The notes beneath the pieces are model-generated. The model saw only the letters and a list, made by a program, of their open reading frames with translations. It did not search any database and was not told where the DNA came from. DNA of 64,000 bases, from assembly GCA_027487845.1 (NCBI GenBank), contig JAIYCV010000042.1, positions 186,001-250,000 of the forward strand. Direction: 5' to 3'. Below are positions 1 to 64,000 of the stretch, one piece after another (position 1 is the stretch's first letter; each line of letters begins with the position of its first letter). Position numbers and translations under genes: made by a program. The DNA comes from Flammeovirgaceae bacterium. Lineage in GTDB: Bacteria > Bacteroidota > Bacteroidia > Cytophagales > Cyclobacteriaceae.

Positions 1-48
1 GTGCCGCAAGTATCTATTTTAATGTTGGAACGCGAAGAAGAATTGTAA
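1..48 (+). CDS. 3' end of an upstream gene, cut by the left edge
   Basis: Reading frame 1 is open from the first base and stops at TAA 46-48, giving a 15-residue acidic C-terminus that ends EREEEL. Its stop overlaps the ATG of the next gene (TAATG), a layout typical of translational coupling. The alternative is that the next gene's own frame, also open to the left edge, is the one that continues upstream. Too little is visible to name a product. Confidence 0.3.
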   Translation: MPQVSILMLEREEEL

Positions 49-257
49 TGGCTGGACTTTCGTTTGATGTGCTTCGGCATGGAAAAAAATATAAACTCAC
101 CAACTACGGTGAGACTTTTGAATTCACGATCGAGCAAATGCTGGTAAATGGCGACTTCAAAGTAAAAGACCATACCACTTTAGAACGCTACTTTCTTAAA
201 GACCTTATTAAATTTGGGAGAGGAAAAGATTTTGAGATTAGAGAGTTGGAATCATAA
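48..257 (+). CDS. Small conserved hypothetical protein, 69 aa
   Basis: A 69-residue, charged, soluble protein with no signal peptide or membrane segment. It has a beta-rich look: a KKYKLTNYGETFEF stretch, then a VKD..TLE..FLKDL segment and a GRGKDFEIREL tail. Small proteins of this general pattern occur in Cytophagales, but I know of no assigned function. The ATG overlaps the upstream stop (TAATG), which supports this start, although the frame is open to the left edge so a longer N-terminus cannot be excluded. After its stop the same frame stays open to 395, where a 23-codon run starting at ATG 324 and rich in Lys ends directly before the next gene's ATG. That run may be a tiny peptide or a coding remnant. 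Confidence 0.55.
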   Translation: MAGLSFDVLRHGKKYKLTNYGETFEFTIEQMLVNGDFKVKDHTTLERYFLKDLIKFGRGKDFEIRELES

Positions 258-395
258 AAACTCGATTTATACGAGGCAAAAAAACAGTCTCCTACAAAAA
301 TCAGGAACGGCACGAGCTGCAAAATGGCCTTTAGTCGAGTCCTTCAACAAGCCACGATTAAAAAGAACTACGGCAAAGTATTAAAAAAGATATAG

Positions 396-881
396 ATGCA
401 GCAAGGATTGATAATAGTCGTGATTTTAACAGGTCTTTTCTCATTCAGTGAAAAAAAGGTACGAATGCGAGAAGGTTATTATTTTTCCTCACATGGGCAT
501 GCCAATGGGTTGCTTAAAATAAAGAGTAATAAGATTGAGTATTATGCGGATAATATTGCTAAAAGTTGGGGATATGGAAAATATGAACTTAATGAAGTTG
601 ATTCGGTGATAAAAGTATCTTATGAAAGAATTTGGAAGTCAAAGAGGGAGGATTCACACTTTACATTCGAGAAAGTCTATAAGATAAGATGGAATAAAGA
701 ACGAGATGCTTTTGAACTAAGCGAATATGAATACAGGAAAAAAACGGATGCAATAGAAAATTTGAAGAAAAGAGTGAAAGCAAGTTCTGAAATTAAAGTC
801 GATCGTGAAGAGACTAATTTATGTTCAGGAAGCATTCGCATTGTTTCCTCTTTTACAGCCAAGTATCGTCTCTGGACTTAG
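396..881 (+). CDS. Hypothetical protein, 161 aa, with N-terminal hydrophobic segment
   Basis: Unrecognised. The first ~17 residues (MQQGLIIVVILTGLFSF) are hydrophobic and look like a signal peptide or membrane anchor without a clear lipobox. The rest is highly charged, rich in Lys, Glu, Arg and Tyr, with strand-like segments and no enzymatic motif I can identify. The ATG follows a TAG stop at 393-395 with no gap. The high charge and the lack of a recognisable family make it a plausible but weakly supported gene, probably of local accessory origin. It lies next to a region of gene decay (941-1100). Confidence 0.5.
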   Translation: MQQGLIIVVILTGLFSFSEKKVRMREGYYFSSHGHANGLLKIKSNKIEYYADNIAKSWGYGKYELNEVDSVIKVSYERIWKSKREDSHFTFEKVYKIRWNKERDAFELSEYEYRKKTDAIENLKKRVKASSEIKVDREETNLCSGSIRIVSSFTAKYRLWT

Positions 882-940
882 AGCTTACTTGATCAATTGT
901 CATTACTTTTAATAAACCGAAATACTCAGAAGAATTTTCG

Positions 941-1100
941 CTACTTTTTAAATTCGAATACCACTCTATCAATGATCTAGTAACATTCGTAAAGCTGCTC
1001 TGCGGTAATCATTAAAGTATGCGCAAAGCAAAGGGATGTTAACGTGAGTAAGTTTGGCCAGCTAGTAATTCTCGGTCAGTATAGCGCAATTTTTGATCTC
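941..1100 (-). pseudogene. Decayed 3' fragment of an ornithine aminotransferase (rocD) gene
   Basis: On the minus strand this stretch translates, with breaks, as the C-terminal ~50 residues of an ornithine aminotransferase. The last part reads F-A-H-T-L-M-I-T-A-E-Q-L-Y-E-C-Y-stop-I-I-D-R-V-V-F-E-F-K-K-stop, against F-A-P-P-L-V-I-T-E-D-Q-L-H-E-C-C-D-I-I-D-K-V-V-L-G-F-K-K in the intact gene at 4694-5929. Just upstream, T-E-N-Y-stop-L-A-K-L-T-H-V-N-I matches A-E-H-G-L-L-A-K-P-T-H-G-N-I after a one-base frameshift. Two in-frame stops and a frameshift rule out function. The rest of the gene is missing. It lies immediately downstream of the AsmA-like gene and in the same orientation as intact rocD. 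Confidence 0.75.
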
Positions 1101-1149
1101 ATGCGAAATTTCTAAATGGCCTGACAACGCTGCGCTCCTTTTGAACACT

Positions 1150-4100
1150 TTACTTCTTCCCCAATGAAAAATCAAACTTGTCGGGCGTGCCTTTGATACG
1201 CACATTCAAAAAACGAACTCGTTTATCCTTATCTCGGTACTGAATCGCATCAACTTGGTCGGGATCTATTTCCTCCTTTTTCTTTCCACCAAACAAAGCT
1301 TGAAAGCCTACTTGTGTAACTAACCGCCAAGGCACACGGATGAGATAGTCCATTTTTAAATCCAATGATTGACTGCCCGCCATTTCAATAAAACCAAGCG
1401 AGGTATTGATGGTCATGGCAGGAATTTGCAGTACCCCGTTTTTTAAGTCAAGCTTATTCTGCAAGGTATCGAAACGAACAAGTCGGATATTTTTGTCTTT
1501 AAAATAACTCGCCATAGCATGCAACGGAGCAAAATCGATCAAACTTCCATTTGTTATGCGGACATCTAAATGGGCTTCCCCTTCATTGAGTATCGGGGTT
1601 AAATCGGGATGCACATGAAATAAGCTGCTGACTTTGCCCGATAGCGAGCCACGCAAACTTCTATTCAACATTACATCTTGGCCGAAATTTTCAAACTTAA
1701 TGAGTAGTTGATCGAGGTTAATATTTGAAAACTTTGTTTCGTTTTTGAAATAGATTTTCTTGGGATCAGAAGCGTTGAAATAGCCGTTCATCGCCATCGA
1801 TCCGCCAGCCAAATCCATCGCTAGCGTATCAATGAACATATAATGGTTTGCCTGCAATCGAAAGTTACTTTTTAAATTACTGATCTTGATGTTATGATGA
1901 GTTAGTTTCTTAATAGTCGCCTTTGCACGCATGTCCGTAAAAGGTATTTCAAAGATGTTAAACGCCCTACTGTGCTGTTCAGCTGTTTTTACTGAATCTT
2001 TCTTAAAGTTGAGAAGTTGGTCTAGGTCAAGATTATCAGATTCAAAGAAAACCTGATTATCACGCTTTTTTAGTTTCAAGTCTTTACCCGTGTAGTAGTT
2101 AAGGTTTATTAAAAAGTCGCTAGTGCCCATTTTGGCACCAAGATTTTCAATGGTCAAATGGTCGTCTTCGTAATGAATGCGACCAGCCAGCTTTTCTATC
2201 TTGAGTGGATGCACTCGCATCTTGCCTTCCACTTTACTAACAATTAAATCTGCGGAGCGAAATTGGGAATCAAAAAACAAGTCAGTCGATCCATGCAAGC
2301 GAAGCTCTTTGATCACTTCACTTTGGTAATCCTTGGGGAGGTAGCTTTCACCACGATAGGTAAAGAGATTGTTTAGTTTTAACTGCTCTGAATACAAATC
2401 GAAGTCAAAACGAGTATCTCCTTGTTTGACTGAATCGAACCAAATCGCATAGTTGGTAAGTTTGCCGTTGAAATGAAAATCAGACTGATCAATAGCACCG
2501 CTAAGGTCTTTCAATTGAAAGGAAGAATCAGTAACAATCACGTCAGCATGTATATCATGCAGTGTGTGCGGGTAGCCTTTGATTTTGGCATAAAAGTCAT
2601 CGATAAAAAATTCACCAATGGGGAGCGGACTCTGTTTTAGATTGTTGACCGAAGTCTGGAGAGCACAACGGATACGAAAATCCGTCATTTCTTCATCTAT
2701 CATTTTCGCCAATGCCGTGTCAAAACGAAACAGCTCCGGAAAATCAATTTTAGATGAAGCGGCCTCAAATCGAATTGAAATATTTTTATCGGGGCGATGA
2801 AAGAGGGCAGGTAAATCACTGATGCTACCCGATATCTTAATGTCGGATTTTCCTGAATAGACAGTGAGCGAGTCAAGGGTGAACTTGCCAGCACTCATAA
2901 AGGCATGTAGATTCATTCGATCTACCTTTTGCTTTTTATTGGGCAATGAAAAGCCAAGATCTTTTATCATCAATTCACTTTCAACGCCTTCTTTGAGCTT
3001 CGCAAAAGAGTTTTCTGGTTTTTGAAAATCAATGAACTCGCTGAAATTCATATTCAGCAACACTTGACCTTTTAATGCTTCTACGCTTTTGATACCTAAA
3101 AAGCCAGCCAAAAAATCGAGATCGATATCAGATATTAAACTGACCGCTACTTGCGGATTGGTAAAATCTTGAATTCGGAAAGTTCCACGGAAAGAGCCTT
3201 TTGCGGGGCGAAAGGAAAAATCGCGCATCTCAAAAACAGAAGTTTTGAGATTACGCTCTATACCATTTGTAAAAGACCCAACGAACCCCAATTGATCAAT
3301 GCTCTTTTTCCCTTCAATGTTTTCGATCAACCCATTTTTACATCCAAATTGAAAATTCAATTTAGGTTGGTAAGTAGAGGTTAACTTTCCTTGCACTGTG
3401 CCCAGGAAATAAATTTGTCCTTGGTTTTCATATTGCGCTATCAGGCCTGCTGCTTCTGGTGGAGCGAACGAAGCAAAAAGACTGAAGTCTGGTTTTTCTC
3501 CCTGTAGCCGCAAATCGAAATCTAAATCATCAATAGCTTGCACAGTGCCATCAATAGCAAAATAGGCTTGCTCTAGCTGGATATGAGTATCAATAAATTT
3601 TGCGGTTTTGGTGGGTGATTGAAAACTGAACTTGGTTTTGATTTTAATATTTTTATCATGGAAAAAAGTGGCGGTGTTATTTTTTATTAGACTACTGCGT
3701 AGTTCTGTTTGAAGTGAAAGAGTTGTTTGAGTTGAGTCCATCTGAATAGCTGCTATGGCTTTTCGAATATTAGCCTGCAACTCGGTGGAATCGACTACTT
3801 TCAAGAATGAAATCTTAAAATCTTCTATTTTCAGTTTCTTCAAATGTATTTGAATAGATGAAGAAGAACTTTCGCCCGATGAAGGCTCGATTTTTTTTGC
3901 TTGCAGCAGATTGATATCTCCATTGGCCAGTTGTACTACATCAACATGCCCTCCTTTCACATCAATTAAACGAACATCATACACCGAGCGGACGACATCA
4001 ATCCAACGAAACCCTAAGTAAAGATGATTGATTTCGTATAACGGTTTTATGCCTTTGTCCTTTGATTCGTAAAATGAAATGCCACGCAAATCAACATCGA

Positions 4101-4299
4101 GATACGGAAAATCATGAAATAGAGAAACCTGACTTAACTTAACTTCTAAATGACCATTAAAATCTTTGTTGACTTGCCCTATTGCCCATTGGGTAATCTC
4201 CTTTTGTTTGTAATAAACAATGGAGAAGGAGATAACAACGAATGTGACTAGCAACAATACTAAAACAAGAATGTATCGGAAGATTCTTTTTGAAGTCAT
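1150..4299 (-). CDS. AsmA-family inner-membrane/periplasmic protein, 1049 aa
   Basis: Large single-pass protein: one N-terminal transmembrane helix (about residues 8-28, FRYILVLVLLLVTFVVISFS) followed by roughly 1000 periplasmic residues of repetitive beta strands with the pattern of AsmA/TamB-like proteins. The C-terminal part (about 790-1040) matches an AsmA-like C-terminal region, including NGSLIDFAPLHAMASYFKDK and a stretch around LDLKMDYLIRVPWR. Members of this superfamily bridge the envelope and are linked to lipid transport and outer-membrane homeostasis; the substrate of this one is unknown. ATG 4299 sits directly before the helix, which supports the start. It is transcribed in the same direction as rocD but 394 bases downstream, so it may have its own promoter. 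Confidence 0.85.
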   Translation of the reverse strand: MTSKRIFRYILVLVLLLVTFVVISFSIVYYKQKEITQWAIGQVNKDFNGHLEVKLSQVSLFHDFPYLDVDLRGISFYESKDKGIKPLYEINHLYLGFRWIDVVRSVYDVRLIDVKGGHVDVVQLANGDINLLQAKKIEPSSGESSSSSIQIHLKKLKIEDFKISFLKVVDSTELQANIRKAIAAIQMDSTQTTLSLQTELRSSLIKNNTATFFHDKNIKIKTKFSFQSPTKTAKFIDTHIQLEQAYFAIDGTVQAIDDLDFDLRLQGEKPDFSLFASFAPPEAAGLIAQYENQGQIYFLGTVQGKLTSTYQPKLNFQFGCKNGLIENIEGKKSIDQLGFVGSFTNGIERNLKTSVFEMRDFSFRPAKGSFRGTFRIQDFTNPQVAVSLISDIDLDFLAGFLGIKSVEALKGQVLLNMNFSEFIDFQKPENSFAKLKEGVESELMIKDLGFSLPNKKQKVDRMNLHAFMSAGKFTLDSLTVYSGKSDIKISGSISDLPALFHRPDKNISIRFEAASSKIDFPELFRFDTALAKMIDEEMTDFRIRCALQTSVNNLKQSPLPIGEFFIDDFYAKIKGYPHTLHDIHADVIVTDSSFQLKDLSGAIDQSDFHFNGKLTNYAIWFDSVKQGDTRFDFDLYSEQLKLNNLFTYRGESYLPKDYQSEVIKELRLHGSTDLFFDSQFRSADLIVSKVEGKMRVHPLKIEKLAGRIHYEDDHLTIENLGAKMGTSDFLINLNYYTGKDLKLKKRDNQVFFESDNLDLDQLLNFKKDSVKTAEQHSRAFNIFEIPFTDMRAKATIKKLTHHNIKISNLKSNFRLQANHYMFIDTLAMDLAGGSMAMNGYFNASDPKKIYFKNETKFSNINLDQLLIKFENFGQDVMLNRSLRGSLSGKVSSLFHVHPDLTPILNEGEAHLDVRITNGSLIDFAPLHAMASYFKDKNIRLVRFDTLQNKLDLKNGVLQIPAMTINTSLGFIEMAGSQSLDLKMDYLIRVPWRLVTQVGFQALFGGKKKEEIDPDQVDAIQYRDKDKRVRFLNVRIKGTPDKFDFSLGKK

Positions 4300-4693
4300 T
4301 TCGGTATGAACGCCTAGCGATTAAAAGTATTTTGAATAACCGTAAAACAAATTCGTCAAGGATACAGGTTGCTTGATGCCCGAGATTTACTGATCTGCAT
4401 AACAATATGCCCAAAGTTCGCGATACTCGACTGAGATAGCAACAGTATTACTTATTTTTTGTGCGTTCTTTGAGGCATGCTGGTTGCCCGATGAATCGAA
4501 ATTTACCGGGTAGGTTTGATAATTTATCAGGTCCATTCAAATAGGTATTCATGAGCCAAAGAATAGATTTTCCAGCAAGTATTAGCTTCGGGAAACCTCG
4601 CTGCAAGAAAGCGAAAGCTTTGCCAAAGTTGGGGATACTTTATTTCTTAGTTATTTCGTTTGATGAATGAGAATGATTGCGAATAATTCCACA
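4300..4693. other. 394-base intergenic region between rocD and the AsmA-like gene; possible unrecognised remnant
   Basis: No gene with a good start is visible. On the minus strand one frame is open for 63 codons (4448-4639), ending KERTKNK before TAA. It reads like protein (..NFGKAFAFLQRG.. and ..GPDKLSNLPGKFRF..), but the only ATG (4552) is internal and I do not recognise the family. It may be the 3' remnant of a lost gene. Nothing resembling a tRNA, strong terminator or repeat was seen. Confidence 0.3.
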
Positions 4694-5929
4694 CTATTTT
4701 TTGAAACCCAACACCACTTTGTCAATAATATCGCAACATTCGTGAAGCTGGTCTTCTGTTATCACTAAAGGAGGCGCAAAGCGAATGATGTTACCATGCG
4801 TAGGTTTTGCAAGCAGTCCGTGTTCAGCAAACTGCTCACATAACCTCCAGGCAGTGTCACTATCAGGAACATCATTTACTATGATCGCATTGAGAAGACC
4901 TTTGCCTCTTACTAGCTTTATTAGATGTGTTTTAGAAATCAGATTATTCATTCGCTCACGAAAAATGATTCCAAGTTTATAAGTAGCATCAGCCAACTTT
5001 TCATCTTTTATGACTTGCAACGCTTCCATTACTACGGCAGATGCCAAGGGGCTTCCACCAAAGGTAGAACCGTGTTCACCTGGTTTAATAACGAGCATTA
5101 CTTCATCATCTGCAAGTACTAAAGAAACTGGTAAGACACCGCCAGATAATGCTTTTCCAAGTATTAAAAGATCAGGACGGACGCCCTCGTAATCACTTGC
5201 CAGCATTTTACCTGTGCGCGCAATACCTGTTTGAACTTCGTCCATCATCAACAGAACGTTATGCTTTCGGCATAATGTTTCGGCAGCCTTTAAATACCCT
5301 TCGGCAGGCATATAAACACCAGCCTCCCCTTGAATGGGTTCGATCCAAAGTCCACAGACATTAGGGTTTACTAATGCCTTTTCAAGTGCTGCTACATTGT
5401 CATACTCCACAATTTCAAAACCCGGCATAAAGGGACCAAATCCGTTTTGTGAAGACGGATCGGTAGAGGCAGAAATGATGGTAGTTGTTCGTCCATGGAA
5501 ATTTTTCTTAACCGCAACGATCACCGCTTGATTCGCAGGAATGCCTTTTTTGGTGTAACCCCATTTACGAGCTAATTTGATTGCCGTTTCATTGGCTTCA
5601 GCACCGCTGTTCATAAATAATGCCTTCTGGTATCCAAAAGTCTCACAGACATATTTTTCTGCCACTCCTAACTTGTCATTGTAAAAAGCGCGCGAAGTCA
5701 GCGTCAATTCTTTGGCCTGATTAATCAACGCTTGTATTATTCTTGGATGGCAATGGCCTTGGTTAACCGCGCTGTAGGCCGATAGAAAATCGAAATACCT
5801 TTTACCTTCTACATCCCACAGAAAAACCCCTTCGCCTCTGGCTAAAACCACCGGTAGCGGATGGTAATTATGCGCTCCGTATTTTTCTTCTAATTCAATT
5901 GCTTGTGAGCTTGAGACGATATCGACCAT
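4694..5929 (-). CDS. rocD: Ornithine--oxo-acid transaminase, 411 aa
   Basis: PLP-dependent class III aminotransferase that converts ornithine and 2-oxoglutarate to glutamate-5-semialdehyde and glutamate, linking arginine and proline metabolism. Visible motifs are the substrate-side segment SAYSAVNQGHCHPRI (about 50-64), NSGAEANETAIKLAR (107-121), the DEVQTGIARTG box with Asp230, and the Schiff-base lysine Lys259 in LILGKALSGGVLPV. Length and end points match the family. The ATG at 5929 lies behind a good promoter-like site (5956-5986). It diverges from hmgA, another amino-acid-degradation gene. A decayed copy of its 3' end lies 3.6 kb away at 941-1100. Confidence 0.95.
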   Translation of the reverse strand: MVDIVSSSQAIELEEKYGAHNYHPLPVVLARGEGVFLWDVEGKRYFDFLSAYSAVNQGHCHPRIIQALINQAKELTLTSRAFYNDKLGVAEKYVCETFGYQKALFMNSGAEANETAIKLARKWGYTKKGIPANQAVIVAVKKNFHGRTTTIISASTDPSSQNGFGPFMPGFEIVEYDNVAALEKALVNPNVCGLWIEPIQGEAGVYMPAEGYLKAAETLCRKHNVLLMMDEVQTGIARTGKMLASDYEGVRPDLLILGKALSGGVLPVSLVLADDEVMLVIKPGEHGSTFGGSPLASAVVMEALQVIKDEKLADATYKLGIIFRERMNNLISKTHLIKLVRGKGLLNAIIVNDVPDSDTAWRLCEQFAEHGLLAKPTHGNIIRFAPPLVITEDQLHECCDIIDKVVLGFKK

Positions 5930-5955
5930 AAGACTTTTTGTTGGCTAAATTCAAA

Positions 5956-5986
5956 CAAATCTACTGGAGTAGATTCAAGTTTGAAA
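5956..5986 (-). promoter_or_regulatory. Candidate Bacteroidota-type promoter for rocD
   Basis: On the minus strand TTTC (5983-5986) is separated by 19 bases from an exact TAnnTTTG box, TAGATTTG (5956-5963). This matches the phylum's -33/-7 spacing. A short palindrome, CTACTGGAGTAG (5961-5972), overlaps the -7 box and could be an operator half-site; that part is speculative. Confidence 0.5.
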
Positions 5987-6043
5987 GAGTAAGGCGAGAT
6001 AAAAAAAAATTATGCCCCTATCGATTCTATTAGCAGAATTTGG

Positions 6044-6074
6044 TTTCAAAAAAATAAGTAAGAGTATAATTTTG
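6044..6074 (+). promoter_or_regulatory. Candidate promoter for hmgA
   Basis: TTTC at 6044-6047, 19 bases, then TAATTTTG at 6067-6074, an exact TAnnTTTG box about 50 bases upstream of the hmgA ATG. The 194-base region 5930-6123 therefore holds two divergent promoters with the same TTTC-N19-TAnnTTTG geometry. Confidence 0.45.
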
Positions 6075-6123
6075 CTACCTTAGAGACTTACATTAACTTC
6101 AATATTAATCAATAAAATACGCT

Positions 6124-7314
6124 ATGTATTATCATAAATTAGGAACTATTCCTCACAAAAGACACACCCAATTTCGGCAGCCTGATGGCAGCTTATACAA
6201 AGAAGAACTAGTAAGCTCCGAAGGATTTTCCGGCATATACTCCAACCTGTATCATATACATCCACCAACCCGGATCAAAGCCGTTAACCCACCGGTTCCA
6301 TATGGCGCAAAGCGAATTCAAGACTATGCCTTACGTCAAACTCATTTGAACACCTCTAACGTAAAGTCTACAGGCGAAGATTTTTTGAGTGCGCGTAAAG
6401 TTTTATTAATGAATAATGATTGTTCCATTTCAATCTGTTCACCTTCTAAAAGAAAGATGGATTACTTTTATAAGAATGCCGAAGGTGATGAAGTAATCTA
6501 CATCCACGATGGAAAAGGCAAATTGATATCGCAATTTGGAGCGCTTGATATTTCACAAGGTGATTATGTAGTAATACCGCGGACAGTTATTTACAAACTT
6601 GAATTTGAGGAAGGCCCTCTTCGCTTGCTCATTATCGAAGCTGCTTCTCCCGTTGAAACGGTGAAACGATATAGAAGCCAGCTTGGCCAGCTGTTAGAGC
6701 ACTCACCTTATTGTGAACGTGATATCAGACCTCCGCATGAATTGATAACCGACACAACAAAAGGCGACTTTCTAGTGAAGATTAAAAAGCAGGGCTTTCT
6801 GCATAACTATGTATATGATTATTCGCCATTAGACCTTGTAGGATGGGATGGATTTTTGTGGCCCTATGCTTTTTCTATTCATGATTTTGAGCCGATTACT
6901 GGCCGCATCCATCAACCACCACCAGTACATCAAACTTTTCAAGCACATAATTTTGTGATTTGTTCATTCGTACCACGTCTGTTTGACTACCATCCGCTTT
7001 CAATACCCGCGCCTTACAATCATAGCAATATTGATAGCGATGAGGTATTGTATTATGCCGAGGGTAATTTCATGAGTCGTAGAGGCATCGAGCGGGGTTC
7101 ATTTACATTGCATCCGGGAGGATTGCCTCACGGCCCACACCCGGGAACAGTTGAAAAAAGTATTGGCGCAAAGGAAACCCATGAGCTCGCTGTGATGATT
7201 GATACCTTTCATCCGCTATGGCCTACTACCGATGCGTTAGAATTTATTGATCCAAACTATCCGATGAGCTGGACTGACAACACAGAAGGTTTTCATGAAG
7301 TAAACACTCCCTAA
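6124..7314 (+). CDS. hmgA: Homogentisate 1,2-dioxygenase, 396 aa
   Basis: Fe(II) dioxygenase that opens the ring of homogentisate to maleylacetoacetate in tyrosine/phenylalanine catabolism. The N-terminus (MYYHKLGTIPHKRHTQFRQP) and the C-terminal cupin with the expected iron ligands are present: His in PYNHSN (about residue 300), Glu in SDEVLYY (about 307) and His in GGLPHGPHP (about 337-340). At 396 residues it is shorter than the ~440-residue proteobacterial and animal enzymes, as I would expect for the compact Bacteroidota form. The next gene starts 33 bases downstream and is probably co-transcribed. Confidence 0.93.
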   Translation: MYYHKLGTIPHKRHTQFRQPDGSLYKEELVSSEGFSGIYSNLYHIHPPTRIKAVNPPVPYGAKRIQDYALRQTHLNTSNVKSTGEDFLSARKVLLMNNDCSISICSPSKRKMDYFYKNAEGDEVIYIHDGKGKLISQFGALDISQGDYVVIPRTVIYKLEFEEGPLRLLIIEAASPVETVKRYRSQLGQLLEHSPYCERDIRPPHELITDTTKGDFLVKIKKQGFLHNYVYDYSPLDLVGWDGFLWPYAFSIHDFEPITGRIHQPPPVHQTFQAHNFVICSFVPRLFDYHPLSIPAPYNHSNIDSDEVLYYAEGNFMSRRGIERGSFTLHPGGLPHGPHPGTVEKSIGAKETHELAVMIDTFHPLWPTTDALEFIDPNYPMSWTDNTEGFHEVNTP

Positions 7315-7347
7315 TATACTTTTCGTCAAAAAAATAGTTAACCCGAA

Positions 7348-7797
7348 ATGCAACACTTCAAAAGAACCATGCAGGTGCGCTGGTCAGACATGGATGCGAA
7401 TCGTCACTTGCGACACTCTGCCTATTATGATTACGGAGCTGCGATGCGAATGATGATATTAAGTGAAGGTGGACTTGATTTAAGGAAACTTGAAGAGTTT
7501 GAGGTGGTTCCTATTTTGTTCCGGGAGGAAGCCATCTTCAAGAGGGAAATTCGGTTAGATGACATCATCACATTAGATGCAGTAATGGTAAAGTCTACTG
7601 CCGATTTTGCGCGATGGAGTTTACGTCATCATGTTACCAAACAAGACGGAACCCTTGCCGCCATCATAAACATTGATGGCGCATGGATGGATCTTGTAAA
7701 GCGAAAATTAACTGTGCCCAATCCATTCATCCAAAACATCTTTTCAAAATTTCCAAAATCTGAAGAGTATGAATTGATTATCAGGAAGGAGAAGTAA
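7348..7797 (+). CDS. Acyl-CoA thioesterase, hotdog (4HBT) fold, 149 aa
   Basis: A single hotdog domain with the family's N-terminal beta strand and active-site region RWSDMDANRHLRHSAYYDY (about 11-29), where the Asp near residue 14-16 is the usual 4HBT catalytic position. Such enzymes hydrolyse acyl- or hydroxybenzoyl-CoA thioesters. The substrate is unknown here. Linkage to hmgA, 33 bases upstream, hints at a role in aromatic or ketogenic amino-acid breakdown, but the family is also found in fatty-acid metabolism. Ends convergently with purN, with 21 bases between stops and no strong terminator. Confidence 0.83.
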   Translation: MQHFKRTMQVRWSDMDANRHLRHSAYYDYGAAMRMMILSEGGLDLRKLEEFEVVPILFREEAIFKREIRLDDIITLDAVMVKSTADFARWSLRHHVTKQDGTLAAIINIDGAWMDLVKRKLTVPNPFIQNIFSKFPKSEEYELIIRKEK

Positions 7798-7818
7798 CTA
7801 TTTTTTAGAGCGGCATTA

Positions 7819-8394
7819 TCATTTTGTTATCCAGTTTTCAATGGTAATAGGATACCAATGGTGTTCCAACGTGTGAACTTTATCAGCAATATCTTCAACA
7901 GAATCGGATGAGGCCACGGAACAAGTTTTTTGTAACACAATCGCTCCCTCATCGTAATGTTCATTTACAAGGTGGATAGTTATACCCGTAACAAGTTCAC
8001 TAGCATTTTTCACAGCCTGGTGAACATGCATGCCATACATGCCCTTGCCACCAAATTTGGGTAATAATGCCGGGTGTATGTTTACGATTTTATCTGGATA
8101 TGCATTGACAAGATACCTAGGCACAAGCCACATAAATCCGGCCAAAACAATATGTGTAATCGACTGCTGCTCTAAAGAAGTAAGAATAGTAGCAGGATCT
8201 CTAAATTCGGTCTTGTCAAAAGTTAATGAACTCACATTAAACCGATCTGCTCTTTCAAGTACTTTTGCCTCTTTGTTGTTGCTTAATATCAAGCCAACTT
8301 CTATTAGCGAGTGGGATTGAAAATAGTTCATGATAGCCTCGGCATTTGTACCGTTGCCTGAAGCAAAAATCGCGATTCTAAACGGTTTACTCAT
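7819..8394 (-). CDS. purN: Phosphoribosylglycinamide formyltransferase, 191 aa
   Basis: Formyl-tetrahydrofolate-dependent GAR transformylase of purine biosynthesis. The glycinamide-binding loop FASGNGTNAEAI is near residue 10-21. The catalytic Asn and His sit in VNIHPALLPKFGGKG, and the catalytic Asp in NEHYDEGAIVLQ. Length is typical. The ATG lies 4 bases after the stop of the upstream prenyltransferase gene, so the two are probably one transcript. Confidence 0.95.
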   Translation of the reverse strand: MSKPFRIAIFASGNGTNAEAIMNYFQSHSLIEVGLILSNNKEAKVLERADRFNVSSLTFDKTEFRDPATILTSLEQQSITHIVLAGFMWLVPRYLVNAYPDKIVNIHPALLPKFGGKGMYGMHVHQAVKNASELVTGITIHLVNEHYDEGAIVLQKTCSVASSDSVEDIADKVHTLEHHWYPITIENWITK

Positions 8395-8398
8395 GCGC

Positions 8399-9250
8399 CT
8401 ATTGATTAACGAAGATCATGCTGATTATACCCAATAACAATATCATCTTACACAATCTACTTAACTGTTTGAAGTCATTAACCGTATCGGCACGTATCAA
8501 AAAAATAAACAACGCGCCCATGGGAAGAAACAAAAAAAACACAAAATAGGAAGCTGGCAGCCCCACAAACACTTCATTTAAAGTTATTACCAGAATGCCA
8601 AAAATAATCATTAGACCATAAATGAAAAGTTTTGTTTTTCTCATTCCCCAGACGATTGGCAGTGTCTTGCAGCCGAATGAACTATCGCCTTTAAGGTCTT
8701 CAAGGTCTTTCACTATTTCACGAAGCAACGTCATAAAAAAGGCAAAGAGAGAATACACGGTTACCAAATAGTTCTCTGCCGAGTACAAGACGTTTACTAA
8801 TTCGATTGACAAACCGATCAAAAGAGCCACCACAAAATTACCGATGAAAGGTTGGCGTTTAAGACTATTGGAATACCACCAAAGCAAAAATGACATGGAA
8901 AAGATAATCAACCCAATCTTCCAGCCCAAAAACAATGCAGTCACTACTCCGCCTATAGAAAAAAGCGTGTGTAAAAAAAGTGCCACTCTTCTGGGTATCT
9001 TCTTACCAATTACCACGCGCTCTGGTTTATTAACCAAATCAATTTTTATGTCATAGTAATCGTTAATGATATACCCAGCGGCCGCGATTAGAATAGTAGC
9101 AGATGAAAGAACAAACAAATGCCAATCGAATAGATACTCCTTTTTTAAAAGAAAACAAGCCGAGAAATACTGTGCCAATCCAATAATCATTAAGTTACCG
9201 AATCTGGTGAGACGCAGTAGAGCCGAAAATGAAAACAGTGTTGACAACAT
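8399..9250 (-). CDS. UbiA-family prenyltransferase, 283 aa
   Basis: Integral membrane prenyltransferase with about eight hydrophobic helices. Both Asp-rich Mg-diphosphate motifs are present: NDYYDIKIDLVNKPERVV and DLEDLKGDSSFG. In this phylum such proteins are often annotated as geranylgeranylglycerol-phosphate geranylgeranyltransferase-like; others attach prenyl chains to quinone head groups, and the sequence alone does not settle which. I chose ATG 9250; an in-frame TTG at 9274 would add eight residues. Four bases upstream of purN. Confidence 0.87.
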   Translation of the reverse strand: MLSTLFSFSALLRLTRFGNLMIIGLAQYFSACFLLKKEYLFDWHLFVLSSATILIAAAGYIINDYYDIKIDLVNKPERVVIGKKIPRRVALFLHTLFSIGGVVTALFLGWKIGLIIFSMSFLLWWYSNSLKRQPFIGNFVVALLIGLSIELVNVLYSAENYLVTVYSLFAFFMTLLREIVKDLEDLKGDSSFGCKTLPIVWGMRKTKLFIYGLMIIFGILVITLNEVFVGLPASYFVFFLFLPMGALFIFLIRADTVNDFKQLSRLCKMILLLGIISMIFVNQ

Positions 9251-9345
9251 TCCGTAAAGGTAATTTAAAACCAAAGAGCTTCAAGTTGCCAACATTGACT
9301 TTTTAAAATGACCAACGCAAATCAATTCTTGCTTGCGTATTGCGA

Positions 9346-11787
9346 TTAAAACTTGAACACTAACATCGCTAAATAATTTCTTCCCGCTTGGGGATAATAA
9401 TAGTTTTGGCGTGTTTCACTTCCTCCACCTAATGATCCCCAAGTATATCCATTAGACGAATATTTCACATCCAAGACATTGTTTAACAAAATGCTAAAAG
9501 AAATCTCACGAAAGCGTTTTGGTTGAATTGAATAACTAATTCTTACATCATTTACAAAATACGCATCGATCTTTCTAAACTCGTTAGATGTATTATCTAA
9601 ATATTGCTTACCCACATATTTGGCGAGCAGAGTAGCATCAAGCCCCTTTAGAATTGAATAGCTAAGGGATGAACCTGCTATTACGCTCGGAGAAAAAGAA
9701 ATGTCTGTATTAGAGTAACTTCTCTCTACGGATTTATATTCATCATATTTTATACCGTAATCGTAAAGTACTTCCGTAAAATTTTTGATCTTATTTTCGC
9801 TAAGTGTAAAATTTGCGCCTAATGTAACTTTAGGTGTTATTTTGGCAGCACCATCTAGTTCGATGCCCTGTCGATAACTATCTTCCACATTTGCACGCAC
9901 TGCACCGCCAACGTCATTCAATTTCCCTGTCAATACCAATTGATTTGTATAATCCATCAAATAATAATTAAAATTTAGCTGATATACCGATGACTTCCAC
10001 TTCCAGCCAAGTTCCAAATTTTGAAGTCCTTCTGGTTTCGGTTGTTGGTTGTTAATGGCATTTACAAAGTCATCGCGCACTGGCTCGCGATTGGCAACGC
10101 TGAAGGAGGCATAAAAAAAATCGTTGGCCGATCTTTCGAAATTTAACCCCACCTTCGGGTTAAAAAAATGGTAAGAAGCACCTACACTAAAATCAGCATC
10201 TTCTCTGCCTTTTGCAGAATAGTCGATACCTCTGTATTGCAGTTCAACAAACGCACTTAGATTGTCAATCAGTTGAACTGTATTTTTCCAATAAATATTA
10301 AAGTCGGTCTTCTTGCCGTTATTGAAGTAATATTGAAAGGGAGTCTGTATGCCAACTGCTGAAATAACCTCACCGAAGTGATCACCATCATATCGATTCA
10401 AACCTCCTCCAACAAGCGAAGTGATCTTGGCGTTTTCATATTTGAGAGAATAGGTTATGCCATAAAAATCATTTCTTAACCATCGCCTTCTTACCAAATC
10501 GCTTGAGCCAATTTTTTGCCCACCAACTAGAACGGTATCCAACCCGTATTTCAAATAAGAATCATTGTATTTGAACTCTTCAAAGTACCCTCTGCCATAG
10601 GTGTAATGCAACGCAGCATTGGCGGAAAGATAAGGATCAAATTGGTGTGAAAAGTGAAGTTGAAAATGATCTTGACAATAATTATCTACTTGGTTTTTAT
10701 AGGTATAGGTATTGAACGTTCTACTATCTGAGGTTAACAAATTAGATTTTTGAGCTTCGTCCCAGCCTTCGGCAGCAGCCGTTTCTAACATGGCGTCCGT
10801 GTCATTAGTAAGACGCGATTGCGGCACTCCGTACCAACTTTGATACGTCACTTCATTGCCACCAAAAATGATTGCTTTCAAAATTGATTTTTTGCCATAG
10901 TAGCCAGCAGTAAAATAGTAAGATTTTAAATTGGACGAAGCCCTATCGATAAACCCATCTGATTTAATGAGCGAGACCCGGGCATCCAATGTAATTTTGT
11001 TGTTGATCAATCCAGAACCAACTCCAAGCGTGTGGCGCTGGGTATTGAATGATCCATAGCTGTTGATGATATCCGCGTAAGCGCGGTCGTTTCTTGTATT
11101 GGTTTGCAAGTTGATGGAGCCTCCGAATGCCCCGGCACCGTTGGTAGAAGTACCAACCCCTCGTTGAATTTGAATACTTTGTGTTGAGCTTGCTATGTCG
11201 GGCAAATTTACCCAAAAAGTGCCTTGCGATTCGCTGTCGTTATACGGTATTCCATTAATGGTAACGTTCACTCGAGTGGCATCGCTTCCGCGGATGCGCA
11301 CACCTGTATAGCCCACACCAGCCCCCGCATCGGACGTAGTGACCACCGAAGGCGTCCAGTTCAATAGAAAGGGTACATCTTGTCCAAAGTTTTGCTTTTG
11401 AATGGCCGACTTATCAAGCGTTGTAAAAGTGGTTGGGCTTTTTTCGGTTGCCCGCGTTGCGGTAACCACAACTTCATCCGTCAGTTGCGCTTGCTCTTCG
11501 AGCAACACATCTAGTGTAGTTGATGATGTTAACTGGACGTCAAGTATTTTCTCTTTATACCCAACAAAGGTAATTCGCAGAGTAATCGCACCGGGCGAGA
11601 GACCTGTCAAATTAAAAACGCCCTCCGCTTCGCTTACTGTAAATTTCTGCGCACCTACTAGTGTAATCGATGCGCCAACCAGTGCTGTGCCGGTCTTTGC
11701 ATCACGCACTGCACCAGACAGCGTGACCTGAGCACTCGCACTCAGCGACATCGCGGCCAACGCCCCAACCACAAAAAATTTTAACAT
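9346..11787 (-). CDS. TonB-dependent outer-membrane receptor, probable thiamin transporter, 813 aa
   Basis: Domains in order: signal peptide (about 1-19, ending SASAQ), CarboxypepD_reg-like domain (about 20-100), plug (about 105-220, with IQRGVGTSTNGAGAFGGSIN) and a 22-strand beta barrel ending YLAMLVFKF, with the terminal aromatic residue typical of outer-membrane insertion. A TPP riboswitch lies in its leader (11852-11924). Known biology of TPP-controlled receptors in this phylum makes thiamin or a precursor the likely ligand. ATG 11787 is chosen over the more upstream 11817 because the latter lies inside the predicted terminator hairpin of the riboswitch and would put a polar extension before the signal peptide. 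No inner-membrane PnuT or thi gene is adjacent. Confidence 0.92.
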   Translation of the reverse strand: MLKFFVVGALAAMSLSASAQVTLSGAVRDAKTGTALVGASITLVGAQKFTVSEAEGVFNLTGLSPGAITLRITFVGYKEKILDVQLTSSTTLDVLLEEQAQLTDEVVVTATRATEKSPTTFTTLDKSAIQKQNFGQDVPFLLNWTPSVVTTSDAGAGVGYTGVRIRGSDATRVNVTINGIPYNDSESQGTFWVNLPDIASSTQSIQIQRGVGTSTNGAGAFGGSINLQTNTRNDRAYADIINSYGSFNTQRHTLGVGSGLINNKITLDARVSLIKSDGFIDRASSNLKSYYFTAGYYGKKSILKAIIFGGNEVTYQSWYGVPQSRLTNDTDAMLETAAAEGWDEAQKSNLLTSDSRTFNTYTYKNQVDNYCQDHFQLHFSHQFDPYLSANAALHYTYGRGYFEEFKYNDSYLKYGLDTVLVGGQKIGSSDLVRRRWLRNDFYGITYSLKYENAKITSLVGGGLNRYDGDHFGEVISAVGIQTPFQYYFNNGKKTDFNIYWKNTVQLIDNLSAFVELQYRGIDYSAKGREDADFSVGASYHFFNPKVGLNFERSANDFFYASFSVANREPVRDDFVNAINNQQPKPEGLQNLELGWKWKSSVYQLNFNYYLMDYTNQLVLTGKLNDVGGAVRANVEDSYRQGIELDGAAKITPKVTLGANFTLSENKIKNFTEVLYDYGIKYDEYKSVERSYSNTDISFSPSVIAGSSLSYSILKGLDATLLAKYVGKQYLDNTSNEFRKIDAYFVNDVRISYSIQPKRFREISFSILLNNVLDVKYSSNGYTWGSLGGGSETRQNYYYPQAGRNYLAMLVFKF

Positions 11788-11792
11788 GTTTT

Positions 11793-11824
11793 TAAAAAAA
11801 TTTAAACCCGCAGGCACATCGGGG
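11793..11824 (-). terminator. Possible riboswitch expression platform (terminator hairpin)
   Basis: Minus strand: CCCCGATGTGCCTGCGGG can fold into a short CCCG/CGGG stem, followed by a T-rich run (11793-11803). It lies between the TPP aptamer and the receptor ATG at 11787, so premature termination when TPP is bound is the simplest model. The stem is short, and translational control is also possible. Confidence 0.4.
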
Positions 11825-11851
11825 AACGTACCTTGCTTACAAGTTTAATTT

Positions 11852-11924
11852 GCCTCCCTTCGTCCGCATTATCGGCATCAGGTTCTATGGGTATAATCTC
11901 AGCCCGTGTATTTGGCACCCCTGC
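11852..11924 (-). ncRNA. TPP (THI-box) riboswitch aptamer
   Basis: Minus strand shows the conserved THI-element landmarks in order: GGGGTGCC, GGCTGAGAT, ACCC, GAACCTGATGCCGATAAT and GCGGACGAAGGGA. These correspond to the pyrimidine-sensing and pyrophosphate-binding arms of the TPP aptamer. It sits about 65 bases upstream of the TonB receptor start, and a TACCTTTG -7 box lies just before it. This implies that the receptor is repressed when cellular TPP is high. Confidence 0.95.
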
Positions 11925-11946
11925 TCTGAATTTCTTCAGTGCAATG

Positions 11947-11954
11947 CAAAGGTA
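11947..11954 (-). promoter_or_regulatory. Candidate -7 box for the TPP-riboswitch transcript
   Basis: TACCTTTG on the minus strand is an exact TAnnTTTG match. Transcription would begin a few bases downstream, just ahead of the aptamer. The -33 element is not clear. Confidence 0.45.
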
Positions 11955-12047
11955 GACCAGAATTCAAGATTTAAAATTCTTTATTCAAGATTTCCGAAAT
12001 CTTTTCATCAATGCTCAGATGTCGCTGCTAAATACTATTTTTATGTC

Positions 12048-12542
12048 GTGCAAAAAGCAACCATCAGCGAAAAGCATTTTGAAATAGTCTCGACCGAGGA
12101 GGGATTCTTGGTTAACAATTCCCTTGTTCAATGGGACCTTGCGAAAATCTCAAAAGGTTATTTTCATATACTTTATAATAACAAAGGCTACCGCGCTGAA
12201 GTTGTGAAGCAAGATGCCGCTGCAAAAACGGTAGTGATAAAAATCAACGGCCACAGCTATTCTGTTGAGCTTAAAGATCAGTTTGATTTGCTGCTCGAAA
12301 AAATGGGAATGAGCGCAGTTACCACTAGCAAAATCAACAACATGAAAGCACCCATGCCAGGGCTGATCATTGATTTGAAAGTGAAAATTGGCGACTCGGT
12401 AAAATCAGGCGATCAGCTTTTAGTTTTAGAAGCGATGAAAATGGAAAATATTCTAAAAGCGCAAGGCGAAGGGATCGTAAAAAATGTGAAGGTGAAGAAA
12501 GGGGATAGTGTTGAAAAAGGACAGATACTTGTAGAATTCTGA
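12048..12542 (+). CDS. Biotin/lipoyl attachment (biotin carboxyl carrier) protein, 164 aa
   Basis: The C-terminal ~75 residues form a biotinyl domain: APMPGLI, then LEAMKMEN with the biotinylated Lys, then GDSVEKGQILVEF. The N-terminal half (about 1-90) resembles the linker part of acyl-CoA carboxylase alpha-chain or BCCP-type proteins in this phylum. It probably carries CO2 for a carboxylase whose other subunits are not here. The open frame starts at ATG 11850, but that would run antisense across the riboswitch and give an atypical Cys/His/Phe-rich N-terminus. GTG 12048 gives an N-terminus (MQKATISEKHFEI) in line with the family. The true start could differ by a few codons. Confidence 0.85.
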   Translation: MQKATISEKHFEIVSTEEGFLVNNSLVQWDLAKISKGYFHILYNNKGYRAEVVKQDAAAKTVVIKINGHSYSVELKDQFDLLLEKMGMSAVTTSKINNMKAPMPGLIIDLKVKIGDSVKSGDQLLVLEAMKMENILKAQGEGIVKNVKVKKGDSVEKGQILVEF

Positions 12543-12559
12543 TCTTACAAATTCTGATC

Positions 12560-13165
12560 TCAAATTTTGTTATCCCCCGATGATGCTTCGTCAAAACTGA
12601 CCTCATCATAAATGTCTTTTAGTGATAAAGTAAGCGAAAGACTTTCAATAGTTAAGATTGTATTCACATCTGTTGTTTCCAAAAGCACCCACGAGTTATC
12701 CGTAAAGTTTCGCACATATTTCAGAATTCTATATTCAAACGATGAAATCGCCCAAAACTCTTTCAAGGAAGGAATAGAGCGGTATAACATGAACTTCTTG
12801 CCTACATCATAATCGGAAGTGGAAGGTGACAATACCTCTGCAATAAAAACTGGGTTCAACAAAGTATCAAATTGATTGTCAAGGAAATCCTCCTTACCAC
12901 AAGTAACCACAATATCAGGGTACGTGTAAAGTGTGTTAAGTGGAATGTGCAACCGCATATCGTTTGAATACGGGCGGCATCCTTTGCCTTTTAGTTTGGT
13001 AAGAAGAAATCCAAACAGATTGCCTGAGATCACATTATGAATTCTGGAAGCACCCGACATGGAAAAAACTTCTCCTTTATAAAATTCGCTTTTATAAGTC
13101 GCGTCTCGCTCTTCTTCTAAGTATTCCTTTTCTGTGATTAACTTTTTCTCTATTGCCGCTGCCAT
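12560..13165 (-). CDS. Uma2-family (DUF820) PD-(D/E)XK nuclease-like protein, copy 1, 201 aa
   Basis: Contains the Uma2 core: YPDIVVTCGK (the catalytic-type Asp) followed by PVFIAEVLSPSTSDYD (Glu and the SPST signature), then a K-containing strand near KKFMLYRSIPSLKEFW. The family has a restriction-endonuclease fold but its role is unclear; it is common in accessory regions of cyanobacteria and Bacteroidota. ATG 13165 (MAAAIEKK) is preferred over 13189 because the neighbouring paralog begins with the same MAAAIEKK sequence. The tail DEASSGDNKI differs from copy 2. Confidence 0.88.
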   Translation of the reverse strand: MAAAIEKKLITEKEYLEEERDATYKSEFYKGEVFSMSGASRIHNVISGNLFGFLLTKLKGKGCRPYSNDMRLHIPLNTLYTYPDIVVTCGKEDFLDNQFDTLLNPVFIAEVLSPSTSDYDVGKKFMLYRSIPSLKEFWAISSFEYRILKYVRNFTDNSWVLLETTDVNTILTIESLSLTLSLKDIYDEVSFDEASSGDNKI

Positions 13166-13195
13166 ATTTAAATAGGGTTGAAGCAACAAATATAC

Positions 13196-13774
13196 TCAGC
13201 CAAAACTTACCTCATCGTAGATTTCACTCACTGAAATAGTAAGCGAAAGGCTTTCGATAACCAAACTGGCGTTGATATCCGTTGTCTCAGACAGCACCCA
13301 CGAGTTATCGGTAAAGTTTCGCACGTATTTCAGAATTCGATATTCAAATGATGAAATTGCCCAAAACTCTTTCAAGGAAGGAATAGAGCGGTACAGCATA
13401 AACTTCTTGCCCACATCATAATCGGCAGTGGAAGGTGACAATACCTCTGCAATAAAAACAGGGTTTAAAAGCGTATCAAATTGATTATCTAAAAAGTCTT
13501 CTTTTCCACAAGTAACCACAATATCAGGGTACGTGTAAAGTGTGTTAAGAGGAATGTACAACCGCATGTCGTTTGAATACGGTCGGCATCCTTTGCCTTT
13601 TAACCTAGTGGATAGAAAACTTGTAAGGTTTACATTTATCACATTGTGAATTCTAGAAGCCCCCGACATGGCAAAAACTTCGCCTTTATAAAATTCACTT
13701 TTATAAGACGAGTTTCGTTCGTCCTCTAAGTATTCCTTTTCTGTGATTAACTTTTTCTCGATTGCGGCTGCCAT
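13196..13774 (-). CDS. Uma2-family (DUF820) nuclease-like protein, copy 2, 192 aa
   Basis: Very close paralog of the gene 30 bases downstream: both begin MAAAIEKKLITEKEYLE and are nearly identical through YPDIVVTCGK, FIAEVLSPST and the C-terminal half. The differences cluster around residues 45-60 (the NVLTSFLSTRLKG region) and at the C-terminus (ISVSEIYDEVSFG). The high similarity, including at DNA level, points to recent tandem duplication. A longer frame reaches 13885, but the extra 37 residues are not shared by copy 1, so ATG 13774 is chosen. Its promoter would lie between it and the divergent pyrH. Confidence 0.88.
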   Translation of the reverse strand: MAAAIEKKLITEKEYLEDERNSSYKSEFYKGEVFAMSGASRIHNVINVNLTSFLSTRLKGKGCRPYSNDMRLYIPLNTLYTYPDIVVTCGKEDFLDNQFDTLLNPVFIAEVLSPSTADYDVGKKFMLYRSIPSLKEFWAISSFEYRILKYVRNFTDNSWVLSETTDINASLVIESLSLTISVSEIYDEVSFG

Positions 13775-13926
13775 ACCAAAAGAAGTTTGACCCAACAAAT
13801 ATACAATTTTCGGTTTCTGGAAACTTCGGGCAGACCTCATTAACTCAAAAATCGTCTTAAAAATCCTTACATCCTGATGAATCAACCCCTATATTTACGG
13901 GATTTTAACCTCCAATATTTACCATT

Positions 13927-14631
13927 ATGAAGTACAAACGCATACTCCTGAAACTAAGCGGTGAAGCCCTTATGGGATCCAGAAATAGCAATATTGACCC
14001 AGCTGTGTTGGAGCAATACTGCGCGGAAGTAGCAACCTTGGTGGCAGAAAAAGTAGAATTAGCAATTGTAATTGGGGGCGGAAATATTTTTAGAGGGGGG
14101 CAAGCCGAGGCGTTGGGTATTGACAGAGTGCAAGGTGATTACATGGGCATGCTGGCAACGGTGATTAATGCCATGGCCCTGCAAAGCGCCCTTGAAAAAC
14201 ATGGTTTGTACACCCGTTTGATGGCGGGAATAAAAATGGAACAAGTGTGCGAACCCTTTATAAGAAGAAGAGCCATTCGGCATTTGGAAAAAGGTAGAAT
14301 TGTTATTTTTGGCGCAGGCATAGGCAATCCTTATTTCACTACCGATTCAACAGCTAGTTTAAGAGCCATTGAAGTGCAGGCAGAAGTAGTGTTGAAAGGC
14401 ACTCGCGTGGATGGCGTATACACGAAAGATCCGGAGAAGTTCCCTGATGCGGTTAAATACAAAACGCTTTCGTTCCAAGAAGCATACGAGAAGAATCTTA
14501 ACATAATGGACATGACCGCCTTCACGCTCTGTCAGGAAAATAAGCTTCCCATTATCGTGTTTGATATGAACACAAAAGGAAACTTATTGAAGATTGCAAA
14601 GGGCGAAGAGGCGGGCACGTTAATTAGTTGA
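13927..14631 (+). CDS. pyrH: UMP kinase, 234 aa
   Basis: Phosphorylates UMP to UDP with ATP; hexameric amino-acid-kinase fold. Motifs: KLSGEALMG near the N-terminus, GGGNIFRG (about 50-57), DRVQGDYMGMLATVINA (about 64-80), GIGNPYFTTDSTA and DGVYTKDPEK. Length is normal. In most bacteria pyrH is followed directly by frr; here a convergent AraC gene and a cupin gene are inserted between them. The stop is two bases from the AraC gene's stop. Confidence 0.97.
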   Translation: MKYKRILLKLSGEALMGSRNSNIDPAVLEQYCAEVATLVAEKVELAIVIGGGNIFRGGQAEALGIDRVQGDYMGMLATVINAMALQSALEKHGLYTRLMAGIKMEQVCEPFIRRRAIRHLEKGRIVIFGAGIGNPYFTTDSTASLRAIEVQAEVVLKGTRVDGVYTKDPEKFPDAVKYKTLSFQEAYEKNLNIMDMTAFTLCQENKLPIIVFDMNTKGNLLKIAKGEEAGTLIS

Positions 14632-14632
14632 T

Positions 14633-15484
14633 CTAGTTGATTATCTGCGAATAATAATTTTCTGAAAGCCCGAAAACTCGCTCGGGGGCTTTGTTTTCAA
14701 CCTGATGAAAGGCAACTGGCGAAAGTCCAGTAAAATCTTTGTACTCTTTCGCTAAATGCTGGTAATCTTGGTAACCGCATTCCAACGCGATTGTCAGCCA
14801 ATCAGAATCAGGAGAATTGTTCTTGAGTCGAAATGCGCGGTCAAACCTATTAATCCTACTATACAGTTTTGGATTAACTCCCGCTCGTTCTTTAAAATTC
14901 CTCTCAAATTGCTTTGCACTTAAACAGGCCTCGCTTGCCAACTCATCCAACGAAAGTTTGTTTTCTTTATTCAACAAAAGTTTACAGACAGCATCTATTG
15001 GCCTTACCTCCTTTTTCTTTTTCTTAACCAAACCCGTAACAAATCTCTCTGCAATTTCAATCATGGCGGAATAATTGTGCGCATAATAAAGTTGCTCATT
15101 TACTTCGCGTAGCTGCGAGGAAAACACTAACTCTGCATCTAGGTATTGATTGGTGAGCTCTGTTGCTGGCAATCCTGTCAAACAGTAAAGAGCACCCGGG
15201 TAAAAAACGATTTGTAAGACTAAGAATTGATGACCAATGAACCGATGGGTAACCTCTGTATGTTGCCCATATAAAACTACTGGCAAATGTTCTATCGTTC
15301 TGTTTTTCTCCACATAATGCAACTTTTCCGTATCGAAGGGATAAAACGCCAAGCAATGCTCTGGCCTGGGCGGATAAGCCTTAAAGGGCACTTGATCTTT
15401 CTTGTCGAATATTAAGTGAACAATGCGAAACACGTGCACAAATTGCCTTAGCCCTGCTGACGGTATAAAGTCCTTAAGTATCAA
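14633..15484 (-). CDS. AraC-family transcriptional regulator, 283 aa
   Basis: N-terminal ligand-sensing region (about 1-150, DUF6597-like pattern FVHVFRIVHLIF..YPPRPEHCLAFYPF) followed by a C-terminal AraC double helix-turn-helix (about 180-275). Signature segments are LSLDELASEACLSAKQFERN and ALECGYQDYQHLAKEYKDFTG, with SPVAFHQ. The only plausible start is TTG 15484; an in-frame TGA lies just upstream. It is downstream of and co-oriented with the cupin gene, so it may control it. Its 3' end contains the hairpin that appears to terminate pyrH on the opposite strand. Confidence 0.9.
   Translation of the reverse strand: MILKDFIPSAGLRQFVHVFRIVHLIFDKKDQVPFKAYPPRPEHCLAFYPFDTEKLHYVEKNRTIEHLPVVLYGQHTEVTHRFIGHQFLVLQIVFYPGALYCLTGLPATELTNQYLDAELVFSSQLREVNEQLYYAHNYSAMIEIAERFVTGLVKKKKKEVRPIDAVCKLLLNKENKLSLDELASEACLSAKQFERNFKERAGVNPKLYSRINRFDRAFRLKNNSPDSDWLTIALECGYQDYQHLAKEYKDFTGLSPVAFHQVENKAPERVFGLSENYYSQIIN
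14665..14697 (+). terminator. Probable intrinsic terminator of pyrH, inside the AraC coding end
   Basis: AAAGCCCG (14665-14672) and CGGGGGCTTTG (14683-14693) form a GC-rich stem followed by TTTTC. It lies about 35 bases beyond the pyrH stop and within the antisense AraC gene. On the minus strand the stem ends in AAAGCCC without a T run, so it would act mainly on + transcripts. Confidence 0.5.
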
Positions 15485-15523
15485 GAAATCAAAATAGATT
15501 CAAATGATGAAGGTACTTAATTA

Positions 15524-16081
15524 TTACAAGGTTAAGGGTGGACCTACTGTTTTCATTCCATGTTCTTCATGTATTTTATCTAATTGCTTTTGAGACGGAC
15601 GCTCTTTAAATGAGTTCATTAGGCTAAAAAACTCTTCCATTTTGCCGGCTGGTTGCAGAAAATAAATGAGTCGTCCCTTGTCGGATAATTGTATCCAAGT
15701 GTGAGGAATGTTTCGTGGCAAGAAAATAGTTTGCCCCGCCTTTAACTGATGCGTCTCTTGGCCCACTACAAATCGGAACTCACCCTCGGTTACAGTGAAA
15801 ATTTCGTCTTGGTAAAAGTGAATATGCAATGTAGGACCAGTTTTTTCAATACCTGTGTATTCAAATACTGAAAGCTGGCCGCCCGTATCTTGTGACGAGA
15901 TTTTCAAGTCATTGTTATTAATGCCTTTAAACATGACAACCTCCCCAAACCTGGACTTGCCAGCATCCACGATAAAAGGTGCTGGATTACTTTTCTTTTT
16001 CTCATAGGTAGAAAAAGGCGTTGCCAATGCTAGTGTGGGTAAGGTTGCCAAACCAGCCAATAAGAAATCTTTTCTTTTCAT
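15524..16081 (-). CDS. Exported cupin-domain protein, 185 aa
   Basis: N-terminus MKRKDFLLAGLATLPTLALA is a Sec- or Tat-like signal peptide. The mature part is a single cupin: THIHFYQDEIFTVTEGEFRF (box 1, with two His and a Glu) and FLPRNIPHTWIQL (box 2 His). This metal site is typical of small dioxygenases, isomerases or binding proteins; the substrate is unknown. ATG 16081 is chosen over the longer frame to 16186 because it starts exactly at the signal peptide. The gene lies 39 bases upstream of the AraC regulator on the same strand. Confidence 0.85.
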   Translation of the reverse strand: MKRKDFLLAGLATLPTLALATPFSTYEKKKSNPAPFIVDAGKSRFGEVVMFKGINNNDLKISSQDTGGQLSVFEYTGIEKTGPTLHIHFYQDEIFTVTEGEFRFVVGQETHQLKAGQTIFLPRNIPHTWIQLSDKGRLIYFLQPAGKMEEFFSLMNSFKERPSQKQLDKIHEEHGMKTVGPPLTL

Positions 16082-16098
16082 GTTTTTATAGTTATTTT

Positions 16099-16167
16099 TT
16101 AGTTGTAACATGGAATCGCTGAGATGATCATGCCGATGAGTGCATAGCATATTAATGGCGATTTCAT
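16099..16167 (-). CDS. Possible small hydrophobic peptide, 22 aa
   Basis: ATG 16167 to TAA 16099 on the minus strand encodes a 22-residue, mostly hydrophobic peptide (starting MKSPLICYALIG and containing two Cys) just upstream of the exported cupin gene. It could be a leader peptide or a small membrane protein, or chance: in 246 intergenic bases an ORF of this size is not remarkable. Confidence 0.22.
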   Translation of the reverse strand: MKSPLICYALIGMIISAIPCYN

Positions 16168-16327
16168 ATTTTTTAATTTTTATCAAAAATGATTAGAGCT
16201 TGAAGTTGAATAGTGGTAGAAAATAGACATTCTTACTAGAAATTAGCGATGCACACAAAACAACTACCCATTGAAAATACCAAAGAAAAAATCGTAATTC
16301 GTGCTTCTAAATTTGAAACACCTTGTT

Positions 16328-16882
16328 ATGGACGAAATAGAGATGTACTTGGAGGACGCCAAGGAACAAATGAACAAATCGCTCAATCACGTGAGCTATG
16401 AATTGACTAAAATACGTGCCGGTAAGGCAAATCCTTCCATGTTGGATGGAATCATGGTGTCTTATTATGGCGCAATGACACCTTTGCAGCAAGTGTCGTC
16501 TATGAACACCCCCGATGCCAGAACCATTTTTATCAAGCCGTGGGAGAAAGGGCTAATCCAAGAAATTGAAAAGGCGATATTAAATGCCAACTTAGGCCTT
16601 AACCCGCAAAACGATGGCCAGCAAATAATCATCAACATACCGATGCTCACCGAAGAAAGGAGAAGAGTTCTTGTTAAGCAGGTGGGCGGGGAATGTGAAC
16701 ACGGAAAGGTGAGCATCCGCGCCATTAGAAAAGACACCAACGAATCGATAAAAAAAATAAAAGGTGCCCCAGAAGATGATGTAAAAAGTGCTGAGGTAGA
16801 AGTGCAAAAATTAACCGATGAGTTTATCGCTAAGATTGACGCGCTGATGAAACGCAAGGAAGTAGAGATTATGACTGTGTAG
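16328..16882 (+). CDS. frr: Ribosome recycling factor, 184 aa
   Basis: Splits post-termination ribosomes together with EF-G. The sequence shows the standard two-domain family: coiled-coil helices with LTKIRAGKANPSMLDGI near residue 30-46, YYGAMTPLQQ and the C-terminal bundle KLTDEFIAKIDALMKRKEVEIM. ATG 16328 (MDEIEMYLEDAKEQM) gives the usual length; a longer frame from 16301 adds nine non-conserved residues. Separated from pyrH by an opposite-strand cupin/AraC pair. Confidence 0.97.
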   Translation: MDEIEMYLEDAKEQMNKSLNHVSYELTKIRAGKANPSMLDGIMVSYYGAMTPLQQVSSMNTPDARTIFIKPWEKGLIQEIEKAILNANLGLNPQNDGQQIIINIPMLTEERRRVLVKQVGGECEHGKVSIRAIRKDTNESIKKIKGAPEDDVKSAEVEVQKLTDEFIAKIDALMKRKEVEIMTV

Positions 16883-16892
16883 GCGTTCTTTG

Positions 16893-17036
16893 TTAATCGT
16901 TGTTCGTTAATGGCTGTTCGTTTTTCGAAACAGGCTTAACCCAAAAAATTAGCAACCAAGGATTTTTACTAAAGAAAAAACAAAGCTTTTTAGGCTGAAA
17001 CAAGCGAACAACCAATATCTAACAACGAACAACGAA
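16893..17036. repeat. Intergenic imperfect inverted repeat between frr and lgt
   Basis: Left arm 16893-16934 (TGTTAATCGTTGTTCGTTA with TGGCTGTTCG) and right arm 16994-17036 (CGAACAACCAATATC and TAACAACGAACAACGA) are imperfect reverse complements around a ~60-base centre. The GTTGTTCGTT motif occurs on both sides. It fills nearly all of the 159-base gap. It could fold into a long hairpin and may belong to a dispersed intergenic repeat family. Confidence 0.6.
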
Positions 17037-17041
17037 ACTCC

Positions 17042-17809
17042 ATGCATCCAGTTCTCTTCCATCTCGGGCCGATTACTATTTACAGCTATGGCTTCTTAAT
17101 TGCCATTGGTGCATTGCTGGGATTTACTTATCTCTATTTCCAGGGAAAGAAATATTTTAATGTGTCGTTCGATCAAAGCAATACACTTTTCATTTATTTG
17201 GTGATAGCAGGCGTAGTGGGTGGGAAATTTTTCATGATTTTTGAAAGTCCATCTTACTATTTATCTAATCCTGGTAAGTTGATTTCAGGTAGTGGATTTG
17301 TTTTTTACGGTTCACTGGTTTTCGCTATCCCCACAATGTTATGGTTTTTTAAGAAAAACAACCTATCCACATGGGGTATGCTTGACATTATGGGACCAAC
17401 CGCATGCATTGCCCATGGCTTCGGCAGAATTGGTTGCTTCCTTGCGGGATGTTGTTACGGGAAACCTACCGACAGCATCTTTGGAGTAACCTACATCGAT
17501 GCGGCTTGCCAAGCCGAACCATTGAACACGCCATTGCATCCTACTCAACTTTACGAAGCCACTTTTATTTTTTCTATTTTTATTCTTCTCACTGTTCTTA
17601 AAAAGAAAAAACAGTTTAACGGCCAACTATTCCTTATCTATATTATGCTTTATGCAGTTGGCCGCGGAGTGTTAGAACTTTATCGTGCCGACCTAGAAAG
17701 AGGTTTTGTGATTAAAGACATTATTTCAAATTCGCAGTTTATCTCGCTATTGATGATAAGCGGGGCACTGTATTTTTATGTTAAACTGAGAAGAAAGGTT
17801 CTCACATAG
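17042..17809 (+). CDS. lgt: Prolipoprotein diacylglyceryl transferase, 255 aa
   Basis: Seven-helix inner-membrane enzyme that moves diacylglycerol from phosphatidylglycerol to the lipobox Cys of prolipoproteins. Signature region HGFGRIGCFLAGCCYGKP (about 121-138) and HPTQLYE are present. GCCYG in place of the proteobacterial GNFxN-type motif is a common variant in this phylum. N-terminus MHPVLFHLGPITIYSYGFLIAIG is typical. It follows the inverted-repeat spacer and is separate from frr. Confidence 0.95.
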   Translation: MHPVLFHLGPITIYSYGFLIAIGALLGFTYLYFQGKKYFNVSFDQSNTLFIYLVIAGVVGGKFFMIFESPSYYLSNPGKLISGSGFVFYGSLVFAIPTMLWFFKKNNLSTWGMLDIMGPTACIAHGFGRIGCFLAGCCYGKPTDSIFGVTYIDAACQAEPLNTPLHPTQLYEATFIFSIFILLTVLKKKKQFNGQLFLIYIMLYAVGRGVLELYRADLERGFVIKDIISNSQFISLLMISGALYFYVKLRRKVLT

Positions 17810-17912
17810 CCCCAATAAAAAAACCGCTACCTTGTAATATTTGGGCGCGATCATCGTGTTTTACTATAGTTGGTTTCTACTTAACTTATAAACAACTATC
17901 GTCACTAGCAAG

Positions 17913-20900
17913 ATGAGACATCTAATTTATTCCTTTCTCTGCCTATCCGTTTGTATAGGTATTTGTCGCGCACAATCAACGACTTCTATAAGCGGAAAAG
18001 TTATTGACGGCAAAACGAACGAGCCTTTGGCTTTTGCCAGCGTCTATTTCAATAACTCTACCTTTGGTGCAATTACCGACTCGCTCGGTAGGTTTCAGAT
18101 AAAGAATATTCCCCTATACCAATCTGAACTAGTTGCGTCTTCCATTGGATACAAATCGGTAAAACTGAACGTACAGTTAACTGAAGGCAGAAATATCACT
18201 GCAAACTTCAAACTCTATCTAGAATCAACCTTGTTATCTGAAGTTGTTATTCAGTCGAAGAAAGGGAAAGAAAGGCAAAAATGGGAGGAGAAATATAGGG
18301 TGTTCAAAGAGCTCTTTCTTGGCACTACCCACAACGCCAAAGAAACAGAAATCGTGAACCCCAACGTAATAGGCTTTGATGGCGAAGTCTTCGAGTTCAA
18401 GAAAGATAGGTCGTACGCTAAAGCTATTCCATTCGAAGCATTTGCCAGCAAACCCATTGAAATTTTAAATAATGCGTTGGGTTATAAAATATCGGTATCG
18501 CTGGCAAAATTCAGCGCATCGCCACGCTACTTCGAAATGACAATGTATACCCATTTTGATACATTGCCGGCTAGTGACGCGGCCGAAAGAATACGTTGGC
18601 ATCGGAATAGAATTGAAGCCTATTATGGCTCTCCTACCCATTTGTTCCGTTCAATTAAAAGTGGAAGATATTTAGAGGAAGGATTTCGAATTTATGAGGG
18701 AAATGAAGAGGAAGCAGCCAACTACCAATCTTCGTTTATATATGCTAAAGCAAATAAAGTTTCTGTAGCCAAGCCAGAAGATATTCTAGTAGACACCGCA
18801 AAAAATAGTTTTAAAATCCTTAGAAAGGGATTTTATCAAATAAACTACGTAAAAAAAATAGTTCCCGAAAACGAACGGACTTTTGTCGGCAATATACTTC
18901 CCGTTTCTTGGCTCGCTGTCAGTGACGCGTTTATAACACTAAAATCTTCAGGTGAAGCATTAAACACGAATCTTGTTGTAGACGGCTACTTTAAAAAATT
19001 CAGAATAGCCGATATGCTACCCAGCGATTTCGATCCCAAAGAAGAAGAAAAGAAATACTCATACTCTAGAAAAGCTGAAATGGCTTCAATACGCGGAATC
19101 GTGATAGACGACAGCAACAAACCTCTAGTCGGTGTAGAAGTTTTTGTAAACCATGGCCTACAACATACAACTACCAATACGTGGGGGCATTTTGAAATGG
19201 GAAACATTTACCCAGGCAAATATCCTATCGGGTTTGCCCATGGTGGAAAAAAAGAAGTGGTAAGAATCATAGAGGCCATTCCTGAAAATCAAGAAACGGT
19301 CATTATACAATTAAAGGAAAAAACTCCAACAAAAATTGAGGGTAACGAAGATAGAGACCACTACTTGCCTTTTTTTACAAAAGCACTTTTTTCAGAAATT
19401 AGATCTGGTTTGGGTGTTTTTACACTGGAAAACCCACACGTTCTACAATTCAAAAAAATAAACAAAGCCGTGATTTCTATCCATGCCACTGCGCCACTAG
19501 TGATAATCAATAACCGCTTGGGCTATCAATGGAAGTGTTTTATTGAGGAGGCAAACTTGAAAAGGCATAAGGCACAGTTTAAACTAGAAATTGCCTGTTT
19601 AGTAAAAATGAATACCCTTTCCGCGAAGAATACTAACCAACGAAGCAACTGGGAGGAAAACCGAACAATAGAATACGGAGGTTCTTGGAACCATTTCATT
19701 TCTTCATTGGTGGATGGTAATCAAAAGCGAGAGGGGTTTCTACCGTATTCATTTCATGGAACTGTCAACGAGAAAAAGCCTAAATTTAAAAGCATAGTTG
19801 GGAAACAACTTCAGCTAGTCAATCCTGATTCGATAATAACTGCTGAAAATGGCAAAATCTATCTGCGAAATATTGCCGGCTTAGAGATCCACCACCAAAC
19901 AAGGAAAGGGAAAAATAACTTCTATCGGAAATACTCAAACACGGTTACGCGACTAATCTCTGACTCCGCCAAAGTAGCTGTAACTCGCAGTGGCATTTTC
20001 GCGCCAGAAGATTTAATGCTAACTGGCTCCCCTACAACCTTTTTAAAAACCGTTCCTGTTGATTACAAGCTAGAAACTCATTTTTCAGACCTAGAACCCT
20101 TAGTGTTTCTAAAGAACTCCAATATAAAAATAGTAAATCAACTTAGGGAAAAAGTATACGTGCAAACCAGCAAGCCTTACTTCCATCCAACCGACACTAT
20201 CTGGATGAAGGCTTATCTGAAATATGTCGTTCCACAACTGGCCGACACGCTTAGCAAAGTTCTTTACGTTGATTTGTTAGACAGCATTGGCGCGGTGATT
20301 GAAAATCATATTCTAAAAATTGAAAATGGAATGGCGCATGGCGATTTTGTTTTGCCGCTCGACTTGCGACCAGGCAACTACTACATAAAGGCATACACCA
20401 ATTGGATGCGAAATTTTAACGAAGTGTTTATCAAGCCTGTGCCGATCATAAAACTCAACTCGTTTATTGAACCACAAGCCAATACGCCTGTACTCGCTTC
20501 TGGTAAAGTAAAAGTGACACTCACTGCCGATAAGCAGCAGTATAAAACGCGTTCGAGCGTTGGCATTAACGTAAACTTGCTGAGCGACAGCATACCTCAG
20601 CTTGCTAATTTTTCGGTATCGGTGGTTGATCAATCGGCTGTTGCTCAACTCAACAACTTGCCGACTATTTATTCATTACTAGATAAATCGAAAGCTGAAA
20701 ACGCCTCGATGATAAGGCTAAGATATCCGTTGGAGCGAGGCATTACGTTATCAGGCAACATAACTCCTTATCCTTCTAATTTTGTCTTGACCAACAAAAG
20801 TGCCTCCCCGAAAAAAGTAGACGGTGTAAAAAAAGAAACCTTCCAAGTAACTGCGGCACTGCTCAACAAAAACGAACAGGAAATAATACAAACTAATAAA

Positions 20901-21845
20901 AAGAGTTTCAGCTTTTCTTTCGACTTTAATGATACTACCACTGCTATTTTAAAGGCACTCGATAAAGACGACCAGATTATGGGCATTGAGTTGGCCACGA
21001 CTGAACCCTATATTTCTGCCCTACCACCTCCATTAAAATTTAGTGTTTCAAAAAATTCTTTGTCGCGTCATGCTCCTAATACTGCAGCTCATGTAAAAAT
21101 GTTAGGCGAAGTTACCGTGAAGGCAAGTAGAATTAACCCGCTTGCAACAACGGCTACCGTTACTTCAAGAAGATATGGAGCAATGACTAAACTATTAGAA
21201 GGCCCAGCATTAGCTGAAGTAAGAAAAGGAAATAATTTGCTGTACCTGTTTAATAGAATAGTGCCGGGATTCAACGCAAGTGCGAAAATACTTCTTGGAC
21301 CGCCCGGCCAAATAGACTTCGAAGGAAGTGTACTAGTCAGTGCCTTTGAAGATGCCGCAAAACAGCAAGGAGCAGGAAGTATCCAATTGGGTCCAAGTGC
21401 ATTCGCTACTGGGTCGCCATTTTCAAGACCACCCTACAAAATATTCGTTGATGGTGCTCAAATAAACTATCAGTATTTTTTTTCGCTAGCCAATGCAAAC
21501 ATTAGTAGAATCGAGGTCTTTGATAAACTAAGTGGAGCAGATGATTACATCATTTCTATTTATACCGAAGCGAGTTTCCCATTTAACGCTCAAAACTATA
21601 AGTTTAAACTTCGCGGTTACACGTTACCACTTCAATTTAAAGCGCCATCGCCAACCAATAAGCTACCCGATTATCGATCTACAATTTATTGGAACCCAAC
21701 CATTTCTACCGATGAACAAGGAAAGGCAACTTTTAGCTTTACTACTTCCGATGCTGAGGGGAAATACTTATTAACAATTGAAGGCATCACCAAGGAAGGC
21801 GAAGTGTTTCGGGCGGTGAAAGAAATTACCGTTGAAAATAGATAA
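17913..21845 (+). CDS. Large surface protein: CarboxypepD_reg repeats, macroglobulin-like and plug-like regions, 1310 aa
   Basis: Signal peptide (about 1-20, ending CRAQ). A CarboxypepD_reg-like domain (about 24-110) contains SISGKVIDGKTNEPLAFASV, and a second one (about 390-475) starts at RGIVIDDSNKPLVGVEV. The middle carries a segment like the MG2 domain of alpha-2-macroglobulins (VYVQTSKPYFHPTDTIWMKA, about 748-767). A plug-like stretch after GEVTVKASR (about 1070) leads to a C-terminal A2M-like strand set (STDEQGKATFSFTTSDAEGK). No thioester motif or receptor barrel is visible, so it is not a complete A2M or TonB receptor. It probably acts at the outer membrane; the function is unknown. 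Confidence 0.8.
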   Translation: MRHLIYSFLCLSVCIGICRAQSTTSISGKVIDGKTNEPLAFASVYFNNSTFGAITDSLGRFQIKNIPLYQSELVASSIGYKSVKLNVQLTEGRNITANFKLYLESTLLSEVVIQSKKGKERQKWEEKYRVFKELFLGTTHNAKETEIVNPNVIGFDGEVFEFKKDRSYAKAIPFEAFASKPIEILNNALGYKISVSLAKFSASPRYFEMTMYTHFDTLPASDAAERIRWHRNRIEAYYGSPTHLFRSIKSGRYLEEGFRIYEGNEEEAANYQSSFIYAKANKVSVAKPEDILVDTAKNSFKILRKGFYQINYVKKIVPENERTFVGNILPVSWLAVSDAFITLKSSGEALNTNLVVDGYFKKFRIADMLPSDFDPKEEEKKYSYSRKAEMASIRGIVIDDSNKPLVGVEVFVNHGLQHTTTNTWGHFEMGNIYPGKYPIGFAHGGKKEVVRIIEAIPENQETVIIQLKEKTPTKIEGNEDRDHYLPFFTKALFSEIRSGLGVFTLENPHVLQFKKINKAVISIHATAPLVIINNRLGYQWKCFIEEANLKRHKAQFKLEIACLVKMNTLSAKNTNQRSNWEENRTIEYGGSWNHFISSLVDGNQKREGFLPYSFHGTVNEKKPKFKSIVGKQLQLVNPDSIITAENGKIYLRNIAGLEIHHQTRKGKNNFYRKYSNTVTRLISDSAKVAVTRSGIFAPEDLMLTGSPTTFLKTVPVDYKLETHFSDLEPLVFLKNSNIKIVNQLREKVYVQTSKPYFHPTDTIWMKAYLKYVVPQLADTLSKVLYVDLLDSIGAVIENHILKIENGMAHGDFVLPLDLRPGNYYIKAYTNWMRNFNEVFIKPVPIIKLNSFIEPQANTPVLASGKVKVTLTADKQQYKTRSSVGINVNLLSDSIPQLANFSVSVVDQSAVAQLNNLPTIYSLLDKSKAENASMIRLRYPLERGITLSGNITPYPSNFVLTNKSASPKKVDGVKKETFQVTAALLNKNEQEIIQTNKKSFSFSFDFNDTTTAILKALDKDDQIMGIELATTEPYISALPPPLKFSVSKNSLSRHAPNTAAHVKMLGEVTVKASRINPLATTATVTSRRYGAMTKLLEGPALAEVRKGNNLLYLFNRIVPGFNASAKILLGPPGQIDFEGSVLVSAFEDAAKQQGAGSIQLGPSAFATGSPFSRPPYKIFVDGAQINYQYFFSLANANISRIEVFDKLSGADDYIISIYTEASFPFNAQNYKFKLRGYTLPLQFKAPSPTNKLPDYRSTIYWNPTISTDEQGKATFSFTTSDAEGKYLLTIEGITKEGEVFRAVKEITVENR

Positions 21846-21922
21846 TTTTCTACACTATCAATTTAATTAAAAAAGACTGTTACCTTCATGTGCAAATCTA
21901 AGGACATCAGTCAGTTTATGTT

Positions 21923-22342
21923 ATGGAAAAAGAAAGCCTTCTCGAATCCCTAAAACGAAAATCGAAAAAAGCATTTCGTATTTTTATTGCTTCGCTAATT
22001 ATTCTCTCAATTGGAATTTTTCTTTTTTACAATTATGCCGTTTACGATGAGGGCGTGCGGGCTGGCATTGTTGTGCGCATCAGTAAAAAAGGAGTGATCT
22101 TTAAAACCTATGAAGGCCAGCTCAACTTAGAGAGCTTTGGGGCTTTGCGAGGCACAAATCCTATTGCCAGCACGTTTGATTTTTCTGTCAGCGGAAGCGA
22201 TGAAAATGTGATCAAAGACTTAGAGGCCGCATCTCTTTCGGGAGAACGAGTAAATTTAAAATACATCAAACGATATGGCTCATTTCCCTGGCGGGGCGAA
22301 ACACAGTATTTCATCATTCAAGTAGAAAGATCAACAAAGTAA
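21923..22342 (+). CDS. Single-pass membrane protein of unknown function, 139 aa
   Basis: A basic N-terminus (residues 1-17) precedes one transmembrane helix (about 18-37, FRIFIASLIILSIGIFLFYN). A ~100-residue extracytoplasmic beta-rich domain follows, with AGIVVRISKKGVIFKTYEGQ and a tail ending YFIIQVERS. The pattern is conserved-looking in Cytophagales. I do not assign a function; enzyme names sometimes attached to such proteins are not supported by any motif here. It ends one base before the ATG of the following gene, so the two are translationally linked. Confidence 0.75.
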   Translation: MEKESLLESLKRKSKKAFRIFIASLIILSIGIFLFYNYAVYDEGVRAGIVVRISKKGVIFKTYEGQLNLESFGALRGTNPIASTFDFSVSGSDENVIKDLEAASLSGERVNLKYIKRYGSFPWRGETQYFIIQVERSTK

Positions 22343-22343
22343 T

Positions 22344-23414
22344 ATGAAAAAATCTAATCAAATTATGGTCTACGGTTCTTACGGCTATACCGGCAGGCTC
22401 ATCGTTGATCTTTGTAAAACCAAAAGCCTAGAGATAGTTTTGGCAGGGCGCAATGAGCAATCATTGAAACAGCAGAGTGAAAAAACAGGTTATCCTTATC
22501 AAGTCGTAGAAAGCGATGACCTTGAAGGCTTAAAAAAATTGTTGTTGCCTGCTACAGTTGTGATTCACTGCGGTGGTCCATTTCGCCACACAGCCGAAAC
22601 GATGGCTCAAGCTTGCTTAGCAACCAATACTCATTATACAGACATTACTGGAGAGTACCAGGTTTTCGAATCTTTACCGAAGTTAGATTCAAAAGCAAAG
22701 GAATTAAACCTGATGATTATGCCTGGCACTGGCTTCGATGTGGTGCCTTCAGATTGTTTGGCGTTGCATCTAAAAAATAGATTGCCTTCTGCTACTCACC
22801 TTCAATTGGCCTTCACCATGAGCAAAGGCGGCCTTTCTAGAGGAACTTCAAAAAGCATGACCGAAGGCCTTGGTTACGGAGGCCTTATTCGCAAGGGCGG
22901 CCAGCTTACCTATTGCGCACTGGGTTCCAAAGTAAAGGAAATTGACTTTGGTTCTTTTAAAACGAAAACACTTTGCATTCCGTGGGGCGATATTTCCACG
23001 GCTTGGCGAAGTACCGGTATACCCAACATTGAAGTGTACACAGGAGCAACAGAAAGCATGATTGCCAACGCCAAGCGTAGCAACTATTTTAATTGGCTTT
23101 TGCGTATGCGCTTTGTAAAAGATTATATGCTCAAGCAAATTGATAAAAAACCTGCTGGCCCTAGCGATGAGAAAAGAGAAAGTGGACGCAGTTTTTTGTG
23201 GGGCAAAGTATGGGATGCATCGGGTAAGGAGTGCACAAGTAGAATAGAAACTTTAAGCGGGTACACGCTCACAGCACACACCTCCGTTCTAATTGCTGAA
23301 AAAATTCTGGTGGGAAATTTTAAAGCAGGTTATCAAACTCCTGCCATGGCATATGGCGCGGATTTGATTTTGGAGGTGCAAAAAACACAACGTTTAGATG
23401 TGGTTTTAGCCTAG
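22344..23414 (+). CDS. Saccharopine-dehydrogenase-like NAD(P)-binding reductase, 356 aa
   Basis: N-terminal Rossmann fold with YGSYGYTGRLIVDLC (about 10-24) and VIHCGGPF (about 74-81), then GTGFDVVPSDC and a C-terminal alpha/beta domain. This is the saccharopine dehydrogenase / trans-acting enoyl reductase family, whose members often act on lipids or polyketides rather than lysine. The substrate cannot be told. One base separates it from the membrane-protein gene upstream. A 41-base palindrome begins 15 bases after the stop. Confidence 0.87.
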   Translation: MKKSNQIMVYGSYGYTGRLIVDLCKTKSLEIVLAGRNEQSLKQQSEKTGYPYQVVESDDLEGLKKLLLPATVVIHCGGPFRHTAETMAQACLATNTHYTDITGEYQVFESLPKLDSKAKELNLMIMPGTGFDVVPSDCLALHLKNRLPSATHLQLAFTMSKGGLSRGTSKSMTEGLGYGGLIRKGGQLTYCALGSKVKEIDFGSFKTKTLCIPWGDISTAWRSTGIPNIEVYTGATESMIANAKRSNYFNWLLRMRFVKDYMLKQIDKKPAGPSDEKRESGRSFLWGKVWDASGKECTSRIETLSGYTLTAHTSVLIAEKILVGNFKAGYQTPAMAYGADLILEVQKTQRLDVVLA

Positions 23415-23428
23415 CACTATTTTTTGGC

Positions 23429-23469
23429 ATCCTTGAAAATATCAAATGGCATTTGAATATTTCAAGGAT
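23429..23469. promoter_or_regulatory. 41-base near-perfect palindrome, candidate operator
   Basis: Arms ATCCTTGAAAATATCAAATG (23429-23448) and CATTTGAATATTTCAAGGAT (23450-23469) are reverse complements at 17 of 20 positions around a single G. The right arm contains the -33 TTTG of the promoter for the downstream ATPase gene. There is no T run, so it does not look like an intrinsic terminator; a homodimeric repressor site is the likelier reading. Confidence 0.6.
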
Positions 23470-23482
23470 AGATATATCTTTG
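23452..23482 (+). promoter_or_regulatory. Consensus promoter for the DUF4143 ATPase gene
   Basis: TTTG (23452-23455), 19 bases, TATCTTTG (23475-23482): an exact match to the Bacteroidota -33/-7 consensus. The -7 box ends four bases before the ATG at 23487, so transcription would start at or just inside the coding region. That predicts a leaderless mRNA, or a start at the next in-frame ATG (23514). Confidence 0.6.
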
Positions 23483-23486
23483 TTGC

Positions 23487-24659
23487 ATGATCAACAGAGC
23501 ACTTGAAGCAAAGATGATAAGAGTTTTGAACTCCTTTCCAGCACTTGCTATTATTGGCGCACGTCAAGTTGGTAAGACAACCCTCGCAAAGCAACTTACC
23601 AGTAAATTAAAAAAACCTGTTCACTATATTGACTTGGAGCGGCCAAGCACATTAGCTACAATTACAAGAGAAGCCGAGGAATACTTCGCTTCGTACATAA
23701 ACCACTGCATTATTATTGATGAAGTACAACGACTAGCTTCATTGTTTCCGTTGCTTCGCTCGTTAATTGATGACAAAAGAAAGCCAGCTCGTTTTATTAT
23801 TACAGGCTCGGCTTCACCCGAATTATTAAAAGGCGCATCGGAAAGCTTGGCTGGAAGGATTATGTATTTTCAACTGAACCCTATTGGCCTACACGAATTG
23901 CCGAACACTGTAAGTCTAAAACAGCATTGGGTGAGGGGAGGGTTTCCTGTTCCGCTCATCATGAAATCCAATTCATTGCGCGTTGACTGGATGGACTCAT
24001 TTATTACTACTTATATCGAAAGAGACCTTCCCTTTCTTTTTGATGTAAAATTTTCGCCCATTACCATGCGCAAGCTGTGGCAAATGCTGGCGCACGTTCA
24101 TGGAAACATTCTTAACGCAGAGAACTTAGGCAATTCTTTAGACATTACAGGGACTACTCTAAAGCGTTATATTGATTTTCTTGAAGGTGCCTTTATCGTT
24201 AGGAAGTTGCTCCCATTTTATGTCAACCTCGGTAAAAGGCTGGTAAAAGCCCCAAAAATATATATAAACGATTCGGGAATTTTACATTTTCTATTGGCCA
24301 TCCATTCTGAAAAGGAGTTGGTAAATCACCCAAGCATTGGTGTCTCATGGGAAGGCTACGTCATTAGTCAAATAGCTTATGCTAAAGATACAAGACTAGA
24401 TATTTATTATTATCGCACCCATGCGGGAGCTGAATGCGATTTGGTGTTAGCTCGCGGCCACGAAGTAAGGGCAGCCATTGAGATTAAATATGGCAAATCG
24501 CCTTCTATCTCAAAAGGGTTTCATAACTCTATTGTCGATTTGAAATCGAAAAACAATTTTATAATAACGCCACTCGAAACTGATCATCTTTCTAAAGATG
24601 GCATAAGGCGTGTCGGGCTAAAGCTATTTATTGAAAAATACCTTGACACACTAAAATAG
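23487..24659 (+). CDS. AAA ATPase with DUF4143 and PD-(D/E)XK-like C-terminus, 390 aa
   Basis: Walker A GARQVGKTTLAKQL (about 22-35), Walker B CIIIDEVQRL (about 75-84), sensor-type ITGSASPELL (about 107-116), then YIERDLPFLF and the DUF4143 domain. The C-terminal YYRTHAGAECDLVLARGHEV followed by AAIEIKYG has the D..ExK spacing of a PD-(D/E)XK nuclease-like fold. These ATPases are frequent, variably distributed accessory genes in bacteria and archaea with unknown role; some behave as part of defence or mobile islands. The strong palindromic promoter suggests autoregulation or outside control. Confidence 0.92.
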   Translation: MINRALEAKMIRVLNSFPALAIIGARQVGKTTLAKQLTSKLKKPVHYIDLERPSTLATITREAEEYFASYINHCIIIDEVQRLASLFPLLRSLIDDKRKPARFIITGSASPELLKGASESLAGRIMYFQLNPIGLHELPNTVSLKQHWVRGGFPVPLIMKSNSLRVDWMDSFITTYIERDLPFLFDVKFSPITMRKLWQMLAHVHGNILNAENLGNSLDITGTTLKRYIDFLEGAFIVRKLLPFYVNLGKRLVKAPKIYINDSGILHFLLAIHSEKELVNHPSIGVSWEGYVISQIAYAKDTRLDIYYYRTHAGAECDLVLARGHEVRAAIEIKYGKSPSISKGFHNSIVDLKSKNNFIITPLETDHLSKDGIRRVGLKLFIEKYLDTLK

Positions 24660-24669
24660 AATTTCGATA

Positions 24670-25224
24670 TCATTCCAATCCTGATACCAGTAATTTCTCC
24701 AATTCTTCTTTATCTTTCATATTCACGCCTTTGCTAACAACTGCTTTACGAACCGGCTCAATTTCAGATGATGGGTTGGAGGGAGCTACTACTTTGATAT
24801 AAACTATTTTTTGTTTAAAAATAGTGTCGGCTTTTGTGGGGACAAAAACCGTATCAACCTTTGTTAGAATCCTATCCAAAAAAATTGTGCTCGAACTATG
24901 CTTACTGCCCATCCAAAAAAACACTGTGCCTACCACCGCTAACATGGTCGCGTGCGCATACAATGGAACCGGCCACTTAAACCATTCAAAAACTCTGAAT
25001 CCCTTACTATTAATTCTTTGATAAGTTTTGATTTTTTGCCAAGTTTCTGGCCGCGGTTTCATTTTCTCCTTGTATGAGAAATTGAGATGCTTGTTAAGCA
25101 ACCGAAGCGCTTCATACTCTTCTTGCGAGCTAAATGTGTTTACCCAAGCTCTTTCTTCGTTAGCCAATTCCTCATACGAGTAATGCTCCAGAAGTTGCTC
25201 AAGTATTTCTCTATTTTCCATCAT
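24670..25224 (-). CDS. Putative anti-sigma factor, single-pass membrane protein, 184 aa
   Basis: Starts with a cytoplasmic Glu-rich helical region (about 1-65, MMENREILEQLLEHYSYEEL) like the sigma-binding part of Bacteroidota anti-sigma factors. A transmembrane helix follows (about 87-105, including YAHATMLAVVGTVFFWMG) and then a short extracytoplasmic tail. The gene follows the ECF sigma gene by five bases, the usual sigma/anti-sigma order. ATG 25224 is used; a TTG at 25233 would overlap the sigma stop. The assignment rests on position and topology, not on a conserved zinc-finger motif. Confidence 0.7.
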   Translation of the reverse strand: MMENREILEQLLEHYSYEELANEERAWVNTFSSQEEYEALRLLNKHLNFSYKEKMKPRPETWQKIKTYQRINSKGFRVFEWFKWPVPLYAHATMLAVVGTVFFWMGSKHSSSTIFLDRILTKVDTVFVPTKADTIFKQKIVYIKVVAPSNPSSEIEPVRKAVVSKGVNMKDKEELEKLLVSGLE

Positions 25225-25229
25225 CTTAA

Positions 25230-25799
25230 TCAATTTTTCAAAACCGTTTTATACTGACACAACTGCGAAGCAAGCTTCTTTTTTAAATAAAATAGGCGTG
25301 ATTTTATTGTTCCCTCTGGGCAGTTAAGCACGCGCGCTATTTCACTAACTTCCATATCCAATTCAAAACGTAAAACAAACATGGTGCTAATATCTTCATC
25401 TTCTTCCCGCAAAGCATCTTCAACTATCTTGTTAAACGAATTATGATCGAGCTGTATTGAGATTTCCTCTTGAGCAACTTCATTAATGTTAAGCTTTGCC
25501 GAAGTTCGAAATGCTTGTTTTCGATATTCATTCTTACACATGTTATGAGCCACCGAATAAATCCAGGTTGAAAACATTCTGGTGCTATCAAAATTCTTGA
25601 CTCTTAAAATTTTAATGAAAATGTCTTGCAGAAAATCTTCGGCCAACTCTCTATTCTTCCATAGCATTCTATAAAAATAGCGAAGGAGTGGCTGGCTGTA
25701 GCGATTATAAATCACTTCAAGTGCCCGCTCACTGCCCTCCAATATTTTCTCCATCAGAATCTCGTCTGACAGTTCTTTAAAAGCGTTTCTTAAAAACAT
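25230..25799 (-). CDS. ECF-type RNA polymerase sigma-70 factor, 189 aa
   Basis: Region 2 (about 25-95) with YNRYSQPLLRYFYRM, AEDFLQDIFIKI and TWIYSVAHNMCKNEYRK. Region 4 (about 130-180) with FVLRFELDMEVSEIARVLNC and the HTH ending PEGTIKSRLFYLKKKL. It lies 16 bases downstream of the SUMF1-like gene and just upstream of a membrane anti-sigma-like gene, forming a three-gene minus-strand unit. The trigger is unknown. Confidence 0.93.
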   Translation of the reverse strand: MFLRNAFKELSDEILMEKILEGSERALEVIYNRYSQPLLRYFYRMLWKNRELAEDFLQDIFIKILRVKNFDSTRMFSTWIYSVAHNMCKNEYRKQAFRTSAKLNINEVAQEEISIQLDHNSFNKIVEDALREEDEDISTMFVLRFELDMEVSEIARVLNCPEGTIKSRLFYLKKKLASQLCQYKTVLKN

Positions 25800-25815
25800 T
25801 AATACGAGATCATTT

Positions 25816-27825
25816 CTACTTTTCTAGAATTTCCATAAACACTCGAAAACCAACAGCAGCATCAGGCTTAGCATAGGTGTTAATACTTCTAATTGTTGAT
25901 TCTTGCGCAGGGTGGTTCCAACTTCCTCCACAGGCCTTTCCTTTTTCGGCAGTCATTTCTGCCACATTGCCTACTACATCAAAAAGCCCGATGTCGTTAG
26001 GGAAATAAGAACCGACCTCACCCATAGTGGCAAATCCATCTCCGTTAGGAATGCCATCGTTATGCAAGCCTGGGCAAACTGATTTCTCCATCACTTTGAA
26101 GTTGCCGAGGTAGCAACCTTTAGTATTTACTGGGGAGTTCTTTAAACCAAAGAATCGAAACCAGGGATACAAAATTTCTGGATCATTCATGGATACCTTT
26201 TTCAATTCCGCCTTTTTATCAAACTCTTTTCCCTTCGGTGTGAGACGAACTTCTGCTTGTTGATCGTTCAAAATCCAGGACGTTGGATTTTTAATTGATG
26301 CGGCTGCAATCTGCCATTCGTCAATAGAGGGCAATCGGAATTTTACTTTCTTAAATTTATGTTCCGCTGATTTATTGTATTGATCGGTTAGCCAAGCGCA
26401 GTATGCTAATGCAGCTTCGTAGGAAACATTTACAGCGGGATAGTTAGTGTAGCCTTTATTCTTTTTGGAAGACCCACGATCAGTTGAATAATTTTTCATG
26501 AGTGATAGTGCTGGCTCGTCATACCCTGTATAATCAAATTTATACTTCTCATACAAATCAGTTAGATTGTTGGCTTGAAGATATTGTAAAAAATGATTGT
26601 ACAGTAAGTTGGTTACCTCGGTGTTGTAGGCATAGAAATTATTAGAAACCTGCCGAAAATTACCTTCCAGAAACTTTACGTTGATTGCAAAAGGAAAATA
26701 AGGAATTGCCTCATCCGTTGCTCCATTCAAATAGTGATCGATAATTTCCTTTTTGTCAGAATCAGCTGCAATCTTTTCCATAAGTGATCTTAGCTTCTTA
26801 GCCTTTTCCAGACTTCCTTCTTTTTGATATGTTTCATAAAGTAGTATCATTGAAAGTAGATAATTTGAACTGAATACTTTACCAGCATCACTTTTAGATG
26901 ATCCATTAAAATCAACTAAAAGATAATCCATCAAAAATTCTTTTTCGAGATTATGTTTAATAACAGCTACGTTATCAAAATTAGTAAGGCTGTGCAGTGA
27001 AGCTAAACCTACTACATATAACGATTGTTTTATCTCGCTCACATTTTCCTTTGCCAGCGTAAGTGCATAATAGAATTTTCTACTGGTGTTCTTTTGCGGT
27101 AACTCCGCACTAATCATTTTCCGCAACTCATCTAAATTCGACACTTCTCCTTGCCAAGGAGCAAGACCATTTTCACTGAATTTACGACTGCGATAATCTG
27201 AGTTTGTAAGCCAATCCAAGTTCAAAATAGTCACATCTCTTCGCACGTTTAATACATCTTGTAGCACATAGAGTGGAGCTGTGGTGGACTCGCCCTCTGT
27301 TATAATGATAGCGGAAGCCTCCAGCGACATCAACACGTTGTAGCTATAGTTAAGAAGCGCACTAGAGATTTGTGAGCTAGAGTATAATTGGTTGCTGAAT
27401 GATGCTCTGCCGTGTTTATCCAACTTTATCTCGGCAAAAGCCTGAAGTAAATTATAGGCTTCCGTTTTATCCGGTTGCATAACGTAAGCCTTTTGCAACA
27501 GGTCATACGATTGCTCATTGAATCCATCGTTCCAAACTTTCACTACCAAAGATTCGTAGCTGCCTGGCACTGCTTGGTTCATTTTACCCACAATTGAGTT
27601 TAGTATTTCCTTGCTTTCTTGGGCATAAACAGCTGAAGCAAAATAATTGAACCAAGCGTCAGGTTTGTTCTTTGAGTTGATTGATAGTTCCTCTGACCAC
27701 GCCTTCTCTTGCTCTGCATACCAACTGGTGGTTCTGATTTCTAACGTCTTAGGTAAAATTTTTTCTGGTTTGAGGGCATTCGCAAACAACGGAACTGCTA
27801 CAAATAGACAAATGATTTTTTTCAT
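25816..27825 (-). CDS. Exported SUMF1/FGE-like protein with a large N-terminal region, 669 aa
   Basis: Signal peptide (about 1-16, MKKIICLFVAVPLFANA). The C-terminal ~200 residues are a formylglycine-generating-enzyme-like (SUMF1) fold: VNVSYEAALAYCAWLTDQYN, RLPSIDEWQIAAA, then VVGNVAEM, GGSWNHP and VGFRVFMEI. The ~450-residue N-terminal part is helical. It includes a stretch (LYVLQDVLNVRRDVTILNLD) resembling the periplasmic part of DUF2723/GT117 proteins, YLQEVEGVRRDVRVVNL in the usual form. This combination recalls gliding-motility-type SUMF1 proteins (GldJ/GldK) but is not one of them. The two catalytic FGE cysteines are not evident, so an enzymatic role is doubtful. It heads a unit with an ECF sigma gene. 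Confidence 0.8.
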   Translation of the reverse strand: MKKIICLFVAVPLFANALKPEKILPKTLEIRTTSWYAEQEKAWSEELSINSKNKPDAWFNYFASAVYAQESKEILNSIVGKMNQAVPGSYESLVVKVWNDGFNEQSYDLLQKAYVMQPDKTEAYNLLQAFAEIKLDKHGRASFSNQLYSSSQISSALLNYSYNVLMSLEASAIIITEGESTTAPLYVLQDVLNVRRDVTILNLDWLTNSDYRSRKFSENGLAPWQGEVSNLDELRKMISAELPQKNTSRKFYYALTLAKENVSEIKQSLYVVGLASLHSLTNFDNVAVIKHNLEKEFLMDYLLVDFNGSSKSDAGKVFSSNYLLSMILLYETYQKEGSLEKAKKLRSLMEKIAADSDKKEIIDHYLNGATDEAIPYFPFAINVKFLEGNFRQVSNNFYAYNTEVTNLLYNHFLQYLQANNLTDLYEKYKFDYTGYDEPALSLMKNYSTDRGSSKKNKGYTNYPAVNVSYEAALAYCAWLTDQYNKSAEHKFKKVKFRLPSIDEWQIAAASIKNPTSWILNDQQAEVRLTPKGKEFDKKAELKKVSMNDPEILYPWFRFFGLKNSPVNTKGCYLGNFKVMEKSVCPGLHNDGIPNGDGFATMGEVGSYFPNDIGLFDVVGNVAEMTAEKGKACGGSWNHPAQESTIRSINTYAKPDAAVGFRVFMEILEK

Positions 27826-27906
27826 TGGCTTGAGTTTTTACTTTCTGTACACCCGAAACCCAACAACGTTCAGTGCAATTGTAAATTTTTCTGTTTTAGG
27901 ATTATT

Positions 27907-28215
27907 TCAAATATGATAAACCCACTCTTTATATTGCCCATCATCGGCATTAAAATCATCACGCTTGTGAAAGGTAAGCTCTAACATTTCGAGTTCTATT
28001 ATCTTATCCAATTGTAGATTACGATATCCTTCCTTGCCGCCTGCTTTTGTAAATCCTGCGGTTTGCCAACAGACTAGCATTATTTGATTTTTTGATGTAG
28101 TGCAAATCCCGTAAGGGCACACTGTTCTTGAAATAGGCTCGGCTTTCAAGATTATTCGACAGGCTCTCTTTTCTTCAGATGCAAGGAAAAGTTGCTGTGT
28201 TAACTCCAAGTTCAT
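27907..28215 (-). CDS. Hypothetical protein following selD, 102 aa
   Basis: A small cytoplasmic protein with strand-rich pattern (CRIILKAEPISRTVCPYGICTT and YRNLQLDKIIELEMLEL), vaguely like the C-terminal part of WYL-type ligand-binding domains. I do not recognise a family with confidence. ATG 28215 lies two bases after the selD stop (TGAgtATG), so it is co-translated with selD. Its position at the end of the mnmH-selD unit suggests a link to selenium or redox metabolism, but that is guilt by association only. Confidence 0.65.
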   Translation of the reverse strand: MNLELTQQLFLASEEKRACRIILKAEPISRTVCPYGICTTSKNQIMLVCWQTAGFTKAGGKEGYRNLQLDKIIELEMLELTFHKRDDFNADDGQYKEWVYHI

Positions 28216-28217
28216 AC

Positions 28218-29249
28218 TCAACTTACGTAAATAGCCTTTTCTCCAGATTTAATAAACTTTCCAAATGGCTTTAATGACATTCCTCTCTTACTTAAAAACG
28301 CCTCAAACTCAACTTGCTTATCTCCGTCAATTGAAACCAGCAACCCTCCGCTAGTTTGCGGATCGGCAAGGATTGATTTTTGAAAGTCCCTTAACGAGCC
28401 AATTTTACTTCCGTAGCTTTCCCAATTGCGCTGGGTGCCGCCCGGAACTGATTTTTGTTGAAGGTATTCATCCAAGAAATCAAACTTCGGAACTTTATCA
28501 AAATCAATCTCAGCCGAAAGGCCAGACCCCTCGCACACTTCCGTGAGATGGCCCAGCAAGCCAAAGCCAGTTACATCTGTCATGGCGTTAACATAAGGAA
28601 GCCTGCCAAAATCAGCGCCCAGCTTATTTAGTGTAAGCATTGTGTCAACAACTTTCTGAAGATGTTCTGGCTTTACAATACCTTTCTTCTGCGCTGTTGT
28701 GACGATGCCAATACCGATTGGCTTAGTTAAGTAAAGCAGGGAGCCAAGCTTTGCAGTATCATTTCTTTTTAAATGTTCTTTCTTCAACTTACCTGTAACA
28801 GCCAACCCAAACACGGGCTCAGGACAATCAATGCTATGACCACCAGCCAAGGGAATGCCGGCTTCGGCACACACTTTTCTGCTTCCTTCTAGCACCGCTT
28901 TGGCAACTTCGGGCGGTATTTTATTGATTGGCCAGCCAAGAATGGCAATTGCCACAAATGGTTCACCACCCATTGCATACACATCGCTGATGGCATTAAC
29001 CGAAGCAATGGATCCAAATGTAAATGCATCATCCACAATAGGCATAAAGAAATCGGTAGTACTTATTATGCAGGTACCATCGCCAATGTCATATACAGCG
29101 GCATCGTCTTTTGTTTCATTGCCTACAAGCAGCTGCGGAAAAATTCCTTTCGGTGAATCGGAATGCAACATGGAATCAAGAACGGCAGGAGAAATTTTGC
29201 AACCGCAGCCAGCACCGTGAGAGAATTGTGTTAGTTTTATTTCGTTCAT
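28218..29249 (-). CDS. selD: Selenide, water dikinase, 343 aa
   Basis: Makes selenophosphate from selenide and ATP. The catalytic N-terminal motif [10 protein letters not shown] has Cys15 (position of Cys or Sec in other SelD), Cys17 and Lys18. The AIR-synthase-like ATP-binding region follows, with [18 protein letters not shown] (about 138-155) and [11 protein letters not shown] (about 224-234). Cys rather than Sec is encoded at position 15. It lies 20 bases downstream of mnmH. No selA, selB or selC is visible in the window, so the nearby use of selenophosphate is tRNA 2-selenouridine. Confidence 0.96.
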
Positions 29250-29269
29250 CGTTTAAGAAAAGCTTTTTA

Positions 29270-30283
29270 TTAGTAACTAGTTTTTATCAATGTTTTTGCA
29301 AAATTCTCGGAGCTCTTTCCATCCCAATCAAGTTCATATTTTATTCTTCCCTTTTTCTTATCGATACTTCCCAAATAATACTTGTCATAGTAGATCAACA
29401 AAATATCAATAGTAGCCGCCATATTACCTTCTGCTAAGCTTGCTTTTGCTGCTTTCAAATGCTGACCTCCCAATCGTTTGGTAATCTTATCCATTGCTGA
29501 GGCGAACTCCTGTCTGTCAGCGATTCCATATTCATTTACTAACCTATTAATTCTAATCTCCTTACTCACGTGCATTTGAACTAGCGGACTGGCTTGCATG
29601 TGCCTCCAAAAATCAACTGGTAAAGAAACCTTTCCAATAGTAATCGATTCATCTTCCACCCAAATAGGTTTTGTTAAATCCAACTTAAGCATTGCTTCAA
29701 AAAGATCATTGTGAAACTGCTCTGTTGTTGGCTGAGGTGGCAGCATCAGTCCGCCAAACGCAGAGCCTTTGTGATTGGCCATGGCTTCTAAATCCAACAC
29801 TTGCTCACCTTGTTGTGATAATGCCCTAAGTACTTCGCTTTTGCCGCTGCCAGTGCAACCTGTAATCAAAACTAATTGAAGCGGTTTTTGAAACGTTTGG
29901 AGGGCAAGCTGCCGGTAGGCTTTATAACCACCTTTCAATGAGCGCGATTTGATTTTTGCCATGCCGATAAACTGACAGAAGTTGTTGGAGCGCATACCCC
30001 CTCGCCAACAGTGAACTAAAACCTCTCTTCCGTCAGCTGCTTTTTCAGTTTCATTTATGATATCCAGTAAGCGTGGCCCTACTAATCGGAAACCCTCTTT
30101 AATTGCGATTTGCTGGCCTTGCTTTTTATAAGCAGTGCCTACGGTAATTCTTTCTTCATTATTTAGTAGCGGAATGTTCATCGCACCCCGTATATGGCCT
30201 TCAGCAAATTCGCCCTGCGATCGAACATCAATTAATGGCAATTGATCTCTGAGGGTCAAAATTTCTTCAATTGAAATAGGCAT
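29270..30283 (-). CDS. mnmH: tRNA 2-selenouridine synthase, 337 aa
   Basis: Also called SelU/YbbB. N-terminal rhodanese domain with active-site Cys92 in VLVHCWRGGMRSN, and C-terminal P-loop domain with Walker A ITGCTGSGKSEVL (about 137-149). It replaces the sulfur of 2-thiouridine at the wobble position of certain tRNAs with selenium, using selenophosphate from SelD, through a geranylated intermediate. Length is close to the ~350-365 residues of the family. It is first gene of the mnmH-selD-orf unit; its start is separated from the DUF5686 gene by 23 bases. Confidence 0.96.
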   Translation of the reverse strand: MPISIEEILTLRDQLPLIDVRSQGEFAEGHIRGAMNIPLLNNEERITVGTAYKKQGQQIAIKEGFRLVGPRLLDIINETEKAADGREVLVHCWRGGMRSNNFCQFIGMAKIKSRSLKGGYKAYRQLALQTFQKPLQLVLITGCTGSGKSEVLRALSQQGEQVLDLEAMANHKGSAFGGLMLPPQPTTEQFHNDLFEAMLKLDLTKPIWVEDESITIGKVSLPVDFWRHMQASPLVQMHVSKEIRINRLVNEYGIADRQEFASAMDKITKRLGGQHLKAAKASLAEGNMAATIDILLIYYDKYYLGSIDKKKGRIKYELDWDGKSSENFAKTLIKTSY

Positions 30284-30306
30284 TCAGTAAAGTTGGTGAA
30301 ATCCTA

Positions 30307-32931
30307 TCAATCACTAAAGTTTATGACAATACTTGTCGCCACTCCAATTCGAAATCCGTTATTGAGATATTTTCCATCTTGAAAGGCGGCCGCAAATTCC
30401 AATCTAAGGATTCTGAATATGCCGTCAATTCCATACCCCAGCTCGGTATAATTTTTTGATGTAGGTGTGGCTAAGTAATTCACAAACACATTTTCAGTAA
30501 TGCCCGTCAATCGCACAATAGGGAAGCGAGTCACTAAAAACTTCCGGAAATGATAATGCACGTTGGCCGTAAAGTACTGATCTCTCGTGCTGTACTGGTA
30601 ATAGTCGAGCAACCTAAAGCTGCCAACAGGATCGGTAGTGACAAAGGGTGTTCTGTTTCCAAGAAAGTGTTGATAATCCATTAGATAAAGTTTGTCGGCA
30701 TTGAAGAATTTGCCCGCCTTTAGTGCCACATCTAACTTTCCGCGGATACCTAATTTGATCCCGTGCTTCACCCCAATTTCCATTTGATCAAAGTTTACTT
30801 CGCTTCCCAATAAACCATCAACACCTTTTTTATAGTCTAGTGTAAATAATGGCGATGTGTTATCCGCCCTGAATTTTTGCCCGTTGCGAATTCGATATTT
30901 CTGCCATGGTCTTGCTTCCAAACCTACTGCCACCGTAAACGCAGTGTTAGTAGGAAAAGCGGTATCATTTAATTCATTATTTATTGGTGCATTAGGAGTG
31001 TAGTCCTCCTTGTTCTTTTTGAAAAATGTATAATCTGTTGTATTGAACAATTCTTGTCGTCTTGCCCATGTTAAAGAAGATCGAAACGTGTATTTATCAT
31101 CAAACCGCTTGCGATAATTTGCCTCCACAAAATTACGTTCATACAGCTTCATAAAATTATCTCCCAAAAATAAAGAGGTAATATCATTTACGATGGGATG
31201 GATAGGGTCTGCATCATTGTATTGCTGAATATACTTTCCTCCTTCTACCGTAAGCCGAGAAGTGCGAGTGCGATAATCTACACGCATTAAGCCCGATAAA
31301 ACCTTTCTTGAAAAGGCATAACGGCCAATGGGTGTTATTTCTAATCGCTTTACGTCAGGCCGCTTATCGCTATCACTTGTATCTCTTTTTACCCAGCGTT
31401 TATAATAGCTTGTTTTGTAAATCAAATTCCAACCTTCAACAGTATTGAATCCACCGAAAGGCGTGTGAATTTGAAAATCAGAGGTTTCATTAATCCGGTA
31501 ACGATCGCCTAAAACAATATCTTTTAACTGAAAGCCTTTTGATTTCGATGGCTTGAGCGAATCGCCTTCTTCGCGCTTGCGCTGAACAGTTGAAATACTA
31601 TCGTTCTTTTTGTAACCCCGCACTTCCTCCTTATCCAGCGGGGCGGGGCGAATGTCAGCCCAAAAGGTAGAATCCTTCTTGTAGGCCAACGAATCTACCT
31701 TAAAAGATGTTTCCGAAATCACCTCAGGCTCTTTCGTTTTCTTCTGCTCTTCCTTTTCATACTCTTTTACGAGCTGCCTTAATTCTTTATTGGTAACATC
31801 TTTTCCTTCAGCTAAGCGTTGCTGCAGTTGTTGCCCTTTCTTACTGAACTTACTTTTTACTTCTTTGGCCTGGGCTTTCTCAAGCTTCTCATCAATGATC
31901 GTCATTTCCAGAGGCAAATTTGGATTGAGTGTAATTTTATAATCTTTAACAGTAGCCAAATAGTTAAACTCAAATTCAAATCCAAAAACCCGTCCGTTAA
32001 CAAAAAATTGTTGCGATACAGGAAGCCAAGCTTTATCTTCTATTGGATTGTAGATCGATTTCATATGGACTTTGACGCCCAATTTACTTGCGTTTAGATC
32101 GAGACTGTGAATGCTCCACCAATCTTCAACAATATAGATCACTCCATCAAATACGTTGTCTCCCTTTGAGCGAGGAATCACCTTTATTTTGCTGATCTCA
32201 TATTTCTGATCTTTAAACGAGCCCAAGTATTCAAATTTATAATAGGAAAAGGCCGCTGGCGAAAGCGGGGTTACCATTTCATTTATCTCGGGTTCGTAGA
32301 AGCTACCGAAGACGTAACCATTTGGCGAAGTGTTTCGGTCTTTTCCCTGAGTATAAACAGCGATTACTTTCTCTTCAAATTTTTTAGGGCGAGTATATTT
32401 TATTTCACTTACAGATTCAGATATAAAAAGACGGTCTTTGGTGATTCCTTCCTTCTCCAATGCGCGCTTGGCGAGCCACGGGTAGTCGGTCAATTTTCCT
32501 TTCCCCTTTATATACACCTTAGCGGTGTATTTATCTATTTGTTGTGTATGGTATTTTGCTTTCGCGATGGCTTTGCGCATGATGGTGTAGGCTGGATCTT
32601 CTTTTTGCGCGTTTACCGTTACTGTTTGCAACATCATTACTTGGGTCTTGAGTATTACATCCAGAACGACAAAGTCGGAAGTAATATCTACCGAGCGATT
32701 GACCGATTCATACCCTAAAAATTGAAAGACCAGATCGTAATGACCGGGGGGAAGTTGAATTTCATACTTACCCTGAAGGTCGGTAGCTGAACCCGAACCT
32801 GTTTGCTTCACGTAGATGGAAGCGTAAGGCAGTACATTGCCATCATCTGACTTTATGACACCTTTCACTCCACCTGCAAGGGCTGAAAAAGCAATAAATT
32901 GAAAAATTAATACTGAGTAGATTTGCTTCAT
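30307..32931 (-). CDS. DUF5686 / CarboxypepD_reg-like outer-membrane protein, 874 aa
   Basis: Signal peptide (about 1-19, ending LAGG). A CarboxypepD_reg-like domain (about 20-95) reads GVIKSDDGNVLPYASIYVKQ. The DUF5686 region then runs to the C-terminus, ending in amphipathic strands (IGVATSIVINFSD) as in an outer-membrane barrel. The central part (about 345-470) is a highly charged, Lys/Glu-rich coil. The family is widespread in Bacteroidota and predicted to be a barrel protein; its function is unknown. Confidence 0.87.
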   Translation of the reverse strand: MKQIYSVLIFQFIAFSALAGGVKGVIKSDDGNVLPYASIYVKQTGSGSATDLQGKYEIQLPPGHYDLVFQFLGYESVNRSVDITSDFVVLDVILKTQVMMLQTVTVNAQKEDPAYTIMRKAIAKAKYHTQQIDKYTAKVYIKGKGKLTDYPWLAKRALEKEGITKDRLFISESVSEIKYTRPKKFEEKVIAVYTQGKDRNTSPNGYVFGSFYEPEINEMVTPLSPAAFSYYKFEYLGSFKDQKYEISKIKVIPRSKGDNVFDGVIYIVEDWWSIHSLDLNASKLGVKVHMKSIYNPIEDKAWLPVSQQFFVNGRVFGFEFEFNYLATVKDYKITLNPNLPLEMTIIDEKLEKAQAKEVKSKFSKKGQQLQQRLAEGKDVTNKELRQLVKEYEKEEQKKTKEPEVISETSFKVDSLAYKKDSTFWADIRPAPLDKEEVRGYKKNDSISTVQRKREEGDSLKPSKSKGFQLKDIVLGDRYRINETSDFQIHTPFGGFNTVEGWNLIYKTSYYKRWVKRDTSDSDKRPDVKRLEITPIGRYAFSRKVLSGLMRVDYRTRTSRLTVEGGKYIQQYNDADPIHPIVNDITSLFLGDNFMKLYERNFVEANYRKRFDDKYTFRSSLTWARRQELFNTTDYTFFKKNKEDYTPNAPINNELNDTAFPTNTAFTVAVGLEARPWQKYRIRNGQKFRADNTSPLFTLDYKKGVDGLLGSEVNFDQMEIGVKHGIKLGIRGKLDVALKAGKFFNADKLYLMDYQHFLGNRTPFVTTDPVGSFRLLDYYQYSTRDQYFTANVHYHFRKFLVTRFPIVRLTGITENVFVNYLATPTSKNYTELGYGIDGIFRILRLEFAAAFQDGKYLNNGFRIGVATSIVINFSD

Positions 32932-33033
32932 ATTTTACGATACTTTAATTGAAATGGATTGCCTTGTTCTAGGCTACAAAAACTGAACCACCCCAATTGA
33001 AGACGCTTAAAACCCAGAAAAGTTGCTATGCCA

Positions 33034-33633
33034 TCAAGAATAAAATTGCTTGGTTCGTATCATTTGTTCCACCGCTTCTGGAACGAGGTAGCGAATGGAT
33101 TTATTGTTTCGGATGCACTTCCGAATATACGTGGCAGAGATGTCGATCAAAGGAGCCTCAATCAGTCTCACATTTCGGTGGTTATTCAATTGCGTTTCTT
33201 TGGCATGTGGCCGTGGGTAAACGTAAAGACCGTAATTCTCCAAAATAAATTCGTAGTTTTTCCATTTTGGTAAATTCTCTAAACTATCCGCTCCTACTAT
33301 TATTTTGAATTCCTTAGTTAGATGCTTTTCCGTTAAATAAGCGAGCGTGTTTACGGTGTAACTGGGCTTTGGTAAGTGAAACTCTGCGTCTGAAACTTCG
33401 AGTTTATAATGATCGGAAATGGCTGCTTTAACCAAATCATACCGATCAAACTCATGCAACAGACCTTTACTGGGTTTAAGTGGATTTTGGGGAGAAACCA
33501 CCAGCCAAACTTTATCTAAGTCGGTATTTTGAGCCATTACATCGGCAATTATCATGTGCCCGATGTGGATGGGGTTGAAAGAACCAAAAAAAAGACCGAT
33601 TCGGTTGTTTTGTGGCATTTCTTCCTTATTCAC
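33034..33633 (-). CDS. nadD: Nicotinate-nucleotide adenylyltransferase, 199 aa
   Basis: Adenylates nicotinate mononucleotide in NAD synthesis. The nucleotidyltransferase motif [17 protein letters not shown] (about 13-29) holds the HxGH box, and [10 protein letters not shown] is the second substrate motif (ISxTxIR). The GTG at 33633 overlaps the gmk stop (GTGA), fitting translational coupling; ATG 33618 would be five codons shorter. Part of the sigma/anti-sigma/gmk/nadD unit. Confidence 0.95.
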
Positions 33634-34199
33634 GTTTTGTTAAATTGGTCATAAAGGCGTTGAGCTTCCTCCAATGACTTTTGCAGGTTCTCATTTAACA
33701 GTACAACATCAAACTTATCCTGAAAAGACATTTCGAATTCTGCTTTAAACAATCTTCTGGAAAGGCTTTCTTGAGATTCTGTTCCACGGTCGTTGAGTCT
33801 TTCCGTTAGAATTTCTAACGAAGGCACTTTCACAAAAATGGCCAAGGCTTTATCTCCAAAATATTTCTTGAGATTAATTCCTCCTTTTACATCTACATCA
33901 AACACTACGTTCTTGCCCGCGTCCCAGATTCGTTCAATTTCACTTTTTAACGTGCCATAAAAGTTTCCCTCATAGACTTCTTCCCATTCAATAAATTCGC
34001 TTTTGTCAATTTTACTTTTAAATTCCACGGGGGAAAGGAAATAGTAGTCCTTCCCATTCTGCTCACTCCTTCCTCTGCGATCGCGCGTAGAGGCAGAGAT
34101 AGAAAAACCTAGGTCGTTATTATTTTCAAGAAGGTGTTTGACTATGGTGGTTTTTCCCGAGCCTGAGGGTGCTGAAAAAATAATTGCCTTCCCTGCCAT
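33630..34199 (-). CDS. gmk: Guanylate kinase, 189 aa
   Basis: Phosphorylates GMP to GDP. P-loop [17 protein letters not shown] (about 8-24), GMP-binding region [18 protein letters not shown] (about 36-53) and [10 protein letters not shown] are all present. Its ATG overlaps the last base of the upstream anti-sigma stop (TAATG), and its own stop overlaps the nadD start, so the three are tightly coupled. Confidence 0.97.
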
Positions 34200-34468
34200 T
34201 ATTGTGGGCGCTGCTGGTCAATCCGTTGTTTAATCCCCTCGATTAAATCCTGTGGAGCCTCACCGCCACAGCATCTTGACTTGAGCAGTTCTTTAATGGT
34301 GGCGTCCAGGTTGTATGTTTTGAAACAGGGCATGCATCTATCCATATGAGCTTTGAAATACTCTTGTTGCGCTTCGGTCGATTGCTCATCTAAAATAATT
34401 TGCAGCATTTGCATGCAAGAGGGTTTTTTTCCGTCTTCCTGAACGAAAGGATTGATTTGTTCACTCAT
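34199..34468 (-). CDS. Small anti-sigma-like zinc-finger protein, 89 aa
   Basis: A small soluble protein with a Cys-His arrangement of the zinc-binding anti-sigma type ([12 protein letters not shown], about 41-52, plus an upstream Cys near residue 18 and a CC pair near 71). It has no transmembrane helix. The gene starts four bases after the ECF sigma gene stop, so it probably binds and inhibits that sigma factor, perhaps in response to redox or metal state. The name is an inference from position and motif. Confidence 0.78.
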
Positions 34469-34472
34469 AGCT

Positions 34473-35057
34473 TTATGTATTTTTATAACCCATTTCCCTT
34501 GCGTACTCGCTTAATTTTTCTTTCAATAGTTGTCTTGCTCGGTGCAACCGGCTTCGTACAGTCCCTATTGGTATGTCCAATATCTTAGCCATTTCTTCAT
34601 ACTTAAATCCTTCCAAGTCGCATAGGATAATAACTGTTCTAAAGTCTACTTCAAGGCTATTAAGGGCATTTGAAATCTCATCGCCAATCATATCTTTTAG
34701 CGACTCTACCCTTAAGTCAGCGGTGATTTGCCTGTTCACATCCTCTGAATTATAATACGTTTCAACCTCTTGATAGTCTACCTTATTCGGTTCCTTGCTC
34801 TTCTTACGATAATCATTAATGAAACTATTTTTCAAAATGCGGAACAGCCAAGCTTTTGCATTAGTTCCTGTTTGGAACGATTCTATGAAACGAAAAGCTT
34901 TCATGTAGGTATCTTGCACGAGGTCTTTTGCATCGTCCCGATCAAGGGTTAATCGATAGGCAAAATTGTACATGGCATGAACGAGAGGCAAAAATTCGTT
35001 ATTAAAAACTTCATTTTTTTGCTGTTCGGTATATGTTTGTCGAGGAGTTTCTTCCAT
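34473..35057 (-). CDS. ECF-type RNA polymerase sigma-70 factor, 194 aa
   Basis: Region 2 (about 20-95) with FLPLVHAMYNFAYRLTLDRD, AKDLVQDTYMKAFRF and AWLFRILKNSFINDYRK. Region 4 (about 135-185) with VIILCDLEGFKYEEMAKILD and IPIGTVRSRLHRARQLL. First gene of a compact unit (sigma, small zinc-finger protein, gmk, nadD). Conserved linkage of such a sigma factor with gmk and nadD is seen in relatives as far as I recall. Confidence 0.95.
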   Translation of the reverse strand: MEETPRQTYTEQQKNEVFNNEFLPLVHAMYNFAYRLTLDRDDAKDLVQDTYMKAFRFIESFQTGTNAKAWLFRILKNSFINDYRKKSKEPNKVDYQEVETYYNSEDVNRQITADLRVESLKDMIGDEISNALNSLEVDFRTVIILCDLEGFKYEEMAKILDIPIGTVRSRLHRARQLLKEKLSEYAREMGYKNT

Positions 35058-35106
35058 AAAAGTTCAAAAATAAGGTAAAAGGATGAGACTAAAGCCCGCG
35101 GCTGAA

Positions 35107-35979
35107 TTAGATTATCTTATAATTTTGGTACTCACCTATCCTTATACCGGTAAGCTTTTTGATTAATCGTTTCACTTTCTCTTTTGTCTTTAGATGCTTT
35201 TTTGAGATATCATGATCGAACTTCCAATTCAGGCGATTAATTCTTTTCGTCATCACTGCAGGATGCGTCTCGGTAAACAAGCTGAGGGAATCAATTTTAC
35301 CGAAATCATACTCATCTGCTAGCACTACGTTTGCTTTGATTTGATCATCCGTGTAATAATACTTAAAATAACCTTCCACCTTTTTTTGCATGGTGCGTGG
35401 ATCTTTCACCCAACCGTAATGATAGATTGATGCATCTATCAATTTTACACTCAGCTTCTCATTTGGTTGTTTTCGAAAACCCTGTGCATCTCTGTAGCTG
35501 AATATTTTTTTGTTGTTTTTAATAATTCTTATTTCCCTTCTATACCACTGCCAGGAGTCACCTACATAATCATATGAACCGTAAAAATGCTTATAGTCGA
35601 AGAGTAAGCCCTCGACTCTTTGGTCATCTTTGTGCCTTAGCATGGCAGCACGTATGGAGGCGTGATATTTCTCATGGACTACCTCATCTGCTTGAATATA
35701 AAATGCCCAATCTGAATCGGATGAAACTGCCTGGAATGCCCGATCGGTCTCAATTGCAAACGTTCTGCCGCCTTCGCGTTTGCCATCATCCCAAACGGAT
35801 TCAATTATTCTTATTTTGGTTGATTTGATATTTTTTATCAATGCCAGGGTTCCATCGTCTGAATTTCCGACAACAACAACAAGTTCATCGCATAGTGGCA
35901 GGATAGATTCAATGGCTTCGGTAATGGGGTAATCAAACTTAATAGCATTTCTTATTATGGTAAATCCACTTACTTTCAT
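35107..35979 (-). CDS. Family 2 glycosyltransferase, 290 aa
   Basis: GT-A fold: N-terminal VSGFTIIRNAIKFDYPI, acidic substrate loop VVVGNSDDGTL and a DWAFYIQADEVVHE segment supplying the DxD-like motif (QADE). Acceptor and donor are unknown. ATG 35979 is chosen: the longer frame to 36009 overlaps the upstream GT9 gene and adds MDFFEFEMSV, which precedes the typical beta-1 strand. Together with the next two genes it forms a minus-strand set likely for LPS core or another surface glycan. Confidence 0.88.
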   Translation of the reverse strand: MKVSGFTIIRNAIKFDYPITEAIESILPLCDELVVVVGNSDDGTLALIKNIKSTKIRIIESVWDDGKREGGRTFAIETDRAFQAVSSDSDWAFYIQADEVVHEKYHASIRAAMLRHKDDQRVEGLLFDYKHFYGSYDYVGDSWQWYRREIRIIKNNKKIFSYRDAQGFRKQPNEKLSVKLIDASIYHYGWVKDPRTMQKKVEGYFKYYYTDDQIKANVVLADEYDFGKIDSLSLFTETHPAVMTKRINRLNWKFDHDISKKHLKTKEKVKRLIKKLTGIRIGEYQNYKII

Positions 35980-35984
35980 AACAC

Positions 35985-37025
35985 TCATTTCAAATTCAAA
36001 GAAATCCATTTTTCAGACAAGGCTTTCCAAACGCGTTCAACGGAAATCTGTTTCAGTAGCTCATAGGTTTGTGGATTAGTTAGGCGCCTATTGTCGGACT
36101 GATCTTGTTGCTTTGGAAGTTGAGTGATTGCTACATTCCAATCACCATAGGGCGCCCAACCAATGCTGGTATTGATGCAAACCACGGGAGTTTTTACTGC
36201 AAAAGCGACATGCATAATTCCAGAATTATTACATAAACAAAGAGCGGCCTTTGAAATCAATGCCGCCAATTGATTAACTGAAGTTCTCGGTGCAAGTATC
36301 GCGTTATCGCCAATTGCGTTTTTTATTTCGATCGCTGCCAACTCATCTTGTGGGGCGTAAGTAATAAGAATATGGGCGTTAAACTGGCCAATAAATTTTT
36401 TTGAAACTTCTATAAATCTATCGGCCGGCCACGCTTTCAACGGGGTGCTAGCTATCGGAGTCAAAATAAGAACTTGAGAAGCAACAAGCTTGGCATTTCT
36501 ATAAAACGCATCGGCAAATTCTAAATCATCGTTGCTTTTGTGTATATATAATTGAGGCTCTTGCAGCTCAAAACCCAGCGATTGTACGATTCGCAGATTC
36601 AATAGGTACTCATGGCAATTTGCCTCGTGGAAAGAAATTGGTGGCGAAAATGTAAACATTTTTCTTAACCACCAAGCACCGGCACCTGCAGTAAACTTAC
36701 TCCCTCCCAACAAAGCAAGAATGCCTGAAACTTCAGATACCCAACGCATGTTTATGATGAGGTCAAACTTTCGCTTTCTAAGCAGACGCCATAGCTTGAG
36801 ATAACCTAATTTTGTTTCGAGGTAGTCTTTTTCATTAATAACTTCATTCACAATGGTCCCTGGCGGGCAAACAGAATACGCCATTGAATCTGAAAGTAAA
36901 CAAATGATGGCTTTTGGATATTGTTTTCTAACCGCCAATATACCTGCTGTTCCTGCCAACAGGTCGCCAAGAGCACCTCTTTTTATAATTAGGATGGATT
37001 GGAATAACTGCGGCTTAGTTTGCAC
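35985..37025 (-). CDS. Family 9 glycosyltransferase (ADP-heptose:LPS heptosyltransferase-like), 346 aa
   Basis: GT-B enzyme of the WaaC/WaaF type. N-terminal ILIIKRGALGDLLAGTAGI (about 11-29) and C-terminal LCLCNNSGIMHVAFAVKTPV (about 260-279) are the two family signatures. It starts at GTG 37025, since no ATG lies near the N-terminal strand. Its stop lies six bases before the preferred start of the GT2 gene downstream. The sugar transferred is not deducible; Bacteroidota GT9 enzymes do not always use heptose. Confidence 0.9.
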   Translation of the reverse strand: MQTKPQLFQSILIIKRGALGDLLAGTAGILAVRKQYPKAIICLLSDSMAYSVCPPGTIVNEVINEKDYLETKLGYLKLWRLLRKRKFDLIINMRWVSEVSGILALLGGSKFTAGAGAWWLRKMFTFSPPISFHEANCHEYLLNLRIVQSLGFELQEPQLYIHKSNDDLEFADAFYRNAKLVASQVLILTPIASTPLKAWPADRFIEVSKKFIGQFNAHILITYAPQDELAAIEIKNAIGDNAILAPRTSVNQLAALISKAALCLCNNSGIMHVAFAVKTPVVCINTSIGWAPYGDWNVAITQLPKQQDQSDNRRLTNPQTYELLKQISVERVWKALSEKWISLNLK

Positions 37026-37057
37026 CTTACAATTTTAGCAGCAACAAATTTGAATTC

Positions 37058-38836
37058 CTACGAATAGTGAACAAACTCCTTTTCCTTTTTTACTTCCCGG
37101 GCAAAAGTTAACAGTTTATAAGAGACCTGCTGAGGCGTTATGGAATTTATGCAGGCACAATTTCTACTATTTTTGCAATCACTACAATTTTTGTCCAGAA
37201 CCAAGTAATTAGAGTGTCTACCAAGGGGCATCCACCTTCCAGGATGAATAGGTTTCATGGGCGAATAAATCCCCAATGCCCTTTTGCCAAGGGCAGATGC
37301 TAAATGTAAAACACCCGTGCTGCAGGCTACCAATCCGTCAGCTTGATTGATAAATGAAATTAGTTCGTCCAACGAAAATTTACCAGTGAGATCAATAACT
37401 TGCGGAGAAGATAAAAATTCTGGCAATTCATTTCTGATTACGTCTCCTTCTTCCTTTAACCCAGTAATAAATATCTTGAAATTTTCATTAGGAAGCAGCT
37501 TGGCTAATTGAAAGTAATTGTTGACATCCCACTCTCTGGCGCTATTTTTTGATTTTGGATGTATAATAAGGTTGAATTTATCTTTAGAAAGAAGTGAGTC
37601 AAAATTTTTGGGTTCACAGACTAAGCCAAAATACTTTGGCATTTCGGAGAGCTCCATTTCTTCGTTGAGCTTAAATGGCTTTAGCAGTTTGAAATTTAAT
37701 TGGCTTTCATGCAACGGGGAGTTCACTCTACTGAACTCTACTAAAAAATTACAATACAGCCAATTGTACCATCTGTGCCGTGTAGCAATCCTGTTTTCAA
37801 TTCCCGCTTCCTTGGCCAAGGGAACCAATTTTCTATCGGGAAAAACAAAAACGATGTTTTTTGAATCAACTGACTTCAAAATAGTCGGATCCTCAAGGAT
37901 CAAATCCCTATCTAAGAAATGATCCACAAATACTGACTTTTCTATAATTGCCTTTGTATACCCCTTGCCGATGAAGTAAACTTCTAGGGATGGATCCACC
38001 GATTTCAAGTAGCCAACAAGAGGTAGTGTTAGGATAACATCTCCAAGATTGTCCGTTCGGCTAATGATAATCTTTTTGCCAAGCTCTAAACGACCGTTGA
38101 GTTCATGGAGCTTTGCATATTTGTAAAAAACGTGATTTGCAACTGCCATTGCGACCATCAAACCCTCAAAACCGTCAAGAAAGCCTCTTTTGATGACATA
38201 GCTTTTAATAAATGCGAAAAAGGTTCGAAAAATAATCTTTCCTGTAGAACTCGTTTTTTTACCCCTATTTTCTCTTGCAAAAATCTCAGAATATCGCTGA
38301 ATTTTTTGTATCGTATCTTGCGAATCAAGGTAGGCTTTATGCAATAGATCGCCTTTGAGGTGAACTACTTTTACTTCCTTTCTTAATACTACCCATTCAT
38401 GGGGATTTTCCCCACCCCAGTTCCCGACATTCCGATCCCAAAGTCGTATTTTTCTATCCGGATACCAGTTTCCATGTTTTATCCACTTACCACCATAACT
38501 CGACAATCTATTCATGGAATAAGCATGCCCCACCCAGTTTTGTTTGACCTTCAGAATCGATTCAGTAAGCTCTTCTGACAGATACTCATCCGCATCCAAC
38601 GAAAGTATCACGTCATAATTAGCTTGCGAAAGGGCAAAATTTTTCTGTTCAATATGACTTTTGAAAGGGTGCTCAACCAATTTTGCGTTCTTTAACAAAC
38701 ATATTTCCTTGGTCTTATCTGAGGAGTACGAATCTATTATTACAATTTCGTCCACGATATCGGCAATAGAATCTATGCAGCGTGCAATATTTTTTTCTTC
38801 GTTGTAAGTGATAATGACAGCACTTATTTTGATCAT
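37058..38836 (-). CDS. Fused GT2-GT9 glycosyltransferase, 592 aa
   Basis: N-terminal half (about 1-245): GT2 domain of the WaaE/KdtX type, with ISAVIITYNEEKNIARCIDS and the metal-binding LSLDADEYLSEEL. C-terminal half (about 253-592): complete GT9 domain with IIISRTDNLGDVILTLPLVG, IIHPKSKNSAREW and DGLVACSTGVLHLASALGKR. Two complete glycosyltransferases on one chain suggest sequential transfers on one acceptor. The C-terminal Cys-rich patch (CSDCKNSRNCACIN) may bind a metal. ATG 38836 starts the GT2 beta strand; the frame extends to 38953 without conserved sequence. Confidence 0.9.
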   Translation of the reverse strand: MIKISAVIITYNEEKNIARCIDSIADIVDEIVIIDSYSSDKTKEICLLKNAKLVEHPFKSHIEQKNFALSQANYDVILSLDADEYLSEELTESILKVKQNWVGHAYSMNRLSSYGGKWIKHGNWYPDRKIRLWDRNVGNWGGENPHEWVVLRKEVKVVHLKGDLLHKAYLDSQDTIQKIQRYSEIFARENRGKKTSSTGKIIFRTFFAFIKSYVIKRGFLDGFEGLMVAMAVANHVFYKYAKLHELNGRLELGKKIIISRTDNLGDVILTLPLVGYLKSVDPSLEVYFIGKGYTKAIIEKSVFVDHFLDRDLILEDPTILKSVDSKNIVFVFPDRKLVPLAKEAGIENRIATRHRWYNWLYCNFLVEFSRVNSPLHESQLNFKLLKPFKLNEEMELSEMPKYFGLVCEPKNFDSLLSKDKFNLIIHPKSKNSAREWDVNNYFQLAKLLPNENFKIFITGLKEEGDVIRNELPEFLSSPQVIDLTGKFSLDELISFINQADGLVACSTGVLHLASALGKRALGIYSPMKPIHPGRWMPLGRHSNYLVLDKNCSDCKNSRNCACINSITPQQVSYKLLTFAREVKKEKEFVHYS

Positions 38837-38965
38837 ATCCGAGAGTTTGCTAGAAGTAAATTTCTGTTTTATCCGCATGCAAAACAAACTCTTTATTTGA
38901 ATTAGAACTAGAAGCCTAGCGTTTCTTTTAAAAAGCAGGCTTCCAGTACTCAATAGTTTTAAAAA

Positions 38966-40867
38966 TCAGTGGTTTACCGTCATTTTGAACGCTTCAACCA
39001 AATTGATAAATTCTGATCGGTATCCTTCTTTGTCGCTTGATTTTGAACTGTGGGCTAGTGTCAACACACTTTCCAAACTATATGATTGTGCATGTTCGGA
39101 TTCGCGCAGCAGCATCCCAAACCCCGCCACCGAAGCAGACCAACGGAAATTATTAGAAGTCTTACTTTCAGTCACCTGCTTATCAAAAACCACTTGACTA
39201 ATCAACTTACTAACATCTTCATTCGGCTTTTTGTATCTAACTTTAATAGTCATTAGCTCCTCCGAGTATTTCAAATTCTTATCCGTTTTATTTTTTTGGT
39301 ATTTTAAAGGGTCTATCGTTGGTAATTCTTCCTCTACGCCTACTGGAATAATTTCATATAACGCAGTGACCGTATGACCCGAACCAAGCTCGCCAGCATC
39401 CTTTTTGTCGTTGTTAAAATCCTCACTTTCAAGCATTCTGTTTTCATAGCCTATCAAGCGATATGCCTTCACTTTCGCGGGATTAAATTCAACTTGTAAT
39501 TTTACATCCTTGGCGATGGTAAATAATGTTCCTCCAAACTCATTTACCAGCACTTTCTTGGCCTCCAGAATATTGTCAATGTAGGCGTAGTTGCCGTTCC
39601 CTTTATCTGCCAAAATTTCCATCTTAGCATCTTTATAATTACCCATACCATATCCTAAAACAGTTAAGAAAATTCCATCTTTCCTTTTTTCTTCAATCAA
39701 TCTCTCCATGGCTCCATTGCTTGATTCCCCGATGTTAAAATCGCCATCCGTGGCAAGAATTACTCGGTTATTTCCGTTTTCCTTGAAATTTGCTTTCGCC
39801 TCCGCGTAAGCGAGTTTAATGCCCGCGCCTCCCGCGGTGGAGCCGCCAGCCTCCAACTTATCGAGTGCGTCAATGATCTTTTTCTTTTCATTGCCCGCTG
39901 TACTTGGCAGCACTAAACCAGCCGCACCCGCATAAACAACAATGGCGACATGATCTTGCGGCCTTAATTGGTCTACCAGCATTTTTAATGAAGATTTCAG
40001 CAGTGGCAGTTTGTTATCGTCTTGCATCGAACCTGAAACATCGATCAAAAACACCAGATTAGAAGCTGGTAAATTTTCGGTGGGTATAATTTTGCCTTGA
40101 AGGCCGATATGAACCAGTCTGTGATTTGTATTCCAAGGAGCCTCGGCAACCTCAGTGTAGATCGAAAACGGATCATCCCCGGTTGGTTGTTGGTAATCAT
40201 AATCAAAATAATTGATCATCTCCTCAATGCGTACTGCCTCTTTTGGAGGCCTCTGCCCGTTGTTTATAAACCTCCTTACATTACTATAAGAGGCTGCATC
40301 CACGTCTATTGAAAAAGTAGACAGCGGATTGTTTACGGCATCATGATAGCTATTCTCGTTTATTCCATTGTACTCTTCTGTATTGAATTTGTCTTTTTCT
40401 TCAAATTGGATGTGCATAGGAGCCGAGGAAAAGATATCCACCGATTCATGTTCGGCATTACCTTTTTTATGACGCCTTGACTTCGTAACTCCATACGACA
40501 CTCCAGTCAATTCTCGTTTTTCTTCGGCTGCGTAGCCAACTACAACCACCTCGCTCAATGCTTTAAAATCCGCAGACAAAGCGACATCAATTTTGTTCTT
40601 CGTGCCGATGGCCACCTCTTTGGTTTGATAGCCGATAAAGCTAAACACTAGCTTGGCAGTTCCATTAATAGGGGTAATGATACTATACTTCCCATTGCCA
40701 TCGGTGGAAGTGCCGATGTTTGTACCTTTTACAGATACTGCGACTCCAGGTAATGGATTATTGTCGCTCGCTGAGGTGACTGCGCCATTAATGACGCGCG
40801 TTTGAGTAGCTTGAATGCTCAGCAAAGAGATAAGCATCAAGATCAAAATTCCCATTTTAGTTTTCAT
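38966..40867 (-). CDS. VWA-domain protein with CarboxypepD_reg-like N-terminus (YfbK type), 633 aa
   Basis: Signal peptide (about 1-22). A CarboxypepD_reg-like domain (about 24-105) ends in the SusC-type phrase LSEVVVVGYA. Then come a VWF_N-like region (about 170-240), a VWA domain with intact MIDAS (VFLIDVSGSMQDD, about 271-283) and a C-terminal DUF3520-like region. The protein is secreted or periplasmic and likely makes metal-dependent protein contacts. It is transcribed away from an ECF sigma gene and a TonB-like fusion that carries a similar CarboxypepD/VVVVGYG segment, so the three probably form one envelope-signalling module. Confidence 0.92.
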   Translation of the reverse strand: MKTKMGILILMLISLLSIQATQTRVINGAVTSASDNNPLPGVAVSVKGTNIGTSTDGNGKYSIITPINGTAKLVFSFIGYQTKEVAIGTKNKIDVALSADFKALSEVVVVGYAAEEKRELTGVSYGVTKSRRHKKGNAEHESVDIFSSAPMHIQFEEKDKFNTEEYNGINENSYHDAVNNPLSTFSIDVDAASYSNVRRFINNGQRPPKEAVRIEEMINYFDYDYQQPTGDDPFSIYTEVAEAPWNTNHRLVHIGLQGKIIPTENLPASNLVFLIDVSGSMQDDNKLPLLKSSLKMLVDQLRPQDHVAIVVYAGAAGLVLPSTAGNEKKKIIDALDKLEAGGSTAGGAGIKLAYAEAKANFKENGNNRVILATDGDFNIGESSNGAMERLIEEKRKDGIFLTVLGYGMGNYKDAKMEILADKGNGNYAYIDNILEAKKVLVNEFGGTLFTIAKDVKLQVEFNPAKVKAYRLIGYENRMLESEDFNNDKKDAGELGSGHTVTALYEIIPVGVEEELPTIDPLKYQKNKTDKNLKYSEELMTIKVRYKKPNEDVSKLISQVVFDKQVTESKTSNNFRWSASVAGFGMLLRESEHAQSYSLESVLTLAHSSKSSDKEGYRSEFINLVEAFKMTVNH

Positions 40868-40969
40868 AGAATTGGTGTTTGTTTGACGATGAGATGCACC
40901 CTACATTTCATTTCCATAAAAAGTAACTCACTATTTTTTGATTTTGTATTTTTGAATTAATCTTGATGA

Positions 40970-41524
40970 GTGAAAATACTTTCATCGCACGATGACTTAG
41001 CCCTCATCCAACTTTACAAAGAGTCGGGGGATAAGGCCTATGTTGGCGAACTCTATACGCGCTATACTGCACTAGTTTATGGTGTTTGCTTAAAGTATTT
41101 GAAAAATAGGGACGAGAGCAAAGATGCCGTAATGCAAATTTTCGAGAAGTTGTTAAAAAGCCTACTTGGTCACGAAATAGAAAACTTTAAAAGCTGGCTT
41201 TACGCAACTGCAAGAAATCATTGTTTGATGGAGCTACGATCGCAAAAGGGAAAAACCAACGTGGATATTACCCAACGGGTTATGGAAAACGATTTTGTTT
41301 TGCATCTAGAAGAAGAGTCTGATGTTGAAGTAGATCTTCGTAAATTGGACAAGTGTATAGATGAGTTGGTGGTTGACCAAAAGCAATGTGTAAGGCTGTT
41401 TTTTTTAGAAGAGAGGTGCTACAAAGAAATAAGTGAATTGACTAGGCTGGATTTGAACAAAGTGAAGAGTCATATTCAAAACGGCAAACGAAATCTAAAA
41501 CTTTGCATGGAAAGGAATGGGTGA
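40970..41524 (+). CDS. ECF-type RNA polymerase sigma-70 factor, 184 aa
   Basis: Region 2 with LYTRYTALVYGVCLKYLKNR and SKDAVMQIFEKLL, then FKSWLYATARNHCLMELRS; region 4 with QCVRLFFLEERCYKEISEL and LDLNKVKSHIQNGKRNLK. It starts at GTG 40970. An ATG four bases earlier (40966) is out of frame and closes after nine codons. A TATTTTTG box (40947-40954) is close upstream. The last eight bases overlap the next gene, so sigma and its likely regulator are co-translated. Confidence 0.92.
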   Translation: MKILSSHDDLALIQLYKESGDKAYVGELYTRYTALVYGVCLKYLKNRDESKDAVMQIFEKLLKSLLGHEIENFKSWLYATARNHCLMELRSQKGKTNVDITQRVMENDFVLHLEEESDVEVDLRKLDKCIDELVVDQKQCVRLFFLEERCYKEISELTRLDLNKVKSHIQNGKRNLKLCMERNG

Positions 41525-42809
41525 TTTTGAAAACGATATTGAAAAATACCGAAAAGGCTTGCTTACTGAGAAGGAAATGCATCTTTTGGAGAAGAGAGCG
41601 TTGAGCGATCCTTTTTTAGCAGAAGCATTGGAGGGCGCTGAATCGATTGGCTCTGATGATTTTTCGCTGGATGTAAAAAACCTCCAACAACAGCTTTTAA
41701 AGAAAAAAAGAAATTGGTGGCCGTTGGGAGTGGCCGCCTCATCCCTTCTGATTGTAACGGTTTCGTATTTTGTTTATAGAGGTGATGTTACCGAATCCAA
41801 CCAACGTTTATCCACGATAGATCCTGATTCCACGAAAGTGAAAGAATCACCTAAACGACTTGACAAAGTCGACACAGTTCAAACAGGAAAGCAGCGGGAA
41901 AAATTATTGGCGACAGAAAAAACTACGCCTAAAATTTCGTCAAAAAATATACCCTCTCCCGACACGGTCCCTTCCATTGCGGCCGCGTCCAACAACACAG
42001 GCATTCCTCAAAATTTGAATTTAGCAGAAGACGTCCAAACTCCGCAGGCTTCGCCATTATCTGCGGAAGCAAAGCAAGAAACCCAACAAAGCGAACCGCT
42101 CATCGAGCTTGAAGCGGAAAAAAGAAAAGAAGTTAATGCTGACAAGGCCGCCCTTAATCGTGCAATGTTGGCAAAAAACACTTTTGCCGCGGCAGAAAAA
42201 GATACCAGAACTATTACTGGTAAAGTAACTTCGTCAGAGGACGGCACGCCCATTCCTGGCGTTAGCATACTTGTGCCAGGCACCCCTATCGGAAATGTGA
42301 CAGACATAGATGGAAACTTTGTCGTGACTATTCCGACCAATTTAAAACAGTTATTGTTTTCATTTATTGGCTTTCAACCGCAACAAATTACACTTGGAAA
42401 TGAATCAAGAATAGACGTTGCGATGACTGCCGATGTTGCACAATTGAGCGAAGTCGTGGTGGTGGGGTATGGCACTCGCGAAAACGAAGACGACCTGGCA
42501 GAAAAGCCAATCAAGATGGCGAGCCCCGTTGGAGGAAGACGAGCCTATAATAAATACCTTGAGAAAAACTTAAAGTATCCCGAAACTGCCCTGGAAAATA
42601 AAATTGAAGGAAAAGTGACAGTTCAGTTTATCGTTGACCTCAAAGGTGATCTAGCAGACTTTGCGGTGATAAGAAGCTTGGGCTTTGGCTGCGATGAAGA
42701 AGTAATTAGGCTAGTAAAAGCAGGGCCAAAGTGGAATCCTACTATGCAAGCAGATATTCCTTTAGAGAGCACGGTGCGAGTAAAAGTAAAATTTAAGATG
42801 CCAAAGTAA
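41517..42809 (+). CDS. Anti-sigma-like / CarboxypepD_reg / TonB C-terminal fusion protein, 430 aa
   Basis: Cytoplasmic N-terminal region (about 1-65) with YRKGLLTEKEMHLLEKRALS, typical of anti-sigma-like starts beside ECF genes. Transmembrane helix about 67-87 (WWPLGVAASSLLIVTVSYFV). A Pro/Ser/Glu-rich periplasmic stretch follows, then a CarboxypepD_reg-like domain (about 225-315) ending LSEVVVVGYGTRE, and a TonB C-terminal domain (about 335-430, YPETALENKIEGKVTVQFIV). The order suggests one protein that senses an outer-membrane partner and holds the sigma factor. TonB C-terminal domains bind TonB boxes or peptidoglycan; the partner here is not known. Confidence 0.9.
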   Translation: MGDFENDIEKYRKGLLTEKEMHLLEKRALSDPFLAEALEGAESIGSDDFSLDVKNLQQQLLKKKRNWWPLGVAASSLLIVTVSYFVYRGDVTESNQRLSTIDPDSTKVKESPKRLDKVDTVQTGKQREKLLATEKTTPKISSKNIPSPDTVPSIAAASNNTGIPQNLNLAEDVQTPQASPLSAEAKQETQQSEPLIELEAEKRKEVNADKAALNRAMLAKNTFAAAEKDTRTITGKVTSSEDGTPIPGVSILVPGTPIGNVTDIDGNFVVTIPTNLKQLLFSFIGFQPQQITLGNESRIDVAMTADVAQLSEVVVVGYGTRENEDDLAEKPIKMASPVGGRRAYNKYLEKNLKYPETALENKIEGKVTVQFIVDLKGDLADFAVIRSLGFGCDEEVIRLVKAGPKWNPTMQADIPLESTVRVKVKFKMPK

Positions 42810-42913
42810 GCGGAAACCGCTTTGCCATTTTACTTACGTTCAAGAAAAGTTCTTAAAAATAGCGTTGATAGACAGCGCGGATGAAAACCAAATCAATTGT
42901 ATGTAAATTTCTA

Positions 42914-42943
42914 TTTGGGAATACATTATTCTTTATACTTTTA
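42914..42943 (+). promoter_or_regulatory. Candidate promoter for the APC permease gene
   Basis: TTTG (42914-42917), 18 bases, TACTTTTA (42936-42943), one mismatch from TAnnTTTG. It lies about 35 bases before the ATG at 42978. Confidence 0.4.
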
Positions 42944-42977
42944 GGGAAACAATAAATTAATACTCAATTCATCTATC

Positions 42978-44486
42978 ATGAACTTATTTGTAAAGAAGTC
43001 GCTCGCTCAATTGATGGAACAAGGCGCAGATTCTACCAGTGGTTTAAAGCGAACGCTGGGACCAGGCAATCTGGTAGCACTCGGCATCGGAGCCATCATT
43101 GGCGCAGGCTTGTTTGTGCGCACGGCCGCGGCTGCGGGCGAGGCGGCAGGCCCGGCTGTGGTTATTTCATTCATAATAGCGGCCGTGGGTTGTGCTTTCG
43201 CTGGATTATGTTATGCTGAATTTGCTTCGATGATACCCATTGCGGGAAGTGCTTACACCTACGCCTACGCAACCATGGGAGAATTAGTGGCTTGGATTAT
43301 AGGATGGGCTCTTGTTCTTGAATATGCGCTAGGAGCAGCCACAGTTTCAATTGCTTGGAGCGAATATTTAAACAACTTGCTGGGTGGTGCCATACCGTAT
43401 AACTTAAGTCATTCGCCACTTGAGCACTTAGTCACTCGTGTGGTGAACGGAAAGGAAGCACTTGTTTCCACTTCAGAGATGTTTAGTGGCGATGTAATTG
43501 TCTCTCAAGGGTTGATCAACCTTCCTGCTCTTTTAATATTGAGCATTATTACACTTGTACTTATCAAAGGCACATCAGAATCTGCTAAGCTAAATGCTGT
43601 AATCGTATTTGTTAAAGTTGCCATTGTATTAACGTTCATCGCCTTCGGTTGGAGTTATATTAACCCAGAAAACTACACACCCTACATTATCCCGGAAGGA
43701 ATACCAGGTCATGAAAGCTTAAGGGAGTGGGGCTGGACAGGAGTATTAGGTGGCGCGGGTATCGTATTCTTCGCATTCATAGGTTTTGATGCCGTCTCTA
43801 CCGCTGCACAAGAAGCCAAAAATCCAAAAAAAGATATGCCGCTAGGCATTTTGGGCTCGCTCGTCATCTGTACTGTTTTATATGTACTCTTTTCTTATGT
43901 ACTAACCGGTATTGCAAATTGGACCGAATTCGAAACGGTAGGTAAAGAAGCATCGGTGGCCTACGCCATCAAAACCTATATGCCTGGTTTTGGATGGTTG
44001 GAGAAGGGAATCAGTATTGCTATTCTCGCTGGTTTTTCTTCCGTCATTTTAGCTATGTTGTTTGGTCAGTCCAGGGTATTTTACTCGATGTCCAACGATG
44101 GGTTAATCCCAAAAATATTTTCTGAACTCCACCCTGTTTACCGCACGCCATACAAATCAAATATGATTCTTTTCGTTTTTGTGGGGCTATTTGGCGGATT
44201 TATACCTGGAAGCATGGCTGGCGACCTCACTAGCATAGGCACTTTGTTTGCCTTTGTGCTGGTATGTATAGGGGTTTGGATCATGCGTGTGAAAAGCCCT
44301 GAGATTCCGAGAGCATTTAAGACACCTTTCGTGCCGCTAGTGCCCATCCTTGGTATTCTTGTTTGTTCAGCGATGATTGCGTTGCTCGACCCGACAACCA
44401 TTAAAGTAGCCGTAGTATGGATGATAGCTGGACTCCTAATATATTTTATTTACAGCCGACACCATAGCTTACTTCAGAAAAAGTGA
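42978..44486 (+). CDS. APC-superfamily amino-acid permease, 502 aa
   Basis: About 12 transmembrane helices. The signature first helix is GNLVALGIGAIIGAGLFVRT (about 29-48, the G-[IV]-G-x-I-I-G unwound segment); FFAFIGFDAVSTAAQEAKNP (about 262-281) is the sixth-helix consensus with the following E-A-x-N-P motif. It is closest in pattern to the cationic-amino-acid transporter (CAT/YfnA-like) group. The substrate is not certain. No amino-acid enzyme is adjacent. A GC-rich hairpin follows the stop. Confidence 0.92.
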   Translation: MNLFVKKSLAQLMEQGADSTSGLKRTLGPGNLVALGIGAIIGAGLFVRTAAAAGEAAGPAVVISFIIAAVGCAFAGLCYAEFASMIPIAGSAYTYAYATMGELVAWIIGWALVLEYALGAATVSIAWSEYLNNLLGGAIPYNLSHSPLEHLVTRVVNGKEALVSTSEMFSGDVIVSQGLINLPALLILSIITLVLIKGTSESAKLNAVIVFVKVAIVLTFIAFGWSYINPENYTPYIIPEGIPGHESLREWGWTGVLGGAGIVFFAFIGFDAVSTAAQEAKNPKKDMPLGILGSLVICTVLYVLFSYVLTGIANWTEFETVGKEASVAYAIKTYMPGFGWLEKGISIAILAGFSSVILAMLFGQSRVFYSMSNDGLIPKIFSELHPVYRTPYKSNMILFVFVGLFGGFIPGSMAGDLTSIGTLFAFVLVCIGVWIMRVKSPEIPRAFKTPFVPLVPILGILVCSAMIALLDPTTIKVAVVWMIAGLLIYFIYSRHHSLLQKK

Positions 44487-44492
44487 CGCCTC

Positions 44493-44530
44493 ACCCCCCT
44501 GCCGCCTCTCGACATGCGAGGGGGTTATAA
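44493..44530. terminator. Hairpin between convergent genes, probable bidirectional terminator
   Basis: CCTCTCG (44505-44511), loop ACATG, CGAGGGG (44517-44523), flanked by ACCCCCC and GGTT so that a longer stem is possible. It lies in the 47-base gap between the convergent permease and Rieske-like genes. The T run is weak on both strands. Confidence 0.4.
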
Positions 44531-44533
44531 CTT

Positions 44534-44962
44534 CTAATTTACGATCTCATCTGTTATCGTGAGGACTGAGCCAGCAAGCTCAGTCCTGTAACGGATTAAA
44601 GGCCTTGAAGCTGGTCCGCCTGTGGGCATCCCATCTGAAAAATTAAATGTCGAATTGCAACACGGGTCTTTTAAAAAAAGTCTAGAGAAATCAACTTCCA
44701 CAGTGGAACACTCAACATCGTAGGGATGGTGAGAGCAGTTTTTATCGTAAGCGATGTAAGTAGTTGCGCTTGCACGATATAGTAGAATGCCCCTGATGCC
44801 AGTATCGTTTAGCTCTTTAATTCCCCCATCGAACTTTAAGCTGCTATAATCGGGCAACGAAAGATTGATTACTATTTCTGGGAACGAGGCGTATTGAGCA
44901 TAGGCCTGATGAAAGCTAGCTGTAAAAATAAGGATGGGTAGGAGAAATTTTTTGGGATTCAT
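44534..44962 (-). CDS. Exported Rieske-fold-like protein with altered cluster-ligand positions, 142 aa
   Basis: Signal peptide about 1-22 (ending AYAQ). The C-terminal half follows the Rieske pattern: box I YDKNCSHHPYDVEC with Cys76-x-His78, box II KDPCCNSTFNFSDG, then the conserved GGPASRPLIRYR tail. In a normal Rieske box II (C-P-C-H-G-S) the two ligands are the first Cys and the His; here those positions are Asp99 and Cys102. So only half of the classical ligand set is kept, and either another metal site or no cluster is expected. The gene stands alone between the permease and pheS. Confidence 0.8.
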   Translation of the reverse strand: MNPKKFLLPILIFTASFHQAYAQYASFPEIVINLSLPDYSSLKFDGGIKELNDTGIRGILLYRASATTYIAYDKNCSHHPYDVECSTVEVDFSRLFLKDPCCNSTFNFSDGMPTGGPASRPLIRYRTELAGSVLTITDEIVN

Positions 44963-44970
44963 TTTTTAAA

Positions 44971-45080
44971 GGCTACAAGCTTCAAGCCACTGGCTTCAAG
45001 CTGATTACGTTATATTATATTTTGATTACGCCACTAATTAGAATATATAATCGGATTGTAGCTTGAAGCAAGAAGCCTGA
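44971..45080. repeat. Intergenic imperfect inverted repeat upstream of the Rieske-like gene
   Basis: The left part (44971-45007: GGCTACAAGCTTCAAGCC, ACTGGCTTCAAGCTGATTA) and right part (45048-45080: TAATCGGATTGTAGC, TTGAAGCAAGAAGCCTGA) share reverse-complementary GCTTGAAGC and TAATC units around an AT-rich centre. The GCTTCAAGC unit also occurs twice in the left arm. It fills almost the whole 125-base gap, much like the different repeat at 16893-17036. Confidence 0.55.
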
Positions 45081-45087
45081 GGCGGTC

Positions 45088-46110
45088 TCAAATCACTGCC
45101 TTAAACTGCTTTAAAAACCGAACATCGTTTTCGGAGTACAGTCGAAGGTCATTAACCCCATAACGCAATTGCGTTACCCGTTCAACACCCATGCCGAAGG
45201 CAAATCCAGTATATTCCTCTGGGTCGATGCCACAGTTTTTCAACACATTTGGGTGTACCATACCTGACCCCGCTATTTCCACCCAGCCACTATGTTTACA
45301 CACGTTGCAACCCTTACCATGGCAGATTAAACAAGTTATGTCAATCTCGGCACTTGGTTCTGTAAAAGGGAAGAAAGATGGTCTAAAACGAATCTCGATG
45401 TCCTTTCCGTACATTTCTTTAGCAAAATTAAAAAGTGTTTGTTTCAAATCTGCAAAGCCAACATTTTTATCAACATATAAGCCTTCGATTTGATGAAAAA
45501 AGCAATGCGCACGAGCCGAGATGGCTTCATTGCGATAAACCCTTCCCGGCATGATTGACCGAATGGGAGGCTTTTGTTTCTCCATCAATCTGATTTGAAC
45601 ATTAGAAGTGTGGGTCCGTAAAAGCATATCAGGATTTTTCTCCACGAAAAAGGTATCCTGCATTTCCCTTGCCGGGTGATTCTCTGGGAAATTTAGCGCA
45701 GAAAAATTATGCCAGTCATCTTCTATCTCGGGGCCATCCGCCACCGAAAAACCAAGTCGCTCAAATATCTCGATGATTTTATAACGAGTAAGGTTTAAAG
45801 GGTGAAGGTTGCCTGTTTTATCAGAAACTGGGGGCAAGCTAAGGTCAATAGCACTTGGACTTGTTTGTGAGGACGATTCTAATTTCTCAGAAAGTTCCTT
45901 GAACTTGGCTTCAGCTAATTGCTTTAGCTCGTTCAATGACTTGCCAATTATTTTTTTGTCTTCAACACTTTCGGCCTTAAATTCATCAAACAATTCGTTT
46001 AATACTCCTTTTTTGCTGATGTACTTTAAGCGGAACGTTTCAATATCTTGTGTCTTATCTATTAAGTAACCCTTTATTTCGTTTTCCAAATATTTTATTT
46101 TCTCGAGCAT
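45088..46110 (-). CDS. pheS: Phenylalanine--tRNA ligase alpha subunit, 340 aa
   Basis: N-terminal coiled-coil arm (about 1-85), then the class II core: NHPAREMQDTFFV (motif 2 area), IMPGRVYRNEAISARAHCFF, HQIEGLYVD, the Cys-rich insert CLICHGKGCNVCKHSGWVEI and motif 3 GFAFGMGVERVTQLRYG. Length and ends are standard. It lies 31 bases downstream of the polysaccharide cluster's last gene and on the same strand, so it could receive read-through transcription from the cluster. Confidence 0.97.
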   Translation of the reverse strand: MLEKIKYLENEIKGYLIDKTQDIETFRLKYISKKGVLNELFDEFKAESVEDKKIIGKSLNELKQLAEAKFKELSEKLESSSQTSPSAIDLSLPPVSDKTGNLHPLNLTRYKIIEIFERLGFSVADGPEIEDDWHNFSALNFPENHPAREMQDTFFVEKNPDMLLRTHTSNVQIRLMEKQKPPIRSIMPGRVYRNEAISARAHCFFHQIEGLYVDKNVGFADLKQTLFNFAKEMYGKDIEIRFRPSFFPFTEPSAEIDITCLICHGKGCNVCKHSGWVEIAGSGMVHPNVLKNCGIDPEEYTGFAFGMGVERVTQLRYGVNDLRLYSENDVRFLKQFKAVI

Positions 46111-46141
46111 AGCAGTTTTTTTAAATCTTTCAGCAATCCAA

Positions 46142-47482
46142 TTAAAATGCTCTGTCGCTGCCTCTGATAAGACTTACAAGTGTAAGGAAGATGATTTTGA
46201 TATCAAACCAGAATGTCCAGTGTTCAATATAGTATCGATCTAAACGAACCCTATTCTCCATGTCTTTTATATCCCGAATTTCTCCCCTATACCCCATGCA
46301 TTGGGCTAACCCAGTAATACCAGATTTTACATAGTGCCTACCCATAAATTCATCAATGATTTTACTGTATTCATCATAATGCTTTGGCATCTGTGGACGA
46401 GGCCCCACGACAGACATACTTCCTAAAAGCACATTGATAAATTGGGGCAATTCATCGATACTACTTTTCCTTAAAAAACTGCCAAACTTAGTTATTCGCG
46501 GATCATTCCTAGATGCTTGCCTTTCTGCTGATTCTAAATTCTGAACCATCGTTCTAAATTTAATACACCCAAATTGGATATTCCTTCTTCCTTTTCTTTG
46601 TTGAATAAAGAAAATAGGCCCTTTAGAATCCAGTTTAATAAGTAACCCTACAATCGGAATAAACCAAGATAAAAATAAGACACTTATTACTCCAGCAAAA
46701 AATAAATCAAAAATACGTTTTATTATTCGACTATACGGGTCATCAAGCTTCAGCACTGCAATATCAATTCCTGGGTGCTTGTCAAAACGGTTTAATTGAA
46801 TGGACTGATTTTCTGGCTCAAATACCATTTTTACCTTGATTAGTGAATTTAGCCCAAAATTAATGAGTTGGCTCAACTCCTCTTCACTACCCAATGGAAC
46901 ACAACAAAATATCTCCTGTATCTCTCTATTTATGCATATAGCATTGATCTTTTCCATTGGAATAGTTCCTTTCTCAAATTCAACGTAACCATTAAACTTA
47001 TAGCCAAGTTCTGAATTCATTAAGTAGAATTTTCTTATATCAACGGCTAAAAAATTTCTTCCGATGATAATAAAATTACGATAAGGAACATCTTTAGAAA
47101 AAAGCTTTCTAAAATATAGCACCATTAGTCTATAACAAAAAAATGTTGGCACAAATAAAAGATAAATGAACGCTATCAGAAGAAAGCTGTAATTCTTTTC
47201 AAAGAAAACCATTAGTGATGCAATCACTAATAGATGTATAAAAAGAAAGGATAACTGATTTTTTAGAATCTTAACAAGTGCCCAACTTTTATCCAAATTA
47301 TAAGGTGCTGAAACCATTACCAAAAAAAACCAAGCAAGGTTACTATAAACTACCATATAAATAAACTCTTGACTATTTACAGCCCAAAAATTAGTTTCAA
47401 AATAGATGAAAGCTAAATAAATCGAAATATTTAGTAATAAAATATCAAGAAGTGAGAATAAAGTTTTTAAAACAATAGACAT
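46142..47482 (-). CDS. Undecaprenyl-phosphate sugar-phosphate transferase (WcaJ/WbaP type), 446 aa
   Basis: Four to five N-terminal transmembrane helices (about 1-120), a Rossmann-like middle domain, and a C-terminal polyprenol phosphosugar transferase domain. The latter has KRIFDLFFAGVISVLFLSWF, the basic QRKGRRNIQFGCIKFRTM motif, DELPQFINVLLGSMSVVGPR and ITGLAQCMGYRGEI. It starts glycan repeat-unit synthesis by loading the first sugar-1-phosphate on the lipid carrier. Being the last gene of the cluster is unusual but not rare. It lies two bases after the upstream ligase-like gene. Confidence 0.95.
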   Translation of the reverse strand: MSIVLKTLFSLLDILLLNISIYLAFIYFETNFWAVNSQEFIYMVVYSNLAWFFLVMVSAPYNLDKSWALVKILKNQLSFLFIHLLVIASLMVFFEKNYSFLLIAFIYLLFVPTFFCYRLMVLYFRKLFSKDVPYRNFIIIGRNFLAVDIRKFYLMNSELGYKFNGYVEFEKGTIPMEKINAICINREIQEIFCCVPLGSEEELSQLINFGLNSLIKVKMVFEPENQSIQLNRFDKHPGIDIAVLKLDDPYSRIIKRIFDLFFAGVISVLFLSWFIPIVGLLIKLDSKGPIFFIQQRKGRRNIQFGCIKFRTMVQNLESAERQASRNDPRITKFGSFLRKSSIDELPQFINVLLGSMSVVGPRPQMPKHYDEYSKIIDEFMGRHYVKSGITGLAQCMGYRGEIRDIKDMENRVRLDRYYIEHWTFWFDIKIIFLTLVSLIRGSDRAF

Positions 47483-47484
47483 TC

Positions 47485-48657
47485 TTAATTCATTTTATCG
47501 GTAAAAAAGGATTTACCTGAGTACATAAAAATGATAAACAACTGATGAAGCAATACAAAAAAGACGACCCCTTGATAGCGTCCTAAAAAAACCTCCGTAA
47601 TGCCATATACGAGGAAGGGGAATAGACAGAGGATTGTCAAAACATTCTTATTCTGAAGGGCTATGAACAAAGGTCTTAAAACAACAATGCAGTAGCTCAA
47701 TACTCCTAGAATTCCATTAGAAACTAAAAGCTGGATTATCTGATTATGAGAATTATAATTTTCAACGGCAAATTGAGCCAAACCATGCTGTTGGTAATAT
47801 TCATTTAATACACTCCGATAATCCCCTGTGCCCGCACCAAGAAAAAGGTTCGGTATAGCAGATAAAGCTGATTCCCACAAAATTCCGCGTTCCCAAGAAT
47901 CGTTAAATTCCATTATCAGAAATTTCTTCTCTTCAAGGGAAACCAAAAACATGCAAAACAACATAAAGGCAATGAAACTAGTATCCGCTTTCCTTTTAAA
48001 GCTCTTCTCTTCAACTAAGAATTTAAGTATAAAAAAAGAAAAAACAAACAATAAACCGATAAATGCAGTTTGGCCACCTGTCAAGATCAGAACAAAAAAA
48101 AGAAACAAAATAGTGAAGTACCTAATCAGGTAATTAGTACTTTCGGCTTCGTTGAAAACAAAAAATAATCCTATTGAAATGGCGAAGATAAGATAGTATG
48201 CAAAGTAAGTCGGTTGGAATGAAATGATCTTAGTAAATTCATAGAATAGAAAAAAATGAATATCTGGGTTGTGGATATAACGATAAATTGCAAATGTTAA
48301 ACATATTGAAGAAGCAATTATGAGCCCTAGACCAAAAGCTCGAAAAATTTGATTCATTCTTGGTTTATCTAACGAGGGTAGGCAACTGAGAATTATTGGA
48401 ATTGCAATGAAACTAAAGTTAGTCTCCATAACATTTAGGCCTGCCTTTAGATCATTTGAGTAAATTAGCCCTATAACCAGAATAGAAATATACAAAATAA
48501 TATCCCAAGAACGAGTAATATAAATGCCGAACTTATTTCCACCCTTAATAAAAACTGAAAACAACAAAACTACTACGAGAAGCCTAACACTTATAAATTG
48601 AGAGATGGGGATAGTAAAGACAAATAGTAAAAATGCTCGCCAAAAGTATAATTGCAT
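47485..48657 (-). CDS. O-antigen ligase/polymerase-like membrane protein, 390 aa
   Basis: About ten to twelve hydrophobic helices with a long extracytoplasmic loop carrying the Wzy_C/O-antigen-ligase pattern: FLGAGTGDYRSVLNEYYQQH and then NYNSHNQIIQLLVSNGILGV (the S/A-H-N motif). Such proteins polymerise repeat units or ligate glycans. Which one cannot be told by eye; the cluster holds two more of these (49786-51045 and 52207-53352). It is AT-rich relative to housekeeping genes in the window. Confidence 0.85.
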   Translation of the reverse strand: MQLYFWRAFLLFVFTIPISQFISVRLLVVVLLFSVFIKGGNKFGIYITRSWDIILYISILVIGLIYSNDLKAGLNVMETNFSFIAIPIILSCLPSLDKPRMNQIFRAFGLGLIIASSICLTFAIYRYIHNPDIHFFLFYEFTKIISFQPTYFAYYLIFAISIGLFFVFNEAESTNYLIRYFTILFLFFVLILTGGQTAFIGLLFVFSFFILKFLVEEKSFKRKADTSFIAFMLFCMFLVSLEEKKFLIMEFNDSWERGILWESALSAIPNLFLGAGTGDYRSVLNEYYQQHGLAQFAVENYNSHNQIIQLLVSNGILGVLSYCIVVLRPLFIALQNKNVLTILCLFPFLVYGITEVFLGRYQGVVFFVLLHQLFIIFMYSGKSFFTDKMN

Positions 48658-48659
48658 GC

Positions 48660-49778
48660 CTAAACGTTAATAATGTGGGTATTCACATATGTTGTGAATT
48701 TTTGAACAAATACAGATTCATCGAATTTTTCAGCATGAGATCTTATAAAATCAGAATTGATTGAGAGTGTCTCAAATAATTCTACCGCATCGATAAGACA
48801 GGATGGTGTCTGATCTTTAAAAAAGATAGCAGTAAAGTTTTTTGGAGTAAGACTACTGAAAGGAATCATTGTCTCTAAAACCCCTCCTTTTTCATAAGCA
48901 ATGACGGGTCTTCCTGAAGCATTCGCCTCCAAGGGTGTTATTCCGTAGTCTTCGTGCTGTGGGAAAATAAATGCCTTACAATTTGCATACAAATCCGCTA
49001 ACTGTTCCTTTGAGAGGCTACTCTTAAATTCAATATTACAATTGGCCATTGCTTTTAGCTCATCGCTCTTACTTCCATTCCCAACTACTACTAGCCTTTT
49101 GCCAAGAGTATTAAATGCCCTTATAGCTAGATCTACTTTTTTATAAAATTCGAGCCTCGAGACAAGAAGGTAATAATCTGAGGTTTTATCAGTACTCACA
49201 TAAAAATTATTACATTTAACAGGAGGATGGATAATGTCAACCTTGCTACTATAATTTGCCTCAATAACTCTTGCAACCGTTTCATTGGTAATTGATAAAA
49301 AATAATTTCCCTTTTGGGCTTCTTTAGAGTCAATGTTACGGAGAAGCGAAATCACATTATCAAAAATGATCCTCTTTAAGCCTGAAGATCGATTGTACTG
49401 GTCATAAGAAGTCGGATTCCAGGCCAATCTAAATGGAGTATGCGTATAAATAAAGATTATTGGTTTTCTATCAATTGAAACATACTTTGCGCAATAAGTA
49501 TTTGATATTATGACAACATCGTAATTGCTTACTTTAAGAAACTTCATACACAACAAACCAATTGGAAAGAAAAACATTTTCATGCTTCTTTCACTCTTTG
49601 CAATAACATTAAAAAGAGATGTCTTGATTCTATAATTTTTAAATTCCGGATATGTAAGTTCGGGCTTATAACAAAGAGTGAATAAGTCAGCCGTTGGATA
49701 CGCTTTTAGCATGCTTAGCACCACTTGCTCTCCACCGCCACGTCTCATCAAATCATCATGCACTATTGCTATTCTCAT
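48660..49778 (-). CDS. Family 4 glycosyltransferase, 372 aa
   Basis: GT-B fold. N-terminal MRIAIVHDDLMRRGGGEQVV (glycine-rich acceptor loop) and the C-terminal donor motif HEDYGITPLEANASGRPVIA (E-x7-E) define GT4. It is closest in style to mannosyl-type transferases of capsular clusters. ATG 49778 is chosen because the longer frame to 49886 overlaps the upstream ligase gene and adds no conserved sequence. The 3' end of the preceding gene (stop at 49786) is seven bases away. Confidence 0.9.
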   Translation of the reverse strand: MRIAIVHDDLMRRGGGEQVVLSMLKAYPTADLFTLCYKPELTYPEFKNYRIKTSLFNVIAKSERSMKMFFFPIGLLCMKFLKVSNYDVVIISNTYCAKYVSIDRKPIIFIYTHTPFRLAWNPTSYDQYNRSSGLKRIIFDNVISLLRNIDSKEAQKGNYFLSITNETVARVIEANYSSKVDIIHPPVKCNNFYVSTDKTSDYYLLVSRLEFYKKVDLAIRAFNTLGKRLVVVGNGSKSDELKAMANCNIEFKSSLSKEQLADLYANCKAFIFPQHEDYGITPLEANASGRPVIAYEKGGVLETMIPFSSLTPKNFTAIFFKDQTPSCLIDAVELFETLSINSDFIRSHAEKFDESVFVQKFTTYVNTHIINV

Positions 49779-49785
49779 TTTATGA

Positions 49786-51045
49786 TCATTTGTCGTTAGA
49801 GTTAAATGCAAAAAAAGAATTAAAAAGGGCATAGAACACGATACCTCTTTGAACCTCAAGCATTGATTCAGTAATGCAACAAGCAAAGAAAAATAATGTA
49901 AAGAATAAATAAAAAAAATTCATTTGACGCATTGCTCTTCGTATAGCCGTAGCAACAATTACCGTAATCGCGACTGGTCCTAAAACACCGCAATCCAGCC
50001 AAATTTGAAGCCATTGATTATGGGCATTAAATAAGCTTTTACCCAAATCAAGATAGGCTTCAACTACCCCAAATTGATCCCAAGCTAAATCATTTACATA
50101 ACAACTATCTAACAACGATTGGTGCCCTAGACCTGCCCCTAGCAGCCAATTATTGCCCTGTGCTAAAACATCGTAACAACAGCTCCATATGGCATACCTC
50201 ATATTAATACTTAAAAAATATATCCATGAAAATTCGCTAAAGTCAAAGAATTTTAAATTCACTATGTTTTTTACGATTTCTTGAAATGGAATACTTACAA
50301 AAAAGACAACACTCAAGCACGAAAGTAATGCAGCCAATAAAAAAAGAACCTGTCGATAAAATTTTGAGTAAATTAAATAAACTACATAAGCGATCAAACC
50401 TGATATAAGAAATCCAATTATTGCCATTTTAACATAAATCAAATAACTAAAAAAAGCTAAAAAAACGGCCAAAATTATTAAGGCTATTGTATTCAACACG
50501 CTTGTCGATTTATGGGTAAAATAAATGCAAATAGAGGCACCAAACAATGTATATAGCCCCATGTAGGGACGCCTCATGACTAGGTAAGAATCTATATCGA
50601 AGGATTCGTTATGTTGTGAAAGCAAATTCGGGTGTTTCACTAAGGCCAGTGTTATTGATACAAGTAGGGAAATCAAAAAAAACGTAAGAATCCTATCCAA
50701 TTCTTTCTTTTGAGGTTTCCCAAACGAACTACCTAATATAAGAGGAAAAATAAAAAGGCTAAATTTTTTTTCGATTATAAACCAATATTTAACTATGCCG
50801 GTGCCAATCACCCATCCGAAATAGATCAAGAATATACTTGAAAAGAAGATAATTAATATCCCAGATTGCCGATCAAAAGATACAACACTCCTGTCCTTCA
50901 ACCACGCAAAAAAGAAGTTTGCAGCTAACAGAATTATTAAAAAACTATTAAAAACGGTAAAAAAAGGAAGAGTAAATGCGATTAGTGATAACAGCACAAA
51001 ATGAATTTTTCTAAAGTCAATTTTAAGCAAACTCCCGTATTTCAC
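49786..51045 (-). CDS. O-antigen ligase/polymerase-like membrane protein, 419 aa
   Basis: Multi-helix membrane protein starting at GTG 51045. The Wzy_C-type loop has LLGAGLGHQSLLDSCYVND and the SLFNAHNQWLQIWLDCGVLG segment, whose A-H-N motif is the family signature. It is similar in layout but not in sequence to the protein at 47485-48657. One of the two may be the repeat-unit polymerase and the other a ligase. No ATG is found near the N-terminal helix. Confidence 0.85.
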   Translation of the reverse strand: MKYGSLLKIDFRKIHFVLLSLIAFTLPFFTVFNSFLIILLAANFFFAWLKDRSVVSFDRQSGILIIFFSSIFLIYFGWVIGTGIVKYWFIIEKKFSLFIFPLILGSSFGKPQKKELDRILTFFLISLLVSITLALVKHPNLLSQHNESFDIDSYLVMRRPYMGLYTLFGASICIYFTHKSTSVLNTIALIILAVFLAFFSYLIYVKMAIIGFLISGLIAYVVYLIYSKFYRQVLFLLAALLSCLSVVFFVSIPFQEIVKNIVNLKFFDFSEFSWIYFLSINMRYAIWSCCYDVLAQGNNWLLGAGLGHQSLLDSCYVNDLAWDQFGVVEAYLDLGKSLFNAHNQWLQIWLDCGVLGPVAITVIVATAIRRAMRQMNFFYLFFTLFFFACCITESMLEVQRGIVFYALFNSFFAFNSNDK

Positions 51046-51092
51046 AATTCAGCTTTTTCGGTATATTAATCTATCATCAACTAAAAACTAGC

Positions 51093-52214
51093 TCAACTTC
51101 TAAATCTGTTAATTGATCGCTTAAACAAAGATATTTGGGTATCATAATAATCAGTCCACAAAAATTCCTTTACATATGTGAGTCCTTTTTCGACAAACTG
51201 ATCTCGATCTTTTGCTATTAAAGATTTAACGATATTAGATGCAATATCCTCAACATTTGTTGGATCAAAGTATTTTACGTAACTACCACAAATTTCTGGA
51301 ATACTTGCAGCTTTTGAGGCCAAGACGGGACACCCGCATGCCATCGCCTCAAGTGGCGGAAAACCAAACCCCTCATAAAGAGAAGGAAAAACAAATAAAG
51401 TTGCCAGGTTATATAAATAAGGTAAATCAACAGTTTGAACAAATCCCGTAAAATGCACATTATCTCTTAGAAAAGGATCATTCTCTATTTCATTGATAAG
51501 CAGAGCGTCTCCAGTTCTAAAGCCCTCCCTCTTCCCTACAATTATAAGCTTGTATCCGTCAACCGCCTGACCTAGGGAAGAAAATGCCAGCACTAAATTC
51601 CTCAAATTCTTGTGGGGTTTTACGTTACCTACATACAGGATATATTTTGAAGGTAAATTATACTTCACTTGGATCATTTTTAATGACTCAGTATTCTTAA
51701 TTACTCGAAATAATTCGTGGTCTAACCCACAAGGAATTACTGAAACTGACTGCTCTCTATACCCTAAATATTTCGTTATTTCCCCACGAGAGAAAGATGA
51801 TACGGTAATGACTTCATCTGATCTTTTGTATGCCTGCGATAGTAGAAAAGCCGAAAATAATTTCTTGGGTAAAGACAATGATTTACTAAAGGCCAAATGA
51901 AAAACATCATGAATAGTTACTACTCTCTTTTTTGCCCTAATAAAAAATAATGGGATGTTGTAATGTGGAGACCAAAAGAGATCGCAGCGTGGTATCAGTA
52001 ACGGCAAGGTGAGTTGTTCTCTAACCGAATAGATAGGAATTTCAGTTTGAATAATGCGATAATTGCCAGTGTTCCTTAGATAAGGCTTTATTTTCTTTTC
52101 ATCACCTATCACTAAAAGCAAAAAATCTTCTTTAAAATTTGCCAAAAAATTCTGAATTACGGTTCCTATGCCGGATTCATATATCATTCGTGCATCAATG
52201 CAAATTTTAATCAT
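51093..52214 (-). CDS. Family 4 glycosyltransferase, 373 aa
   Basis: MIKICIDARMIYESGIGTVI is the GT4 N-terminus with the acceptor-side glycine loop. YILYVGNVKPHKNLRNLVLA (about 194-213) and SLYEGFGFPPLEAMACGCPV (about 285-304) are the linker and E-x7-E donor motifs. ATG 52214 is used; an ATG two codons upstream is in frame. It overlaps the last bases of the upstream polymerase-like gene by eight, so the two are coupled. Confidence 0.92.
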   Translation of the reverse strand: MIKICIDARMIYESGIGTVIQNFLANFKEDFLLLVIGDEKKIKPYLRNTGNYRIIQTEIPIYSVREQLTLPLLIPRCDLFWSPHYNIPLFFIRAKKRVVTIHDVFHLAFSKSLSLPKKLFSAFLLSQAYKRSDEVITVSSFSRGEITKYLGYREQSVSVIPCGLDHELFRVIKNTESLKMIQVKYNLPSKYILYVGNVKPHKNLRNLVLAFSSLGQAVDGYKLIIVGKREGFRTGDALLINEIENDPFLRDNVHFTGFVQTVDLPYLYNLATLFVFPSLYEGFGFPPLEAMACGCPVLASKAASIPEICGSYVKYFDPTNVEDIASNIVKSLIAKDRDQFVEKGLTYVKEFLWTDYYDTQISLFKRSINRFRS

Positions 52215-53352
52215 ACACAACCTCCGTATTGGCAGCTATTCTGGAGTGAAGAACAACGAATAAAAAGAAAATGAAATTTAGGGGGAAAACGTAAAAAAAA
52301 GGTATAAAAAGATTTCCAAATAAAAAGATTAGCAGAAAGTAGTGGATGAATGTTCTCCTCGTTTTAAAAAAAGCATTGAAAACGAAATGAAAAATCATTC
52401 CAATTATAAAGATTGAAATTGGAAAATAGTTTATAAAAAAGCTCCAAAGCCAACTCTCATGAAATCTCAATGGCTGAAGTAATAATGGCAGCGGAGTGAA
52501 TCCGATATTAAATTTTGTGTGAGCATTAAGGGAACTTTGTTTTGCCGCCAGGTAGTTAAAAATCTCCTGATTGTAGGAAACAAATAAAGTTACCGCAAAT
52601 AGTATTGAAACCAAGCCAAAATAAAAGAAGATACTGCTCACTCTTTTACTAACAATACCACTCCAATAGATAATACTTATAAAAAGCAGAATAAATGAAC
52701 TTAGTGACCCAGTTAAAATTATACAGAAAAGCAAACCTAAAGACAGAAAATATCGCCTTTTCTGAAAATTGCAAAATAAAAGAAAAACACTCATTAGCCC
52801 AAAGCCATTTGGATCATCCCAAAAACCTCCGAATCGTATCATAAGTGAGCCTTCGTATGCTAGTGCTGGTAACCTGTCAAAAAAAACGAAGTTCGCAAAT
52901 ACGAAAATATCCGACACTATGAAAAACTTGGCGGTCAATTCGATCAAGTAGTCCAAATTTTCGGATATATATTCTATAACTCTCTCGCTGATAAAAAAGA
53001 ATGGAAAAGTCATCAAAAATAACAAGATGTATTCTATTTCATCAAAAAAAACAGATCTGTAGAAAACGACATTCAAAAAATTGATTGCCAGAAGCAGTAA
53101 CGATAAACTAAAAAAGACCTGAGGGACGACAGACTTTCTAAACGTAAATCTAGAAGTAGCAAAAATCACTAATAGTATTACTAGAAATAATATATATTTC
53201 CCTAATTTCCAAGAGAGCGGGGTATCAGTATAGGTTGGGGAAGTGCCAACCGAGTTATACTTGAAAAGATACCTATGGGAATTATACAATAGCATTAATA
53301 GAAACAACATTTTTAATGCATTTCTATTAATACTATTTAATTTTTTTGCCAA
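52207..53352 (-). CDS. Polytopic membrane protein, candidate O-antigen/capsule polymerase (Wzy-like), 381 aa
   Basis: About ten predicted helices and very high Phe/Leu/Ile content, with small loops (FGGFWDDPNGFGLMSVFLLF resembles the Wzy/EpsG-type GxDPNGFG loop of O-antigen ligase-like proteins). No A-H-N motif as in the two other ligase-like genes. The role as polymerase is inferred from topology and place beside a flippase, a GT2 and a GT4. It starts at TTG 53352 or possibly ATG 53310. Very AT-rich. Confidence 0.72.
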   Translation of the reverse strand: MAKKLNSINRNALKMLFLLMLLYNSHRYLFKYNSVGTSPTYTDTPLSWKLGKYILFLVILLVIFATSRFTFRKSVVPQVFFSLSLLLLAINFLNVVFYRSVFFDEIEYILLFLMTFPFFFISERVIEYISENLDYLIELTAKFFIVSDIFVFANFVFFDRLPALAYEGSLMIRFGGFWDDPNGFGLMSVFLLFCNFQKRRYFLSLGLLFCIILTGSLSSFILLFISIIYWSGIVSKRVSSIFFYFGLVSILFAVTLFVSYNQEIFNYLAAKQSSLNAHTKFNIGFTPLPLLLQPLRFHESWLWSFFINYFPISIFIIGMIFHFVFNAFFKTRRTFIHYFLLIFLFGNLFIPFFYVFPLNFIFFLFVVLHSRIAANTEVVYD

Positions 53353-53364
53353 TGGAATAGGTCT

Positions 53365-53463
53365 TTAAGCTATTTCAAAAACAATTTTTTTACTTTGAGA
53401 TTCCAAATACGGAAGGAACTCATTACACAAATATAGTTCAACTTCCTTAAGCCTTGATTTCAT
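53365..53463 (-). CDS. Possible 32-residue ORF or gene remnant
   Basis: ATG 53463 to TAA 53365 encodes a 32-residue amphipathic peptide beginning MKSRLKEVELYLCNEFLPYL. It occupies most of the 152-base gap between the GT2 and the polymerase-like gene, the largest gap inside the cluster. It looks like normal coding sequence and could be the start of a truncated gene, but there is no second line of support. Confidence 0.28.
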   Translation of the reverse strand: MKSRLKEVELYLCNEFLPYLESQSKKIVFEIA

Positions 53464-53504
53464 AGATGTACTCACTTAGTATTTAAAAACTTCAGTATAC
53501 TCAA

Positions 53505-54521
53505 TCAAAACTCCTTTTTAAGACCACCTGACAACTTAGAGTTTTGATTACTGTACTTTAAATAAAGGTTTAAAAGGGCGTATGCTAAGGTTGGAAATTT
53601 CATTAACACATTGTACAAAAAACATTTTATTTTGAACAAAACATTAGGGTTCCGTGATAAATAGCTTTTATTCAAAATTCTATACTTAAATCTCAGATTT
53701 TTTATATCTCCTTTCACCCTCCATTCAGCCAATAGTGCATACACTATTGATTCTACTCTTATCCAATGTTTTGATGAATCAATCAAGATCTTTTCGTTTA
53801 TTAGAAGTCTACTTTTATATGGCAGTGGTAGGTTGACGAGGATCGACATTCCATTTGCAATTACCACAGGAGACCCTATATTTTCTATGGGGGTATTTGC
53901 GCTATCATTCTTAACAATCTGTTTACTGGAATACATACAACGCTTTTCATTGCCAAGAGACATTGCTAACACCACAAATTGGGGGGCGCATGAATATTGA
54001 AAATACATGGCATATCCTATATTCTCTATTATATGCGGCATATAATAAATATTAGATGAAATAAAAATAGAGGCTGCAAAGGAATCCATCTTCTGCAAAT
54101 AATCATCAAGGCCGTCAGAATATACAGAATTTTTTCTTTGAGGGTGAAGTTTATCTTCGCAGTAGTAATTGATATGTGTTATATTTTTGTTACTCTGGAG
54201 ATCATAGAAAATCGTTTCTACAGCATTAGGTTTCGGAATATCATCATCGCCCAAAATCCATAACCATTCCGTTTCACAGTACTCGATGCACCTTAAAATA
54301 TTGGCATTGCCTCCAATATTAACTTTATTCCGTTCAACCTTGATATGAAGAGACGGATAAGTATCCAATAATTCCGTCAACGTTTCTTTAATCGGAACGT
54401 CAGAACAATTATCAATTATGAGCACATTACATTGTTCCGTGATTTGGGGTAAAAGGAATTGTATATTCCTCTTTAATATTTCATTTCTATTGAAAGTCGG
54501 GATGGCAATTGTTAATTTCAT
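53505..54521 (-). CDS. Family 2 glycosyltransferase, 338 aa
   Basis: N-terminal KLTIAIPTFNRNEILKRNIQ, NVLIIDNCSD, and the metal-binding WILGDDDIPKPNAVE (D-D-D) form a clear GT-A domain over the first ~120 residues. The rest is an acceptor-specific C-terminal region without membrane helices. Inverting transfer from a nucleotide sugar on the cytoplasmic side is expected. It lies 16 bases downstream of the flippase gene. Confidence 0.92.
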   Translation of the reverse strand: MKLTIAIPTFNRNEILKRNIQFLLPQITEQCNVLIIDNCSDVPIKETLTELLDTYPSLHIKVERNKVNIGGNANILRCIEYCETEWLWILGDDDIPKPNAVETIFYDLQSNKNITHINYYCEDKLHPQRKNSVYSDGLDDYLQKMDSFAASIFISSNIYYMPHIIENIGYAMYFQYSCAPQFVVLAMSLGNEKRCMYSSKQIVKNDSANTPIENIGSPVVIANGMSILVNLPLPYKSRLLINEKILIDSSKHWIRVESIVYALLAEWRVKGDIKNLRFKYRILNKSYLSRNPNVLFKIKCFLYNVLMKFPTLAYALLNLYLKYSNQNSKLSGGLKKEF

Positions 54522-54537
54522 AATGGTTAACTATGTT

Positions 54538-55920
54538 CTAAGGACTAACTTTAACAGAATGCCATAATTTTCTTTTAGTATAAAAAATGTAAGTAACCCA
54601 AGTAAGCCCAATCAAAAAGGTTGAAATAAAATTTGAAATAATTATACCCCCAATCCCAAACCATATTGCAGAAAAGTAAGTTAAAATGAAAGTGATTATT
54701 GCTCCTATCACTGAATTTAACAAAAGAGGTTCCATTTTATGAGCACGTAAATAAGAAGCCATCGAAAAAATTAGCTGATTTGTAATTGTGGTAAGGCCTG
54801 CGAATATAACCCACTTTACAGGAAGGAATCTACCCCCTAATTCACTAAAGAGGTGAAAATAATCATACTGGATTAGACCAAGGATAGTCACAAATGAAAC
54901 GACTCCAATAGTAATCAATAAAAAAGACTGTTTCATGGCCTTAAAAAACAACAAATCAAGTTCCTTATAGTTTTTACGTGCTATCAATACGGAAAACGTA
55001 GGGACTTTTGTACTTACCCAGGCCATGGCAATAACGGATATACCATTAAATGCCGTTATTGTTATTCCCATTTGTCCAGCGATGACTGACCCTTGAAGTG
55101 CAAAAACAATTGGATTTACAATTTGAAAGATAAAATATCCACTTAACCAACTTAATGCAATCCTCCATTGAAAAGGAAAGATCTCCTTTTTCCAGCTGAT
55201 TTGTATAAACCTATCGAAACTATCCCATATTTTACTTAACAGGCGCCTAAATTGATTTGTGCATATCCAAAAAAATAAAGTGATAAAATTACTAAGAGCA
55301 AATAGACCAAGACTCATTAAACCTAAATCAAAGCCAATGCTCATGAAGAGCACCGTGTACGAAATGACGCTCTGAAGCGTTCTGAATTTGGCAACTTCTT
55401 TAACTTTATTAAGACCTTCCAGAAACGGAATATAGGAAGACACGAAAAGATTCAGAGAAGTTGCCAACATGAGTAAAATCCAAGGGATTTGCCACGACAC
55501 GTTTAAACTCAAATCGCTAAAGGCGTTAAAAAAAACAAAACCACCGAGCGTAACTAGGCCGAATAACAGTACAGCACCCCAAGCATACCATTTCAGAATA
55601 AATCGAAATAAAGAGGCAATCCTGGCAATGTTTGTTGTCTCGCCAATTATTTCACTACTAGGTGTTAGAGAAGTAAAGGCAAATTCATGGGCCACAAATT
55701 GAGTAATCACCATTGAAAGCCCCAATTCAAAAAAGACCTGCAATGCAGCTATACTACTGAATGTATAATAATATCCCTGTTCTTCTTTTGTTAAATACTT
55801 GGAAATAAGGTACATCACTAACAAGCTACCTACAGCTTGTACAACTCTATTAGAAACACTAAAAGCTATTGACCAGTCTATTCCAAACTTATGAAGAAGA
55901 TTTCTCAAGACCCTTTTCAA
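54538..55920 (-). CDS. Polysaccharide flippase (Wzx/MATE-like), 460 aa
   Basis: Twelve to fourteen hydrophobic helices beginning SIAFSVSNRVVQAVGSLLVM and VMYLISKYLTKEEQGYYYTF, the usual start of Wzx-type exporters. It would flip lipid-linked repeat units across the inner membrane. It starts at TTG 55920, which overlaps the stop of the NeuB-like gene (TTGA); no ATG is close. Sequence is divergent, as normal for this family. Confidence 0.82.
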   Translation of the reverse strand: MKRVLRNLLHKFGIDWSIAFSVSNRVVQAVGSLLVMYLISKYLTKEEQGYYYTFSSIAALQVFFELGLSMVITQFVAHEFAFTSLTPSSEIIGETTNIARIASLFRFILKWYAWGAVLLFGLVTLGGFVFFNAFSDLSLNVSWQIPWILLMLATSLNLFVSSYIPFLEGLNKVKEVAKFRTLQSVISYTVLFMSIGFDLGLMSLGLFALSNFITLFFWICTNQFRRLLSKIWDSFDRFIQISWKKEIFPFQWRIALSWLSGYFIFQIVNPIVFALQGSVIAGQMGITITAFNGISVIAMAWVSTKVPTFSVLIARKNYKELDLLFFKAMKQSFLLITIGVVSFVTILGLIQYDYFHLFSELGGRFLPVKWVIFAGLTTITNQLIFSMASYLRAHKMEPLLLNSVIGAIITFILTYFSAIWFGIGGIIISNFISTFLIGLTWVTYIFYTKRKLWHSVKVSP

Positions 55921-57011
55921 ATCCCTCTGTCATAAATGAGCTTCCTTAAGGAATCAATTTTGGCATACGGAGAATCAATATAATCTATAAGGATCATTCC
56001 GTCCTTTGGAACGTCTTGTGTGAAAATCTCGCCATTTTTTAATTCACGTACAGATAATTGACCTTTGTGTAGGGGCACTGCCAAATAAAAATAATCCTCA
56101 AATTCCTCGTTTCTTACAATATGCCCTTTAGGGATCTCTTTTTTAGCATAGACTCCTCTAACAAGAGCATCCAAATACTTTATTTCTTTTTCAGGGTTGA
56201 TCCTTTTCCTATCAGATGGGCCACCACACATCTCAATAGCTTTTTTATAAGCTTTAAACCAAGTATCAACCTGAGCTGATGTTGAATTATATCTCGGCAT
56301 CTCATAGCCCTCTTTTGGGCTATCAATATGACGCTCAAATGTTCTTGCGCCTTTCGCATATGCCATCATGATTGAACTAGACCAATCGTGATATTCATGC
56401 GTTGAAAGGCCAACCACAATGCCAGGATATCGGTTTCTAATAAAATCAATTTGATTGAGTTCTAATTCATAATCCTCAGATGGATATACCGACACACAGT
56501 GATTTAAAGCAATTGGAATGTTTCTGTTTTGAAAAAACTTTACAACATCATCCATATCTTTTAAAGATGACCCTCCACTGGAAAGAATAACAGGTTTCTT
56601 GGTTTTGGCTATTTTCTCCAGTAATGGCCAATCGTTTATATCAGAACTTGCAATTTTGATGATTGGCAAATTGAATTCCTGACACAGATCAACGGAAGCC
56701 TCGTCAAAAGGTGTTGACATGGGAATGCATCCCGAATCAACAATTTTGTCAATCAGAATTTTATATTCTGCTTTAGTAAGTTTCTTTTCAGTGGTTTTCT
56801 TTATGTATTTGATATCCTTATTATCCTTGTACTCAGGATGGACAAAGGAGTCCATATCTCTGAATTGAAGCTTGATAGCTGCTTTCACGTTATTAAAGCG
56901 TATGACCTGGGAAAACTCTTCAATCATCTCTATTCCCCGTTTCACATCCCCCAAGTGGTTGTTCGCCAGTTCTAACACAAACAGGTCTTCAAATATGCTA
57001 TTGTTGATCAT
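55917..57011 (-). CDS. NeuB-like nonulosonate (sialic-acid-type) synthase, 364 aa
   Basis: N-terminal TIM barrel (about 1-285) of the NeuB family: LANNHLGDVKRGIEMI, MSTPFDEASVDLC, IKIASSDINDWPLLEKIA, ILSSGG and LNHCVSVYPSEDYELELN. A C-terminal SAF/antifreeze-like domain (about 295-364) includes RGVYAKKEIPKGHIV. The enzyme joins PEP to an amino- or hydroxy-hexose to give a nine-carbon sugar acid. Some usually conserved positions differ (GLSTHEYHDW in place of the VGxSDHT motif, and no DHxxS), so the substrate may be unusual. It is followed by a HAD hydrolase gene upstream in the transcript. No CMP-sugar synthetase is seen within the window. Confidence 0.88.
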   Translation of the reverse strand: MINNSIFEDLFVLELANNHLGDVKRGIEMIEEFSQVIRFNNVKAAIKLQFRDMDSFVHPEYKDNKDIKYIKKTTEKKLTKAEYKILIDKIVDSGCIPMSTPFDEASVDLCQEFNLPIIKIASSDINDWPLLEKIAKTKKPVILSSGGSSLKDMDDVVKFFQNRNIPIALNHCVSVYPSEDYELELNQIDFIRNRYPGIVVGLSTHEYHDWSSSIMMAYAKGARTFERHIDSPKEGYEMPRYNSTSAQVDTWFKAYKKAIEMCGGPSDRKRINPEKEIKYLDALVRGVYAKKEIPKGHIVRNEEFEDYFYLAVPLHKGQLSVRELKNGEIFTQDVPKDGMILIDYIDSPYAKIDSLRKLIYDRGI

Positions 57012-57013
57012 CG

Positions 57014-57664
57014 TTATTGGATTTTACTTTGCAATTGACTTATATTATGTACAATAAATGTTGGGTTCGCCTTTTTCAGATTTTCAATACTATCATATCC
57101 GCCTGAAACAGAAATTGAATCGATTTGGTTGGCTTGCGCTGCAATCACATCATGCCTCGTATCGCCAATCATAACTGTTTTTGTTAGACGCATGTGATGC
57201 GCTTCAATGAGATATTGGATGAGTTCACTTTTAGAAAGTCTTTTATCTTCGAATTTATCCGGGCTAACTATCTCTTTGAAGAAATTAACCCTCATCTTTT
57301 CCAGGATTCTTAAAGTAGGTTTGTACGCCTTATTGGTCACCAAAAAAAGATGCTTATTTAAATTAACTAGTTGAGATAAAAGTTGAACGGATCCCTCCAT
57401 TTCTCTTGTTAATTCATAAGAAGAATTATCATACCTATTTCGAAATTCCTTGATAATCTCCTGCTTGTTATTTTCATCTAAGTCAGGAGTTAGTTCTTCT
57501 ATCATTTCAATTAAGGGAGGGCCTATTTGATTTCTGGTGACAAGTACACGTCTATTTAAAATAGTCTGATATGAGTTTTCCAACGACAACTTAATGTCGC
57601 CAAAAGAATCTATGAGCGTTCCATCTAAATCAAAAAGAAAATTGCTGTATTTGCCTATATTCAA
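57014..57664 (-). CDS. HAD-family phosphatase (phosphoglycolate-phosphatase-like), 216 aa
   Basis: HAD motif I NFLFDLDGTLIDSFGDI (about 8-24, nucleophile Asp), a helical C1 cap, motif II/III area LFLVTNKAYKP and motif IV VMIGDTRHDVIAAQAN. It starts at TTG 57664. Two bases separate it from the NeuB-like gene. Paired with a NeuB homologue it could remove a 9-phosphate as in the phosphorylated sialic-acid/KDN routes, or act on another sugar phosphate of the cluster. Confidence 0.92.
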   Translation of the reverse strand: MNIGKYSNFLFDLDGTLIDSFGDIKLSLENSYQTILNRRVLVTRNQIGPPLIEMIEELTPDLDENNKQEIIKEFRNRYDNSSYELTREMEGSVQLLSQLVNLNKHLFLVTNKAYKPTLRILEKMRVNFFKEIVSPDKFEDKRLSKSELIQYLIEAHHMRLTKTVMIGDTRHDVIAAQANQIDSISVSGGYDSIENLKKANPTFIVHNISQLQSKIQ

Positions 57665-57727
57665 ACGTAATCCCAGTATTAAATTTGGGAGAGCAAATTT
57701 AGCGATAAATCCTTCAAAAAAAACCTT

Positions 57728-58855
57728 TTACCCTTCTCGGGGAATTGCATACAAAACCAGATCAAATCCACTATTTCCATGTGACCTAATATAAAACTTA
57801 TAGTTAAGGTCCCATGACTTAATCAGCAATGGTATCTCCCATAAATGCTGAGGAGTGTGGTAAAGGCAAATGCCTAATCGTGGACGAAATTCGTTTATCG
57901 TTGCCCGGGCACCAAGAAGACCATCTATTTCCGCTCCCTCAATGTCCATTTTAATAAAATTGGGCCTAAAGTTTGGTATAATATGATCTATTGCAACTCC
58001 TAAAATCGTGTTTGTCCCTATTTCATTTACGCTACTAGCCTCTGTGCTTTCAGAATTAAATTTGAGGTACTCTGTCTTAGACCAAACGGCACAAGGGAAA
58101 AGATAATTTTCCTCTGCGATCCTCCCACGATTTTTCTTACTAAACTCTACCAATTTATTAAAATTCAAAAGATCCGGTTCAAATGAAGCAACGGCTTCAC
58201 AACGAACGCCTAATTTTTGCATTGCTAATAAGGTGTCGCCATCGTATGCACCTCCGTCAATAAATCTTAACTGTTCTGAGGTTCTCTCTAAAGTTTTCGA
58301 GAAATATTGTGTATCAAGTCCTTCTGGTTCGATCAAAAAATCCGCATCTCCCGTAAGTCTATATTTCAAATTCGACTCAAGGATCAACTTACTTTCCTTA
58401 TCCTCCAGCAGGTGTTTAATCTCTTCAATTTGATCGATGTAACTTTTGTATTTGTCAATATTTCCAAGCCAGAATTTGTCGCCTAATTGATCTGAGAAGA
58501 AATGATGGAACTGAACGAAACTTATAACTTGTCCAAAGCCTTGTTCTTTTAGTAAACTAACAATTGGCACTAGATTGACATCCCTATTAAAAACTGCAGC
58601 AATTGCGAGACATTCACTTTTAAGCGCTTTCGGAAGCGCGTTTTCTTCTGGATGGAGAACCGGAATTCCTCCTACAAACAGTCCTTTAGAAGCCGAGCGA
58701 TCAATAAACGCCACCACCTCATGGTTAGAATGTTTTTTTAAAATCTTTAATACTTCTCTACCCATATTTCCAGCCCCGTATATTACAACTTTAGAAAAGT
58801 TGTGTATCGAACCAACTGGATAACTTGTTGATTTTATTAGTTCTTTAAGTTTCAT
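57728..58855 (-). CDS. FkbM-family methyltransferase with N-terminal Rossmann-like domain, 375 aa
   Basis: Residues about 22-105 form a nucleotide-binding-like domain (VVIYGAGNMGREVLKILKKH) of the type found in sugar-modifying proteins. Residues about 190-375 are the FkbM SAM methyltransferase: FIDGGAYDGDTLLAM, SFEPDLLNFNKLVEF, FIKMDIEGAEIDGLLGA. The enzyme probably O-methylates a sugar of the repeat unit. The GxGxxG domain may bind NAD or a nucleotide sugar. A 63-base gap separates it from the HAD gene. Confidence 0.92.
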   Translation of the reverse strand: MKLKELIKSTSYPVGSIHNFSKVVIYGAGNMGREVLKILKKHSNHEVVAFIDRSASKGLFVGGIPVLHPEENALPKALKSECLAIAAVFNRDVNLVPIVSLLKEQGFGQVISFVQFHHFFSDQLGDKFWLGNIDKYKSYIDQIEEIKHLLEDKESKLILESNLKYRLTGDADFLIEPEGLDTQYFSKTLERTSEQLRFIDGGAYDGDTLLAMQKLGVRCEAVASFEPDLLNFNKLVEFSKKNRGRIAEENYLFPCAVWSKTEYLKFNSESTEASSVNEIGTNTILGVAIDHIIPNFRPNFIKMDIEGAEIDGLLGARATINEFRPRLGICLYHTPQHLWEIPLLIKSWDLNYKFYIRSHGNSGFDLVLYAIPREG

Positions 58856-58859
58856 AAAT

Positions 58860-60665
58860 CTAAAATTGCTTAGCTGGAATCAACAGATTACTCAACAACT
58901 CTTCCTTTTCCAGGAAAGGGAACATATCTTCCAATGGAGCTGAGACCATTTTTCCATCGGGAAGTTTTTTCGAACTTAATTTTGGTTCGAATAATTGCTC
59001 CACATCCAACACCACATCACACAATACCGGTCCGGGTGTTTCAAGTATCTCGTTCAATTGTTTTTCAAAATTCACGCCTTCAATTCGAAAAGTCTTTAAT
59101 CCATAAGCATTTCCAATCTTCACCATATCAGGAAACGAAACACCCGACTCAGGACTGCTGCCAACCGAAAGACCGAAGAAACTTTTTTGTGTAGATTTGA
59201 TAGACAAATACCCATCATTATTCAACACAAAAATCTTGATGGGCAGGTTATGATGAACCACGGTTTGTAGTTCCTGAATGTTCATCTGAATACTGCCATC
59301 ACCCGCCATGCAAATGATTCGTTTGTCGGGCGCAGCAAAGGAAGCTCCAATCGCAGCTGGCAAATCAAACCCCATGGACGCGGAACCTGAATTGCTGAAT
59401 AGGCGCTGTCCCTTTTTTATTTGCGAAGTCTGGAAGGTAACAATACACGCGGTGGCATCTCCGCAGACAATTACATCATCTTTTGTTAGGTTGTTTTGTA
59501 ATGTATGAATGAAGTAATAAGGGTTTAACGGGTTTTGTGGATCCTGATGCTTTTGCTGAAGCACCGGATACTTCAACAAACGTTCCTTGCACCACTTAAC
59601 CCAAGAAGCAAACTTTTTTGCCTGGTAATCCGACTTGTCTATTTGTCTTTCAAGTTCCTCCAGAAAGAGTTTTGCATCACAATGAATAGGAAGATCCAGA
59701 TTCATGGTCGGCTTTTTTAGCTCGGCCTCATCTGCATCCACTTGTATTTTATAGGCATGTCTTGCAAAATTTTCCCAGTTATAACTTACCTGTCTGATCG
59801 GCATTCTGCTACCGACCATAAGAACCAAATCGCTATTTTGAACAGTGAAATTACCCCCCCTGTCTCCAATACTACCTTGCTTGCCGCAATAACATGGATG
59901 ATCAGATTCTATAATATCGTGTGACCATGAAGTTGTAACAGGAATTTTAAGTTTGTTCACCACTCGTTCAAAAACATCCATAGCACCGGCTAGCCGTATA
60001 CCTGTGCTTCCAATAATAGACGGCCTCTCGGCCGTTCTAATTTTATCAAGAACCTGTTTACAAAGGTCAGGTAAGTTCTTTATATACGAAGGGGCGTCCT
60101 CTTTCGGGTCATAGTCTTTCAAGGTTAACTCATCGATCAGACTTCCCTGAACGTCTACCGGAACATCAATCCAACACGGACCAGGGCGGCCCGAAGTTGC
60201 AATAGTCAATGCTTTTTTTAGCACATATTTTATCTCATTGGGATCGGTCACCATTACAGAGTACTTGGTGATCCCCCTCACCATGGAAATAATATCTACT
60301 TCCTGGTCACCTAGTTGTCTCAGTCCCGGAATATTGTGAGAAGATAGAAGTGTTTCTCTTTTTACCTGGCCTGAAATAATCAACATCGGTATGGAATCTG
60401 TAAAAGCCCCGAATACGCCATTCAATGCATTTATTCCACCGGGACCAGTGGTGACATTCACCACCCCAATATTCCCTGCAGTACGAGCATATCCTTCGGC
60501 CGCAATAGCGGAAGCTTGTTCGTGATGGTTACATACATACGTTATTCGCTTCTCACGTCCAATAGCATCATTGAGGTGCATGGCCCCACCGCCTGTCACA
60601 AGAAAGACATGTCTTACTCCAACATCAGCAAGCGTTCTAAAAATAAAATCTGATACCTTTATCAT
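58860..60665 (-). CDS. Thiamin-diphosphate-dependent enzyme, acetolactate-synthase-like, 601 aa
   Basis: Three-domain TPP fold. The N-terminal PYR domain carries the catalytic Glu (CNHHEQASAIAAEGYAR, about 45-61) and GPGGINALNGVFGAFTDSIP. The central domain has SIIGSTGIRLAGAMDVF. The C-terminal PP domain has the TPP motif CMAGDGSIQMNIQEL plus NNDGYLSI. Pyruvate decarboxylation with transfer of a two-carbon unit is the ancestral chemistry. In surface-sugar clusters beside E1-type dehydratases, YerE is a known member that adds acetyl to a CDP-3,6-dideoxy-4-keto sugar. A true acetolactate synthase would usually have an ilvN-type regulatory subunit next to it; none is present. It is four bases from the following FkbM gene. 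Confidence 0.92.
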   Translation of the reverse strand: MIKVSDFIFRTLADVGVRHVFLVTGGGAMHLNDAIGREKRITYVCNHHEQASAIAAEGYARTAGNIGVVNVTTGPGGINALNGVFGAFTDSIPMLIISGQVKRETLLSSHNIPGLRQLGDQEVDIISMVRGITKYSVMVTDPNEIKYVLKKALTIATSGRPGPCWIDVPVDVQGSLIDELTLKDYDPKEDAPSYIKNLPDLCKQVLDKIRTAERPSIIGSTGIRLAGAMDVFERVVNKLKIPVTTSWSHDIIESDHPCYCGKQGSIGDRGGNFTVQNSDLVLMVGSRMPIRQVSYNWENFARHAYKIQVDADEAELKKPTMNLDLPIHCDAKLFLEELERQIDKSDYQAKKFASWVKWCKERLLKYPVLQQKHQDPQNPLNPYYFIHTLQNNLTKDDVIVCGDATACIVTFQTSQIKKGQRLFSNSGSASMGFDLPAAIGASFAAPDKRIICMAGDGSIQMNIQELQTVVHHNLPIKIFVLNNDGYLSIKSTQKSFFGLSVGSSPESGVSFPDMVKIGNAYGLKTFRIEGVNFEKQLNEILETPGPVLCDVVLDVEQLFEPKLSSKKLPDGKMVSAPLEDMFPFLEKEELLSNLLIPAKQF

Positions 60666-60669
60666 AAGC

Positions 60670-61890
60670 TTAAACTATTAAACAGTCTTTTAATCCGTAA
60701 GTTGGATTTGTTAAATGATACTTCTCCTTGATATCCCTTCGAATAGGTGTTTCATGAATGGTGGAGGTAATTAATATTTTTATCTGAGGATCAACATCAA
60801 CAAGTTGAGATGGATGCTTAACTAAAATGTTTTGAATTGACTTATTAGTGAGAATTGGATTTGAATCAACAAAATTAAGTATGCTTAAAGATCTTAGTTC
60901 GGACATAGCTAATAATTTCATGGTCAATTGTCCTGTCCCCCAAACGAAAATATCTTCTCCCTTTTTGAAGTTCTTTTTCAGGAAAGAATTAATATTATCT
61001 ATTACCATCTGTGATTTTGCGATGTAGTCACTGGTCTTTTCTTCTATTTCATTGTCAACTGCAAAATCGAAAGAAGTACTTGGCTCAACCTTCTGGTAAA
61101 ATGCATAAAGAGCAGGATATGGCACTGATGGAGCAGATTCAATAGTTTTAAAATCTCCTTTTATTTTTTTGAATCCAGAGGTTTCAAAGAGGTTATCAAG
61201 TGAAACTTTTGTAAAGTGGTTTATATGCTCCGTGTTGAAATCTTGAAAAGGAGAAGTAATAAAGTCCACATATCGTGCTGCGTCTGGTACTTCGATATAC
61301 AAATGCCCGTTTTCATTTAGAAACCTACTTACCGTATTTATACAACCTTTAAGGTCTAAAATATGCTCCATCACATGTGACAAGATAATCAGATCAAATT
61401 TTCCGAGTGAATCAGGCATATCAAAAAGGCTTGCCTTATGTGCCTCAATAGATAGCTGGTTGGTAATGTAGTTAACACAAGCGGCTGAGGGATCAACACC
61501 AACAACCTTTAAAAATCCAAGTTTTTTTATTTCCTTCAAAATGCCACCATTGGCGCAGCCCACGTCCAAAATCCTGAGAGACTTATCTGAAAATGTCTTC
61601 TCTATCAGGCCTGCGACTGCCTCCATCCTTATCGAATCGAAACTTGCCTCTCCGCCTCCAGTACTGGTATGATTATCTTCATATTTTGAGAAATCAGAAT
61701 AGTACACATCATAATCATGCTGGGTCACTGCTGAATCTGCAAATAGAAATTTACACCTCTTGCAAAGAACTACATCATATCCATCTCTTAGTGGGTGTTT
61801 ACCCGGCAAAATAAATTTTTGATTGTGCAAAAATAAGCCTTCCTCAAATCCACAAACTGGACAAGTTCTTTGGAGCGTTTTCATTTTCAT
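60670..61890 (-). CDS. Sugar C-methyltransferase-like SAM-dependent methyltransferase, 406 aa
   Basis: N-terminal zinc-ribbon-like region CPVCGFEEG (about 10-18) with VLCKRCKFLF (about 41-50), the mark of the NDP-hexose C-methyltransferase family. SAM domain with ILDVGCANGGILKEI (about 107-121) and LIILSHVMEHILDL. The C-terminal domain (about 300-406) has VWGTGQLTMKLLAM and a Rossmann-like end. Members such as TylC3 add a methyl to C-3 of deoxyhexoses. It is four bases from the TPP gene. The activity is an inference from domain architecture. Confidence 0.87.
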   Translation of the reverse strand: MKMKTLQRTCPVCGFEEGLFLHNQKFILPGKHPLRDGYDVVLCKRCKFLFADSAVTQHDYDVYYSDFSKYEDNHTSTGGGEASFDSIRMEAVAGLIEKTFSDKSLRILDVGCANGGILKEIKKLGFLKVVGVDPSAACVNYITNQLSIEAHKASLFDMPDSLGKFDLIILSHVMEHILDLKGCINTVSRFLNENGHLYIEVPDAARYVDFITSPFQDFNTEHINHFTKVSLDNLFETSGFKKIKGDFKTIESAPSVPYPALYAFYQKVEPSTSFDFAVDNEIEEKTSDYIAKSQMVIDNINSFLKKNFKKGEDIFVWGTGQLTMKLLAMSELRSLSILNFVDSNPILTNKSIQNILVKHPSQLVDVDPQIKILITSTIHETPIRRDIKEKYHLTNPTYGLKDCLIV

Positions 61891-62924
61891 TTATTTGAAT
61901 TCCACTTTATTGTTCTCCTTATGCTTTCCGTTAAATCAAAGTTAACAGACAAGCCTAATTCATTCCTTGCCCTATCAATCGAAGGGACATATTGCTCTTT
62001 TTCTTTTTGCGGATCTGGCTTTTGGCGAACGATATATTCCACTTTTTTATCCATAAAGCAATGAGATACATTTTTTGCCAATTCTTCGATGCTAACTGCT
62101 TTATCCGATCCGACATTATACGCTCTTTTTGACTCGCCTTTAACCAGCATGGTAAGTAGCCAAATCACAAGGTCACCACTATAAAGATAAGACCGCATAG
62201 GAGTTCCATCTCCCTTTATTTCAATTGTCTTTCCTGCCAATCCATCGCGGATGAAATTTCCAATTGCAAAATGTATATTGAGATTTAAATAGGGCCCCAC
62301 AAAGGCAAAGCACCTGGCAATTGGGATTTCTATTCCAAATTTATCTGCGTATACTGAACACATAAGTTCAGCCAGTCGTTTGCTCTCCGCATAAACATTC
62401 TTTGAGTTAAGAGTGTCCGGGCCGTTCATATATTGCTCTGAGGCCAACGGAACAGATTGTTTTCCATACACTGCACCGGAGCTAATGAACAAAACTTTTT
62501 TTGCGACACAGTTACGTGAAAATTCCAAAACCCTTCTTGTCCCCTCTACAATGGTGTCCATCATTTCAAATGGATTAGAATTATTCAAATGCTCGCTCGC
62601 TTCCGTTGCTGCGTGAATAATAAAGTCGAATTTCTGATTGGGTAATGCAAAGTTTTTTACATTCCCTTCTACATAATGAATAATTCCAGTATTGAAAAGC
62701 TGTGGAAATTGCGTTTCAAAATTTGACACATTTCTGGTTAAGACTGTGAGTTCAAGATTAAGTGAAAGCATTCTACTGGCATACACCAACGCCTCAAGCA
62801 ACCATTTTCCAAAAAAACCAGTTCCGCCCGTTATAAAAATTCTCTTACCCCTTAACTGACTCCATACAAAGGGATCCATCAGTCTGATAATGTCTTCGAG
62901 ATCATCTTTCAGAGGGTTGTTCAC
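61887..62924 (-). CDS. NAD-dependent sugar epimerase/dehydratase (extended SDR), 345 aa
   Basis: NAD-binding GxxGxxG in IFITGGTGFFGKWLLEAL (about 28-45), catalytic Ser/Tyr/Lys region FISSGAVYG and YAESKRLAEL (YxxxK), and the C-terminal NVGSDKAVSIEELAKNV. The start is GTG 62924. Its stop overlaps the methyltransferase ATG by four bases. Beside an E1 dehydratase it may serve as the 4-keto reductase (as in abequose/paratose synthases), or act as a dTDP/CDP-sugar epimerase. Confidence 0.9.
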   Translation of the reverse strand: MNNPLKDDLEDIIRLMDPFVWSQLRGKRIFITGGTGFFGKWLLEALVYASRMLSLNLELTVLTRNVSNFETQFPQLFNTGIIHYVEGNVKNFALPNQKFDFIIHAATEASEHLNNSNPFEMMDTIVEGTRRVLEFSRNCVAKKVLFISSGAVYGKQSVPLASEQYMNGPDTLNSKNVYAESKRLAELMCSVYADKFGIEIPIARCFAFVGPYLNLNIHFAIGNFIRDGLAGKTIEIKGDGTPMRSYLYSGDLVIWLLTMLVKGESKRAYNVGSDKAVSIEELAKNVSHCFMDKKVEYIVRQKPDPQKEKEQYVPSIDRARNELGLSVNFDLTESIRRTIKWNSNK

Positions 62925-62929
62925 TCGGA

Positions 62930-64000
62930 TTATTTTAATATCTCTTTAAACGTCTTGATCATATAATCTATCATTTGATCATTGATCATAGGCGTTACCC
63001 CAATCCAGAAGGTGTGATTCAAAACGATTTTAGCATTTTTGAGTTCACCAACTACTCGGTATTCGTAATTCTTGAAGTATGGTTGATTGATAATGTTTCC
63101 ACCGAACAACAGTCGGGTAGCAATCTTAGCTTCAGTGAGCTTATCTATCAAATCGTTTCGGCTAATGCCCGCCTCTGGCTTAATTGTTATCAGGAAACCA
63201 AACCAGGAAGGATTAGAATTAGCGGTGGCAACCGGCAAAATTAATTTATCAGAGAGATCACTAAGCCCGGCTTTCAGTCTATCAAAATTATGTCTTCGAA
63301 TCCTGACGAATTCATCAAGTTTTTCTAATTGTGCAAGCCCCAAAGCCGCTTGCATGTCAGTTATTTTAAGATTATAGCCCAATCGTGAATACGTATATTT
63401 GTGGTCGTAGCCAAAGGGAAGGTCACCCAATTGCCAGCCAAATCGCTTCTTACAGGTATTATCTTTTCCTGGCTCACAATAACAATCTCTTCCCCAGTCG
63501 CGGAAAGATTCCATGATTTTTTTTAGTCTCCAATTCGTAGTAAAGACAGCACCTCCCTCTCCCATGGTGATGTGGTGAGCCGGGTAAAAACTTATGGTCG
63601 CAATGTCTCCGAACGTACCGACATGCTTGTTATTATAAGTGGCTCCAAGCGCATCACAACAATCTTCAATCAACCATAAATTGTGTTTCTTGGCAATTTT
63701 TGAAATTTCCTCTACCTGAAATGTATTTCCCAGTGTATGGGCTATCACTATTGCTTTTGTTTTTGGTCCAATTGCCTCCTCCAATCTGGTTATGTCAATT
63801 TCATATGAGGGGATATCAATATCTAAGAAAACTGGAACAAGTCCATACAATAAAAGTGGATTGATAGTCGTGGGGAATGAAACCGAAACAGTGATAAATT
63901 CATCTCCAGGTTTTAAAGCCCTATCACCTAATTCCTCGGCAGTCAACGTGGCGGCCGCCACCAGGTTTGCTGACGAACCGGAATTTACGGTGATCAGGTT
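62930..64000 (-). CDS. rfbH: CDP-4-keto-6-deoxyglucose 3-dehydratase (E1, RfbH/DdhC-like), 5' end beyond the window
   Basis: DegT/DnrJ/EryC1 aminotransferase fold. The lysine position is His ([16 protein letters not shown]), the hallmark of the PMP-dependent E1 dehydratase, which removes the 3-hydroxyl instead of transaminating. [19 protein letters not shown] carries Cys residues suited to the [2Fe-2S] cluster of E1, and [20 protein letters not shown] is present. The frame stays open to 64000, where it reads [14 protein letters not shown], so the start lies outside. The enzyme makes CDP-3,6-dideoxyhexoses with an E3 reductase, which would be expected upstream, off the edge. Confidence 0.92.

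Follow-up and report, generated by a model that had tools for sequence, protein, structure and literature searches.

Which sugar is built by the minus-strand operon at the right end of the window (the whole stretch of DNA analysed, 64 kb in length), and how long is the branch that it would carry? Its genes point most probably to an unusual branched sugar destined for a surface polysaccharide, and those beside the four first described suggest a branch of more than two carbons, supplied by a sialic acid synthase relative that has taken on a new role. We consider it reasonably probable that the product is a 3,6-dideoxyhexose, activated with CDP, whose C-4 carries a long branch made by way of a custom 2-keto-3-deoxy acid donor.

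Operon layout and the activated sugar

The preliminary description had placed four minus-strand genes next to each other, and the ORF coordinates agree with its order, strand and spacing (Table 1). A 5-base gap separates the E1 gene from the SDR gene, the SDR and methyltransferase (MT) genes overlap by 4 bases and 4 bases lie between the MT and ThDP genes, making one tight operon. This operon extends further left than described earlier, through FkbM-type, HAD, NeuB-like and Wzx-like genes, the last of which overlaps the NeuB-like gene by 4 bases; its protein gave no Pfam match.

Table 1. Genes of the operon within the window.
Feature	Positions	Strand	Model
RfbH/E1, CDP-4-keto-6-deoxyglucose-3-dehydratase, 3' part	62930..64000	-	NF011936
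Extended SDR	61887..62924	-	PF01370
SAM methyltransferase (MT), four-Cys N-terminal site, distantly TylC3/MtmC/TcaB9-like	60670..61890	-	PF13489
YerE-like ThDP lyase	58860..60665	-	PF02775/02776/00205
FkbM-type methyltransferase, PglD_N-like N-terminal part	57728..58855	-	PF05050, PF17836
HAD phosphatase	57014..57664	-	PF13419
NeuB-like PEP-dependent synthase	55917..57011	-	PF03102, about 139-140 bits
Wzx-like flippase, next polysaccharide-operon gene	54538..55920	-	NF041503, 78 bits, below cut-off 300

The E1 gene crosses the window end and starts at window-equivalent position 64261 (genome contig C26, locus L004), and the complete protein has 443 residues. Its in-window fragment reaches 587 bits with NF011936, the RfbH equivalog (cut-off 423). 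As described earlier, it has a His in the PLP-lysine motif (11 residues, from 227), at what we take to be the PLP-Lys position, and a Cys-rich segment, with Cys at 201, 202, 260, 262 and 270 as the presumed [2Fe-2S] ligands. The supply of CDP-3,6-dideoxy-4-keto-hexose is well supported because a CDP-glucose 4,6-dehydratase and a glucose-1-phosphate cytidylyltransferase, both above equivalog cut-offs, precede E1 to the right of the window. The preliminary description took the absence of such genes and of an E3 reductase from the flank and the genome as counting against its reading, and for E3 this applies in part: a genome-wide FAD_binding_6 search returned one protein only, a PaaE-type one, and a dedicated E3 (N-terminal ferredoxin domain plus FAD reductase) was not found; eight Fer2 matches also turned up in the genome, two of which were inspected in full. 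By family models, the YerE-like ThDP gene is encoded together with the CDP-glucose genes and RfbH, and the earlier proposal of a branched 3,6-dideoxy sugar pathway is supported.

The SDR is proposed to reduce the branch ketone (or a sugar keto group). The MT has profile matches to 4rv9 (E 3e-12) and 3ndi (E 7e-10), its MT domain and C-terminal part aligning with the former at positions 90-361 of 400. Pfam shows MT domains only, with no match in the window MT to PF08421 or PF08484, which we take to be the zinc and C-terminal models flanking the TylC3-type family. Four Cys are invariant in 12/12 aligned relatives, and the alignments keep Glu-His and have Asn at the Tyr position, again in 12/12; this is presumably the catalytic Tyr of a TylC3-type Tyr-Glu-His set. 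MT domain, C-terminal part and four-Cys N-terminal site are like those of the TylC3/MtmC/TcaB9 sugar 3-C-methyltransferases, and we regard the protein as a distantly TylC3-like, putative C- or O-methyltransferase.

The ThDP enzyme and its proposed donor

All three Pfam domains of ThDP enzymes are present in the ThDP protein, as are the intact GDG..NN and catalytic Glu ascribed to it earlier (HHEQ at 47, with Glu 49; GDG at 455; NN at 482). Its best-scoring solved relative is 8rph, with 431 bits over residues 2-590, compared with 242 bits for 5ahk, which we take to be PpYerE, and 233 bits for the best plant AHAS. In a quick tree with long branches on PpYerE and PoxB, from which a partial E. coli Gcl row was left out, the protein falls together with JanthE and PpYerE, while IlvB and IlvI lie elsewhere (SH-aLRT 85, 93, 98); it thus does not group with true acetolactate synthases. 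On this evidence the window protein is YerE-like and a predicted C-branching lyase, of the same ThDP lyase sequence family as ErwE and JanthE. The latter, from Janthinobacterium sp. HH01, is the protein of 8rph (excerpt of PMC12188165) and has CDG where the window protein has GDG. The best match to JanthE among 399 genomes, a set that does not include its own, was 53%. The plasmid collection gave no match to the ThDP enzyme (limit 1e-80) or to PpYerE (limit 1e-100), and a search with PpYerE of 369 genomes from the class of G395 (Sulfuriferula), run without a positive control, gave nothing at E 1e-110.

In the available text of PMC12188165, JanthE accepts 4-hydroxy-2-oxovalerate with benzaldehyde, and pyruvate too, and its physiological substrates are described as not identified. 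As donors, ErwE accepts 4-hydroxy-2-oxo acids but does not accept pyruvate, and MMAR_2332 behaves alike (PMC12247030, in part). JanthE and ErwE both add donors longer than pyruvate onto ketones, as these excerpts have it (PMC12188165, PMC12247030).

Gene neighbourhoods were surveyed for the best 80 of at least 560 ThDP relatives, sampled by similarity. In 72 of these 80 loci the neighbourhood of the ThDP gene includes exactly one of three 2-oxo-acid-forming C-C enzymes (NeuB-like in 29, HpaI-like in 32, DmpG-like in 11); two types never occur together, and eight loci have none. Five of the eight have less than 1 kb on one side; L074 has a cut DmpG-like end; in L084 and L058, where flanks are present, no partner of any of the three types occurs. 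All three are likewise missing from 4 of 12 JanthE-seeded loci (L127, L128, L134, L136). These counts omit four NeuB-seeded loci (L109-L112) and apply identity floors, leaving uncounted NeuB-like proteins below 38% (L057, L069, L134), HpaI-like ones below 40% and DmpG-like ones below 25%. The last floor also leaves out L125 (24.9%), DmpG-type by family models and so labelled in the tree; this row is the nearest to JanthE and has an acetaldehyde dehydrogenase and a 4-hydroxy-2-oxovalerate aldolase, both over cut-off. Fisher values computed from the neighbourhood counts take no account of relatedness and are given no weight here. The HpaI- and DmpG-like sets keep their catalytic motifs. On a quick ThDP tree, 11 partner changes are needed, the minimum possible being 2. 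Distances among the NeuB-like proteins are correlated with those among the ThDP proteins (rho 0.82, 39 pairs, 0/999 permutations as high). In the reverse test, the NeuB-like protein has matches at E 1e-60 in 5/395 same-phylum genomes, this one included, and in the other four a ThDP relative lies 4 to 3092 bases away.

Accessory genes vary across the same 80 loci, the best of at least 560. A HAD gene from any of three clusters is near the ThDP gene in 31/80 and an AroB-like gene in 23/80, never together with a HAD; 10 of the 29 NeuB-type loci have neither. SDR relatives (at least 38%) occur in 24/80, with SDR and MT fused in a single frame at L007, and FkbM-type relatives in 10/80, nine of them NeuB-type. 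An MT relative near the ThDP gene in 13/80 means that the MT-ThDP combination, which the preliminary description did not know as described, is not unique. RfbH was seen in 16 of the 29 NeuB-type loci, a set that includes several short contigs, and the acceptor may therefore differ elsewhere.

The HAD and NeuB-like genes in the operon suggest a longer, purpose-made 2-keto acid donor, and together with the partner survey they indicate that the two-carbon, yersiniose-like donor first proposed is probably wrong. In that version pyruvate is the donor from which the ThDP enzyme forms a two-carbon acetyl branch, and the NeuB-like, HAD and FkbM-type proteins serve another sugar of the polysaccharide. 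RfbF, RfbG, RfbH, ThDP and SDR genes do stand together here, and pyruvate is the donor of YerE, the first characterised enzyme of its kind (PMC12247030, in part), and is accepted by JanthE (PMC12188165, in part). However, we would expect a yersiniose cluster to have no donor synthase and this one has a NeuB-like gene, co-inherited with the ThDP enzyme by the distance correlation; the window protein is nearer to JanthE than to 5ahk by bit score; and the single donor-type enzyme near most of the sampled ThDP genes lowers this reading to an unlikely one.

The NeuB-like protein

The longer-donor reading assigns the synthase step to the NeuB-like protein, which scores 122 bits against the NeuB_NnaB equivalog (cut-off 400) and 119 against PseI (cut-off 340). 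Its best-scoring structure is 3g8r (222 bits), presumably from Chromobacterium, which is 62% to L131, belongs to the same NeuB-like group and was deposited as 'probable spore coat polysaccharide biosynthesis protein E'. Literature searches found no paper under the 3g8r code and no biochemistry on the 3g8r-type subfamily. In alignment, eight positions to which we ascribe the PEP and metal site roles are unchanged in 39/39 rows of the subfamily. Acceptor-side positions are changed. Asp247 of NeuB is replaced in the subfamily and kept in the genome's other NeuB-family protein. Acceptor-side positions 134, 288, 74 and 184 differ in that protein too, and by themselves are therefore no mark of a non-sialic enzyme. 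The window protein thus shares with sialic acid synthase the NeuB Pfam domain and the PEP/metal positions, but lies far below the equivalog cut-off, has a changed acceptor side and is linked to a ThDP gene. By these sequence comparisons we propose that it represents a subfamily apart from sialic-type NeuB and is the synthase of the 2-keto-3-deoxy acid donor, with the HAD phosphatase proposed to dephosphorylate this acid or the branch.

A nonulosonic acid, in which the NeuB-like and HAD proteins make Kdn or a sialic-like acid that is CMP-activated as a separate residue, would account for the family membership, and in some pathways a NeuB enzyme acting on a phosphorylated substrate is followed by a HAD phosphatase. 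Yet no CTP_transf_3 (CMP-sialate-synthetase type) match lies in the 64-kb window; the genome has three (C25, C29, C32), and at a distance of about 5 kb from the one on C25 there is a NeuB-family gene whose Pfam score is higher (260 versus 140 bits). Four NeuB rows that we labelled sialic-type also branch apart in a quick tree (SH-aLRT 100, long branches). Together with the equivalog scores and Asp247, these observations removed a sialic acid role as the leading reading, and we judge it improbable. The idea that the ThDP protein is a genuine acetolactate synthase, or some other housekeeping decarboxylase located here by chance, to which the top NCBIfam models and the narrow lead of 5ahk (presumed PpYerE) over plant AHAS might point, was rejected as highly improbable on the tree and on the model scores (TIGR00118 356 bits, cut-off 538), and the genome has a separate, stronger PF02775 match at C15 (182 bits).

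Proposed pathway and known branched sugars

In the pathway that we favour, RfbF, RfbG and RfbH, genes assigned by family models and with reactions established for these families, would provide CDP-3,6-dideoxy-4-keto-hexose. The NeuB-like enzyme would combine PEP with an aldehyde, probably phosphorylated, into a 2-keto-3-deoxy acid, from which the HAD protein would strip the phosphate. The YerE-like enzyme would then decarboxylate the acid and attach the resulting 2-deoxy acyl unit at the C-4 ketone, which would become a tertiary alcohol; the SDR would reduce the ketone so introduced, and both methyltransferases would decorate a product that is predicted to be caryophyllose-like and not yersiniose-like.

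More tentatively, and somewhat short of probable, higher-carbon branched sugars may be built in this modular way widely, one ThDP ligase receiving its donor from one of three exchangeable synthases (the non-sialic NeuB subfamily, an HpaI-type or a DmpG-type aldolase), with phosphate then removed by one of two modules, either a HAD phosphatase, the type in this operon, or an AroB-like cyclising phospholyase paired with an SDR. If so, the NeuB subfamily would constitute a new PEP-dependent donor synthase, and loci of the AroB type would form a DAHP analogue by ligation and close it to a cyclitol on C-4; we know of no described class of sugar with a cyclitol attached there. Donor type would be directly predictable from the gene next door, a rule that proposes a function for a NeuB-like group already represented by a crystal structure (3g8r) and predicts, for many phyla, sugars with long branches and possibly carbocycles in place of the short branches that would otherwise be guessed. 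YerE-like enzymes have been studied for their ability to make chiral tertiary alcohols, and a survey found more than 200, the vast majority without a known sugar structure (PMC12247030, in part). Our literature search, whose scope did not take in the primary ErwE, JanthE and YerE-survey papers, found, among the papers listed, none linking YerE-like enzymes with NeuB or an aldolase, and the excerpts of the M. marinum literature searched held no mention of 'aldolase' or 'ilvB'.

The yersiniose pathway of YerE/PpYerE has the same CDP-3,6-dideoxy-4-keto-hexose supply and ThDP-dependent C-branching. The window operon adds to these a NeuB-like gene, a HAD gene and two methyltransferases, and its donor is predicted to be longer. 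The closer parallel to the predicted product is caryophyllose, from the lipooligosaccharide of Mycobacterium marinum, a 3,6-dideoxyhexose whose 4-C branch is a 2'-deoxy polyhydroxyalkyl chain, as predicted here. That branch is given as 1,3,4,5-tetrahydroxyhexyl in the available part of PMC5706390, and the caryophyllose enzyme MMAR_2332 has an ErwE-like donor preference (PMC12247030, in part). Caryophyllose is attributed to a YerE-like enzyme and has a 2'-deoxy branch, matching what the pathway proposed for the window would produce.

The operon and its CDP-sugar supply

ORF reading of the window, bases 186001-250000 of contig C26 in a 4.55 Mb genome whose gene content suggests a member of the Bacteroidota, confirmed the row of four minus-strand genes in the preliminary description, with ThDP enzyme, methyltransferase, SDR and E1 dehydratase (RfbH) separated by 4–5 bases or overlapping. 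The E1 gene is truncated at the window end and encodes 443 aa in L004, this genome's own named locus; the fragment scored 587 bits against the RfbH model (cut-off 423). The CDP-glucose genes for which the preliminary description proposed a check to the right of position 64000 are both present upstream of E1 in L004 and both exceed their cut-offs, namely CDP-glucose 4,6-dehydratase (TIGR02622, 451 bits, cut-off 278) and glucose-1-phosphate cytidylyltransferase (TIGR02623, 424 bits, cut-off 300). Past them lie seeming GDP-fucose-, dTDP-rhamnose- and UDP-sugar-type genes, so named from translations only, without family models. The E3 reductase expected with them in the flank or genome did not appear: Fer2 and FAD_binding_6 profile searches of this genome found no dedicated E3. 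Fer2 gave eight matches, two of them examined at full length, and FAD_binding_6 a single protein, on contig C44, carrying both domains in PaaE order. This PaaE-type protein, which is no true E3, weakly matched only 2/96 loci when used as the query, so the lack of an E3 beside E1 may be usual.

Leftward of the four genes, at small gaps, are genes for an FkbM-type methyltransferase, a HAD phosphatase, a NeuB-like protein and a Wzx-like flippase, which the preliminary description had not included and which change the reading of the operon. The class of pathway it proposed, a branched sugar made with E1 and a ThDP enzyme, is right; the two-carbon, yersiniose-like branch is probably wrong.

Coordinates of the operon genes (window) and of features in related loci (L) and on contig C25 of the same genome
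Feature	Location	Strand
Wzx-like flippase	window 54538-55920	minus
NeuB-like protein	window 55917-57011	minus
HAD phosphatase	window 57014-57664	minus
FkbM-type methyltransferase	window 57728-58855	minus
ThDP enzyme	window 58860-60665	minus
Methyltransferase	window 60670-61890	minus
SDR	window 61887-62924	minus
E1 (RfbH)	window 62930 onwards	minus
SDR–methyltransferase fusion	L007:2837-5110	
AroB-like gene and SDR	L046:12821-14556	
GT2 gene	L025:14593-15684	
GtrA-like gene	L045:15276-15671	
CTP_transf_3/NeuB-family cluster	C25:16797-23023	

The ThDP enzyme and the NeuB-like protein

All three ThDP domains are present in the ThDP protein (Pfam). The closest solved protein by phmmer is 8rph (431 bits over residues 2-590), followed by 5ahk (242 bits), slightly above plant acetolactate synthase (233 bits); we take 5ahk to be the lyase PpYerE. 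8rph is named JanthE in PMC12188165. In the comparison with IlvB-type references proposed earlier, a quick tree of 103 rows, the enzyme is YerE-like: JanthE, PpYerE and the window group are separated from the genome's IlvB-like protein and from IlvB and IlvI of E. coli, with SH-aLRT values of 85, 93 and 98 on successive branches. The PpYerE and PoxB branches are long, making the exact placement of PpYerE unsure. The protein scored 356 bits against the acetolactate synthase model (cut-off 538). JanthE has a CDG motif whereas the window protein has GDG; in relatives L129-L133 and L111, SDG (five rows) or TDG (one row) replaces GDG, a further variant.

The NeuB-like protein scored 122 bits against the NeuB model (cut-off 400) and 119 against PseI (cut-off 340), and the nearest structure is 3g8r (222 bits), with SiaC/NeuB second (94 bits). 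NeuB residues Lys53, Thr110, Lys129, Ser132, Ser154, Ser213, His215 and His236 are retained in all 39 rows of the subfamily, and Glu134, Asp247, Phe288, Asn74 and Asn184 are substituted; we take the former to serve PEP and metal and the latter the acceptor side. The substituted positions alone are weak evidence, since the NeuB-family protein on C25 keeps only Asp247 of the five. In a quick tree the rows labelled sialic-type (1xuu, C25, L127, L134) split off on long branches with SH-aLRT 100, and 3g8r falls among the ThDP-linked NeuB-like rows (62% to L131). NeuB-like distances track ThDP distances (rho 0.82 across 39 pairs; 0/999 permutations as high). Taken together, the kept and substituted positions, the tree and the distances indicate that the PEP chemistry is probably retained, that the acceptor probably differs from that of NeuB, and that the NeuB-like gene is co-inherited with the ThDP enzyme. 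The C25 gene (260 bits) lies about 5 kb from a CTP_transf_3 gene, and a 287 aa frame close to them weakly matches TPP_enzyme_C.

Donor-type partners of ThDP relatives

A search through 84,980 species genomes returned at least 560 ThDP relatives, the best 80 of which were kept as named loci; their titles cover Bacteroidota, Desulfobacterota, Cyanobacteria, Planctomycetes, Verrucomicrobia, Acidobacteria, Chloroflexi, Nitrospirae, Firmicutes and others. Comparison of the genes around it, by ORF clustering and by tblastn, showed three partner types near the ThDP gene, assigned from one representative each to PF03102 (NeuB-like), PF03328 (HpcH/HpaI-like) and PF00682 (DmpG-like). All three families form 2-oxo acids through C–C bond formation. 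At fixed thresholds, these best 80 of at least 560 loci hold 29 NeuB, 32 HpaI and 11 DmpG partners, exactly one in 72 loci, two in none and none in eight. Five partnerless loci (L027, L034, L064, L065, L071) have less than 1 kb on one side, and L074 retains the truncated end of a DmpG-like gene; the flanking DNA present in L058 and L084 holds none of the three types. Within this best-80 set the partner lies within 2 kb of the ThDP gene in 23/29 NeuB, 31/32 HpaI and 11/11 DmpG loci, and on its strand in 27/29, 32/32 and 11/11. The labels require 11 changes on the ThDP tree (minimum possible, 2), indicating repeated partner swaps, within the limits of a quick tree. Alignments retain the HpaI-like Glu and Asp in 33/33 rows and the DmpG-like RDG and HxH in 11/12 (the twelfth is gapped there), positions presumed catalytic or metal-binding.

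Mutual exclusion also holds for three subfamilies of SDR encoded near the ThDP gene: among the best 80 of at least 560 loci, 59 have exactly one, 21 lack all three and not a single locus has two. In the same set a GT2 (PF00535) cluster (42/80 loci) and a GtrA-like protein, named by sequence (11/80), recur downstream of the ThDP gene, which may point to side-branch transfer of the GtrA/GtrB kind in other species.

Out of sample, the NeuB-like query (E 1e-60) matched 5/395 same-phylum genomes, this genome included, and all four others carry a ThDP relative (40-52% identity) at gaps of 4, 567, 1116 and 3092 bases. A JanthE query matched 13/399 genomes of the order of Sulfuriferula (G395). The 12 regions taken, one per matched genome except G395, whose region is that of L042, gave six NeuB-like, one HpaI and one DmpG (L125) partners and four without (L127, L128, L134, L136); these four belong to the more distant relatives of the ThDP enzyme. 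By translation, L127, of which L128 is a near-copy, contains DegT-, NeuC-, NeuD- and SpsE-like genes, while L134 has one that is SpsE-like; the ThDP relatives of these three loci perhaps perform a branching step in nonulosonic-type loci. The DmpG-like match of L125, at 24.9% identity just below the set threshold, was confirmed afterwards by family models: acetaldehyde dehydrogenase and 4-hydroxy-2-oxovalerate aldolase both exceed equivalog cut-offs, and the DmpG communication domain is present. Such a pair yields 4-hydroxy-2-oxopentanoate. L125 is the row nearest to JanthE (53%) and shares the CDG motif. JanthE accepts 4-hydroxy-2-oxovalerate, with benzaldehyde as acceptor, according to PMC12188165, and this match between aldolase pair and donor use is the best single biochemical agreement.

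A proposed pathway and its known counterparts

The operon probably encodes a variant YerE-like branched-sugar pathway whose donor comes from a NeuB relative and whose branch is not two-carbon. RfbF, RfbG and RfbH would supply CDP-3,6-dideoxy-4-keto-hexose, and the NeuB-like protein would condense PEP with an aldehyde, likely phosphorylated given the adjoining HAD phosphatase gene, into a 2-keto-3-deoxy acid. The ThDP enzyme would decarboxylate this acid and join the 2-deoxy acyl unit to C-4, and the SDR would reduce the resulting ketone. The methyltransferase matches MtmC-type 4rv9 and TcaB9 in profile searches; a Pfam search found no match to the flanking domains of that C-methyltransferase family, and in alignments Asn replaces what is presumably the catalytic Tyr. 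In L007, relatives of the SDR and methyltransferase are fused in a single open frame (PF01370 + PF13489), which ties the two to one path.

The NeuB-type loci among the best 80 of at least 560 have a HAD gene in 11/29 cases, an AroB-like gene in 8/29 and neither in 10/29. Across that whole set 23/80 loci pair an AroB-like gene with an SDR close to the ThDP gene, and none of them also has a HAD phosphatase, which occurs in 31/80. The L046 copy scored 404 bits against TIGR04425 (cut-off 400), and the conserved residues, which we take to be the DHQ-synthase metal ligands, are retained in 25/25 AroB-like rows from 96 loci; the protein may close the branch into a cyclitol.

Caryophyllose is described in PMC5706390 as 3,6-dideoxy-4-C-(D-altro-1,3,4,5-tetrahydroxyhexyl)-D-xylo-hexopyranose, and the branch so given has the 1'-OH and 2'-CH2 that a 2-keto-3-deoxy acid donor would leave. 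According to PMC12247030, the preferred donors of ErwE are 4-hydroxy-2-oxo acids, pyruvate not being used, and those of MMAR_2332, an enzyme that has been linked to caryophyllose, are similar. By analogy, we infer that these cases extend to the operon in the window, which would add to this known type of YerE-like branched-sugar pathway a new element, a NeuB relative as donor supplier.
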